A DNA stretch of 44,921 bases from Afipia sp. GTDB lineage: Bacteria; Pseudomonadota; Alphaproteobacteria; Rhizobiales; Xanthobacteraceae. Where the stretch lies: assembly GCA_017474385.1 (NCBI GenBank), contig JAFVHU010000060.1:1-44921 (forward strand), given 5' to 3'. Positions 1 to 44,921 of the stretch are shown piece after piece. Made by a program: the position numbers and the translations under genes. The notes under the pieces were generated by a model. That model made no database searches. It had not been told where the DNA came from and saw only the letters and a list, made by a program, of their open reading frames with translations. Position 1 is the first letter of the stretch. Every line of letters begins with the position of its first letter.

Positions 1-79
1 CGTTGAAGCTCTCGGATTTGAGCATCAGCTCGATCGACTGCGCAGTGGCGCTGTCATCTTCTATCAGCAATACGCGCAT
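1..79 (-). CDS. ctrA: Cell-cycle response regulator CtrA, 5' end only
   Basis: The reverse strand starts with ATG at 79 and reads MRVLLIEDDSATAQSIELML and onward off the left edge, so only about 26 residues are present. This is the highly conserved beginning of the CtrA receiver domain, with the acidic EDD pocket residues. CtrA is the DNA-binding master regulator of the alphaproteobacterial cell cycle and commonly activates flagellar genes. It is divergent from the flagellar gene fliI, and the shared upstream region is rich in GANTC sites. The family call rests on a short but very characteristic N-terminus. Confidence 0.88.
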   Translation of the reverse strand, partial: MRVLLIEDDSATAQSIELMLKSESFN

Positions 80-448
80 GCCAGTCCCCTATAGTCGCCG
101 CTCCGGGCGTCAGGCCGGCCGCCTACTCGCGGCACTGGAAAAACGCCTTTGAACAACTGATTCGGATCCTGACGACATATGGTTAACAAATGCTGATTCG
201 TGTCTGCAAGCTCTATCGTGCAATTTTTGTCGAATCGCACTAAGATGTTGCGGGTAAGCAGCTTTTCGTAGCCTAGCCATTCAAGTTCCACATTAAGAGT
301 CGGGCCTAACCGACTCCTGCGACTCACCCCTTTGTTCTGAAGGTCGAGCGCTCTCAGTCATCAAAGACAGTGACGCAATGATTAACGATGCGGGTAAACA
401 CGGGGTTAAGGGGAAGCGGCGGAATCGCGGAAACTTAAGGTTTTCGCA
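80..448. promoter_or_regulatory. Divergent ctrA/fliI intergenic region with a GANTC cluster
   Basis: This 369-base stretch holds no convincing gene. It contains six GANTC sites (159-163, 195-199, 232-236, 297-301, 312-316, 321-325) within 167 bases, far more than chance would give for a 4-base-specific motif. GANTC is the target of the CcrM methyltransferase of alphaproteobacteria, and CcrM methylation is known to time a ctrA promoter in Caulobacter. The sites are seen directly; the regulatory role here is inference. Confidence 0.55.
395..409 (+). promoter_or_regulatory. Candidate CtrA-binding site upstream of fliI
   Basis: TAAA-N7-TTAA matches the CtrA consensus TTAA-N7-TTAA at seven of eight defined bases. 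It ends 39 bases before the fliI start codon, a position suited to activating fliI. The match is not perfect and no promoter elements were identified with confidence. Confidence 0.35.
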
Positions 449-1774
449 ATGAAGGCCCTTGCCGAGCAGATCTCCGATATCGACGGCGTCAATATTTATG
501 GCCGTGTCGTCGGGGTGCGCGGTCTCATGGTGGAGATCGCGGGACCGATCCACGCCATGTCGGTGGGCGCGCGCATTGTTGTCGAAACCGGCAATAACCG
601 TTTCATCCCATGCGAGGTGATCGGCTTCACCGGCAACAATGCCGTGGTGATGCCTTTCGCCGGACTCGATGGCGTTCGCCGCGGCTGCCGCGCCGTGATC
701 GCCAACGCCGCCAGTCAGGTGCGTCCGTCGGCGTCGTGGCTCGGGCGCGTCGTCAATGCCATGGGCGAGCCGATCGATGGCAAGGGACCGCTGACCCAAG
801 GTCCGTCGCCGATGCCCTACAGGAACGCTCCGCCGCCTGCGCATTCCCGCAAGCGGGTGGGGCCGCCGCTCGATCTCGGGGTGCGGTCGCTCAATACTTT
901 CCTGACCTGCTGCCGCGGCCAGCGTATGGGCATCTTCGCAGGTTCCGGCGTCGGCAAGTCGGTGCTGCTGTCGATGCTCGCGCGCAACGTCGACGCGGAT
1001 ATTTCGGTGATCGGCCTCGTCGGCGAACGCGGCCGCGAGGTGCAGGAATTCTTGCAGGACGATCTCGGCGAGGAAGGGTTGGCTCGTTCGGTGGTGGTGG
1101 TCGCGACGTCCGATGAGCCCGCATTGATGCGGCGCCAGGCTGCCTATTTGACGCTGGCCATCGCCGAGTACTTCCGCGACGACGACAAGGATGTGTTGTG
1201 TCTGATGGACTCGGTCACCCGCTTTGCGATGGCGCAGCGTGAAATCGGCCTGTCCGCCGGCGAGCCGCCGACTGCGAAGGGCTATACGCCAACGGTGTTC
1301 ACCGAATTACCGAAACTGCTGGAGCGGGCGGGGCCGGGGTTGGGCGAGGGCACGATCACCGGCATCTTCACGGTGCTGGTGGATGGCGACGATCATAATG
1401 AGCCGGTCGCTGACGCCGTCAGAGGCATTCTCGATGGACATATCGTGATGGAGCGCGCCATCGCCGAGCGTGGCCGTTACCCGGCGATCAACATTCTCAA
1501 GTCGGTCTCCCGGACCATGCCGAGGTCTGCCGACCCGGCGTTCCTGCCAGTGATCACTCGCGGCCGTCAGGTGATGGCGACCTATGCCGACATGGAGGAA
1601 CTGATCCGGCTGGGGGCCTATCGGGCCGGTTCCAGCGCCGAGGTCGATGAGGCCATCCGGCTGCACGAACCGCTCGAGAACTTTCTGCGCCAGGCCAAGG
1701 ATGAGGCCACGGGGCTGGGGGAGGGCTACCGCCGATTGGAGCAAATCCTGCAAACCTTGGAAACGGAACGCTAA
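449..1774 (+). CDS. fliI: Flagellar export ATPase FliI
   Basis: A 441-residue protein of the FliI/SctN type III secretion ATPase family. It powers unfolding and delivery of flagellar subunits at the cytoplasmic face of the export gate. An N-terminal barrel (about 15-90) precedes the P-loop GSGVGKS at 165-171; the Walker B stretch VLCLMDS ends with the acidic residue near 254; the conserved [10 protein letters not shown] follows the P-loop region, and the C-terminal helical part runs to the end. The length is normal. It faces away from ctrA and is followed 106 bases later by fliJ, whose product regulates this ATPase. A CtrA-like box lies 40-54 bases upstream of the start. The chosen ATG gives the usual family N-terminus. 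Confidence 0.97.
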
Positions 1775-1880
1775 CTTTGTCGCGCCATGATCCCGCCATC
1801 TGTGTTTGACCGGAGGGGCCCTTGCGGGGATGCCGGTTCTGTCCCGCTTTCTGGTTGGGACTTCTGGGGAGTACGAGTCG

Positions 1881-2300
1881 ATGAAGTCACGTGAAACGCT
1901 GATCCGCCTGAAGAAATTTCAGGTCGACGAAAAGCGCCGCAGGGTTGCGCAGATCGAAGGCATGATCGCTGACTTCCAGCGTATGTCGGTCGATCTGGAA
2001 CGCGAAATCCAACATGAGCAGGACCGCGCTGGCATTAACGATCCCACGCACTTCGCCTATCCTACCTATGCCAAGGCAGCCATTCAGCGCCGGGAAAATC
2101 TGACCCGTTCCGCGGACGAACTGCGGGTTCAGCTTGAGGACGCCAAGGCGGTGCTTGGCGAGGCGTTCGAAGAGCTCAAGAAGGTCGAACTGCTCGATGA
2201 GCGCGATCAGGCGCGCGAGCGCGCCGAGGAGAGCGCCCGGGAGCAGGCTGATCTCGACAGCATAGGCTTGATGCGCTCGCGGATCGGAGCGATGGCTTGA
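1881..2300 (+). CDS. fliJ: Flagellar export protein FliJ
   Basis: A 139-residue, almost entirely helical, charged protein that begins MKSRETLIRLKKFQVDEKRR, the form usual for alphaproteobacterial FliJ. FliJ is the coiled-coil stalk that inserts into the FliI hexamer and links it to FlhA. A longer frame opens at 1806, but the ATG at 1881 is preceded by GGGGAG about ten bases upstream and gives a normal family length. It lies directly downstream of fliI on the same strand and probably shares its transcript. A strong hairpin terminator follows at 2425. Confidence 0.92.
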   Translation: MKSRETLIRLKKFQVDEKRRRVAQIEGMIADFQRMSVDLEREIQHEQDRAGINDPTHFAYPTYAKAAIQRRENLTRSADELRVQLEDAKAVLGEAFEELKKVELLDERDQARERAEESAREQADLDSIGLMRSRIGAMA

Positions 2301-2424
2301 GGTCTGGCGCGTCCGGCGGTTGCAGAGCCGGAACCCGTCCGCCTCGGTGAACCTGCCTCATTGCCGCAGGTCCCGCGCCTGAACTCACAAGGCTGGTTTT
2401 TGCGATATGTTTCCGTGATATGAG

Positions 2425-2456
2425 ACCCGGGCCGTAATGCCCGGGTTTTGCTTTTT
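2425..2456 (+). terminator. Intrinsic terminator after fliIJ
   Basis: An 8-base perfect stem (ACCCGGGC with GCCCGGGT, 2425-2432 and 2439-2446) with a 6-base loop is followed by a T-rich tail. It separates fliIJ from the sigma factor gene. The 2301-2580 gap otherwise shows no gene. Confidence 0.8.
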
Positions 2457-2580
2457 CGCGACTGGGCCCTTGGCGGAAGCTGGACCGTATACTGGCAAGA
2501 TGTGATACGAGACGGCGAGAGCGACTTCGATTTTCGACTCTGCCGGGTACGATAGAGCGACGTATTTTTGAGGAAGTTTA

Positions 2581-3129
2581 ATGTTGACGCCGGCTGAGTT
2601 GATCTGGCTGCTCGCATCGGTTGCGAAGGGGGATGAGGCGGCATTTGAGCGCCTCTATGCCGCCACCCGGGCGAAACTCTTCGGCGTGGTGCTCCGTATA
2701 TTGAGGCGTCAGGATCTTGCCGAGGAGGTGGTCCAGGAAGCCTACGTCAAGATCTGGCACAGTGCGGGTCAGTTCAATCCTTCGTTGGCATCTCCGATTA
2801 CCTGGATGGTGTCGATCGCCCGCAACCGGGCGATCGATGTCGTGCGCAAACGGAGTGAGGCGTCGATCGAAGACGAGCCCGCCGCCATGGAGATCGCGTC
2901 GGATATTCCGGATCCGCTGGCGCGACGGGAAATGACGGAGGAGCTGAAGCGGATTTTGGAGTGCGTCGGGCAACTTGATCCGGAGCGCCAGAAACTGGTG
3001 CTGCTAGCCTATTACAATGGATGGAGCCGCGAGCAATTGTCGGAGAAATTCAATACGCCGCTGAACACGGTCAAGACCTGGCTACGTCGCAGCATGATTG
3101 AAATTCGCGGATGTCTTGGTTTGGGATGA
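2581..3129 (+). CDS. ECF RNA polymerase sigma factor, SigK-like
   Basis: A 182-residue sigma-70-family factor of the ECF type with only regions 2 and 4. Region 2 spans about residues 20-90, with the core-binding stretch DLAEEVVQEAYVKIW and the promoter-melting segment ITWMVSIARNRAIDVVR. Region 4 (about 128-178) contains the helix-turn-helix WSREQLSEKFNTPLNTVKTW. It directs core polymerase to a small stress regulon. The next gene, one base downstream, encodes a membrane anti-sigma factor of the RskA type, so the pair forms a regulated unit. No auto-regulated ECF promoter was identified upstream. The pair sits inside a flagellar gene neighbourhood, but no sequence link to motility is visible. 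Confidence 0.93.
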   Translation: MLTPAELIWLLASVAKGDEAAFERLYAATRAKLFGVVLRILRRQDLAEEVVQEAYVKIWHSAGQFNPSLASPITWMVSIARNRAIDVVRKRSEASIEDEPAAMEIASDIPDPLARREMTEELKRILECVGQLDPERQKLVLLAYYNGWSREQLSEKFNTPLNTVKTWLRRSMIEIRGCLGLG

Positions 3130-3130
3130 G

Positions 3131-4144
3131 ATGAACTACAGCGAAGACCATATCGCGCTCGCCGCGGAATACGCACTCGGCACCTTAAGTGCCGACGAGC
3201 GCGCGCTTGTCGAAACCATGATGATTGTCGATCATGGCTTTATGGAAGTGGTCGATGCGTGGGATCGCAAGCTCAGCCCGTTGCATCAGATGGTTGCTCC
3301 GATCGAGCCGCCGGCGCATCTGTGGGACAACATCAGCGCAGCGCTTGGTCTGGTCGGACCGCAACCGGAGCCGGTTGAACAGCCCAAGGAAGAGCCGAAG
3401 CCGGAGGAGCAGGTCGCATCAGAGCAACCGGGACAAACACCCACAGTGGCTGAACAGACGGAGCAAACCGAGCAAACCGAGCAAACCGTCGCCGCTGCTG
3501 GATCAACCGATACACCAGCGGAAACGCCTCAGGCTGCGGCGTCACCCGAGATCGTGCCGGAGCCGGTCGTGGTCCCGCCGTCGAATGTCGTTTCATTGCC
3601 CGCTCGCCAGCGCGGCGGATCGGCCTTCGGCTGGGTCATGACGGCGGTCGCGGCATCGCTCGCTGGTGTGATTGCGCTTCAAGCCAATCGCCCTGAACTC
3701 CTGCCGGAGCAATTGCGGGTCAAGCCGCAGATCAAGGTCGTTGAAGTTGTGGCGCCAACGCCCACGGCCGCTGCGCAGTTTGTCGCTGTGCTCCAACAGA
3801 ATGCCGCTGCGCCGGCTTTCATTCTCACCGTGGATACGGCGACGAAGAACTTCACCGTGCGCAAGGTTAGCGCCACGCCGGAGCCCGGCAAAAGCTATGA
3901 GCTTTGGCTGGTGTCCGACCGGCTGCAACGTCCGCGGTCCCTTGGCGTGATCGGCGGCAGCGATTTCACCATCCGCCCGGGGCTGGCGGCGTATGACAGC
4001 GAAACGATCAACAAAGCCACTTACGCAGTGACCACCGAACCGGAGGGTGGTTCGCCCACCGGCGCTCCCACCGGGCCGATTGTCTATACCGGCAAGCTGA
4101 TCGAGAGTGTGCCCGCGCTTCCTGCGCCGGCATCGCCGCGCTGA
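3131..4144 (+). CDS. Membrane anti-sigma factor, RskA-like
   Basis: A 337-residue protein counted from the ATG at 3131, one base after the sigma factor stop codon. The open frame extends upstream to 3098, but that start lies inside the sigma gene. The N-terminal ~70 residues form the cytoplasmic sigma-binding part (AEYALGTLSADERALVE). A Pro/Glu/Gln-rich linker follows at about 78-150, including four EQT units. One membrane segment lies at about 166-184, and the C-terminal periplasmic RskA domain (GKSYELWLVSD) at about 240-310. It likely holds the sigma factor at the membrane until regulated cleavage. A perfect hairpin terminator lies just downstream. Confidence 0.9.
   Translation: MNYSEDHIALAAEYALGTLSADERALVETMMIVDHGFMEVVDAWDRKLSPLHQMVAPIEPPAHLWDNISAALGLVGPQPEPVEQPKEEPKPEEQVASEQPGQTPTVAEQTEQTEQTEQTVAAAGSTDTPAETPQAAASPEIVPEPVVVPPSNVVSLPARQRGGSAFGWVMTAVAASLAGVIALQANRPELLPEQLRVKPQIKVVEVVAPTPTAAAQFVAVLQQNAAAPAFILTVDTATKNFTVRKVSATPEPGKSYELWLVSDRLQRPRSLGVIGGSDFTIRPGLAAYDSETINKATYAVTTEPEGGSPTGAPTGPIVYTGKLIESVPALPAPASPR
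3452..3487 (+). repeat. Tandem 9-base repeat encoding EQT units
   Basis: Three exact copies of GAGCAAACC (3461-3487) are preceded by a degenerate copy at 3452-3460. They encode Glu-Gln-Thr units in the linker of the anti-sigma factor. The in-frame 9-base period means slippage would change linker length without a frameshift. Confidence 0.85.
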
Positions 4145-4165
4145 TATCCTGAATGAGCGCAACAA

Positions 4166-4192
4166 AAAACGCCCGTGGGGAGCGGGCGTTTT
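4166..4192. terminator. Bidirectional intrinsic terminator
   Basis: A 10-base perfect stem (AAAACGCCCG with CGGGCGTTTT) surrounds a 7-base loop. It has A residues on one side and T residues on the other, so it can end transcription both from the anti-sigma gene (plus strand) and from the small gene at 4278-4487 (minus strand). Confidence 0.85.
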
Positions 4193-4277
4193 CTGTTCTC
4201 AGACTTGGGGTCTTCTGAGCTATCACAAGGCGACTTCGGGGGGCGGGGAAGAGAGCCTTGTGAATTCGTAAAACTCG

Positions 4278-4487
4278 TTAGCGGATCGCAGACTGATCCG
4301 AGCTGGTTATGACAACAGCTTTATTAGCCTTCACCGCCGGACCTGTAACCTTAGCCGTCTGCGTGAGGCCGTTATCCGAAAGGCGAGCGGAGATTCCGAG
4401 ACCCGCAACGCCGATTGCGGCGACGAGCGCCACAACGACGATCTTCAAATGCGTCATGCGGTCAGCGCTGTAAAACGAATGGTTCAT
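4278..4487 (-). CDS. Small single-pass membrane protein, function unknown
   Basis: A 69-residue protein starting at the ATG at 4487, which has a strong GGGAGG ribosome site seven bases upstream; the longer open frame to 4595 lacks this. Residues about 14-34 (KIVVVALVAAIGVAGLGISA) form one membrane segment or uncleaved signal, followed by a short polar tail. I do not recognise a named family. A sequence resembling an EcfG-type general-stress promoter lies about 80 bases upstream of the start. It converges on the anti-sigma gene and shares its terminator. Confidence 0.72.
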   Translation of the reverse strand: MNHSFYSADRMTHLKIVVVALVAAIGVAGLGISARLSDNGLTQTAKVTGPAVKANKAVVITSSDQSAIR

Positions 4488-4567
4488 AAAAACCTCCCGC
4501 CGCCTTTTGATGCAGTCGAACGTTTGTCTCGCTCGCATGCCCGTGGGTTCAACCCCACGCTCTAAAC

Positions 4568-4593
4568 AACGTAATTGGCAGGGATTCGTTTCC
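4568..4593 (-). promoter_or_regulatory. Possible EcfG (general stress) promoter
   Basis: On the minus strand, GGAAA (4593-4589), a 17-base spacer and CGTT (4571-4568) resemble the alphaproteobacterial EcfG consensus GGAAC-N16-18-CGTT with one mismatch. It points toward the small membrane protein and lies about 80 bases from its start. The rest of the 4488-4788 gap shows no gene. Confidence 0.4.
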
Positions 4594-4788
4594 AAGCACC
4601 GTTCACAAACGAGTGAAATGTCTTGAACTTCCGAGAGGTCAGTAAACCACTCAGGAATACCATAGAATTTTCAAATGCTTAATAATAAGGCTGAGGGAGT
4701 GCTCGCCTGTGAAGATTTCCAAATTTTCATGAAAAGCTTGTCTGTGACCATTTTGTCGCAGGCATTTTTATAGAAATCCAATAGCGGA

Positions 4789-6915
4789 TTAGATGCTTCC
4801 GACTGTTTTCAGGCGTGCCCGGGGATGGATTTCCGCTTGTGACAAGACAGTCGTCTGGGCCCGGAAACGTTCCACCAGCGAGCGCACAAATGGCCGTATC
4901 GCGGCTGATGTCACCAGCACCGGCGCTTCACCTTCACGGGCGGCCTGTTCGAAACGATCGCGCACCGCGGTCATGAACTCCGACAGTTTCGACGGCTGCA
5001 TCGCGAGGCTGCGCTCATCGCCTGTGCCGATCAACGATTCCGCGAACGCCTGCTCCCACTTCGCGCTGAGCGCGATCAGCGGCAGGTAGCCGTTCATCGA
5101 TGTGTTCTGCGCGCAGATCTGCCGCGCCAGCCGGGTTCGCACATGTTCAGCCAGCGTCGCCGGATTGCGCGAGAAGGCGAGCGCGTCGGCGATGCCCTCA
5201 AGAATGGTGGAGAGATCGCGGATCGAGATGCGCTCGGCCAGCAGCAATTGCAGGACGCGCTGGATGCCGGAAACCGTAATCTGGTTGGGCACAATATCCT
5301 TGACCAGTTCACCCTGTTCCTTGGGCAGATCGCGCAAGAGCTTCTGCACCTCACCATAGGACAACAGGTCAGACATATTGCCTTTGAGCAGTTCAGTGAG
5401 ATGCGTGGAGAGGACGGTCGCGGAATCCACCACCGTATAGCCCTTCAGCGAGGCTTCTTCCTTGAGCGACGCATCGACCCAGGTCGCGGGCAATCCGAAT
5501 GTCGGCTCGGTGGTGTGGGTGCCCGGAATGGTGACCTGATTGCCGGCCGGGTCCATGACCATGAACTGGTTCGCCCAGATGCGTCCGGTGCCGGCGTCGA
5601 CCTCCTTGATCTTGATGACGTAGGTGTTCGCTTCGAGTTGTACGTTGTCCAGAATGCGCACGGCCGGCATCACGAAGCCCATTTCGGTCGCGAGCGAGCG
5701 GCGCAGCGCCTTGATCTGGTCGGTGAGGCGGTCGGTGCCATCCGGTCCGTTGACCAGCGGCAGCAGCGCATAACCAAGCTCAATCTTGAGGTCGTCGATC
5801 TTGAGCGCGCTGGAGATCGGTTCTTCGGCTGCGGCAGCAGCGGCTGCGGCCGGCGCAGCCGCCTCGCGGGCCTCCTCGACCTTGGCGGCGTGGTTATTCG
5901 TGCGCGCATTCCAGGCCAGCCAGCCCGCGCCGCCACCCAGCAGCAGGAACGGCAACATCGGAATGCCGGGCAGCAGGGCCAGCACCAGCATGACGCCCGA
6001 TGACATGCCGAGCGCCTGCGGATAACCCGACAACTGCTTCATCATGGCCTTGTCGGCAGCGCCGGTGACGCCCGCCTTCGACACCAGCAGACCCGCAGCG
6101 GTCGAGACGATCAGCGCGGGAACCTGGGTGACAAGGCCGTCGCCCACCGTCAGCAGCGTGTAGGTGCGGGCCGCATCAGCGAAACCCATGCCCTGCTGGG
6201 CGACGCCGATGATGATGCCGCCGATCACGTTGATAAACACCACGAGCAGGCCGGCGATGGCGTCGCCGCGGACAAACTTGGAGGCGCCGTCCATGGCGCC
6301 GAAGAAGCCGCTTTCGTCCTCGAGTTCCTTGCGGCGGTGCTTGGCCACTTTCTCGTCGATCAGGCCGGCGGAGAGGTCGGCGTCGATCGCCATCTGCTTG
6401 CCGGGCATCGAGTCGAGATGAAAGCGCGCCGCCACTTCGGCGATGCGGCCCGAACCCTTGGTGATGACGACAAAGTTCACGATGACAAGGATCGTGAAGA
6501 CGATGATGCCGATGACGAAATTGCCGCTCATCACGAAGTTGCCGAACGCCTCGATGACGTGTCCGGCAGCGGCGGTCCCTTCATGGCCGTGCGACAGGAT
6601 CAGGCGGGTCGACGCGAGGTTGAGCGACAGCCGCAGCATGGTCGAGATCAGCAGGACGGTCGGGAACGCCGAGAATTCCAGTGGCGTCTGAATGAACAGC
6701 GCCGTCATCAGGATCAGGATCGAAAGCGTGATCGAGATCGCCAGAAACAGGTCCAGCACCACCGCCGGCAGCGGCAGGATGAGAACCACGAGAATGGTGA
6801 GAACACCGAAGGCCAGCGCAAGGTCGCCGCGCCGGAGCATTGTGCCGATATCGCTGAAACTGGGAAATCCGGAGCCGGTTGCCGCACTACCCTGGCCCGC
6901 CGTTACATCCACCAT
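4789..6915 (-). CDS. flhA: Flagellar export gate protein FlhA
   Basis: A 708-residue protein of the FHIPEP family, the transmembrane part of the flagellar type III export gate that docks FliI/FliJ and chaperone-substrate complexes. The N-terminal half carries about eight membrane segments (first near residue 30). The FHIPEP signature (RIAEVAARFHLDSMPGKQ) lies near 158-175 and the conserved acidic cytoplasmic loop (DEKVAKHRRKELEDESGFFG) near 187-206. An unusual alanine run (about 352-363) joins the membrane part to the C-terminal cytoplasmic domain. The ATG at 6915 is preferred over the open frame to 7023, because a GGGGGAAG ribosome site lies just upstream and it gives a normal N-terminus. 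It is convergent with the sigma/anti-sigma block. Confidence 0.97.
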   Translation of the reverse strand: MVDVTAGQGSAATGSGFPSFSDIGTMLRRGDLALAFGVLTILVVLILPLPAVVLDLFLAISITLSILILMTALFIQTPLEFSAFPTVLLISTMLRLSLNLASTRLILSHGHEGTAAAGHVIEAFGNFVMSGNFVIGIIVFTILVIVNFVVITKGSGRIAEVAARFHLDSMPGKQMAIDADLSAGLIDEKVAKHRRKELEDESGFFGAMDGASKFVRGDAIAGLLVVFINVIGGIIIGVAQQGMGFADAARTYTLLTVGDGLVTQVPALIVSTAAGLLVSKAGVTGAADKAMMKQLSGYPQALGMSSGVMLVLALLPGIPMLPFLLLGGGAGWLAWNARTNNHAAKVEEAREAAAPAAAAAAAAEEPISSALKIDDLKIELGYALLPLVNGPDGTDRLTDQIKALRRSLATEMGFVMPAVRILDNVQLEANTYVIKIKEVDAGTGRIWANQFMVMDPAGNQVTIPGTHTTEPTFGLPATWVDASLKEEASLKGYTVVDSATVLSTHLTELLKGNMSDLLSYGEVQKLLRDLPKEQGELVKDIVPNQITVSGIQRVLQLLLAERISIRDLSTILEGIADALAFSRNPATLAEHVRTRLARQICAQNTSMNGYLPLIALSAKWEQAFAESLIGTGDERSLAMQPSKLSEFMTAVRDRFEQAAREGEAPVLVTSAAIRPFVRSLVERFRAQTTVLSQAEIHPRARLKTVGSI

Positions 6916-7084
6916 CGTCGCCGCTTCCCCCCGCGTATGTCGCTCGCGAGCCCCAAAGGTTTGGGCGGCGGCCGAAGGGCCACCGTTCCTAAAGTGAGGC
7001 ACCGCACTGGCATCCACGGGCATTCCCCCCGTTCAGCGACCGACGACACTCGACTTCACCCGGCAAAATTTGCCCAGTTTATCG

Positions 7085-7099
7085 TTAGTAAAGAGTTAA
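7085..7099 (-). promoter_or_regulatory. Candidate CtrA-binding site upstream of flhA
   Basis: TTAG-N7-TTAA on the plus strand (TTAA-N7-CTAA toward flhA) matches the CtrA consensus at seven of eight positions. It lies 170 bases upstream of the flhA start, in the divergent gap shared with the MFS transporter gene. Role inferred only. Confidence 0.35.
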
Positions 7100-7207
7100 C
7101 GGGAAAACCGACGGCTGAAATGTCGCGTGCGGGAGGATGTTATTCTCGCATAACCCCCATTCGGAGAATGACTTGACCGGCGGCATAAGGCCGACGAAGT
7201 TGCGTCC

Positions 7208-8443
7208 GTGCCGGTTTCCATCGATTCTGACTCTCATCCAGCGGTCTTCACGCCGGACTCACGCGCGGCGTGGGCACGGCTGGGTATTGCCCTCATTATC
7301 GGATCGATCGGCAGCGTCGGCATGTGGTCGGTGGTGGTGGTCATCCCCATCGTCCAGGCTGACTTCGGGGCGACCCGGGGAGCGGCGTCGCTGGCTTTCA
7401 CCTGTGCCATGCTCGGCTTTGGGTCCGGCGGCGTGATGATGGGCAAGCTGTCGGACCGTTTCGGCATCGTGATGGCGATCACGATCGGCATCGTCGCCAT
7501 GCTGTTCGGCTATCTCGGCGCGGGTTACGCCGCCGCGCTCTGGCAATTCAACCTGATGCACTTCCTGATCGGGCTTGGCGCCGCGGCGACCTTCGGGCCG
7601 CTGATGACCGAGGCATCGCACTGGTTCGATCGCCACCGTGGGCTGGCCGTCACGATTGCCGCTAGCGGAAACTACATCGCGGGTACGTTCTGGCCCACCG
7701 TTGTCGAACGCGGCACGGCCTATGCGGGATGGCGCGCCACGCACATCGCGATTGGTATTGGCTGCGCCATCGTCATGGTCGTCGTCGTCGCGATTCTGCG
7801 CTGGCAGATCGGCAGTGAAACCGTTCGTTCACACGCAGATGCGCCGCCACCGCGCGTCGATCTGCAGATCAGCACCAATGCTCTCACCGCAGTGCTTGGC
7901 ATCGCGGCTATCGCCTGCTGTGTGGCGATGTCGATGCCGCAGGTTCATATCGTCGCCTACTGTGGCGATCTCGGTTATGGCGTGGCGCGCGGCGCCGAAA
8001 TGCTGTCGCTGATGCTGGCCTTCGGAATCGTCAGCCGGATCGGCTCCGGTTTTCTTGCCGACCGCATCGGCGGATTGCGCACGCTATTGGTCGGCTCGAT
8101 CGCGCAGGGCGTGGCGCTGACGTTCTATCTGTTCTTCGATGGGCTGACGTCGCTGTACGTCATCTCCGCGATGTTCGGCTTGTTTCAGGGCGGCATCGTG
8201 CCGAGCTACGCCATCATCGTACGGGAATCGATGCCAGCCAGTGTGGCCGCAACCCGTGTCGGTATCGTCATCTTCGCGTCGGTCATCGGCATGTCGTTCG
8301 GGGGCTGGATTTCCGGCGTGATTTTCGACGCGACCGGCTCCTATGCCGCCGCGTTCCTGAACGGCGTCGGCTGGAATGCGTTGAACATCGCCATTGTCGT
8401 GACGCTGTTGCTGCGCGCCCGCCGGCGCATGGCTTTCGCCTGA
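7208..8443 (+). CDS. MFS transporter, oxalate/formate-antiporter or monocarboxylate type
   Basis: A 411-residue major facilitator protein with about twelve hydrophobic segments. It carries the cytoplasmic loop motif GKLSDRFG between segments 2 and 3 and a related GFLADRIGG in the second half. The segments WFDRHRGLAVTIAASG and the general layout resemble the OFA/MCT branch, which exchanges small carboxylates. The substrate cannot be read from the sequence. The start codon is GTG at 7208. The gene is divergent from flhA and followed by panD and the biotin genes, but it is not clearly in their operon (92-base gap), so a link to pantothenate or biotin supply is only a possibility. Confidence 0.85.
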   Translation: MPVSIDSDSHPAVFTPDSRAAWARLGIALIIGSIGSVGMWSVVVVIPIVQADFGATRGAASLAFTCAMLGFGSGGVMMGKLSDRFGIVMAITIGIVAMLFGYLGAGYAAALWQFNLMHFLIGLGAAATFGPLMTEASHWFDRHRGLAVTIAASGNYIAGTFWPTVVERGTAYAGWRATHIAIGIGCAIVMVVVVAILRWQIGSETVRSHADAPPPRVDLQISTNALTAVLGIAAIACCVAMSMPQVHIVAYCGDLGYGVARGAEMLSLMLAFGIVSRIGSGFLADRIGGLRTLLVGSIAQGVALTFYLFFDGLTSLYVISAMFGLFQGGIVPSYAIIVRESMPASVAATRVGIVIFASVIGMSFGGWISGVIFDATGSYAAAFLNGVGWNALNIAIVVTLLLRARRRMAFA

Positions 8444-8534
8444 CAGCTATCCGCCCCTAAAGTCTTGACCCCGGCGAGCGCCCGTCCTAACGGACTTGCG
8501 CGCGAGGCGTCCGCGCCGGAACCAGGGCAGGCCG

Positions 8535-8882
8535 ATGCAAGTCACGATGATGAAGGGCAAGATCCACCGTGCGCGGGTGACCGAGGCTGATCTGCATTAT
8601 GAGGGCTCGATTTCGATTGACCGCACCCTGATCGATGCCGCCGGTTTCCTGGTCAACGAACGTGTCGACATCTATAATATTGACACCGGCGCGCGTTTCT
8701 CGACCTATGTGATCGAAGCGCCTGCGGGCTCCGGCATCATCGGTTTGAACGGAGCGGCCGCGCGACTTGCGATGATGGGCGACAAGGTCATTATCGTAGC
8801 CTATGCGAATTTTGACGAAGCCGAAGCGCAGCGCTTTCAGCCGCGCGTGGTTCTCGTTAATGAAAAAAATCAGAAGCTGTAA
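8535..8882 (+). CDS. panD: Aspartate 1-decarboxylase proenzyme PanD
   Basis: A 115-residue pyruvoyl enzyme that converts L-aspartate to beta-alanine for pantothenate and coenzyme A. The proenzyme cleaves itself between Gly24 and Ser25 (seen here as YEGSI) to make the pyruvoyl group. Lys9 (KGKIHRA) and the GAAAR stretch typical of the active site are present. The start at 8535 gives the usual [13 protein letters not shown] beginning; a longer frame to 8496 is unlikely. It is followed 55 bases later by bioF. panD next to biotin genes is seen in rhizobia and relatives. Confidence 0.97.
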
Positions 8883-8937
8883 AACTTGCGGCATATGCCC
8901 GCATCCATCCTCCATCGTTGCAGACGGGATTTGATGC

Positions 8938-10068
8938 ATGCATGAGAAGTTCGAAGCTGATTTGCGCGATCTCGCCGGCAAGGGCCGGTTGCGATCGCTT
9001 CGCGGCCGCGCCGGAATCGATTTCACCTCGAACGATTATCTGGGTCTCGCCGAATCCGCTGAACTCAAACACGCGGCAGCCGAGGCGGTTGCGCGCGGCG
9101 TTCCCGTTGGATCCGGCGGATCGCGTCTGCTGCGCGGAAATCACGACGAGCACGAGGCGCTCGAAAGCGAGGCCGCTTCCTATTTTGGCGCGGAGACCGC
9201 GCTCCATTTCGGCGGCGGCTACGTCGCTAACTTCACGATCTTTTCGACGCTGCCGCAGCAGGGCGATCTTGTCGTCCACGACGAGTTGATCCACGCAAGT
9301 GTCCATGAAGGGATGCGGCGCGGCCGCGCCGAGGCCGTGAGCATTCCGCATAATAATGTCGATGCTTTCGACGCCGCGATCGTCCGCTGGCGCGCGGCCG
9401 GCGGCAAGGGCCGGCCATGGATTTCGGTCGAGAGCCTTTACAGCATGGACGGCGACAGCCCGGACGTTGCGGGACTTCTGACTGTTGCCGATCGTCATGA
9501 CGGGATGCTCGTTGTCGATGAAGCACATGCAACCGGTGTGCTCGGCCCACAGGGGCGGGGACTTGCTGCGGCATTCGAGGGCCGCGACAATGTCATTACT
9601 CTGCACACTTGCGGAAAAGCGCTTGGTACTGTCGGCGGCTTCATCCTCGGGCCGCGTACGATCCGCGATTTTCTGGTCAACCGCGCGCGTCCCTTTATTT
9701 TTGCGACCGCGCCGTCGCCGCTGGTGGCGGCGATCACGCGCGCCGCACTTCATATTTCCAGGACCAATCCGGAGCGCCGCGAGCGGCTCGCGCGGCTGGT
9801 CCGTTTCGCGGGCGATGAACTCTCGCGCCGCTGCAATGTTACGCCATCCGGCTCGCAGATTCTCCCTGTGATTATCGGTGCGGATCGCGCAGCAGTCGCC
9901 GTCGCGGCGTCGCTGCAACGACGAGGCTTCGATATTCGCGCCATCCGTCCGCCGACTGTTCCGGAAGGGACGGCGCGGCTGCGTATCGCGCTGACGTTGA
10001 ATGTCGATGAAGCCACCGTCGCGTCGCTGTTCGAGGCTCTGGCTGAAGACATGCGGAAGGCCGCATGA
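8938..10068 (+). CDS. bioF: 8-amino-7-oxononanoate synthase BioF
   Basis: A 376-residue PLP enzyme of the alpha-oxoamine synthase family. It joins pimeloyl thioester and L-alanine to give 8-amino-7-oxononanoate (KAPA) in biotin synthesis. The PLP Lys is K227 in HTCGKALG; the cofactor-binding DEAHATG lies at 194-200; [11 protein letters not shown] near 58-68 is typical of the family. Its stop codon overlaps the bioD start by four bases (ATGA), indicating translational coupling. No bioB or bioC lies in the window. Confidence 0.96.
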
Positions 10069-10703
10069 ACACCCGCATTGTCGTTACCGGCACCGATACC
10101 GGAATCGGAAAGACGGTGTTTTCCGCCGCACTCGCTGGTGCGCTCGACGCATTCTACTGGAAGCCGGTTCAGGCCGGCATCGAGGAGGAAACCGACCGCG
10201 ATGCTGTCCAGCGGCTGTCGAGGCTTCCTGGCGAGCGCGTGCTGCGTGAAGCCTATCGTCTGAAGACGCCAGCCTCGCCGCATTTGGCGGCGAAGCTTGA
10301 TGGCGTCGCCATCGATCCGGACGTGCTTGCCTTGCCGGACGTCGACCGGCCGCTGGTGATTGAAGGGGCGGGGGGGCTGATGGTGCCGCTGACGGAGAAC
10401 CTGACGTATATAGATGTCATGGCGCGATGGCGCGCGCCGGTTGTGTTGTGCGCACGCACGACGCTGGGGACCATCAATCACAGCCTGCTGTCGATCGAAG
10501 CCCTGCGCGCGCGTAACATCCCGCTGCTCGGGATTGCTTTTATCGGCGATGAGAATGTTGAGTCTGAAACCGTGATCGCTCGCATGGGGCGAGTGCAACG
10601 TCTTGGCAGGCTTCCGCATCTCGCCTCGCTTACGCATGAAACCTTGCGTGAAGCATTCGCGCAGCATTTCACTGTGGGCGACTTTCTGAAGGGCGCAGCC
10701 TGA
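10065..10703 (+). CDS. bioD: Dethiobiotin synthetase BioD
   Basis: A 212-residue P-loop enzyme that closes the ureido ring of dethiobiotin from DAPA, CO2 and ATP. The P-loop [10 protein letters not shown] is at residues 8-17, and the second conserved stretch [12 protein letters not shown] lies near 96-107. The catalytic KPVQAG follows the first strands at about 38-43. It overlaps bioF upstream and bioA downstream (shared TGATG at 10701-10705), so the three are one translationally linked operon. Confidence 0.96.
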
Positions 10704-11962
10704 TGACATCCAAGTCGCCGGTATGGCATCCGTTCACGCAGCACGCGGTGCCGCCCGAAGCGACGCTGATCTCACGGGGCGAGGGAGCTTGGCTGGAGGC
10801 AGCCGACGGCCGCCGCATCTTCGACGCGATATCGTCCTGGTGGGTAGTGACCCACGGCCATCGCCATCCGCACATCGTGCAAGCGATCAAGGATCAGACC
10901 GACAAGCTCGATCAGGTGATTTTCGCAGGATTCACGCATGAGCCGGCGGAGAAGCTTGCCCGCCATCTGGTCGCGATCACGTCGCCTGAGCTTGAATACG
11001 TTTTCTTCTCTGACAGCGGATCAACCTCGGTCGAAGTCGCGCTCAAAATGGCGCTGGGCTATTGGCGGCATCTCGGTGCCAAGCGAAGCCGTATTCTTGC
11101 GCTGGAAGGTGCCTATCACGGCGACACCATCGGCGGAATGTCGGTCGGTGAACGTGGTGTGTTCAACGCGCCTTACGATCCGCTGTTGTTCGACGTTGAG
11201 CGGATTCCCTTTCCTGGCGTTGGCCGCGAGCTAGCGACCTTCGATGCGCTGAACGCGGCGTGCAAGCGCAATGATGTTGCCGCATTGATTGTTGAGCCCC
11301 TTATTCTGGGTGCGGGCGGCATGCTGATCTATCCGCCAAACGTTCTGGCGGAGATGAAGAGCATCTGCGAGGCGCACGACGTTCTGTTCATCGCCGACGA
11401 AGTTATGACCGGATGGGGACGAACCGGCACATTGTTCGCCTGCGAGCAGGCCGGTATCGCACCCGATATCGCTTGCTACTCGAAAGGCCTGACGGGTGGC
11501 TCGGTGCCGCTGGCGGTGACGCTGTGCCGTGCCGAAATTTTTGACGCGCATTACTCGACGGACCGCAGCAAGACGTTCTTTCATTCCAGTTCGTACACCG
11601 CAAATCCCATTGCCTGCGCGGCAGCGCTAGCCAACCTGGAAATTTGGCAGCGCGAGCCGGTGATGGACCGCATCAATTTGCTTGCGGCGCTGCATGAAGA
11701 GAGGCTCGAACGGTTTCGCGGCGACAAACGTTTCACCGATGTCCGCCAGATCGGGACGATCGCGGCGCTCGACATCGTGGCGAAGGATGCCGGTTATCTC
11801 GCCGATATCGGCCCGCGGCTTTATCGCGGATTTCTCGCGCGCGGTCTGCTGATCCGGCCGCTCGGCAACACGATTTACCTGATGCCGCCCTATTGCAGTA
11901 CGGCGGGCGATCTGGATAAGGCGTACGACGCTATCGATGAACTGGCGGGCGACGTCGCCTGA
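10703..11962 (+). CDS. bioA: Adenosylmethionine-8-amino-7-oxononanoate aminotransferase BioA
   Basis: A 419-residue class III aminotransferase that turns KAPA into 7,8-diaminopelargonic acid with SAM as amino donor. Diagnostic features are SSWWVVTHGH near 44-53, DSGSTSVEVALKMA near 104-117, EGAYHGDTIG near 135-144, the cofactor Asp in ADEVMTGWGRTG (about 231-242) and the PLP Lys261 in CYSKGLTGG. It starts inside the end of bioD and ends the bio operon. A tRNA gene lies 63 bases downstream. Confidence 0.96.
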   Translation: MTSKSPVWHPFTQHAVPPEATLISRGEGAWLEAADGRRIFDAISSWWVVTHGHRHPHIVQAIKDQTDKLDQVIFAGFTHEPAEKLARHLVAITSPELEYVFFSDSGSTSVEVALKMALGYWRHLGAKRSRILALEGAYHGDTIGGMSVGERGVFNAPYDPLLFDVERIPFPGVGRELATFDALNAACKRNDVAALIVEPLILGAGGMLIYPPNVLAEMKSICEAHDVLFIADEVMTGWGRTGTLFACEQAGIAPDIACYSKGLTGGSVPLAVTLCRAEIFDAHYSTDRSKTFFHSSSYTANPIACAAALANLEIWQREPVMDRINLLAALHEERLERFRGDKRFTDVRQIGTIAALDIVAKDAGYLADIGPRLYRGFLARGLLIRPLGNTIYLMPPYCSTAGDLDKAYDAIDELAGDVA

Positions 11963-12025
11963 GGTTGCCCGCCGTCAGCGGTCATTGTATGGGGTGGTTG
12001 CACCGTTGCTCAAAAGGAGCCGGCG

Positions 12026-12101
12026 GGGCCTGTAGCTCAATGGTTAGAGCCGACCGCTCATAACGGTCTGGTTGCAGGTTCGAGTCCTGCCGGGCCCACC
12101 A
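12026..12101 (+). tRNA. tRNA with CAT anticodon (elongator Met, or Ile2 if lysidine-modified)
   Basis: A complete 76-base cloverleaf: acceptor GGGCCTG/CGGGCCC, D stem GCTC/GAGC, anticodon stem GACCG/CGGTC around loop CTCATAA (anticodon CAT), T stem GCAGG/CCTGC, discriminator A and encoded CCA. A CAT anticodon can belong to elongator tRNA-Met or to tRNA-Ile2; sequence alone does not settle this, though the overall form recalls alphaproteobacterial Ile2. Its last 47 bases are repeated at 42962-43008, so this gene is the apparent integration site of the island. Confidence 0.95.
12055..12101 (+). repeat. Left attachment repeat (tRNA 3' end)
   Basis: These 47 bases, from the anticodon stem to CCA, are identical to 42962-43008. 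Exact duplication of a tRNA 3' end is the standard mark of tyrosine-integrase insertion. Just upstream of the right copy only vague similarity to the rest of the tRNA is visible. Confidence 0.9.
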
Positions 12102-12186
12102 GTGGTTTCAATGGGTTGCAACCATATCCAAGTCTCTGAGTTTTCCTTCCCCACAGAAATTCCCACAGAAACGACCTTCTTTTGTT
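12102..12186 (-). repeat. Left copy of 85-base block following the tRNA sequence
   Basis: This block has the same length as, and is alignable to, 43009-43093. The outer 42 bases (12145-12186) differ from the right copy by one base; the inner part is diverged. On the minus strand both copies keep an open frame (GRFCGNFCGEG...) that ends at a TGA seven bases from the tRNA end (12108-12110 here). This could be the tail of a lost integrase gene facing the tRNA. Confidence 0.5.
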
Positions 12187-12572
12187 CGTGGTTTAGCTTT
12201 CGCGCAGAACAAAGCTCTGGGCTGTGCCAAAGATCAGACCCAGGGCAAAATCGAGCGCTGGCATCAGACGCTGAAGAACCGCATCCTGCTCGAGAACTAC
12301 TTCCTGCCGGATGATCTCGAACGGCAGGTAGCCGCCTTCGTCGAGCGCTACAACCATCGTCGCTATGAGAGCCTCGACAATCTCACTCCCGCCGACGTCT
12401 ACTTCGGACGCGGCCAAACCATCCTGTTGCAGACAGAAAGGATCAAACGAAAGACCATCGAACACCGGCGCTTGCAGCATCGCAAAGCCGCAGCCTAAAA
12501 TGCCAACCCAGATGGACCAGAGCCTCCGCTAAATCAGCCCATCATCTGTCTCAAAAACTCTGACGACGGACA
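12187..12572 (+). mobile_element. Left IS3-family element remnant
   Basis: This holds the orfB remnant plus about 74 bases of non-coding right end ending in CTGACGACGGACA at 12572. The right end aligns with 43387-43460. No matching left terminal repeat is present, so the element is truncated. The sequence after it, to 12618, shows nothing recognisable. Confidence 0.75.
12226..12498 (+). pseudogene. IS3-family transposase orfB, C-terminal remnant
   Basis: The frame reads AKDQTQGKIERWHQTLKNRI and continues through ERYNHRRYESLDNLTPADVYF to TAA at 12496. This is the C-terminal end of an IS3-type DDE transposase, including the third catalytic residue (Glu in GKIERW). Everything upstream (orfA and most of orfB) is missing. 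The remaining right end of the element reaches TGACGACGGACA at 12572, the same end sequence as the remnant near 43460. Confidence 0.88.
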
Positions 12573-12618
12573 CCTTCGATCGTATTCTTTCCGATCAGCG
12601 CCGAGTTCCGACGAGAGG

Positions 12619-12819
12619 CTATGAAGACCGCGCTGCAGGCGGTGTGGACGTGCTTTTGGGACCCGCTGTAGGGGCCGGCCTTTCCGGGCGCAGTGGCGCT
12701 GCGCGCACATGAATTCCTCCGTGGTTCGCTGTTGGATTCCGGACGTCTGGAGACCCCGGAATTAGGCGAACACTGAAGCTAGTAGCGAGAACCGGAACAA
12801 GGATACTTAAATTCTTCAT
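12619..12819 (-). CDS. Possible small protein, unknown
   Basis: A 66-residue frame starting at the ATG at 12819, with GGAG about nine bases upstream. It begins MKNLSILVPVLATSFSVRL, which resembles the start of a signal peptide, but no cleavage region or domain follows and the rest is basic and proline-rich. It lies 31 bases downstream of the next gene on the same strand. It could be a frame-shifted remnant of a secreted protein. Confidence 0.3.
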   Translation of the reverse strand: MKNLSILVPVLATSFSVRLIPGSPDVRNPTANHGGIHVRAAPLRPERPAPTAGPKSTSTPPAARSS

Positions 12820-12850
12820 GGCAATTCTCCAGGTTGGAATGCCGTCATCC

Positions 12851-14131
12851 TCAGCCCGCTTTGCATGGCGAGTAAAATACTCCATTTGCCGCTTCGATAC
12901 GTTCGAGACACTGATTGGGGTCTGTTACCGGGCCTGCAATAGCAAAGTCGTAAGCTTGCCTTTTAAGGATCAAAACATACCGTCCAGCGGGCAAAACAGA
13001 GTCTGAACGTATGACGAGCATCTCGGAATTTCCCGGAGCAGGACTTACCTTTAGTTTGTAATTAAGATTCCGGATGCTCCAGAGGTCCTCGGAGGCATAT
13101 TCAGGAGACTTCGCCTTTGCATCGAACTTCATCGTGCGGGTGATCTTCGCAACAGCGCGCAGTTCGATTTGCTCGGTCGGTATGCTCGCGAGATCGCGCC
13201 GATAAACAATGAATGTCGGAGACCCGTTAGCAAGAGTTGTCTGACTGGGCGTTTTGATCGTGCTTGAGATTGCCACGCGCCTGTCCGGCGCCGCTGCTGG
13301 CAGGAGTTCAAGCTCGACAAGCTGGCCGTTTGCAACAGCATAGGTGCCATAGGTGGTCGGAGCTGGCGAATCATCCAGTACCGGGTCAGGCGGGACGGTT
13401 CGGCTGGCATAGGTGCTGTTGTCCGTGCCAATAGCAGCGCTGCTGGCAGGAAGAGGTGACGGTGGACGGGCGCTGTCGGTAGAAGAACTGCTTGCATAAG
13501 GTGCAGGCTTCTTCTCTGGCGGGGGAATTTTTGACTGTTGGAGTTGTGCTGGAAAATTGAACGCTATTTTATTCCGGAGCCCTTCCCAAAAACCAATGCG
13601 TTGCAGCGCGGCGACGCTTAACACTATCAGCACGACGAATGTGCCGATGACGAACCGAGAACTAAGGGATGAAGGAGTTCGTTCGCTGTCTGCGCCATCG
13701 GGTTGATGGTCGATCTGAAGCGGCGGCCGGGGTGGTGGCGTAACTGCCGAGGACGTGACGCGTAGAGGCTGCGGCGCGATGGGATGATATGTCGAAGCGG
13801 GTAGAGGCTCGCTCCGACTAGAAAGGTCGGGAATATGGGCTGGCCGGCGCGAGCTGGATTCCACGCCGGCTGACCGTTGGGCGAAAGCTTCCACGCCTAT
13901 GATTGCTGTTTCGAGAGCACGCGCTAGTTGAGTTGCCTCTCGAGGATTGTTGTTGAACGCTTCCTTCCGCAGCTTCATGCGAGCGAGCTCATAGATATTC
14001 TGTCTAAGAGCTGCCGGATCGTCCTTCGCGGAATTTATGATGCGCTGAAGAACCAGGGCGAATTCGACCTCGGGAAGCGTTGGAGTGTCGTCATCGGCGG
14101 AGTTTGAGGCGCTCGGAAGAATGTTGGACAT
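12851..14131 (-). CDS. Single-pass membrane protein with proline-rich linker, unknown
   Basis: About 426 residues counted from the ATG at 14131; an in-frame TTG at 14146 with AGGA very close upstream is an alternative start. The N-terminal cytoplasmic part has a helical region (about 20-95), then a Pro/Ser-rich stretch, one membrane segment (RFVIGTFVVLIVLSVAALQ, about 158-176), another Pro/Ser-rich linker and a C-terminal extracytoplasmic domain of about 170 residues with two Cys near the end. I recognise no named family. The layout suggests a cell-envelope protein whose outer domain is carried on a flexible spacer. It follows the 14221-14628 gene in the same direction. Confidence 0.75.
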   Translation of the reverse strand: MSNILPSASNSADDDTPTLPEVEFALVLQRIINSAKDDPAALRQNIYELARMKLRKEAFNNNPREATQLARALETAIIGVEAFAQRSAGVESSSRRPAHIPDLSSRSEPLPASTYHPIAPQPLRVTSSAVTPPPRPPLQIDHQPDGADSERTPSSLSSRFVIGTFVVLIVLSVAALQRIGFWEGLRNKIAFNFPAQLQQSKIPPPEKKPAPYASSSSTDSARPPSPLPASSAAIGTDNSTYASRTVPPDPVLDDSPAPTTYGTYAVANGQLVELELLPAAAPDRRVAISSTIKTPSQTTLANGSPTFIVYRRDLASIPTEQIELRAVAKITRTMKFDAKAKSPEYASEDLWSIRNLNYKLKVSPAPGNSEMLVIRSDSVLPAGRYVLILKRQAYDFAIAGPVTDPNQCLERIEAANGVFYSPCKAG

Positions 14132-14220
14132 CGGTATGGACCGCAACGTTCCTTTGAGACAGGCACAATCCGCTTCAGACTAATATGGCAGCTTCGACGC
14201 AACCGATATCGGCGGAACAG

Positions 14221-14628
14221 TCAGGACGGCTTATCATCGTTGTTTAGCGAGTATTTCTTCTGAAGTTCGGCAAAGGCTTTAAGACGTAGACGTTCTGGAT
14301 TTCGCTCGCCGTCCTCTGCGACAGCCATAATGTACTTTATGATTTCACGAACTCGCGCGGGCTCAACGGGCTGAGGATAGGTCGCAATCGTTCGATCTAA
14401 TGCGAGCGTCATGAGCGCAATCGTATCTGTTCCGAAGGACAGGCCTCCATAGCGATCGCGATCCATTTCTTCGATAAGAAGTCTTAGGTGGTTTGAGGGA
14501 GTTTTAGTCTGCTGCGGCGCAGGAGACAAACCCCCCAATCCAATGTCCTTTGCTTTCTCAAGCGCGCGGACAACCTTTTCCGGAAGCACCAGTTCCAGCG
14601 AAAACCTAACTGTGTCCTGAAATCTCAT
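14221..14628 (-). CDS. Conserved-looking hypothetical protein
   Basis: A 135-residue soluble, largely helical protein without signal peptide or membrane segment. Segments such as LELVLPEKVVRALEKAKDIG and VREIIKYIMAVAEDGERNPE look like regular amphipathic helices. I do not recognise the family. It starts at the ATG at 14628 with only a weak ribosome site, lies 89 bases upstream of the membrane protein gene on the same strand, and is divergent from 14943-15326. Confidence 0.65.
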   Translation of the reverse strand: MRFQDTVRFSLELVLPEKVVRALEKAKDIGLGGLSPAPQQTKTPSNHLRLLIEEMDRDRYGGLSFGTDTIALMTLALDRTIATYPQPVEPARVREIIKYIMAVAEDGERNPERLRLKAFAELQKKYSLNNDDKPS

Positions 14629-14942
14629 TCCAGACCGACCCGCAATAAGCTAAAGCGCACGTCGCGATAAAACGTGGACAATCCATAATGCTTGCATTAT
14701 CCGCCGCTTTCCTTCTGACCGGAAGGGAATTTCAAAGGCGTCACCTGACACCTTCGGCGGAATCGGCTCTGTCAGGATTAGCGCTCGATGCAACATCGGA
14801 AGAAGATGAGATTTAATTTATTTAATATTATCAGCATCTTACGCGAAAATTTGAGCGACTTTACAACTATTAAAGCGTAAACAGCTTCTTAACCCTGAAT
14901 CGTTAGCGTTTATTAAAGTTCGCCAACTCGAAGGGAAGCGCT
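14629..14942. other. AT-rich divergent intergenic region
   Basis: 314 bases without a gene. The stretch around 14810-14925 is strongly AT-rich with several TTAA tetramers, unlike the surrounding GC-rich DNA. It probably holds divergent promoters for 14628 (minus) and 14943 (plus). No exact TTAA-N7-TTAA site was found in it. Confidence 0.45.
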
Positions 14943-15326
14943 GTGCTGGGTTCTTTTCTGAGAAGGAGTGGGTTGGACTTCAAACACCGTTCTTCTGAAA
15001 GAGATCTGGAAACAGATCGGGCTCGCGTCGGGCGGGTCGCATCTGTGCTCGATGCCGAGCTTCTGAGCGCAGAAAAGGAACGGGAAGGCTTGCGGCGCCG
15101 GCTGGATGACCTGTCGGCGAGGGCATCGATTTCGCAAGGTAATGACACCGACGAATATCTCACGCGCGATGATGAGCTAACCGAGCACCTCAACCTGTTT
15201 GATGCGCAAATGCGAGGTGCCGAAGGTCGGCTCAAACAGCTCGACGATAGTGTCGCTCATTTCAGGTTTCTGAAGGACGAGTTGTCCCGGCGGTTTCCAA
15301 TCCTGACTCAGGCCAAGGACGCTTAA
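14943..15326 (+). CDS. Coiled-coil hypothetical protein
   Basis: A 127-residue, highly charged protein. After about 15 residues it is almost entirely helical, with two coiled-coil stretches (about 38-63 and 75-110, e.g. AEKEREGLRRRLDDL). The start is GTG at 14943, preceded by AAGGGAAG at a suitable distance; no earlier start fits better. It has no signal peptide or known motif. Its place between a divergent unknown gene and a PilZ-like gene gives no firm function. Confidence 0.65.
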   Translation: MLGSFLRRSGLDFKHRSSERDLETDRARVGRVASVLDAELLSAEKEREGLRRRLDDLSARASISQGNDTDEYLTRDDELTEHLNLFDAQMRGAEGRLKQLDDSVAHFRFLKDELSRRFPILTQAKDA

Positions 15327-15490
15327 GAACGCGCGGCTTGCTTGTAATGAAGTACTCTCCCCAAGTTCGGATCAAAATAAGCTACATGATGCCGACGGGA
15401 TCAGTTCTTTTACGGAGCCCTCGCGCTGATGTTAAGATTGACCCGCAACGGCGCTTGCTAATGTGAAATCATTCCGGTTTGGCTGCTCGG

Positions 15491-15778
15491 ATGATCGAGC
15501 AGCGAACCCAAGTACGGAACGTGATCTCGCAGAATGCCTTGGTCTTCTATAAAGGGCGCCGCGGCGTCTATCCATGTCATGTTCGCGATATTCATTCCAA
15601 CGGCGCTGGGTTGCATCTTCACGATGTACAAATTTTCCCGCTGGATTTTTATCTTTCGTTCGATGGTTTTCGCATCGTGAGGGAATGTCATATCAAGTGG
15701 CTGGACGGATACAATTGTGGCGTCAGCTTTTCGCAATACCGTCCGCTTATATCGCCGCATCCTCGCTCTGGAAATTGA
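15491..15778 (+). CDS. PilZ-domain-like protein with degenerate c-di-GMP motif
   Basis: About 95 residues from the ATG at 15491 (TTG at 15479 also possible). It has the PilZ pattern: an RxxxR (RTQVR) near the N-terminus, then VRDIHSNGAGLHL where canonical proteins have D-h-S-x-x-G-A, and RECHIKWLDGYNCGVSF as the final strands. His replaces the expected Ser of the second motif, so c-di-GMP binding may be weakened. PilZ proteins typically sense c-di-GMP to control motility or polysaccharide production, which fits the island's cargo. The family call rests on motif spacing only. Confidence 0.65.
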   Translation: MIEQRTQVRNVISQNALVFYKGRRGVYPCHVRDIHSNGAGLHLHDVQIFPLDFYLSFDGFRIVRECHIKWLDGYNCGVSFSQYRPLISPHPRSGN

Positions 15779-15930
15779 CCTTGGCCGTCAAGCCGCGCGC
15801 CGTTCGTCGTTCCAGATTTAACCAGCGAAGCCCCTATTAAGGTTTAGTCGCAGATATTGTTGCGTCTGTCTGTCTCCGCGAAAAGATTCCACTGTTGTGT
15901 CTGTGGTAATTACGCGCGGCCTTTCGATCT

Positions 15931-16152
15931 ATGGGTTGTCCTATGAGTATTTCCAAAGATCCGCTTTCTGATTTGCTTGCATCGTTAAATCGAATCAGTG
16001 CGGCACTCCCAGAAAGGGTCGAAGGGGAGCTGGCGAACGAACTTAAGCAGCATCAATATTTCGAGGCGGGGAAGCTCTACGCGGAGCAAGAGGGGAAGAT
16101 ATTTGAGGCCGTAAACGCTCTGAGGAGTCGTGATTTCAAGGGAGAGCAATGA
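15931..16152 (+). CDS. Small hypothetical protein
   Basis: Up to 73 residues from the ATG at 15931; an in-frame ATG at 15943 gives 69 and looks equally natural. Neither has a good ribosome site. The protein is soluble and mostly helical with a leucine-rich start (LSDLLASLNRISAAL). No family recognised. It ends seven bases from the convergent methyltransferase gene. Confidence 0.5.
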   Translation: MGCPMSISKDPLSDLLASLNRISAALPERVEGELANELKQHQYFEAGKLYAEQEGKIFEAVNALRSRDFKGEQ

Positions 16153-16158
16153 ACAGCA

Positions 16159-16884
16159 TCATTCGCGCTTTTGAATAAAGATCATCAACATTGTTTTCAG
16201 CACATCAGGCGTCAGACCGTGCAGTATTGAGAACATTGAGAAGACCCAGCGGCGGCCGAAATAATAGGATGGCGACGCATCCCAGTAATATGATGCATGT
16301 CGATAGCGGCTTTCGGGAAAGACCTTTCTCAGATCGCTAAACGTGTTCATTCGATAAAGGGCAGGAAACACATCTTCTTCTTTCCGGTCGGGTTGCGCGC
16401 CATGAAGGATGCGCGATTTTGCATTGTCCGGCAGCAGCCTGTTTATCAACGCTATGTATCCGAAACGATTGGGGGTGCGCGCGCAAAGCCACCCACCCGG
16501 CTTGAGTATGCGGTCGAAACTCCGCGCAATGGCAGCCGGATCACCAAGATGCTCAAAGGTGAAATCCGAGAGAATGAGATCGACCGAATTGTCCGGCAGC
16601 GGAATTTCGGATCCTGTAATGACGATGGAGCGGTCGAGTGCGGGATTGGTTTTTACCGCATTGTCGACATCGACTCCGATGGTCTCCCTAACCTTGCCTT
16701 TGATCTTCAGTAGCTCGCGCCGATATTTTATCTGATCTTCGATATGATTGACGCCGCGGCCTGCACCGAAATCAACGACGGTGAAATCCGGCATAAGGAG
16801 CGCGTTGACGCGGTGATAAAACTGCATCGTCCCGTCGTAGCGGTCGAAGCCGCCAGCAGAAATTTCAGGCCGCAATGCTTCCAT
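16159..16884 (-). CDS. Class I SAM-dependent methyltransferase
   Basis: About 241 residues from the ATG at 16884 (GTG at 16896 also in frame). Motif I is FTVVDFGAGRG (near 35-45), the acidic motif II is GVDVDNA, and SVDLILSDFTFEHLGDPAAI followed by RILKPGGWLCARTPN matches the methyltransferase-11/23 pattern used by sugar and small-molecule methyltransferases. The C-terminal third (RRWVFSMFSILHGLTPDVL) may sit at the membrane surface. In a polysaccharide island it may methylate a sugar precursor, but the substrate cannot be read. Confidence 0.82.
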   Translation of the reverse strand: MEALRPEISAGGFDRYDGTMQFYHRVNALLMPDFTVVDFGAGRGVNHIEDQIKYRRELLKIKGKVRETIGVDVDNAVKTNPALDRSIVITGSEIPLPDNSVDLILSDFTFEHLGDPAAIARSFDRILKPGGWLCARTPNRFGYIALINRLLPDNAKSRILHGAQPDRKEEDVFPALYRMNTFSDLRKVFPESRYRHASYYWDASPSYYFGRRWVFSMFSILHGLTPDVLKTMLMIFIQKRE

Positions 16885-16994
16885 CGGAAATCTCACTGAG
16901 TACTTGCAATATGAAAAATTGAACAGCGGTTACGGTACTTTGTCAAAATCTACATGGGATAAGAGCCCGGCGCGAGACCAGAGCTGCGTTAGTG

Positions 16995-17396
16995 TTATTT
17001 TTTACGGGCACTTAATGCGTCCAGAGTTAACGGTGTGAAGTCGCCTGGTTGCGGATCGCTACCCGGCTTACCGTTGAAGCGGAGCAATCCTTTATTGGTA
17101 GAGACGATATCGCCCTGCTGAAGGCTCTGGTCATTCATAACGGTCGACGATGCTTCCTCGGCAACTTTCTCGGCGGAGCGGTCCGGACGCTGCAGCTTTC
17201 CTGATTTTGCCAGAGCAATGAATTCGCGGGCGCGCAGCTTCGCCTGGTTAACGCGCTCCCTCCACTCATCGCGTGTCAACGTCTCGGCTTCGATCCGCAA
17301 GCTTTCGGCGTCGGTTTGAGCATCTGACGCCGTGCACAAGCTGATCAATGCAGCAGCGATTGCGCAGACGGTTAGAGCCGTTGTGAAAACGCGCAT
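16995..17396 (-). CDS. Secreted hypothetical protein
   Basis: 133 residues from the ATG at 17396, chosen because it places a normal signal peptide (MRVFTTALTVCAIAAALISL, cleavage likely after the following CTASDA) at the start; the open frame runs up to 17531. The mature part is helical and charged, then has a short strand-rich end (GDIVSTNKGLLRFNG). No family recognised. It is divergent from the 17548 gene, with 151 bases between starts. Confidence 0.65.
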   Translation of the reverse strand: MRVFTTALTVCAIAAALISLCTASDAQTDAESLRIEAETLTRDEWRERVNQAKLRAREFIALAKSGKLQRPDRSAEKVAEEASSTVMNDQSLQQGDIVSTNKGLLRFNGKPGSDPQPGDFTPLTLDALSARKK

Positions 17397-17547
17397 AAGA
17401 TCAAATCGTCCGAGTCCGTTGGGATAATAGACGGGGTCAGGAACGGAAATTAAAGATGGTTTCGCAGACAATACCTCTCGCCTTTTGGCGCCGCGATTGA
17501 CAAAGAACCGAAGGAAACTGAGAGTCGTCAAAGTAGCGAGGTGGCGA

Positions 17548-19329
17548 ATGTTGTCACGTAGATCGTTTCTCTATGCCTCGACGGCACTCTTGGCGTCGTC
17601 CCGATTGGCGCAGGCCAATCCTGTAGCAGGGTCGGCCGTACTTTTCGATCTCGATTTTACGGACTCAAAGTCGCGCTCTGAGCACGCGAAGGTTGTCAGT
17701 GGAGCGCTTCGTTATGTTGACCACGAGGTCTTTGGTGATGCTGCCGGTATCATCATCGAAGATGCCGCTGTTAATGGCGTTCAGGATGCCAGCTATGCCA
17801 ACGTCGGTAATGTGCCGGAGGGTTGGCTCATGCCATCGCAATTCGTCGTGCCCATGCCGTCGGTTGTGTCGTTCTCCAGGCGGGGAGCAGGCGAGGGATC
17901 TTTGCGGATTCAGGGCGCAGGCGCAGGCGATTTTTACATCACGCTCGGTTCCGGAAGGTTTTTTCCGATAACGAGCGGTGAGCCGGTCACTGGTTCTCTG
18001 GCGACACGGTTCGCCGGCGGCTCGCTGGCGAACATAAAGAGCGTCGGATTGCTGGTGATCGAAAACGACGCGCGCGGGCATGTGGCGAACGCCTCGCCCT
18101 CCGTTGCAGAAATCCAGCAGCTTCAATCCGATAAGCCGTGGTGGGCTCAGGTTTCGATCGTGGCTGGCGACTATCGTTTCGCCAATCTCGCAATGAAGAT
18201 TGTGACGACGGGCCCATTCGATGTCGTTCTCGATATCGACAAAGCTCAGCTTGAGAAGCGTACCTTTCGTTCGACATTTTGCGGCGCGTCTCGGCCGGCG
18301 GATGAAGCCAGGCTGAACGCGGAATCCGCGGAAAAGTATCTTGCCGGCAACCGCTCTGTCGTAATCACCGCTGATGCTCCACGTGTTCGGATGAATGCGT
18401 CATTGTGGGGGGAGTTTCGCGACAAGGACAATTTTATCGAATTGCAGCTTCGCGGCCACGTCCTTTATGCATGTTGTACTTCGGGCGGTGCGGGTTCGGA
18501 AATGAAGCTGGGCGTGCTTCCGCCGCTGATGCGATTTTCGGTTGTGCTTACGATCGCTGAAGGAATGCTCACTGCCTCGCTCAACGGCAAGCCGGTAAAG
18601 ATGATAAAAAGGAATGTCCCTTCAGACCTCAGAAGCGTCGATTTGGGCAACGGCACTTTGGGCAGATGGAACTCGACCATCAGGCGGATAACGATTTTCA
18701 GCGGGATAGTTTTCGATGCCGCTCTTGAGAGCCGTCGCGATCAGGTGTTCTTTGACGACTTTGACAGGCCGGACAGCTCGTCACTGGGCCGCTCTCCGAC
18801 AGGTCAATCGATCACCAAGTCCGGCAGTATCGATACCAAAATAGTATCCGGCAAATGGGTCGCGAATAATGGCGGGTTAGGATTAGTCTTCGCCGCATAT
18901 GGCAAGGTTACACTGCCGAACGAACCGCGCTTCATGGGTATGGTCGCGGTATGGACAAGCGGCACCTCGGGCGGGGCGGCAGGGCTGATTGCCGCCACTA
19001 ATAATCTGACGGATCCCACCGATGCCCTTCACACGATCGTAGGCGATGCAAAGGAGATATTTCAGACCATTACGAGATCCAAGGTGGATGAAGCCTTCGC
19101 GTCATTTATTTATCCCAGCGCCATGAATCGTGATGGCGTTACCCCGTATGGCGCTGCACGGCTCTTCAACGCGCGCGAGAACGCGGTCGTTTTTGTTGGG
19201 CCGCAAGGGGACCTGCCGAGGCATGTCAGCCCTGAGTATGGAAAGCGGATCGGAAAGACCGCGGTGTTTGAACATTTCTGGCAACTGACCCAGTGCCGGC
19301 CGGAGTTCCTGGCTGTTGCAGCATCGTAA
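17548..19329 (+). CDS. Secreted protein with concanavalin-like (LamG-type) domains, probably Tat-exported
   Basis: 593 residues from the ATG at 17548, which has AGGTGG upstream; the frame is open from 17485. The N-terminus MLSRRSFLYASTALLASS has a twin-arginine motif (SRRSFL) and a hydrophobic core. The mature protein is strand-rich with several beta-sandwich-like segments. One near 400-470 (FFDDFDRPDSSSLGRSPTGQ then GKWVANNGG) is the pattern seen in carbohydrate-binding or polysaccharide-acting jelly-roll domains. No catalytic residues can be assigned. It may bind or process the island's polysaccharide. Confidence 0.7.
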   Translation: MLSRRSFLYASTALLASSRLAQANPVAGSAVLFDLDFTDSKSRSEHAKVVSGALRYVDHEVFGDAAGIIIEDAAVNGVQDASYANVGNVPEGWLMPSQFVVPMPSVVSFSRRGAGEGSLRIQGAGAGDFYITLGSGRFFPITSGEPVTGSLATRFAGGSLANIKSVGLLVIENDARGHVANASPSVAEIQQLQSDKPWWAQVSIVAGDYRFANLAMKIVTTGPFDVVLDIDKAQLEKRTFRSTFCGASRPADEARLNAESAEKYLAGNRSVVITADAPRVRMNASLWGEFRDKDNFIELQLRGHVLYACCTSGGAGSEMKLGVLPPLMRFSVVLTIAEGMLTASLNGKPVKMIKRNVPSDLRSVDLGNGTLGRWNSTIRRITIFSGIVFDAALESRRDQVFFDDFDRPDSSSLGRSPTGQSITKSGSIDTKIVSGKWVANNGGLGLVFAAYGKVTLPNEPRFMGMVAVWTSGTSGGAAGLIAATNNLTDPTDALHTIVGDAKEIFQTITRSKVDEAFASFIYPSAMNRDGVTPYGAARLFNARENAVVFVGPQGDLPRHVSPEYGKRIGKTAVFEHFWQLTQCRPEFLAVAAS

Positions 19330-19402
19330 TCGAGGGGTCTTTTCTTTTGTAAATGGCCGCCCATCTATTACACCAGTCCAACGCAATTGCTGGAGAGCGT
19401 TC

Positions 19403-19672
19403 ATGAGAGTTTTTGCCGCTTCGGTTCTCGTGCTTGGTCTGTCGACGTTGATGGCTCAAACCGTCTTGGCGCAGGGTGTTTCGCAGCCGGCGCAAACCGC
19501 GGCTGGCGCCAACCAGCAGCGTCAGAACGGCTATACCGTGGGTCCGGGCTATGCGACGTCGACAAGTCCGGCGACGAACACCTTCCGCAGCCCTTTCAAC
19601 AGTCCGTTTGGGACTTCAGGCTCTTCCGCGCAAACCACGAAGAGCGGATATGCGGGAAATGGTGCGCGCTGA
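19403..19672 (+). CDS. Small secreted protein, Gln/Ser/Gly-rich
   Basis: 89 residues from the ATG at 19403, with GGAG nine bases upstream. A clear signal peptide (MRVFAASVLVLGLSTLMAQ, cleavage near VLAQG) is followed by a low-complexity mature part rich in Gln, Ser, Thr and Gly (NTFRSPFNSPFGTSGSSAQ). It lies 73 bases after the large secreted protein gene, probably on the same transcript. No family recognised. Confidence 0.65.
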   Translation: MRVFAASVLVLGLSTLMAQTVLAQGVSQPAQTAAGANQQRQNGYTVGPGYATSTSPATNTFRSPFNSPFGTSGSSAQTTKSGYAGNGAR

Positions 19673-19673
19673 C

Positions 19674-20165
19674 TTAGTCCGACGCTCGGACCAGGAGCCG
19701 CCTGAACACAGTGACGACCAGAATTCCGCCGCATGCGCCTAGCGTGTCGATGACGAAATCTTCGAGCCTAGCGTGCCGGTCGGTAGAGGAATTTGCGTAA
19801 GTTCGAGCAGCAGCGCAAAAATACTGCACCTGCGAGCAAATATCTGAGCTTTGCGTTCACCCTAAGGCGACTGTGACACCCACCAGCCCAAAGGCCAGCA
19901 AGTGCTCGGGAATTTGACCAAGCCCAGTGAAGGGACGTTCCCGGGCGGGAGCAACGGTGAGAAAAACCACGACAAGAATTGCTGCAAGTGCGCTGGAGCG
20001 CGTCAATGTTAGTTTAACGCGCCTGCTGTCTGACACAATATTGGACGGCACCGATCGGCGCTCCGGCAAATCACAATTGGGCTTCACGAAATCGTTTTTC
20101 ACTCGCAATATCGAGCCGAGCAGGAAGCGATTCTCCCCGGGGGCCTTGATATGACCGCGACGCAA
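19674..20165 (-). pseudogene. VanZ-like membrane protein, frameshifted
   Basis: On the minus strand the parts of a VanZ-type protein are spread over several frames. One frame gives LAAILVVVFLTVAPARERPF through EHLLAFGLVGVTVALG and stops at about 19857. A second gives LRYLLAGAVFL, a third ALLLELTQIPLPTG, and a fourth ARLEDFVIDTLGACGGILVV to TAA at 19674. The order and the LEDFVIDTLGA signature match VanZ, so the gene has at least two or three frameshifts and is not functional. VanZ-like genes often sit in polysaccharide clusters. The true start is unclear (likely near 20018). Confidence 0.75.
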
Positions 20166-20252
20166 GGGGTCTGCCTGGCTATTTTACTACTTACGCCAAG
20201 CGTGCTTTTCGTGAGCTACAATGTCTACAAGCATCGTGGTGTCGATTCTTAA
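20151..20252 (+). CDS. Possible 33-residue membrane peptide
   Basis: A short frame MTATQGVCLAILLLTPSVLF followed by SYNVYKHRGVDS, i.e. one hydrophobic segment and a short basic tail. GGGGG lies about nine bases upstream of the ATG. A perfect hairpin follows two bases after the stop codon, which supports a real transcript end. No family recognised. Confidence 0.35.
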   Translation: MTATQGVCLAILLLTPSVLFVSYNVYKHRGVDS

Positions 20253-20254
20253 AT

Positions 20255-20284
20255 AAGCATCGCTCGCCGAAGCGAGCGATGCTT
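20255..20284. terminator. Perfect 13-base hairpin
   Basis: AAGCATCGCTCGC (20255-20267) pairs exactly with 20272-20284 around a 4-base CGAA loop. It lies between the converging small frame (plus) and the cysteine protease gene (minus). The T tail is weak on both sides, so it could be a terminator or another structured element. Confidence 0.6.
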
Positions 20285-20300
20285 CGTATAATCGACGTGC

Positions 20301-20918
20301 TCAGACGTCCATACTGCGGGACGTTAGTGTTCTCCATGACATCGGATTGCCCGGCAACTGCGCGCGCACCCACTGATAGCGCGACTGAGACCATGGTCGG
20401 ATCGCGCCAGTCAGGCTATCGAGAACGAGGTCACCCTTGTTGGTGCGCACGACTAGAACGAGGTGGTGCTCACCCCAGCTCGTAACGACTTCGCTGAGTA
20501 GAAGCGAATGTGCGGGCCAACCGAGTGCACGCAACTGAGCTCGTTTGGAGACTGCGTAGTCATTGCAGTCTCCCTTCGCTGGATTGATGATCCATTCCTC
20601 GCCGGCGACGCCGCGAAGATTTGGCTGCGGACGAATGGCGACGTTAACCATGCGATTGACGTTCGTGAGCATTGCATATCGCTCGGCGGTCAGCTTGACC
20701 GGACCTCGGCGAAACGCGACGCGCGGTTTGCGGCACTCTTCCGGATAGCGCATGCAGAATTTCACAAAGGCGAGTGGTGCAAGGGTAGGTGTTTGAAATG
20801 CGATTCGCTCACTCGGCAGCGTCAGATTGCGTGGCATGCCGATGATGTTCGCAAATGCGCTCTGTTGAAAGGCCACGAGCATTGCGACGCTCGTGATAAC
20901 TCGGAAAAGTTTGTTCAT
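20301..20918 (-). CDS. Periplasmic transglutaminase-like cysteine protease (BTLCP family, LapG-like)
   Basis: 205 residues with a signal peptide (MNKLFRVITSVAMLVAFQQS, cleavage near AFA-N24). The BTLCP catalytic set is visible: Cys118 in KGDCNDYA, His152 in GEHHLVLVV and Asp167 in LVLDSL, in the same order as LapG. LapG cleaves large surface adhesins and is held in check by the c-di-GMP receptor LapD in Pseudomonas. No adhesin or LapD is in this window, so the substrate is unknown. Its location next to polysaccharide export genes suggests a biofilm or surface role. The start ATG at 20918 fits the signal peptide. Confidence 0.85.
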   Translation of the reverse strand: MNKLFRVITSVAMLVAFQQSAFANIIGMPRNLTLPSERIAFQTPTLAPLAFVKFCMRYPEECRKPRVAFRRGPVKLTAERYAMLTNVNRMVNVAIRPQPNLRGVAGEEWIINPAKGDCNDYAVSKRAQLRALGWPAHSLLLSEVVTSWGEHHLVLVVRTNKGDLVLDSLTGAIRPWSQSRYQWVRAQLPGNPMSWRTLTSRSMDV

Positions 20919-21313
20919 GCCGCCGCTCCCGTTTTCTTGTTGGGAGCACGCTACGAAAAAGCATTTGAAAATTTGTCCGATTTGAACAGGTTGTTTTATT
21001 CAAATGCGGCGCGACCAATATCGAGTTTTTTAACCGTGCTGTTCGCGGTGTGCAGAATCGAGGTCGGCTGATTGGCGGCTCGCTCAGCGTTTGGCTAAGA
21101 CGGGTCATCTTTAGCCAGAGGGCGATTCGTTTGAGGACCAGGCAGGGCGGGGGGAAACGAACCTGCAAACCTCCGTAATCTTACGAGTTATTCCACACCA
21201 GCGGACTCATTCGTTGTGGTATTTTCACAACAGTTCCGGTCATTTTCGCCGAGCAGAGCTCAAAATGTGTGTTGCGACTTAACCGCAGGCCATTCCCCGT
21301 GTACTTCGGTTGT
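20919..21313. promoter_or_regulatory. Divergent intergenic region upstream of the export lipoprotein gene, with a TTGTG-N7-CACAA palindrome
   Basis: 395 bases with no convincing gene. A hyphenated palindrome GTTGTG-N7-CACAAC lies at 21213-21231, about 80 bases before the export gene start, a position suited to a dimeric regulator. The region should also carry the promoter of the divergent protease gene. The regulator is unknown. Confidence 0.4.
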
Positions 21314-22507
21314 ATGGGAACTAAGGATTTTATTAGTCAATTTTTGGGCGGCTCACGCGTGTTATTCGCGGTTCTGGCTTTGGCCGGATGTTCGACGCTG
21401 CCTACGACCGGTCCATACGGCGTGGACGTCAAATCCGAGCAACCTGCGACCCCTGAGAGCCTTCCATACAGCCTGGTTACCGTAACCCCCGACGTGGTGT
21501 CGGTTCTGGCCGACAGCACGGGCCGTATCTCGACCGCCTTTGCCGAGCGCTCTCCGCCCCGGGAAATCCGATTTGGGGTGGGTGACGTCGTCAGCGTCAC
21601 TATTTTCGAAGCAGCCGCCGGCGGTCTTTTCATTCCGATCGAGGCCGGTGTCCGTCCGGGCAACTTCATTGCGCTGCCGAACCAGTCGGTCGACAGCAAG
21701 GGCAACATCTCGGTGCCTTATGCCGGTGCCATCCAGGCCAAAGGCCGAACGCCGGCGGAAGTGCAGCAGTCCATCGTCGATGCGCTGAAAAATCGCGCGA
21801 TCGAGCCGCAGGCGGTCGTCGCCCTGATCGATCAGCGAACCTCACTTATCAGTGTTCTCGGCGAAGTAAATAACCCGGCGCGTTTCCCGGCGAATGCTGC
21901 TGGCGAGCATCTGCTCGACGCCATAACCCGTGCGGGTGGTCCGAAGGGACAGGGCTTCGACACGTGGGTGATGCTGGAGCGCAAAGGAAAGCGGGCGACC
22001 GTGCCGTTTGGCGCACTCGTCTACGAGCCGGCCAACAACGTTTACGTTCATCCGGATGACACGATCTATGTCTACCGCGAACCGCAGACCTTTGTGGCTT
22101 TCGGCGCGACCGGCCAGCAAGGCCAGTTTAATTTCGAAGCGTGGCGCATTTCCGTTGCTGAAGCCGTTGCGAAGGCTGGCGGGTTGAATGACACGCTCGC
22201 CGATCCGACCGCTGTTTTCGTCTATCGCGGCGAAACACGTGAGGTCGCCAAGCGCCTTGGCATCGATATTTCGCGCTTCGATACGCCGATCATCCCGGTC
22301 ATCTATAACTTCAATATGCGCGACCCCGCGACGTACTTCCTGACGCAGAAGATGATGATCCGCAACAAGGATGTGCTCTACACCTCGAATGCACCAGCGG
22401 TTGAAGTCGCGAAATTGCTGAACTACATCCGCCTCATCACGGCGACGGTCAACGATCCGATTGTCGCGGCGTATAACGGTGTAGCCCTGCGTAACCTCGT
22501 CAGGTGA
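21314..22507 (+). CDS. Outer-membrane polysaccharide export lipoprotein (Wza/OPX family)
   Basis: 397 residues from the ATG at 21314. The N-terminus ends in a lipobox LALAGCS (Cys about 26), so the protein is a lipoprotein. The Poly_export domain (IRFGVGDVVSVTIFEA through VDSKGNISVPYAGAIQAKG) is followed by SLBB-type repeats (ISVLGEVNNPARFPAN... and FVAFGATGQQGQFNFE...). OPX proteins form the outer-membrane pore for capsule or exopolysaccharide and work with the PCP/BY-kinase encoded downstream. It starts a plus-strand run of five export-related genes ending at 27818. Confidence 0.92.
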   Translation: MGTKDFISQFLGGSRVLFAVLALAGCSTLPTTGPYGVDVKSEQPATPESLPYSLVTVTPDVVSVLADSTGRISTAFAERSPPREIRFGVGDVVSVTIFEAAAGGLFIPIEAGVRPGNFIALPNQSVDSKGNISVPYAGAIQAKGRTPAEVQQSIVDALKNRAIEPQAVVALIDQRTSLISVLGEVNNPARFPANAAGEHLLDAITRAGGPKGQGFDTWVMLERKGKRATVPFGALVYEPANNVYVHPDDTIYVYREPQTFVAFGATGQQGQFNFEAWRISVAEAVAKAGGLNDTLADPTAVFVYRGETREVAKRLGIDISRFDTPIIPVIYNFNMRDPATYFLTQKMMIRNKDVLYTSNAPAVEVAKLLNYIRLITATVNDPIVAAYNGVALRNLVR

Positions 22508-22512
22508 GCTAG

Positions 22513-23961
22513 ATGCCTTCGGCCGGCTCGAGGCGGAGGTCGTCTTTGCAACAGGCTGCTCGCAGGGAGAGCGCGATCAATTGGCCGGGTGAGCTTCCCT
22601 ATCTCCTGATTTTCGCGATTCTTGCGACCGCGCCGCTTCCGTTCGGTTCAGTGTCGCCGGTCGTCGTCGCGCTTCTGTCGATTGCCGCCGGAGGCGCGAT
22701 TGTCGCATTGGCGTTTCGCGTGCCGTCTCTGCCGTCACCCGGCACTTTGATCACAACTATACTTGTTCTCGTCGCTGCCTACGCCGTGACGGCTTATCTG
22801 CAACTCCTCCCGCGTTCGCCAGGTGACCCTCTGGCGCATCCGATCTGGAGCGAAGCGCAGGATCTGCTCGGCTTTCCTCTCGACGCCAGCGCGTCCATCG
22901 CGCGCAATCAACCGATATTTGCTGTCGGCACGCCGCTGCTCGTGTTGCTGCTGTTTATCGGCGGATATTGCTGCGGAGCGGAAGACGTTTACGCGCAGCG
23001 CCTGCTTCAGGTCATCGCTTGGGCCGGAGGTCTCTATGCGATCCTCAGCATCGTGCTTTTCATCCTCGAGCCGAGCATGGTCCTATGGCGTCAAAAGATC
23101 GCCTATCTATCTTCGCTGACCGGACCATTCACCAATCGGAATACGGCTGCCGTCTATTTTGGATCATGTGCAGCGATCTGGATGCTGCTTTTTTTCAAGA
23201 AAGCTATCGCAACCGGTAGGTCTCGGCGCTCGCGGCGCCGGGGAGGTTCGGCGCGGTCTACGATCAAGCTGCGCAGAGCAATACCCGAAATGTTTTTTTT
23301 CTTCGCTTGTATAGCTGCGGTGCTTCTTACCGGATCGCGTGCGGGTGCCGGCTCGGTTGCCGTCGGTCTTTTGCTTACCTTCATCATCTGCCTGAATAAA
23401 ACTCTGTCACGGCGAATACGCAAATGGCTGATGCTCGGCGGCGGCGTGTTCGTCATTCTTATGATTTATCAGATTGCGGGCAGTGGTATCGGCGAGCGGC
23501 TGCAGACCGAGGGCGTTGCGGGCGGGGGGCGTGCGGAAGGTGTGCGCTCAGTCATCGAAATGATAAGCGCCTCGCCGTGGCTCGGAACCGGCCTGGGCAC
23601 CTTTGTGTATGGTTTTGCGTCTTATCGCAGCCCGCTAATTTCGGGGTGGGGGGTATGGGACAAGGCGCACAGTGTGTTGCTTGAAATTGCAGCAGAGGGC
23701 GGTGTGTTGCTCGCGGCAGCCGTTCTCATTGCGTGGATAGCTGCGATAGCATTGCTCGTTCGAGCGTTGAGAAAGGCTGAAAAACCCAGTGATTCAATCA
23801 TTGCGGCACTCGGCGTCTGCGTCATTGCCTTGTTGCATTCGCTCGTCGATTTCTCGCTGCAAATACCGGCCTACGGGATTACTGTATCGTCATTGATGGG
23901 GGCGGGACTCGCGCAGGCGCTCAAAACTCCGGATTCCGGCCCAAAACCCGTTAACCCTTAA
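22513..23961 (+). CDS. O-antigen ligase/Wzy-type polysaccharide polymerase
   Basis: 482 residues with about ten to twelve membrane segments. Family marks are TGPFTNRNTAAVYFG, TGSRAGAG, the large loop with SPWLGTGLGTF and AHSVLLEIAAEGG, typical of the O-antigen ligase (Wzy_C) superfamily. In this setting it most likely polymerises lipid-linked repeat units in the periplasm, though a ligase role cannot be excluded. It starts five bases after the OPX gene. A second Wzy-like gene lies at 29996-31339. Confidence 0.85.
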   Translation: MPSAGSRRRSSLQQAARRESAINWPGELPYLLIFAILATAPLPFGSVSPVVVALLSIAAGGAIVALAFRVPSLPSPGTLITTILVLVAAYAVTAYLQLLPRSPGDPLAHPIWSEAQDLLGFPLDASASIARNQPIFAVGTPLLVLLLFIGGYCCGAEDVYAQRLLQVIAWAGGLYAILSIVLFILEPSMVLWRQKIAYLSSLTGPFTNRNTAAVYFGSCAAIWMLLFFKKAIATGRSRRSRRRGGSARSTIKLRRAIPEMFFFFACIAAVLLTGSRAGAGSVAVGLLLTFIICLNKTLSRRIRKWLMLGGGVFVILMIYQIAGSGIGERLQTEGVAGGGRAEGVRSVIEMISASPWLGTGLGTFVYGFASYRSPLISGWGVWDKAHSVLLEIAAEGGVLLAAAVLIAWIAAIALLVRALRKAEKPSDSIIAALGVCVIALLHSLVDFSLQIPAYGITVSSLMGAGLAQALKTPDSGPKPVNP

Positions 23962-24016
23962 GGTGTCTGCCCCAAACCCGGCGCCCTTCAGGCGTTGATA
24001 CCCCAGGGGCAAAGTG

Positions 24017-24031
24017 TTAAAAATCATTTAA
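24017..24031 (+). promoter_or_regulatory. Exact TTAA-N7-TTAA (CtrA-type) site
   Basis: TTAA (24017-24020), seven bases, TTAA (24028-24031): a perfect match to the full CtrA consensus, 21 bases before the start codon of the glycine-rich secreted protein. It overlaps the leader, so it might repress as well as activate. One chance match in a 45-kb window would not be surprising. Confidence 0.4.
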
Positions 24032-24052
24032 TTTTTAGGAAAGGCGTATGCC

Positions 24053-24694
24053 ATGAATTTCAAATCGAGTTTTTCAGTGAGTGGAAAAGGCGCCGTTTTG
24101 GCCACTGCCATTTTTCTCGCTTCCGTTTCTGTTCAGCCGAGCTTCGCGCAGCGCAGCGGTACCTCTCAAGCACAAGTGTCGTCGTTCCTCAGCAATCCTG
24201 GGGAACTGCTCGGGAGATCGCCTAACGGAGGGGCAGACTTCGTTTCCGGCGTGCGCGATCTGGTTACGGCAGATCCTGCGACACTTCAGCCCATTCTACA
24301 GTTGCTGGCGAATGCCAATAAGAGCCAAAGGTCGGCGATTGGCGCGGCGCTCGCTCAGGCAGCGAAGATCGTCGTTCGGACTAATCCCGGCCTGGCTGCT
24401 GAGATCCAGAAGGCTGTTCTGGAAACCAAGGATGAAGAAGTCGTTCTTGCCTTTGCTGCCGGATCGGGCGATCGTCCGATCGGCGCCACGGGCGGTGGCG
24501 GCGCCGGGGCTGGCGGTGCGAGCGGCGGTCCAACCGGTACGATCGGTGCAGCCGGCGGCGGCGGCGGCCCTGCTGAAGGTATCGGCGGTAATGGTGTCAA
24601 CACACCGAATTTTTCCTACACTTCGAATGTTGGCGGGTTAACCTCGACACCAAATACTACCACGACCACAATTACGTCTGCGGTCAGTCCCTAA
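24053..24694 (+). CDS. Secreted glycine-rich protein, unknown
   Basis: 213 residues from the ATG at 24053, preceded by AGGAAAGG. A signal peptide (hydrophobic core AVLATAIFLASVSV, cleavage near SFAQ) leads to a helical domain (about 40-135) and then a Gly/Ala/Pro-rich tail (about 140-185) and a Thr-rich end. No family recognised. It lies between the polymerase and the tyrosine kinase, so it probably belongs to the export machinery or is a matrix protein secreted with the polymer. Confidence 0.7.
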   Translation: MNFKSSFSVSGKGAVLATAIFLASVSVQPSFAQRSGTSQAQVSSFLSNPGELLGRSPNGGADFVSGVRDLVTADPATLQPILQLLANANKSQRSAIGAALAQAAKIVVRTNPGLAAEIQKAVLETKDEEVVLAFAAGSGDRPIGATGGGGAGAGGASGGPTGTIGAAGGGGGPAEGIGGNGVNTPNFSYTSNVGGLTSTPNTTTTTITSAVSP

Positions 24695-24783
24695 TAGATT
24701 GATTTCCGGGCACTCCATCATGGATGTCCGGAACGACGCACACAGGCCGCATTTGTGCGCTGGCCGTGAGACATTGGCCTAAC

Positions 24784-27048
24784 ATGCTGCAGATACCGAA
24801 TGTTGATCAGAGGCCGGATCGCTCACCGGGCTTTTCGGACTATGTATCGCCCGATCAGATCGTATCGTCTGTCGTCGGTTTCATCCGCCGCCAGTACCCA
24901 ATTGTCCTGGCCACTCTTGCTGCGGCGTTGCTCGTCGGGGCCTGCTATCTGCTGATCATGCGTTCGACCTACACCGCGCAATCCACCCTGATTATCGATA
25001 CGCGCAAAATCCAGGCATTCCAGTCCCAGTCTCTGTTCAATGAAGTACCGATCGACTCGCCGGCAGTCGAAAGCCAGGTCGAAATCATAAAATCCGATAA
25101 CATCGCGCGTTCCGTCATTCGCGATTTACATCTTGCGAACGAGCCCGAATTCTCGCGTTATGGCGGCGGATTTATCGGCAACCTGCTTTATTATCTTTAC
25201 GACATCTTCGAGCCTGGTGACTCCTCGTCGGAATATGAGGTCAATCGCCGTGCGTTGCGGGAGTTCTCCAACAACCTGAATGCAAAGCGCGTGGGCGTTA
25301 CATACGTCATCGAAGTGAGCTATCGCTCCGCGAGCCCGGATCGCGCGGCTCAGATCGCAAATGCAGTCGCCGAGGCTTATATTGTCGATCAGCTCGACGC
25401 CAAGTATCAATCGGCCCGCCGCGCAGGCAACTGGCTATCTGACCGCATTCAGGAATTGCGTCAGCAGGCGACGACCGCGGACAGATCCATTGTCGAATTC
25501 AAAAGCAAGAATAACATAGTCGATGCCGGCGGCCGTTCGGTATCGGAGCAACAGGTCGCGGAACTGAATAGCCAAATTCTCGCGGCGCGGACGCAGACCG
25601 CCGAAGCGCGTGCGCGGCTGGATCGTATCGACCAGATAATGCGTTCAGATGTGCGCGAAGCCACCGTGACCGATACATTACGTAGCGATGTTGTCAGCAA
25701 GCTTCGCAGCCAATACCTCGACATTTCCAATCGCGAGGCGGATTTGTCCGCGAAATATGGCCCGAACCACCAGGCGGCCGTTAATCTGCGCAACCAGATG
25801 TTCGAGATCGGCCGCTCCATCACGGCGGAACTTGGGCGGCTCGCCGAAACATACAAGAGCGACTATGAGATCGCGAAGCAGCGAGAAGACGACGTCCAGC
25901 GGTCGCTCGATGAAGCGGTTTCGAAATCTCAGATAACGGGGCAGGCACAAGTTCAACTGAAAGAACTTGAAAGCAATTCGCAAACCTACCGCTCATTGTA
26001 TGAGAACTTCCTGCAACGCTATACGGAATCGATTCAGCAGCAGTCGTTCCCTATCACGGAAGCGCGCGTCATTTCGACGGCCAGTAAACCGTTAAAAAGA
26101 AGCAGCCCGAAAACCATCCTCGTTATTCTCGTCGCGTGCGGCGGCGGGCTCATGCTTGGCCTTGGCCTCGGCATCATGATGGATTTGTCTGATCGCGTCA
26201 TCCGGACAAGCGATCAGGCGGAAGCGCTGTTCGGCACCGATTGCATTTCAACGCTGCCCGTCGTCAAAGTTAAGGATGTGCCGGATGCGTTGTCCGATAG
26301 TTCGCTTCCTCCTCGCACCATTGCGCGGACCGCGGAGACTTGCTGGGCTGTCGTTGAAGATCCGTTCTCGCGTTACACGGAAGGGATCAGGTCCATCAAG
26401 GTCGCCATCGATCTTAGCGGTCCGGGACGTCCAGGCCATGTTATCGGTTTCTCGTCCGCGTTGCCGAATGAAGGCAAGTCCACCATCGTGGCATCGCTCG
26501 GCCTGCTCAGCTCGCAAGCCGGTTTAAGAGCCATCGTTATCGATGCCGACTTGCGCAATCCGTCCCTCACCAAGCGCCTGACGCCGTCCGCGAGCGTTGG
26601 TCTTCTTGAAGTGGCCTCAGGTCTCGTCGCGGTTGAAGATGCTATCTGGAGGGATCCCGATACGGGAATGAGCTTCCTCCCGACCGTGATCAAAACGCCG
26701 ATGGCCCATTCGAACGAGCTGCTTGCTTCGGAGTCGGTCAAAACCCTAATTGAAGCGCTGCGCACGAAATACGATTATGTTCTGGTCGATCTTTCTCCGC
26801 TCGCGCCTGTCATCGACGTGCGGTCGACGGGTCAGTTTATTCAGCAATACGTGCTTGTTGTCGAATGGGGAAAAACCAACATCGAATTGCTGGAGCGGGT
26901 TCTTGCCGATACCCGCAACCTGCGGGAGAATCTGTTGGGCGTCGTCCTGAACAAGGCGGAAACCAGACTTCTACGCCGCTATGAGGGCTATGGGACGAGC
27001 TACTACTATCATCCGAATTATTCGCCGAATAAAACGCCTGTATCGTGA
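24784..27048 (+). CDS. Polysaccharide co-polymerase with BY-kinase domain (Wzc/ExoP type)
   Basis: 754 residues from the ATG at 24784 (open frame from 24724; MLQ start is usual for these proteins). It has a first membrane segment (about 39-58), a Wzz-type periplasmic domain with long coiled coils (about 200-420), a Pro-rich region before the second membrane segment (about 443-464), then the kinase: Walker A in SSALPNEGKST (about 557-567), Walker A' in AIVIDADLRNP and a Walker B-like YVLVDLSPL. The C-terminus has the expected tyrosine cluster (RRYEGYGTSYYYHPNY). It sets chain length and export by cyclic autophosphorylation. Its stop overlaps the next gene's GTG. Confidence 0.93.
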   Translation: MLQIPNVDQRPDRSPGFSDYVSPDQIVSSVVGFIRRQYPIVLATLAAALLVGACYLLIMRSTYTAQSTLIIDTRKIQAFQSQSLFNEVPIDSPAVESQVEIIKSDNIARSVIRDLHLANEPEFSRYGGGFIGNLLYYLYDIFEPGDSSSEYEVNRRALREFSNNLNAKRVGVTYVIEVSYRSASPDRAAQIANAVAEAYIVDQLDAKYQSARRAGNWLSDRIQELRQQATTADRSIVEFKSKNNIVDAGGRSVSEQQVAELNSQILAARTQTAEARARLDRIDQIMRSDVREATVTDTLRSDVVSKLRSQYLDISNREADLSAKYGPNHQAAVNLRNQMFEIGRSITAELGRLAETYKSDYEIAKQREDDVQRSLDEAVSKSQITGQAQVQLKELESNSQTYRSLYENFLQRYTESIQQQSFPITEARVISTASKPLKRSSPKTILVILVACGGGLMLGLGLGIMMDLSDRVIRTSDQAEALFGTDCISTLPVVKVKDVPDALSDSSLPPRTIARTAETCWAVVEDPFSRYTEGIRSIKVAIDLSGPGRPGHVIGFSSALPNEGKSTIVASLGLLSSQAGLRAIVIDADLRNPSLTKRLTPSASVGLLEVASGLVAVEDAIWRDPDTGMSFLPTVIKTPMAHSNELLASESVKTLIEALRTKYDYVLVDLSPLAPVIDVRSTGQFIQQYVLVVEWGKTNIELLERVLADTRNLRENLLGVVLNKAETRLLRRYEGYGTSYYYHPNYSPNKTPVS

Positions 27049-27818
27049 CGGCGGCTGCCTTGACGCCCCTTGTGAAAGCCGCGTTTCGGTCCTTGTGCGT
27101 CGGAACCGGTTTGCTGGGGATAGTCTGGGGTGCGTGGTTCCTTCCGCTGTTCTGGAAGGAATCGACGATCAGCCAGTTCTCCACGCGCATTGTACGGGGC
27201 GAAACCTTCTCGCCTGCTTTGCTGGAGTCGCGGCTGGCTGAATTCGAGAGGGGAAGCCGCTTTCTCGCTTGCGCAGCCACGGAAGCGCGCAGCAAGGCTG
27301 TGATCGAACTGTCGTTATTGAATCAGGGCTTCGATGCGTCGTCGGATGCTATTGACGACAAGCTGGCAGCGACGCGGCGGTCCATCGTTGATGGATTGTC
27401 GTGTTTGCCGTCGGACGCCTATTTGTGGTTTGCTCTATTCCAGGTGGAAAGCCTGCGCGCCGGCTTCAACACAGAGTATCTGCGCTACCTCGATATGTCC
27501 TACAAGTACGGTCCCAACGAAGGATGGATAGCGATCCCGCGGAACCGCGCGGCCTTTGCCATTTTTGAAGCATTGCCGACCACACTTCAGTCGAAAGTTC
27601 TGGATGAGTTTGTCCTGCTATTGAGAACCGAACTCTATGCGGAGGCTATTGATATTTTTCTCGGAGCCGCTGCCCCCCATCGTGATGCGGTGGTGAAACG
27701 CCTCGCGACCGTGTCAGAGAAAAATCGCCAACTGTTCGCCGTGCAGTTGGCACGAAAGGGCATCGACGCTGCCATCCCCGGCACTTCAACTTTTGTTCGC
27801 GGGCCTTGGCAGCATTGA
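27045..27818 (+). CDS. Membrane-anchored hypothetical protein coupled to the BY-kinase
   Basis: 257 residues starting at GTG 27045, which overlaps the kinase stop codon (GTGA), so translation is coupled. One N-terminal membrane segment (about 14-36) is followed by a helical, TPR-like extracytoplasmic part (LSCLPSDAYLWFALFQVESL and similar). I do not recognise a named family. Tight coupling suggests a partner of the co-polymerase. It ends 19 bases from the convergent flippase gene. Confidence 0.7.
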   Translation: MTAAALTPLVKAAFRSLCVGTGLLGIVWGAWFLPLFWKESTISQFSTRIVRGETFSPALLESRLAEFERGSRFLACAATEARSKAVIELSLLNQGFDASSDAIDDKLAATRRSIVDGLSCLPSDAYLWFALFQVESLRAGFNTEYLRYLDMSYKYGPNEGWIAIPRNRAAFAIFEALPTTLQSKVLDEFVLLLRTELYAEAIDIFLGAAAPHRDAVVKRLATVSEKNRQLFAVQLARKGIDAAIPGTSTFVRGPWQH

Positions 27819-27837
27819 TGCGCGTCCAAAATCTTGG

Positions 27838-29151
27838 CTACTTCGATCCCCAAAACCGAATTCCGGACAGATGGCCCAGTACCACGTGCCTTCGCGCCCC
27901 GTTCAGCATCGACAGTATTCCAGCGAATAAGGTGATATCGAGCGCCAGTAGAACGCCGCCTTCCTGCCATTGTGTAAAGAGAGCGTAAGCGAAAGGAATA
28001 AAGGCGGCAGCTTCAAGCAGATGAATTCGCGCGACCGATTTCGTATCGCCGCCGCCGATGAGAAGTGCCGCAAAATAGAAATGCATCGCGCTCACCACAA
28101 TGAGAGCGGACGCGGAGACGAGAAACAGGCCGCGGAATTTGACATCTGAATGCAGCCATATCGAAAGCAGCTGATTGGCGTACATATAGAAAATGACCGC
28201 TCCGGCGCTGCAGCCAGCGAACAGAAGTAACCCGCTGAAGCGCGCTGTCCGTAGCGCTGAAACATAATCCCTGGCCGCGATCTTGGAGGCTACTATGTTT
28301 GATAGCGGATATGTAAAAGCGATGACGAGCGTTCCGTAAGATTGCATAAGCCGCATGAAAACGCCTAGCTCGACTACAGCCGAAGGACCGGCGATGAAGC
28401 CAAAAAGTCCGGTGGCAAGCTGGAAAAGAATGCCGAGCCCGAGGCTGATAATCGTAAAGTCGATGGAACTCAGAAGCAGAAGACGCATAGTGCCACGCCT
28501 CCACTTGAAGCCGGCGACGAACAAATCGCGGTTTCGTCGCACCACGTCTACGGCATGCAGGAGCGAACCAGGCAGGAAGCTGAGACTCAGAAGATACGTG
28601 GCAAATACAATCGAGGGGTGCCTCGGAAATACAAAAACAATGAGGATGAGGGAGAGCGCATAGCTCGGCAATTGAAACAGATGTAGACGATGAACCTGGT
28701 GGTGACCGGCATCAACTCCCTCAAAAACAGATAGAAAGAACCAGAGCGTCAGTGCAAAGAACAGGGAGACGATGCTTACAGTGAACTGCGCATAGTTATT
28801 TTCGATTGCGGTGTTAAGCGGGAATATCGAGGCTGAAGTCAGAAATAGCACCGAGCTTATGATAAAGAGAGCAATGTTGATGATCGCTGCGATCGCTGTT
28901 GCGGTGGATATGGAGTTTGCGACAAAGCCGCTCGGTAGATGCTTGTAACGGGCAATGATATTAGAAACGACGCGGCCCATTCCGATGTTGGCGAATCCGA
29001 TCCAAGATCCAACGCTAAGCACGATGAGCAGCAGGCCAAAGCGTTCTTGTCCCAAGGCACTCAAAGCCAAGGGTAAGCCCACGATATTGATCGCGATAGC
29101 AAGAAGCCTCGCGAGCCATGCGGATAATGTCGAGAACAAAATGGATTTCAT
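27838..29151 (-). CDS. Wzx-type lipid-linked oligosaccharide flippase
   Basis: 437 residues with about twelve membrane segments spread over the whole length, as in the MOP/PST flippase superfamily. The start (FSTLSAWLARLLAIAINIVGLPLAL) and the WIGFANIGMGRVVSNIIARY stretch match polysaccharide flippases. It would move undecaprenyl-linked repeat units to the periplasmic face. It is the last gene of a minus-strand run beginning at 35407. Confidence 0.87.
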   Translation of the reverse strand: MKSILFSTLSAWLARLLAIAINIVGLPLALSALGQERFGLLLIVLSVGSWIGFANIGMGRVVSNIIARYKHLPSGFVANSISTATAIAAIINIALFIISSVLFLTSASIFPLNTAIENNYAQFTVSIVSLFFALTLWFFLSVFEGVDAGHHQVHRLHLFQLPSYALSLILIVFVFPRHPSIVFATYLLSLSFLPGSLLHAVDVVRRNRDLFVAGFKWRRGTMRLLLLSSIDFTIISLGLGILFQLATGLFGFIAGPSAVVELGVFMRLMQSYGTLVIAFTYPLSNIVASKIAARDYVSALRTARFSGLLLFAGCSAGAVIFYMYANQLLSIWLHSDVKFRGLFLVSASALIVVSAMHFYFAALLIGGGDTKSVARIHLLEAAAFIPFAYALFTQWQEGGVLLALDITLFAGILSMLNGARRHVVLGHLSGIRFWGSK

Positions 29152-29172
29152 AGAATCTTCGGATGCCGAGCT

Positions 29173-29844
29173 TCAGTAGATGATGCTTCCGGTTCTCTGG
29201 AAAAACTTTGCGGTTTCCGGAATTTGCCGTATGGCAACCGCGGGGTTGCCGGCGAGAAGCGAGTATTCGGGCGCGTTGACATGTTGCACGACGGAGCCCG
29301 CGCTCACGATACAGCGGTCGGGAATGCGAACCCCTTTTGTAATAAGCGTGCCAGAGCCGACCATAGTGAAGGCACCGATAGAAATGGGTGAACAGGTTTG
29401 TCTGGACGAGATCGGTTCAATCCCGTGCGTGAGAAGCTGTGAGCGCGCGCCGGCGATTCCTGAAAAAGGACCAAGCTCGATTCGATCGGTGCAATCGATG
29501 AAATTCTGATGCGCGATCATGCTGCATTTTCCCATGATCAACTCGGAACGCCGGTTTGTCTTTTTGCGAAAGAATGGTGAATTCAGGCGTTGCGACAGTC
29601 CCGGAATCCAGTTGAAATTTCCAATGAACGTATCTGCATCCATCTTGAGCAGATCGAGTTTACCGATGTAGTTGAAATGACCGAGGAATGCTCCCTCCGC
29701 CATTTCGATTTCGTCCGCGAAGATGATGGTCAGACCGATGCGAGACCGGGGGTCGAGCTTGAAGCCCAAAACACTTACAAGAATCCATCGCCGCACCACC
29801 CACGGAAATGGCAGTAGGAGAAATTGGATGGAAAATTTGAGCAT
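29173..29844 (-). CDS. Left-handed beta-helix acyltransferase
   Basis: 223 residues from the ATG at 29844, with AGAGGGAC upstream; the long upstream open frame to 30210 has no support. A short hydrophobic N-terminus (FSIQFLLLPFPWVVRRWIL) is followed by hexapeptide-repeat coils. These are visible in ISIGAFTMVGSGTLITKGVRIPD and RCIVSAGSVVQHV, with the usual LLAGNPAVAIRQI exit. Such enzymes acetylate sugars. The catalytic His may be that in LTHGI. It probably decorates the repeat unit. Confidence 0.82.
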   Translation of the reverse strand: MLKFSIQFLLLPFPWVVRRWILVSVLGFKLDPRSRIGLTIIFADEIEMAEGAFLGHFNYIGKLDLLKMDADTFIGNFNWIPGLSQRLNSPFFRKKTNRRSELIMGKCSMIAHQNFIDCTDRIELGPFSGIAGARSQLLTHGIEPISSRQTCSPISIGAFTMVGSGTLITKGVRIPDRCIVSAGSVVQHVNAPEYSLLAGNPAVAIRQIPETAKFFQRTGSIIY

Positions 29845-29995
29845 TATGAATGTCCCTCTGGGGTGACAACCTAGCTGAAATCGGCACCTGGATATGGTCT
29901 GCTTTGTTTTAAGGTTATTCTCGACTTGTTTGGTGATCTGCCAGCAAACATGACATCGGAATAGCGATGTCGCTCCGGTAAGAAGGAAGTTACGC

Positions 29996-31339
29996 TCAGG
30001 TTCCCGGCTGAAGTGGCGTCGATTCCCCTCCAATTCGGCGTGACATCTGCGGTCGCGCTCGACGGAGCCGCTGCGGCGGCAGGTATTTAGTCGGGCCGAT
30101 GTAGGAGAGAATAAGCATGAAGAAAAAAGCGCCGATGAACCCGATGTTGAAATTGTCTGGCTCAAAACACTGAATGACGAGGGTGGTGCACGCAGCCATC
30201 CCGGCCGCAAGCGCTCGCTTGTCGTCCTTTAAGCCGAACCAGACGAGGTAAACGCTCCGTGCGATAACTGCCGTCAACAGAATACCGCCGAGGATGAGGC
30301 CGAAATCCATGAAATAGGAGAGAACGCCACTATGGACGGCGTGAAGGCCGTAGCGGCTGGAGCGAAACCCGTAGCCGAAGAATACGAATTGATCCATTGA
30401 GTTGAAGAACGTACTCCAGCTATCTGTACGCCCGGTGAAACCGGACGACACGCCGCGATCCGGGTCGAAAATTGCAAGATCTCTGATCAGCTTGTCGATA
30501 ACTCTGTCGCTGTCGAAAAAAAACGAGGCGAAGAGCCCGCCAAGCGGAATAGCAATGAGGAATGCGGCTGCGATCCGAGCTCCGGCGATCTGCCGTACTC
30601 GGCTCGTTATCGCGTTGTAGTTCAGGCAGCATACCATACCGAGATAGAAAAGCAGCATGCCGATCATGACGGTTCGTGCGCTAACCATGTAGGCGGCCGC
30701 AAAGCATAGAACGAATACAAACAGGTTCGTGCGCCGGGTAAGCATGGCGTGCAGAACAAGCGCTACATAAGCATATCGTGCGTAGTGATTTGGATGAATG
30801 AGGCCAACCCAGCGGTATTCATGAAATCCCTGAATGAGTGCGGCGGATATCAACGAAATGAATAGCGCTATGACAGCCATTGTGAGAGCATCATCGATAT
30901 ATCGCGTAGGCGCTTGCCAGAAACACAGACTCAACAGAAAAACACCAATCGTGATCGCATATTGAATCATTTGCGACCCGGAAATCAGAAAGTCGGCGCC
31001 TACCAGAGAAACGAAAAGAACCATGCTCGAAAAAATAAAGAGAAAAACGAGAAACGGTTGCGCGCGATAAATCGCTTTGAATACGCCGTGCCGGGCGAAG
31101 ATCAGCATGCCGAGCAAAAGCGATGGCACTGCGATAAAGAGACTTCCTTCACCGACGTTCGCCATGGTGATGACGCCGCTGCGCAACTCGTTCAACATTC
31201 CAGAAGTTGCGCAAATTCCTGGATATAAGATTGCGAATATGTAAACGGTGAATCCGATTCCTGCTGAGTTGAGAAACCCGCCATAGACGACATTTCTCAG
31301 TAAAACCAGGTTCTGCAAAGGCGCCGATATGGGCTTCAT
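29996..31339 (-). CDS. Second Wzy/O-antigen-ligase-like membrane protein
   Basis: 447 residues with about ten membrane segments. The large periplasmic loop carries GVSSGFTGRTDSW and FFGYGFRSSRYGLHAVHSGVLSYFMDFG, the pattern of O-antigen polymerase/ligase proteins. It overlaps the FkbM methyltransferase gene by four bases (ATGA), so they are coupled. With the product of 22513-23961 the island has two candidate polymerases; one may polymerise and the other ligate, or they may serve different polymers. Confidence 0.83.
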   Translation of the reverse strand: MKPISAPLQNLVLLRNVVYGGFLNSAGIGFTVYIFAILYPGICATSGMLNELRSGVITMANVGEGSLFIAVPSLLLGMLIFARHGVFKAIYRAQPFLVFLFIFSSMVLFVSLVGADFLISGSQMIQYAITIGVFLLSLCFWQAPTRYIDDALTMAVIALFISLISAALIQGFHEYRWVGLIHPNHYARYAYVALVLHAMLTRRTNLFVFVLCFAAAYMVSARTVMIGMLLFYLGMVCCLNYNAITSRVRQIAGARIAAAFLIAIPLGGLFASFFFDSDRVIDKLIRDLAIFDPDRGVSSGFTGRTDSWSTFFNSMDQFVFFGYGFRSSRYGLHAVHSGVLSYFMDFGLILGGILLTAVIARSVYLVWFGLKDDKRALAAGMAACTTLVIQCFEPDNFNIGFIGAFFFMLILSYIGPTKYLPPQRLRRARPQMSRRIGGESTPLQPGT

Positions 31340-32076
31340 GTATCTCTCTCAGCCGTATCATTCGACGTGCGTACAAATAGCACGTCGGCTTGAACAGGGC
31401 CGCGATGCGCGTCGTTGTATTGATTAAACACGCCGCGCGGCGCGAACTTGTGACGGCCCATCCATTGCACGATATCGGCAAACAACGGCTGGTTGTCATA
31501 CATTTTCACATAGGAACATTCGATATAGACGACTTCGAAGCAATCGAGCAGATCGTCGGATCCCTGCAGAACATCCAACTCGCCACCCTGCACGTCGATT
31601 TTCAATAACGCGGGTTTGTTCAATGCTGCAGCGTTAAGACACTCAGACAGCCGCTTAACCGGAATCTGTTCTGTGCGGGCGGTGCGCACCCCGAATACAT
31701 CTTCCTGCTCTTTGTTGGGCTGCAAGAGCGAGGATGAATCGTCGCGAGTCGTAATGTAAATCGTTGCTGTAGTGGTTTCGGGGCCGATGGCGCTGCTGTG
31801 CAGATGAATTGCGCCGTCCTCGCCGAGAACGGATCTGAACGTCCTGGCAGGCTCATCGAGAGGTTCGAACGAATGAATATCCGCAGCGGGAAACAGCATG
31901 CGGGCCATGGATGCGAACTGACCACGATTTGCGCCGACATCAACGACGGTGCGGAATGAAAATCGCGAAAGGGCCGGTATGTGCTCGATGGTAGGTGCGA
32001 CGCCCTGCATCAAATGACGCCAGAGGCGAGGCCGCAAAGCGCAAAAGACCCCCTTTTTGAAGGTCAGCCACTGCAT
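31336..32076 (-). CDS. FkbM-family methyltransferase
   Basis: 246 residues. Motif I is VVDVGANRGQFASMA (near 44-58), HSFEPLDEP is the second strand, and LKIDVQGGELDVLQG the typical FkbM motif, ending with FEVVYIECSY. FkbM enzymes O-methylate sugars or small molecules and are common in polysaccharide clusters. It starts the coupled pair with the polymerase-like gene downstream. A 105-base gap separates it from the upstream glycosyltransferase. Confidence 0.9.
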   Translation of the reverse strand: MQWLTFKKGVFCALRPRLWRHLMQGVAPTIEHIPALSRFSFRTVVDVGANRGQFASMARMLFPAADIHSFEPLDEPARTFRSVLGEDGAIHLHSSAIGPETTTATIYITTRDDSSSLLQPNKEQEDVFGVRTARTEQIPVKRLSECLNAAALNKPALLKIDVQGGELDVLQGSDDLLDCFEVVYIECSYVKMYDNQPLFADIVQWMGRHKFAPRGVFNQYNDAHRGPVQADVLFVRTSNDTAERDT

Positions 32077-32181
32077 GACTCGGGGTCCTGTATTGATCGT
32101 CGAAATGGCTGTTCTTGCGACATTATCCTGTCAAACCATCCAAATTTGATAAAACTTCCTGAGAAGCACCAAGTTTATGTC

Positions 32182-33315
32182 TCAGCCATAGGCCGCCCGG
32201 TAGCGGCTGGTCGTCTTGGTTCGGTCGAAAGTACCACGGGCATACCGCAGGGCACCGTCACTCAACGAAGACCATTCAGCGCCCATCGCATAGATACCCT
32301 GCAATCTGTCTACAAACATCTGAGGTTGAGTTAGCGGTAGCGACCAGCCTGCATTGAATGTCTCCACGTTGGTCCATGGCGCACGATCGCTGATCAACAC
32401 AGGTACACCGAGAGAAAGTGCCTCGACGATCGAATGACCGAAATTCTCGCCTAATGTTGGATGCAACAGAATGTCATATTCTGTAAGTTGTGCGAAAAGC
32501 AGGCCCTTTTCGATGCCTCCGAGAAACGTGATCTGACTATCTCCTAGTTCGTCCTGGATCATTTTTTTGCAGGTCGCGTAGTAAGCTTGATCGGATATGT
32601 CACCGAATACGCTCATCGTCCAAGGGATGTTTAGGTCACGGAGAATCCGAATTGCGAAAATCAGATTCTTTTGCACGGTGACGCGGCCGACGAAAGCAAT
32701 CCTCAACTGGTTGCTTAGTTTCGTTCGCCTTGCGGGATTCGCCGGTATCGACTCCACGAACTGCGAGACGACCTGTATGTCCTGCTTTCGGAGATGATTG
32801 CGCCGAATATCTGTCTCTTCTCCTGGTGATCCGGCCAGATGGGTGACGTTCCGATAGAGGCCTACCGCATCGCTCAACAGACAGAAGGCTCTTTTCCTCA
32901 ACCAGCTCGCTGACATGATGACGTCCATGAATATTCCGTGTGGGGTATGAAAAACACGGCTTCTTCTGGAAAACCCAAGCCTGCAGAGAATAAGAGCTGG
33001 GATTGCGAGCAGCGGATCGAACGCGCATTGGATATCGACAACGTCGTAATTTTCCTTGAGCCTCTTTAGCAGAATACGCAAACCGGCGAGGCCGCGAGGA
33101 ATGTATTCGACGCAGACATTATCCATTTCCTCGACGTGGACAGCGTCATTGAACAGGGGGGCTCCGGTCGCGAACTCGAAATTTAGCGTCAAAATATGGA
33201 ATTGATACTCCGTGCTCATGTTGTTGACTAGATTCCGGATCGCTGTCGCAGGCCCTAGGTGCGATGTTGACGGAAAATAGGAGCGATAGATAATTAGCAC
33301 GCGTTTTTTGTTCAT
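32182..33315 (-). CDS. GT4-family glycosyltransferase
   Basis: 377 residues from the ATG at 33315 (MNKKRVLIIYRSYFPSTSH), chosen over the upstream frame to 33411 because it matches the usual GT4 start. The C-terminal half has the GT-B fold signature: IAFVGRVTVQKNL and the EX7E motif in ENFGHSIVE followed by ALSLGVPVLISD. It transfers a sugar from a nucleotide donor to the growing lipid-linked unit. It starts four bases after the beta-helix gene stop. Confidence 0.9.
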   Translation of the reverse strand: MNKKRVLIIYRSYFPSTSHLGPATAIRNLVNNMSTEYQFHILTLNFEFATGAPLFNDAVHVEEMDNVCVEYIPRGLAGLRILLKRLKENYDVVDIQCAFDPLLAIPALILCRLGFSRRSRVFHTPHGIFMDVIMSASWLRKRAFCLLSDAVGLYRNVTHLAGSPGEETDIRRNHLRKQDIQVVSQFVESIPANPARRTKLSNQLRIAFVGRVTVQKNLIFAIRILRDLNIPWTMSVFGDISDQAYYATCKKMIQDELGDSQITFLGGIEKGLLFAQLTEYDILLHPTLGENFGHSIVEALSLGVPVLISDRAPWTNVETFNAGWSLPLTQPQMFVDRLQGIYAMGAEWSSLSDGALRYARGTFDRTKTTSRYRAAYG

Positions 33316-33319
33316 CTGG

Positions 33320-35407
33320 TTATGGGCTTTCTGAAATGGATCCAGATGCCAGTGAAGCGCCGACCTGATCATCGATGCGCATCGGAATGGAGCGAATACC
33401 GTGGCGTTCAATTTCCTTGGCGACCAGTGTTAACATTCCACCGAGGTCTTTGAGCTTCGTTTTGTTTCGAAGACTCTCGAGCAGTTGCAATGAGCCAGAA
33501 TAAACAACGGCGATGTTTTGCCTGATGGCTGCTGTCTCCAGTTTTCCATCCGTGGCAGTTATCGATCCGCCGCCAAGAAACGTGTTTCGTTCGATTATAT
33601 TACGCTCAGGTTTGAGCAGGTCAGAATCGCGATATCTGGTTAATTCGGGATAGCGTGAAGACCATGGCTCGCTGCCGATCGGAAGGCGATAGAGCTCTCT
33701 GACTGACAGGCCATTTGGAACGCTCATATGGTCATTCTTCCAGATCTGCCACCAAGGCTGGTAGCCTAGCGCGCTAGCCCAGATCGATGGATTGCTCATG
33801 ACAAAGATGTTGGAGGCTAGCCTGTTATCCTTGCCCCCGTTCAGAACGATCCCGTAGGGAATACCTACGATGATGTTCTGTATGACGGTATTCCCGCTAG
33901 AAAACTCATCCAGATAAATTCCGCGAGCGTCATTGAAGTATCGCTCACCTGTACCAAGCAGAATGTTTCTGCGAATGACGCTGCCTTGGCTTGTGAAGTC
34001 CCGTCCTGTGTAGAAAAAGCCAGAATCGCCGGCTTCCGTGAGAAGCTGGCCCATGACATTGTTTTCAAAGAGATGATCGTTTCCCGAATACATGACGGCG
34101 GATTGCGGACCATTGAAGATCACGTTTCTTCGGACCCGGACGCCGACGCCATCGGCTTGAATCGCTGGGGCGTAGGTGCGCTCGACCAGCGAGAAATTGG
34201 ACAGAAATGAATCTTCAAGTACAAGCCCACTGCTCGTCAATGTAGTGCGGTCTCCACCTGATAGCCAAACGGCGCGGCCGCCGACGTTTCTTATCGTCGC
34301 TTTGCTGACGGTGGAGTCGCGGGTATTGGTGTACGAAATTCCGTCGCCGCCCGTGAGCTGAACAATGTTGTTTTGGAAATCAATGTTGGAAGAGTCACGG
34401 ACGTCGATTGCTGTTCCGTTAGCCAATTCAAAGATGATATTTTCAAATCGCAGTCCACTTGCACTAGAGATATTCAGTAACGTATCTGCCGTTGCTATTT
34501 CAAGTTGCTCAATTGGCGCGTTAGTGCAGAAATTAAGAGAGCGGTTCTGCGGATCGTAGAAAAAGGAGTCACACGTGACAAAGGATCTCAGATTATAAAG
34601 GTACAGTCGCTCAGGCGGCTTTCCGTCAGCGCGCATGCGTGCTCGCTCGACCCAGACTCGTCCTGCGGAATCTGCCGCCTCCGCGCGGGCATGTACGAAA
34701 AAGTAGGGATCTGTAAAGTATCCGGCGACCCAGAGCCCGGGTACGATCGCCTTGTTTTCTGAGGCGCCTAGTCCAAACGGCAGCGACGCAAGCCTGCCGA
34801 TCAGAGGGGTGCCGATATTTTGAATTTGCGCGAATCCTTGCGCGGGCCATCGCGTTGGGTGAAGTGGCAGGTTGTTGTTGGCGCGAATTATAATCTTTTG
34901 CGGCGATGAGGTCGCGAAGGTGTCAATGAGCCTTTTGCTGGTATCGGCTGGGAAGTCGGAGAGGGCGAGCGTGTACTTGTATGGGCTACCGCCAGGGTCA
35001 GCCGTTTTGAGGAATCTCTCCGCGCGAAAGCCACTCGAGATTCGTGTGCCTGTCCTCGGAATCCCCGAGAGTATGATGCGGGTGCCCTCCGGCGCGCGCA
35101 GGCCTTCCAACACAATCGATCTGTCCAGGGTAATCGCCGGATAGGCCAGGTTGATTCGATAGGTGCCTGGCTTATTGCCGGCGGCGATGTCCGATCTGAC
35201 GATATCTATGGCCTGACTGATGTCAGTAGCCGCTCTATGCGACGACGCAGGCGAGGACGGGCCGACATCGATTTCGACATCCTTGCAATAGGCGACGGTT
35301 GTGCCGGCGATGAGCACAAAGCCAATCCGGCAGCATGCCCCGATGACAGATGTGAGTTGGTTGATCACGAGTCTGGTGAGCAGAAGGCTGGGCTTGAAAC
35401 CGCTCAT
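33320..35407 (-). CDS. Secreted right-handed parallel beta-helix protein
   Basis: 695 residues from the ATG at 35407; the open frame continues to 35587. The N-terminus (about 1-40) holds a hydrophobic export segment. Residues about 300-560 contain the regular coils of a parallel beta-helix (FENIIFELANGTAIDVRDSS, NIDFQNNIVQLTGGDGISYT and similar), as in NosD, pectate-lyase and polysaccharide-modifying folds. No clear catalytic set is visible, so lyase, epimerase or structural roles remain open. It heads the minus-strand run of GT4, methyltransferase, polymerase, acyltransferase and flippase. Confidence 0.83.
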   Translation of the reverse strand: MSGFKPSLLLTRLVINQLTSVIGACCRIGFVLIAGTTVAYCKDVEIDVGPSSPASSHRAATDISQAIDIVRSDIAAGNKPGTYRINLAYPAITLDRSIVLEGLRAPEGTRIILSGIPRTGTRISSGFRAERFLKTADPGGSPYKYTLALSDFPADTSKRLIDTFATSSPQKIIIRANNNLPLHPTRWPAQGFAQIQNIGTPLIGRLASLPFGLGASENKAIVPGLWVAGYFTDPYFFVHARAEAADSAGRVWVERARMRADGKPPERLYLYNLRSFVTCDSFFYDPQNRSLNFCTNAPIEQLEIATADTLLNISSASGLRFENIIFELANGTAIDVRDSSNIDFQNNIVQLTGGDGISYTNTRDSTVSKATIRNVGGRAVWLSGGDRTTLTSSGLVLEDSFLSNFSLVERTYAPAIQADGVGVRVRRNVIFNGPQSAVMYSGNDHLFENNVMGQLLTEAGDSGFFYTGRDFTSQGSVIRRNILLGTGERYFNDARGIYLDEFSSGNTVIQNIIVGIPYGIVLNGGKDNRLASNIFVMSNPSIWASALGYQPWWQIWKNDHMSVPNGLSVRELYRLPIGSEPWSSRYPELTRYRDSDLLKPERNIIERNTFLGGGSITATDGKLETAAIRQNIAVVYSGSLQLLESLRNKTKLKDLGGMLTLVAKEIERHGIRSIPMRIDDQVGASLASGSISESP

Positions 35408-35481
35408 TTTACGATAGCAAATGCAACGTTGAGCCGATAAAAAGTGCAGGAAAGTAAATCGCCAAGAGATCGATACTTCGT

Positions 35482-35910
35482 ATGATGCCGATGCGCTGGA
35501 TTGCCTGCGTGCCCATCCTGTTCGCGACCGGCGGTAACGCCATCGCTCAGGCTGCTTTGTCCCCGGGGCAGTCGCGTGACAGGCCAACTTTGGGATCGAC
35601 GCCGGGTGTCGCTGTGCCGCGGGATATGTCTCCGCCGGGGAGCATCACGCTGCGTCATAAAAGTCCCGGCGGAAGCGTATGTCTGAGGGTTATGGGCTTC
35701 GCTCAACCCTTCAGTACAAATCCTAACTTGTTCAATCACTGGATTACTGCCGAAAATTCGTGTGGCAATAGCATCAGATTTCAGGTCTGTTATTATGGGA
35801 CCAGAGACTGCATCAATATGATTGTCTCAGGACGGGAGCGAAAGGACGCCATCCTTGGAACGGTACCATCTATCAAGGACTTTCGATACGAGTACGTTGA
35901 GAAATTTTGA
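35482..35910 (+). CDS. Small secreted protein, unknown
   Basis: 142 residues from the ATG at 35482. A short signal peptide (MMPMRWIACVPILFATGGNA, cleavage near AIAQ) precedes a proline-rich segment and a domain with four Cys (VCLRV, NSCGN, QVCYYGTRDC) that may form two disulfides. No family recognised. It is divergent from the beta-helix gene and followed by another small secreted protein. Confidence 0.65.
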   Translation: MMPMRWIACVPILFATGGNAIAQAALSPGQSRDRPTLGSTPGVAVPRDMSPPGSITLRHKSPGGSVCLRVMGFAQPFSTNPNLFNHWITAENSCGNSIRFQVCYYGTRDCINMIVSGRERKDAILGTVPSIKDFRYEYVEKF

Positions 35911-35944
35911 TCCACGCCTGCAATCTTACTGACGGAGATTGTCA

Positions 35945-36211
35945 ATGATTAGATTGTTTTTTTCTGCGGTCCTGATCGCCGTGTGTGGTGGAAATGCGAG
36001 TGCGGCCGAATTGGAATTGCGTGGACCGCGTTCTTATTCCTCCGTGCATCGGGTTGCTGACAATTGTCACATTCAGCGTTGCGGGCCAGCGCGCTGTGTC
36101 ACGTTCAATATTTGCCGGTGCCCGGATCCTTATTCCTGTCGCGGATTATATGACGCTTATGGTCCATATGGCGGACGGGCTTATATGAGTGCGTATACCC
36201 GATACTACTAA
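35945..36211 (+). CDS. Small secreted Cys/Tyr-rich protein, unknown
   Basis: 88 residues from the ATG at 35945, with GGAG about eight bases upstream. The signal peptide is MIRLFFSAVLIAVCGGNASA. The mature part has several Cys (NCHIQRCGPARCVTFNICRC) and a Tyr/Gly-rich tail ending TRYY. No family recognised. Its stop overlaps the end of the convergent glycosyltransferase gene by four bases. Confidence 0.62.
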   Translation: MIRLFFSAVLIAVCGGNASAAELELRGPRSYSSVHRVADNCHIQRCGPARCVTFNICRCPDPYSCRGLYDAYGPYGGRAYMSAYTRYY

Positions 36212-37470
36212 GACGGATTGGGTTCGATCCTCGATGGAACGGGCTGTTGTATGCGCGTTAGCGGCGCACTCGGAGTCGGGAGCGTTTTGAAGATCGTTTC
36301 GAAACGACAGGCAGTCTGTTCGATGTCGAACATTCGCTCCGCATATGCCCTGGCGTTCGATCCCGCCGTCGCTCGTTGTGCGGCGTCGCCGATAAGCGCA
36401 CTTACTGCTGCGACAAAGTCGGTTCTGCTTCCCGCTGCGACGATCACTCCGGCATTGCTTTGTGTCACGATTCGAGCGGCGAGATTTTCGCATGGCGCGG
36501 ACAGCACGATGGGCCGACCGGCACAAAGATAGCTCAAAACTTTTGAAGGGACGGAGTAGGTCCCAGCATCAGATTCCAGCAATGCGATCGCAACGTCTGC
36601 AGTCCCCAGCACATTGGGAAAATCGGCGAAGGGCTGAAATGGGAGCACCATGATGTTGTCCAGCCCAGCTGCTTTGGCATGATCTGAAAGCCAGTCTGCG
36701 AACGGCCCTTCTGAAATCACAACAATCTTGGTGTCGGGTTCATGTCGCAGGCTTTGCGCGAGGTCGAGAATTTGTTGCGGGTCGTGCTTGAGACCTATGG
36801 TGCCGCTATAAAGAATAACCTTCTTGTCAGCGAGACCGTGACGGCTCGACCACGGGTTGCTCTTTGCGCAAACCGGAATTTCGCCGAGCGGCGCCCAGTT
36901 TTCAATAACATGCACATTGCCCGTCGATAATGCGAATTGCTCCTCTATAGCCTCAAGAAAATCCGGGCTGATGACGATCGTCGCGTGGCTCATAGAGATG
37001 ATCCGCTTCTCCATGTAATTGTAATACGCGCCGATGGCTTGTCCGATTCCGCCAAATCTGCGGCCGAGAATCTTACGAATAGCCACAGAGTAGATATCCT
37101 GCTGCCAGAAAACAAATCGCTGGTTTGATTTGAGGGCGCTTTTTCCTATCTGTAGTGCACAATCGAGCGGGCAATTGCACGCGACAACGATATCCGGCCC
37201 GAATGCGCTAATCGTCGCTGCGAAGGCCTTGCCGATCTTGATTTCCTCAAAGCGTCGCTTGAAGAGTGAATACTTTGGGAATGGTCGTCCCAGCGAGACA
37301 GGCTGTACCGTCAGGTTTGTCGAATCGTCTGCGTGCTTTTCAAGCCTGCCGTGCGGGCTTTGAAATTCAGAGAAATGCAGATGCAAAACGTCATGGCCTT
37401 TTCCTGCCAGTGCCCGAGAAAGCTGTATAGGAAAGGCATGTCCGGAATAATCGACAATCGCTATTCGCAT
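36208..37470 (-). CDS. GT4-family glycosyltransferase (WcaI/WbuB-like)
   Basis: 420 residues. It is a GT-B glycosyltransferase with a long N-terminal acceptor-side domain; the C-terminal donor domain shows VILYSGTIGLKHDPQQILD and TYSVPSKVLSYLCAGRPIVL, the pattern of colanic-acid-type GT4 enzymes. It starts 26 bases downstream of the initiating transferase gene on the same strand and likely adds an early sugar of the repeat unit. Confidence 0.88.
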   Translation of the reverse strand: MRIAIVDYSGHAFPIQLSRALAGKGHDVLHLHFSEFQSPHGRLEKHADDSTNLTVQPVSLGRPFPKYSLFKRRFEEIKIGKAFAATISAFGPDIVVACNCPLDCALQIGKSALKSNQRFVFWQQDIYSVAIRKILGRRFGGIGQAIGAYYNYMEKRIISMSHATIVISPDFLEAIEEQFALSTGNVHVIENWAPLGEIPVCAKSNPWSSRHGLADKKVILYSGTIGLKHDPQQILDLAQSLRHEPDTKIVVISEGPFADWLSDHAKAAGLDNIMVLPFQPFADFPNVLGTADVAIALLESDAGTYSVPSKVLSYLCAGRPIVLSAPCENLAARIVTQSNAGVIVAAGSRTDFVAAVSALIGDAAQRATAGSNARAYAERMFDIEQTACRFETIFKTLPTPSAPLTRIQQPVPSRIEPNPS

Positions 37471-37496
37471 TAAAATTACCCCGCAGAACGCGAGCG

Positions 37497-38978
37497 TCAG
37501 CGCGCGTTAATATAAGTTTTGCCCGAGAATATCGTGAGCATGATTATTTTTAGATCGAACAGGAGCGACCAGTTATCGATATAGTAGAGATCGTATTCGA
37601 CGCGCCGTTTCATTTTCTCAAGCGTGTCAGTTTCACCCCGCAAGCCGTTAACCTGCGCCCAGCCGGTCAATCCGGGTTTGACGTTGTGGCGACGGGAAAA
37701 ACTCTGAATGTGAGGAATGAACATCCGATTGTGCGGTATGGCGTGTGGACGCGGTCCGACAACTGACATGTCTCCGCGGAGAATATTCACTAACTGAGGT
37801 AGTTCATCGATACCGGTAATACGGAAAATGCGACCAATACGCGTAATCCTTGGATCTCCGATCGTTGCTTGTTTGAAATTGGCCTCTGAGCTTGCAAGCA
37901 TCGTTCGGAATTTCAGGACGCGGATCGGCCTGTTGTTATAGCCGTGGCGTATCTGTTCGAAAAAGATCGGACCTTTCGAATCCAGCATAACGGCAATTGC
38001 GGCCAGCAACATCAACGGCGAAAGAAAGACCAGCGCAATGGCAGCAAAGCAAATGTCGAATAATCGTTTAATGGCTCGGTCAAGGATCGAAAGTGGTGGC
38101 GTGGAAACCGCGAATGCCGAGATGCTGCCCAATTCCACCAGACGCGAATTTGCGTATACGTCGGCGTATGGCGGAATCACATAGATCATCGCGGGCAACT
38201 CGAGGAAGGAGTTTACCAGCGAGTTCAAGTCAGCCTTATCGGTGTTTCCCGTGAGGATAACGATATCGTCAGCCTGCAACATACGACACTGCTCGATGAA
38301 ACCGGCCATCGCGAGTGGCGATTGGCGATCACGTCTGATGTTGTCCGGTATGTTGCGGCAAATGATTTGAACGTTGTCGTTCAGGATTCTTAATCGTCCG
38401 GTGTACTGATCGCAGTGGGCTTCGTCCCCAAAGACGATCATGCGCCTACCCGGGATCTTGCGCTTGGCAATAGCCATCTGAAATCCGGAAAAGATTGCGG
38501 AGCGAATTGCGAGGCTGGCGAGACAGCAGCCTGCGAGCTGCAGTATGAGAATTTCGCGCGAATAATGTGCGGTTAGCTTAAACAGAAAGAGGAAGGCGAT
38601 CAGTAGAAGGAAGGTGAGTGCGACGGAAAGCAACCCGCTCCAGAGGAAGCGGTCGCGTCGCTGTTTTTGCGCATGGCTGAATTGGCCGAGGAAAACTGAT
38701 ATCGAAACTTCTGTTACGCCGATGAGGAGCGCGACGAAGGTGTATTCTCCAATGAAAGCGCTGTTGGGGTATACGGTGGAATGATAGGCGACCGCGCAAA
38801 ACAGGGACACTAAAGCGAGAACGAGACATTCGACCAAGGCGATGGCACAGAAAGCCGTCACCAGTTTCGGGCTGGTAAATTTGTCCTGAATATTATGCTC
38901 GCGCCCAGCTCTCGGCTCCGGCCCGATGGCGCCGGACTTCAGTGCCAAGCTGCTTGGAGCGTCCTTGAAAAACGACAT
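37497..38978 (-). CDS. Initiating polyprenyl glycosylphosphotransferase (WcaJ/ExoY family)
   Basis: 493 residues from the ATG at 38978 (GTG at 38999 also in frame). Four to five N-terminal membrane segments and a Rossmann-like domain precede the catalytic bacterial sugar transferase domain: KRLFDICFAAIALVFLSPLM, GPIFFEQIRHG, RVLKFRTM, SVVGPRPHA and the KPGLTGWAQVNG/YYIDNWSLLFDLKII ending. It transfers the first sugar-phosphate, usually glucose or galactose, to undecaprenyl phosphate. With the following GT4 it forms a two-gene unit. An 11-base-spaced direct repeat lies just upstream. Confidence 0.93.
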   Translation of the reverse strand: MSFFKDAPSSLALKSGAIGPEPRAGREHNIQDKFTSPKLVTAFCAIALVECLVLALVSLFCAVAYHSTVYPNSAFIGEYTFVALLIGVTEVSISVFLGQFSHAQKQRRDRFLWSGLLSVALTFLLLIAFLFLFKLTAHYSREILILQLAGCCLASLAIRSAIFSGFQMAIAKRKIPGRRMIVFGDEAHCDQYTGRLRILNDNVQIICRNIPDNIRRDRQSPLAMAGFIEQCRMLQADDIVILTGNTDKADLNSLVNSFLELPAMIYVIPPYADVYANSRLVELGSISAFAVSTPPLSILDRAIKRLFDICFAAIALVFLSPLMLLAAIAVMLDSKGPIFFEQIRHGYNNRPIRVLKFRTMLASSEANFKQATIGDPRITRIGRIFRITGIDELPQLVNILRGDMSVVGPRPHAIPHNRMFIPHIQSFSRRHNVKPGLTGWAQVNGLRGETDTLEKMKRRVEYDLYYIDNWSLLFDLKIIMLTIFSGKTYINAR

Positions 38979-39000
38979 CACGCAAATGCCTAAATACACA

Positions 39001-39020
39001 TTTCAGTAAATTTTCAGTAA
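39001..39020. repeat. Two TTTCAGTAA copies spaced by one helical turn
   Basis: TTTCAGTAA occurs at 39001-39009 and 39012-39020, an 11-base period, about 22 bases upstream of the chosen start of the initiating transferase gene. It could be a regulator site. The rest of the 39000-39271 gap shows no gene; a TTAA-N7-TTTA near-match to a CtrA site lies at 39220-39234 before the next gene. Confidence 0.4.
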
Positions 39021-39271
39021 CCACTTTGATCGTAAAAACTAAATAGAATTGGGCAACAGGCTTAATTCGTAGGGATTTTTGCTTAGGCGTCTCCGCATCT
39101 TACAGATGCATTAGGTTAATGCCCTAAACTTTGCGGGACTGCTATGCTACTTACGACGGGGTAAAGTCATTAATTTACAGACACTTATCTACTGACTGAG
39201 CCGTTCGCTAGATAGGAACTTAACCCTTCGTTTATGATTGTAGCACATCCTCCCGGTTCAGAGGAACGATC

Positions 39272-39553
39272 ATGCTCATTCTCCCGATCTTGGCCGCCGC
39301 TACCGGACTTGTCTTTGGGTTCGCCCAATTCAGGGCTGTCGTTCTGCTGCCGGCCCTGTTCGGCGTGCTGGCGGTTGTAGCGTGGCTGGGGTATGGGGCT
39401 GCGTGGGATTGGTCGAGCATGGTGCGCTTGGCTTCTTTCAGTCTATTCGGAATGCAATGCGGATATTTCGCGGGTGTATGCGGCGCCTACTTTAAATCGA
39501 ACGGGATTGCCAAGTCGAAAGCGGCTGTTATCAAGGTATCTCGTTTTGGCTGA
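39272..39553 (+). CDS. Small membrane protein, unknown
   Basis: 93 residues from the ATG at 39272, with AGAGGAACG upstream. Three hydrophobic segments are likely (about 2-20, 22-42 and 50-73), then a short basic tail. No family recognised. It is divergent from the initiating transferase and lies 99 bases upstream of the phosphatase gene, possibly on one transcript. Confidence 0.65.
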   Translation: MLILPILAAATGLVFGFAQFRAVVLLPALFGVLAVVAWLGYGAAWDWSSMVRLASFSLFGMQCGYFAGVCGAYFKSNGIAKSKAAVIKVSRFG

Positions 39554-39652
39554 TTGTTGCTGCGCTTGACCACGCCGGCATCTGCTATATCACATCGCAG
39601 TTCTGTGGATCCGATATAGCGCTACATTGCTGACCTCCTGCAAATTGCAACA

Positions 39653-40387
39653 ATGACCCCGCTCGTTGAAAGAATCCCGTCCGGCTTCAGTATACCAAAA
39701 GGGGTTCGTCTCTTTGCAGTGGGTGACATTCATGGCCGCGTTGATCTGCTGGAGCAGACGATAAGAAAGATCGACGCGCATTTGCGCGATTATCCCTCCT
39801 CGCGAAGTATTCGTATTTTTCTAGGCGACTACGTGGATAGAGGTCCGAAATCCCGCGACGTCCTGGATGCTTTGATCGACATCGGAAAACGCAGCGAAAC
39901 CGTCTTCCTCCGAGGTAATCATGAAGCGTTCTTGTTGGACGTTCTGCTTAATCCGGCAATTTTGCCGACATGGAAAACCTTCGGTGGCCTTGAAACGTTG
40001 ATCTCTTATGGTGTTTCGTCGCCATTGAACCCCGACATAGCGGGTTCGCTAAAAATAGTGGACGCATTCATTGAGAAGCTGCCCGCCGAGCATGTGCAGT
40101 TCTTAAAAACTCTCTCACCTTGTTTTTCGTTCGGCGACATTTTTTTTGCACACGCGGGCGTTCGTCCCGGGCTTGGCCTTGCAGTTCAGAGCGTCGCAGA
40201 TTTGATGTGGATTCGGGATGAATTTCTTGAGCATGATGAGCTCTTCGAGAAGCTGATTGTGCATGGTCATACACCGGTTAAGACACCTGATGTTCGCCTA
40301 AACCGGATCAATATCGATACCGGCGCATATGCGACCGGACGCTTGACTTGTGTGTGCTTCGAGGAAGACCGCTTTGCTTTCTTGTGA
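39653..40387 (+). CDS. PPP-family metallophosphoesterase (serine/threonine phosphatase-like)
   Basis: 244 residues with the full dinuclear-metal motif set: GDIHGRVDLL (about 24-33), GDYVDRGP (about 60-67), LRGNHEAFL (about 89-97), FAHAGVRPG and VHGHTP near the C-terminus. This matches bacterial PPP phosphatases and ApaH-like enzymes. Substrate protein or nucleotide is unknown. It cannot be assumed to act on the BY-kinase, which is tyrosine-phosphorylated and usually served by other phosphatase families. Confidence 0.9.
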   Translation: MTPLVERIPSGFSIPKGVRLFAVGDIHGRVDLLEQTIRKIDAHLRDYPSSRSIRIFLGDYVDRGPKSRDVLDALIDIGKRSETVFLRGNHEAFLLDVLLNPAILPTWKTFGGLETLISYGVSSPLNPDIAGSLKIVDAFIEKLPAEHVQFLKTLSPCFSFGDIFFAHAGVRPGLGLAVQSVADLMWIRDEFLEHDELFEKLIVHGHTPVKTPDVRLNRINIDTGAYATGRLTCVCFEEDRFAFL

Positions 40388-40507
40388 GCGTGACGTTGCA
40401 GCGATTTTCGCCAACGACCGCTGTAGATATCCACGAGACTGATTCCGGTCGCTGAAACCGACGCCGTCGGGAAGCAAATTCAAAATCGGCGGTCACCTTG
40501 AGTCCGT

Positions 40508-41162
40508 CTACCCACGCCTGGATTGGACGGAGTCCCTCATCGAATTCGGCCAACCCATGCAGTGAAGTCGGGAATGATAGCCGACCGCATGGCGGAGATC
40601 GTTTGGAGCGATGCAGCCAGCAGCATGTCTCCGAAAGCGAGTTGACCACATGACGTACGTCACACCAGCCTCAGCGACCTGGTGCTTGAGCGTTTCTCGC
40701 ACCGTCGAAGGTGATCCGACCAGGCAGAAGCCATCGTCCAGGGCTTGCTCGAATGATCTCGGCAGATTCGCGGAGGGGGCAAATTACCAATGCGCGACAG
40801 GAAGGTGAATGTCTCGAACCAGCGCGCATAGGCTGGAGCGACCAGGCACGCGCATCAGAGTCGGACCCGGCGATTACGACAATGCGAACCATGCCAAGCA
40901 GTGGCATAACTTGTGTTGGCCGTGTTGCCCAGTGTGCCCGGTACGCGTCCGTAATTGCCCGGATCGCGTTGCTCTTTCCGACACAAGCGATGTTGATCGA
41001 ATTCTCCGCAGTCCATCGGGCCGTCTCCGGCTTCGTCGTGCCGTACCACAGCGGCGGATGTCCTTGATGGCCTTCTCCGCCGACGGCTTTGTCGCTTCCA
41101 TTTTCTGTCTCATCTTCGCTACTGTGAAACACTACGATGAGCCAGAAATCCTCCCCTCTCAA
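40508..41162 (-). pseudogene. LLM-class flavin-dependent oxidoreductase, truncated and frameshifted
   Basis: The minus strand holds pieces of a luciferase-like monooxygenase: HPPLWYGTTKPETARW then IACVGKSNAIRAITDAY and VVIAGSDSDARAW in one frame; YARWFETFTFLSRIGNLPP in the next after a shift near 40833; and VRETLKHQVAEAGVTYVM in the last part. The N-terminal half is absent. The order matches LLM proteins, so this is a dead gene. The rest of 40388-41264 has no intact gene. Confidence 0.8.
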
Positions 41163-41264
41163 TTAGCCCAATTCTGTCTCATTGGTGCTGACGCCGGACA
41201 ATTCCCATCGTCGTCGTTCCGCGCCGTCCCGCCTTTTGGAAGAGTGTAGCAATTTCTTGCGTTG

Positions 41265-42584
41265 CTAGACGCGTGTGACGGTGTCCCGCGTGATCTGATC
41301 AATGGTAAGTGCGCCAGCCTGACGCATGATTGTGATGAACTCGTCGTCCAGAATCTGGAGCACGCGGTCCACGCCGGGTTCGCCAAACGAGGCGAGACCC
41401 CACACATAGGGCCGGCCAACGCCGACGGCCGCTGCACCGAGGGCCAATGCTTTCAGGACATCGGTACCGCGACGTACGCCGCCGTCGATAAGAACTGGAA
41501 TGCGGCCGTTTACCGCGTCCACTATCTCAATCAGAACACCAATCGTCGCCTGTCCGCTTTCTTCGGCGCGTCCGCCGTGATTGGAAACCAGGATACCGTC
41601 CACGCCGTGGCGCAGCGCCTCCTTGGCGTCTTCACCGGTCACAATGCCCTTCAACAAAAGCTTGCCCTTAACGATCCCACGCAGGCGGTCAACGAATTCC
41701 CACGTCATGCCGGTACCGTAAAGGTTCGTGACCTTCGAAACGTCGATGCCGGAGAAATTGCCTTTGCGGGTGACCTCGTTGGCAAAGCCCGGTGTGTGAC
41801 AGCCAGAACAGTCGCGTTGGTCCTGACGCCGCATACGGAACAGATCCTCAGTGTTACGGCCGCCTTGCCGATCGACAGTAAGGACGATAGCAGGACAGCC
41901 AGCGGCCTCGGCGCGTCTGACCAGCGCTTGTGTTACGGCCCAATCGTCTGTTGGATAGAGTTGAAACCAGGCCGGCGAGCCGTGCGCTTTGTTTACGTCG
42001 GCGATAACCGCGTTATCGACTGTCGAGAGGATCATCTGGTGCCCGCGCTTACCGGCCGCGCGCGCCACTGTGACCCCCGCCTCCGGGTCGTAGGCGCCAA
42101 GACTGCTGACCGGGCAGATGAAGATGGGGCTGCTCCAACTTTCGCCGAAAATCTTCACGCCGGTGCTAGCTTTGCGCGCGTCGATCAGACGTTTCGTGCG
42201 GATGTTGTAACGAGCGTATGCTGTATGATTGGCGTCGCGTGTTACGTCGCCGTCTACTCCGCTTTCCAGATAACCCCAGTGTGCTGGCGCGTCCTGACCT
42301 AACACGGCCTTCTTCGCCGCAGGCTCGAACTCGAACACATTCAGCGCGTCCCCAGGCGCGCTGATGATACCGTCCGGGCCTAGCGCCTGGCGAGAGCCAC
42401 GCAGGACATCATAGCTCTGGGCCAGTGCTTGGCTCGGTAAAGAAGCGAAAACGGTTGCAACGGCAGAGGTGATCGTCGGTGTCGCGACAAGCGGGCTCGC
42501 TGCGAGAAAACTCAGGAATTTGCGGCGCGCGATTATTCCGCGTTCCGAAATTTCGGGCCATTTAGGAGTCGTCGGCTTTTCCAT
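41265..42584 (-). CDS. Tat-exported FMN-dependent alpha-hydroxy-acid oxidase with internal CXXCH
   Basis: 439 residues from the ATG at 42584, with CGGAG upstream. Residues about 15-60 form a twin-arginine signal (IARRKFLSFLAASP). The mature protein is a lactate-oxidase/flavocytochrome-b2-type FMN barrel: STVDNAVIADV, FQLYPTDDWAVTQALVRRAE, IVLTVDRQGGRN, LLLKGI, the catalytic His336 in VSNHGGR and DGGVRRGTDVLKALALGA. In the loop after TVD it has DCSGCHTPG (41796-41810), a CXXCH motif of the type that binds heme c. Family members oxidise 2-hydroxy acids; the substrate here is unknown. Periplasmic location and a possible heme would suggest a dehydrogenase passing electrons to cytochromes. Confidence 0.9.
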   Translation of the reverse strand: MEKPTTPKWPEISERGIIARRKFLSFLAASPLVATPTITSAVATVFASLPSQALAQSYDVLRGSRQALGPDGIISAPGDALNVFEFEPAAKKAVLGQDAPAHWGYLESGVDGDVTRDANHTAYARYNIRTKRLIDARKASTGVKIFGESWSSPIFICPVSSLGAYDPEAGVTVARAAGKRGHQMILSTVDNAVIADVNKAHGSPAWFQLYPTDDWAVTQALVRRAEAAGCPAIVLTVDRQGGRNTEDLFRMRRQDQRDCSGCHTPGFANEVTRKGNFSGIDVSKVTNLYGTGMTWEFVDRLRGIVKGKLLLKGIVTGEDAKEALRHGVDGILVSNHGGRAEESGQATIGVLIEIVDAVNGRIPVLIDGGVRRGTDVLKALALGAAAVGVGRPYVWGLASFGEPGVDRVLQILDDEFITIMRQAGALTIDQITRDTVTRV

Positions 42585-42961
42585 GACTGTCTCCGTGATC
42601 GACGTTGACTTCAAACCCAACACCCAGCCGCTTCATTTCCTGATTGCCCAGCAGGGAAGATGGTGATCACCGCGGCGGCCGAAATTATATGTCAAAGCTG
42701 AAACGGATGCATGTGTGTGTGGTTTGATGTTAGCATCAGAGCGGCACGAACCCGATATCCAGTTCCCGTGCGACGGTTCGATACCGAGCCCTATGCGATT
42801 TCCACTGCGCCTTGACGTTTCTTGAAGCTGAGGAAGCGAAGTTCGGACTAATGCACTTCGGCCAACGTTTCGCCAATGAAACGACCGCTATAGATAGAGA
42901 TAAACGTGGTCGAGTATCCGCTAACTCGTTGATTCATCATGATCGGCTTGGTTAGTAGGCT
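42585..42961. other. Gap before the right attachment repeat
   Basis: 377 bases without a recognisable gene. A 30-codon minus-strand frame (42940 to 42848) is open but has no identified relatives; part of it, SIYSGRF, resembles DIYSGRW in a reading near 40410. This region may hold gene debris. No integrase or excisionase remains were found. Confidence 0.4.
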
Positions 42962-43008
42962 CGCTCATAACGGTCTGGTTGCAGGTTCGAGTCCTGCCGG
43001 GCCCACCA
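42962..43008 (+). repeat. Right attachment repeat (tRNA 3' end copy)
   Basis: Identical over 47 bases to 12055-12101, including the encoded CCA. The 5' half of the tRNA is missing, so this is not a functional tRNA. It marks the right end of the island or the junction of two tandem insertions. Confidence 0.9.
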
Positions 43009-43093
43009 ATTTTTTCAATTGCTTACAACGAGAGCTGATCGCAAGAATTGGCCTTCCCCACAAAAATTCCCACAGAAACGACCTTCTTTTGTT
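43009..43093 (-). repeat. Right copy of 85-base block following the tRNA sequence
   Basis: Same length as 12102-12186; the outer 42 bases (43052-43093) differ by one base, the inner part is diverged. The minus-strand frame GRFCGNFCGEG... ends at a TGA (43017-43015) exactly seven bases from the tRNA end, as in the left copy. Confidence 0.5.
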
Positions 43094-43386
43094 TGCCGGA
43101 TGAAGCACCGGCAGAACAAGTACTGAAGGACATTCGGCGTCAGACCCGCCGGCAATACTCCGCCGAAGAGAAGATCCGCATCGTGCTGGAAGGGCTGCGC
43201 GGCGAGGAGAGCATCTCGGAGCTTTGTCGTTGCGGGGGCATCGCCGCCTCGATGTATTACGGTTGGTCGAAGGAGTTCCTGGAGGCCGGCAAGCGGAAGG
43301 GCCGAGACGATCCTGGCCGAGCGTCAACGCACAAGCGTGCCGCCGTCGCATACCGCCGCTTGCAGCATCAGTTGCAGGCTGCTTAA
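43094..43386 (+). pseudogene. IS3-family transposase, orfA joined to the orfB tail by deletion
   Basis: The frame reads DEAPAEQVLKDIRRQTRRQY then SAEEKIRIVLEGLRGEESI and MYYGWSKEFLEAGKRK, the helix-turn-helix orfA part of an IS3-type transposase. It then jumps to YRRLQHQLQAA and a stop at 43386, which matches the very end of the orfB remnant at 12498. About 1 kb including the DDE domain is therefore deleted. The right terminal sequence ends in CTGACGACGGACA at 43460. Confidence 0.85.
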
Positions 43387-43460
43387 ATTCTAACACCTGA
43401 TGAACCAGAGCCTCTCTTCTCGAAATGCCTGATCAGTCTCAAATTATCTGACGACGGACA
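43094..43460 (+). mobile_element. Right IS3-family element remnant
   Basis: Same element type as the left remnant but keeping the opposite part of the coding region. Its right end (43387-43460) aligns with 12499-12572. It borders a tonB fragment at 43464, as if the element had inserted in or next to that gene. Confidence 0.72.
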
Positions 43461-43463
43461 GCG

Positions 43464-43705
43464 GCGCATCTGCAGCGCTTCAAGCAATATCCGTGCACCG
43501 CCAAGGCCGCTGGTGAGCAAGGCACCGCGCTGTTGACCTTCACCGTCAGCTGTGCTGGCCGCGTGCTGTCGAGCCGCCTCGCGTGGTCGTCGGGTCACGC
43601 TGCACTGGATGCCGAGACCTGGCGATGATCCAGCGCGCCCAGCCGCTGCCCGCCTTCCCTCCGGATATGTCCGTCACCGTACCCGTCCGCTTCGCTATCA
43701 GGTGA
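43464..43705 (+). pseudogene. TonB-family protein, C-terminal fragment
   Basis: The frame reads AHLQRFKQYPCTAKAAGEQG then TALLTFTVSCAGRVLSSRLA and GHAALDAE, the TonB C-terminal domain. A one-base deletion near 43618 breaks it; the next frame continues AMIQRAQPLPAFPPDM to TGA at 43705. The N-terminal membrane and proline-rich parts are missing, cut off where the IS3 end lies. It is probably not functional. Confidence 0.82.
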
Positions 43706-44040
43706 GCGACGAACCACACCGAGGGATGATCGCGCCACCAAAGACGCTCGATTTGATCGGATGGTCTTCTTCTTGGACGGCCGCCACACAGTGCGAGCGA
43801 ACAGCTCGGCTGCTAAGGCGGCCATAGTAAGGATTCGAAGACCGAAGAGGCTGCGTTCGCACACGGCGAAGGTGTCGAGAGGCGCGCACGAACAGTCGAT
43901 CTCCACGAGCGAGATGCGTTCAGATGGTCAGCGAGGTAGTTTTGAATTGTAATAATTCTAAATCATTGATTTTTTTCGGATTTTTGTTGACGGCGAACGC
44001 CTGACCATGGTCTCAACCGGCTCCGAAATTGGGGGTAATA
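43706..44040. promoter_or_regulatory. Upstream region of the receptor gene with a possible Irr/ICE-like site
   Basis: 335 bases without a convincing gene. At 43946-43962, ATTGTAA-N3-TTCTAAA keeps one exact half of the rhizobial iron control element (TTTAGAA-N3-TTCTAAA) and four of seven bases of the other. It lies about 80 bases before the receptor start, in a locally AT-rich patch. Iron control would suit the gene but the match is partial. Confidence 0.35.
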
Positions 44041-44921
44041 ATGACCAGTGCACGGCATGAAACGAAATCGATCCGCCGCACCAAAGGAACCATCGGTGGG
44101 TTGCTCTGGAGCGTGACTGCGGTCGCGCTGATGTCGACGACTACAGTTTGTCTCGGGCAGGCGGCCGACACGACTGGAAGCGATTCCACAAGCGCAACGG
44201 AATTGCCAGAAATCACGGCGCGGGGTACCTGGCTCGGTCTGTCCACCGAAGGTGATGTCCGCACTTATCCTGGCGCCCGAACCCTGGTCACGGCCGAAGA
44301 GATCAAGCAGTCAGGTGCAAAATCTGTCGAGGATGTTCTCCGTCGCGTGCCGGGCATCCAGATTTTCGACGAAACAGGCATCGGCATCCTGCCGAATATC
44401 GGCGTGCGCGGGCTTAATCCCCTGCGCAGCGAGCGGACGATGGTCCTCGTCGACGGCGTGCCGATTGCTCCCGGGCCCTACACTGGCACGGGGCTGTCCC
44501 TGTTCCCGGTCACACTCGAATCCATCGACCGGATCGATGTGGTGCGTGGCGGCGCAGCGGTCCATTATGGCCCGAACAATATCGGCGGCGTGATCAACAT
44601 CATCACCAAGCAGGTGCCGAACCGGACGACGGCAACGTTGAGCGAGAAGCTTTCGTTTGCGACGCGGAGTGGGAAACCGCTGACCGATACGTACATGAGC
44701 GTCGGCGGCCCCATCAACGACCAGGCCGGGCTGCAGCTTCAAGCCAATTTTATCGGCGGCTCGACTGATCGCCAGCATTCGAACAACAGCGTCATCAATG
44801 TGCTGGCCGACGGCTATGTGAATTTGTCGAACAACTCTCGCATACGAACTCAGCTACAGTACTACAGGCTCGATTCCGAATTGCCGGGTGCGCTGACGCC
44901 GCTAACCTATCAGCGCGATCC
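44041..44921 (+). CDS. TonB-dependent outer-membrane receptor (FecA-like), 5' part
   Basis: 293 codons are visible before the window ends. A signal peptide (hydrophobic core near residues 20-40, cleavage near LGQA) leads to a TonB-box-like ELPEITARG and the plug domain: AEEIKQSGAKSVEDVLRRVP, GIQIF, NIGVRGLNPLRSERTMVLVD, IDRIDVVRGGAAVHYGPNNI and GGVINIITK. The first strands of the barrel follow. Such receptors import ferric chelates or other large substrates. The ligand cannot be read; overall form is close to ferric-dicitrate-type receptors. The start ATG at 44041 follows a GGGGGTAATA. Confidence 0.92.
   Translation, partial: MTSARHETKSIRRTKGTIGGLLWSVTAVALMSTTTVCLGQAADTTGSDSTSATELPEITARGTWLGLSTEGDVRTYPGARTLVTAEEIKQSGAKSVEDVLRRVPGIQIFDETGIGILPNIGVRGLNPLRSERTMVLVDGVPIAPGPYTGTGLSLFPVTLESIDRIDVVRGGAAVHYGPNNIGGVINIITKQVPNRTTATLSEKLSFATRSGKPLTDTYMSVGGPINDQAGLQLQANFIGGSTDRQHSNNSVINVLADGYVNLSNNSRIRTQLQYYRLDSELPGALTPLTYQRD

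Follow-up and report, generated by a model that had tools for sequence, protein, structure and literature searches.

A conserved CXXCH motif on the putative active-site lid of a predicted Tat-exported FMN hydroxy-acid enzyme, and its possible role in heme c binding

The gene and its protein

The DNA under study, referred to as the window, is a stretch of 44,921 nucleotides from Afipia sp. Its minus strand contains a gene of the FMN alpha-hydroxy-acid oxidase superfamily that starts with an ATG codon at 42584. The features of this gene are listed below, where "rows" denotes aligned proteins of a pooled set of homologues, and L032 denotes a close relative that lacks the motif.

41265..42584, minus strand: gene for an FMN-dependent hydroxy-acid dehydrogenase/oxidase; 439 amino acids, putatively exported, assigned by Pfam and fold match
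42591..42594, minus strand: GGAG, a likely ribosome-binding site ahead of the ATG, read from the sequence
42492..42527, minus strand: core of the twin-arginine signal, RRKFLSFLAASP, residues 20-31, called by pattern and by eye; RR in the family
42279..42281, minus strand: His102, candidate second heme ligand; 65/65 rows with CXXCH versus 3/50 others
41940..41942, minus strand: Trp215, linked with CXXCH; 62/65 versus 0/49, with L032 (Arg) counted apart
41703..41870, minus strand: loop 4, residues 239-294, the putative active-site lid; limits taken from its flanks in the model, lid role from the accessible part of PMC4908395
41796..41810, minus strand: CSGCH, residues 259-263, TGTTCTGGCTGTCAC; codons run from 41810 down to 41796
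41685..41687, minus strand: Arg300, linked with CXXCH; 65/65 versus 3/49, with L032 (Trp) counted apart

Among all stop-to-stop frames of at least 100 amino acids, CSGCH is the sole CXXCH of the window. A preliminary description had placed its codons inside a gene for an FMN hydroxy-acid enzyme, and this position was borne out, on the minus strand. The protein matches the Pfam family FMN_dh (PF01070) with an E value of 2.3e-102 and a score of 343 bits (cut-off, 24.9), and stays below the curated NCBIfam cut-offs for LldD (187 versus 550 bits), L-lactate oxidase (170.9 versus 645.5 bits), and MftD (177.7 versus 470.85 bits). Pfam detected neither a cytochrome c domain at an E value of 0.001 nor an N-terminal cytochrome b5 domain. 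As it has no b5 domain, the protein is not a flavocytochrome b2, and as no profile matched, it is outside the known cytochrome c domain families. Its first 78 residues comprise a signal and a linker. Residues 18-31 read IARRKFLSFLAASP, in which the twin-arginine motif precedes a hydrophobic stretch, and by prediction the protein is most likely a Tat substrate.

An AlphaFold2 model of the window protein, built with 33 sequences (mean pLDDT 86.5), predicts a beta/alpha barrel that matches glycolate oxidase (1gox) with a TM score of 0.92 by target length, and other hydroxy-acid oxidases too. A chain of flavocytochrome b2, 1szf_B, ranked 39th among the fold matches, and other b2 chains were matched as well. 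Glycolate oxidase and lactate oxidase (1gox, 5zbm, 7f22) share the fold, the catalytic residues, and the loop 4 lid with the window protein, but have no CXXCH and no His102. In the model, loop 4 is flanked by a strand (232-236) and a helix (295-304), and the motif itself appears as coil with a pLDDT of 74-83; a model of another member, L030, instead puts a short helix (214-217) over the motif, in a block with a pLDDT of 60. According to the accessible part of PMC4908395, loop 4 of lactate oxidase (residues 173-222) closes over the active site and parts of it are often disordered, and the substrate is held by Tyr40, Tyr146, and Arg268. Since loop 4 closes over the active site there, CXXCH is, by analogy and in the model, located on the lid of the FMN site. 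The earlier placement of the motif in the loop following TVD was correct, and this loop corresponds to the active-site lid.

The catalytic residues Tyr105, Tyr210, Asp238, Lys312, His336, and Arg339 are each kept in 65 of the 65 rows with CXXCH. Tyr105 corresponds in the alignment to the active-site Tyr of glycolate oxidase, and His102 sits three residues before it. Column 245, which was taken as the equivalent of Arg181/Arg164, is Arg in 24 of the 65 family rows versus 48 of 50 relatives, so substrate binding probably differs between the two groups. Position 160, which lies at a site that tunes oxygen reactivity in relatives, is occupied in the family by Gly (38 rows), Ser (19 rows), or Ala (8 rows).

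Conservation of the motif and of the residues linked with it

Relatives were sought by scanning one genome for each of 84,980 species (genome_contigs) for six peptide patterns that did not include CXXCH. The scan yielded 42 loci, 35 of which carry CXXCH at the same aligned place. Four of the remaining seven (L032, L036, L037, and L041) truly lack the motif; two (L038 and L039) stop at a contig end before its place, and in one (L040) the match begins after it. Within the window's phylum, whole-genome profile searches recovered members with CXXCH in 6 of 398 genomes (8 matches at E<=1e-90, 2 of them without CXXCH). Further such searches recovered them in at least 19 of 297 genomes of the phylum of the L019 genome (33 matches), in at least 9 of 293 genomes of the order of the L030 genome (43 matches), and in 1 of 288 genomes of the phylum of the L013 genome, this one being the L013 genome itself (15 matches, all read). 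A plasmid copy in Methylobacterium bullatum has CTDCH, the His, and the signal, and two more distant plasmid homologues, from Rhizobium and Roseateles, have neither motif nor signal. Genome G1142 holds three matches to the family profile, one of which, L109, is a fast-evolving copy with CXXCH. The Phyllobacterium copy (L010) is split into parts that lie in different frames close to the end of a contig, and represents either a broken gene or an assembly error.

The pooled set comprised 115 non-identical rows out of 123, rows of short coverage (e.g., L034 and L038-L040) having been dropped beforehand. CXXCH is present in loop 4 of 65 of the 115 rows, and these span Alpha- and Gammaproteobacteria, Acidobacteriota, and Verrucomicrobiota. 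In a quick tree of the 115 rows, for which the N-terminus, residues 99-104, and loop 4 were omitted, the 65 rows group together with a single other row, L032 (SH-aLRT 87). A careful tree of 57 rows, of which 23 have CXXCH, likewise recovered the CXXCH group, including L032, with a support of 100/100. As the 65 rows were chosen by having CXXCH, the fair figure for its conservation is 65 of the 66 rows of this clade. Within loop 4, no columns other than C259, C262, and H263 reach a conservation of >=95%; in the remaining ones, the mean share of the top residue is 0.47, and the XX of the motif is filled by 29 different pairs across the 65 rows. A group from Gammaproteobacteria has a shorter segment behind the motif and still keeps CXXCH. 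Six Acidobacteriota rows (L069 and L071-L075) have an extra CxxCG between signal and barrel that is zinc-knuckle-like and could be a zinc knuckle, as well as a common C-terminal tail ending in GFGL.

A signal of the RR type, called by pattern and by eye, precedes the barrel in 63 of the 64 CXXCH rows that have their N-terminus; the remaining one has KR, and a further row is truncated. The two Cys and the His are therefore kept together with the signal through nearly the whole clade, as the preliminary description had proposed to check. It had also counted a homologue with the same signal and no CXXCH against a heme. One close relative, L032, is such a protein, and His102, Trp215, and Arg300 are missing from it too. 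Tat-like signals without CXXCH also occur in the more distant L076, L077, L080, and perhaps L088; such a signal is not exclusive to CXXCH proteins. His102 without CXXCH is found in three rows (L076, L077, and L078). L076 and L077 combine a Tat-like signal with His102, and perhaps belong to another exported FMN hydroxy-acid branch.

At positions 102, 215, and 300, L032 has Ala, Arg, and Trp, respectively, and it has Phe for the catalytic Tyr105; it retains the RR signal, Arg132, Trp395, and Phe400. In the alignment, CXXCH, His102, Trp215, and Arg300 thus behave as one set, which L032 lacks as a whole. Both trees place L032 inside the family, and a joint loss of the linked residues is therefore favored, though not proven. 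Alternatively, L032 may be the nearest outgroup. A branch separating the CXXCH rows from all other rows was present in 6% of 200 bootstrap trees. A joint loss was not favored by an AU test over 109 rows, which did not reject a tree with the 65 CXXCH rows as one clade (p 0.88); this tree was 30.5 log units better than the free tree.

A possible heme c on the lid and its alternatives

On balance, the window gene appears to code for a flavocytochrome c that belongs to the FMN alpha-hydroxy-acid oxidase superfamily, consists of one domain, and is exported by Tat. A heme c was judged the most likely role of the motif because three conserved residues stand in the order typical of heme c, the XX is free to vary, an export signal is present, and a distant His is conserved. 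We infer the covalent heme, its ligation, its closeness to the FMN, the electron acceptor, and the order of assembly. FMN would bind in the cytoplasm, and Tat would then export the barrel in its folded state. After export, loop 4, which is mobile in relatives, would offer CXXCH to the cytochrome c maturation system, and this system would attach one heme. His263 would be the proximal heme ligand, with His102 as the likely distal ligand. Lying approximately at the docking place of the b5 heme in flavocytochrome b2, the heme would receive electrons singly from the reduced FMN and hand them on to a soluble cytochrome c. The enzyme would in this way act as a respiratory dehydrogenase and not as an oxidase that forms H2O2. 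Glycolate oxidase and lactate oxidase are not known to be exported, and use oxygen as the acceptor.

The attachment of heme c to a Tat substrate that is already folded would be unusual. A flexible lid may offer a way round this paradox, with the barrel exported in its folded state and the loop matured later. Exported flavoproteins that work with c-type heme exist, such as flavocytochrome c sulfide dehydrogenase and the fumarate reductase flavocytochrome c3; these have unrelated flavin folds, and their hemes are on a separate subunit or domain.

Among the closest known systems is flavocytochrome b2 (L-lactate:cytochrome c oxidoreductase, EC 1.1.2.3; 1kbi and 1szf), which has the same FMN barrel. 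A heme next to the FMN and cytochrome c as acceptor are features of b2 that are only proposed for the window protein. As described in the accessible part of PMC8348568, a heme next to this FMN site works in b2, where it is non-covalent and sits on a separate N-terminal b5 domain. In the window protein, by contrast, no b5 domain was found and CXXCH belongs to the lid loop; the protein may nevertheless work like both flavocytochrome b2 and cytochrome c proteins.

Several observations were counted against the heme reading: loop 4 has only about 55 residues, neither a cytochrome domain nor a conserved cytochrome neighbor was found, the motif is modeled as coil with modest confidence in the window protein and as a short helix at a block pLDDT of 60 in L030, His102 occurs without CXXCH in three rows, and six Acidobacteriota rows have the extra CxxCG. 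Within the FMN hydroxy-acid enzymes, the family is a branch whose conserved lid probably binds heme. For this family of several phyla, we more tentatively propose that the lid has become the heme carrier, with a bis-His heme c held between loop 4 and His102, directly over the FMN, and attached to the folded flavoprotein after Tat export.

The strongest competitor, which we consider unlikely, is that Cys259, Cys262, and His263 and/or His102 bind zinc, iron, or copper and no heme. Such an ion would fasten the lid loop onto the first helix of the barrel, and would be loaded in the cytoplasm before export, in keeping with Tat being the usual route for proteins that receive their cofactors in the cytoplasm. 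Two Cys and two His, all present in 65 of 65 rows, would suit a metal site, and in the Acidobacteriota subgroup the second CxxCG (6/6 rows) could form a four-Cys zinc site with CXXCH. However, this CxxCG is found in only 6 of the 65 rows, Trp215 and Arg300 are needless for a zinc site, and it is unusual for a Cys and the His adjacent to it to share one zinc.

Less likely still is a periplasmic disulfide between Cys259 and Cys262 that shapes or redox-gates the lid, with His263 and His102 serving the lid or the substrate. The oxidizing periplasm allows a CXXC pair to form a disulfide, the signal predicts that the protein is exported, the motif lies on a putatively mobile lid, and the presence of His102 in 3 of 50 rows without CXXCH makes a role of its own possible. 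This reading leaves unexplained why an invariant His follows right after the second Cys, and why His102, Trp215, and Arg300 change together with the motif. Finally, a fortuitous motif in an ordinary lactate-oxidase-like enzyme, chance being an option raised in the preliminary description, has practically no probability left: CXXCH is short and may arise by chance in one protein, but its conservation in 65 of 66 clade rows over four bacterial groups, despite a mean pairwise identity of 53% over the barrel and an otherwise variable loop, rules this out.

Full-text searches of an open-licence PMC library showed, among the papers listed, none that describes this family or an FMN hydroxy-acid enzyme that is exported by Tat and carries heme c. 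If heme is bound, as in the preferred reading of a flavocytochrome c, the family would represent a second evolutionary way to wire an FMN hydroxy-acid dehydrogenase to cytochrome c, one that dispenses with the extra domain of b2. The attachment of heme c to a folded protein exported by Tat would then become directly testable, and if the heme is indeed added after export, the maturation machinery would be shown to be able to act on a loop of such a substrate. A compact enzyme with FMN and heme c would also be of interest for direct-electron-transfer electrodes. Should the site hold a metal or a disulfide instead, the family would still be an exported branch of a well-studied superfamily for which the same searches gave no description.

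Genomic surroundings

Genes of the cytochrome c maturation system (PF01578) were found in all 36 CXXCH genomes and all four genomes without CXXCH examined alongside, as well as in 31 of 31 further family genomes, one genome probably being in both sets. Background genomes carry them almost as regularly (193 of 199), and 8 of the 14 control genomes exceeded the cut-off. Because they are nearly universal in the background, these genes are uninformative for the heme reading, and they were dropped as a discriminator.

An operon or a cytochrome partner was also considered and set aside, as sharing of neighbors was local only. Among the neighbors of the 42 loci of the pattern scan, which were called by a crude longest-frame rule that gives antisense artifacts in GC-rich DNA, no gene common to more than five loci and no conserved cytochrome was found. 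Genes of the metallo-beta-lactamase fold lie next to L003-L006 (one confirmed by Pfam), and a putative receptor-like gene lies beside L023, L030, and L035. Genes containing CXXCH occur near some Acidobacteriota and Verrucomicrobiota copies; the neighbor of L012 with this motif is a PQQ-type dehydrogenase with a cytochrome domain.

The window gene appears to stand alone. Its neighbors include glycan-synthesis genes and a phosphoesterase. Two group 1 glycosyltransferases, a beta-helix protein, and a bacterial sugar transferase are encoded at 32182-38999, and a transposase piece (HTH_Tnp_1; 43048-43386) and the start of a TonB-dependent receptor (Plug; 44029-44919) are located beside the gene.
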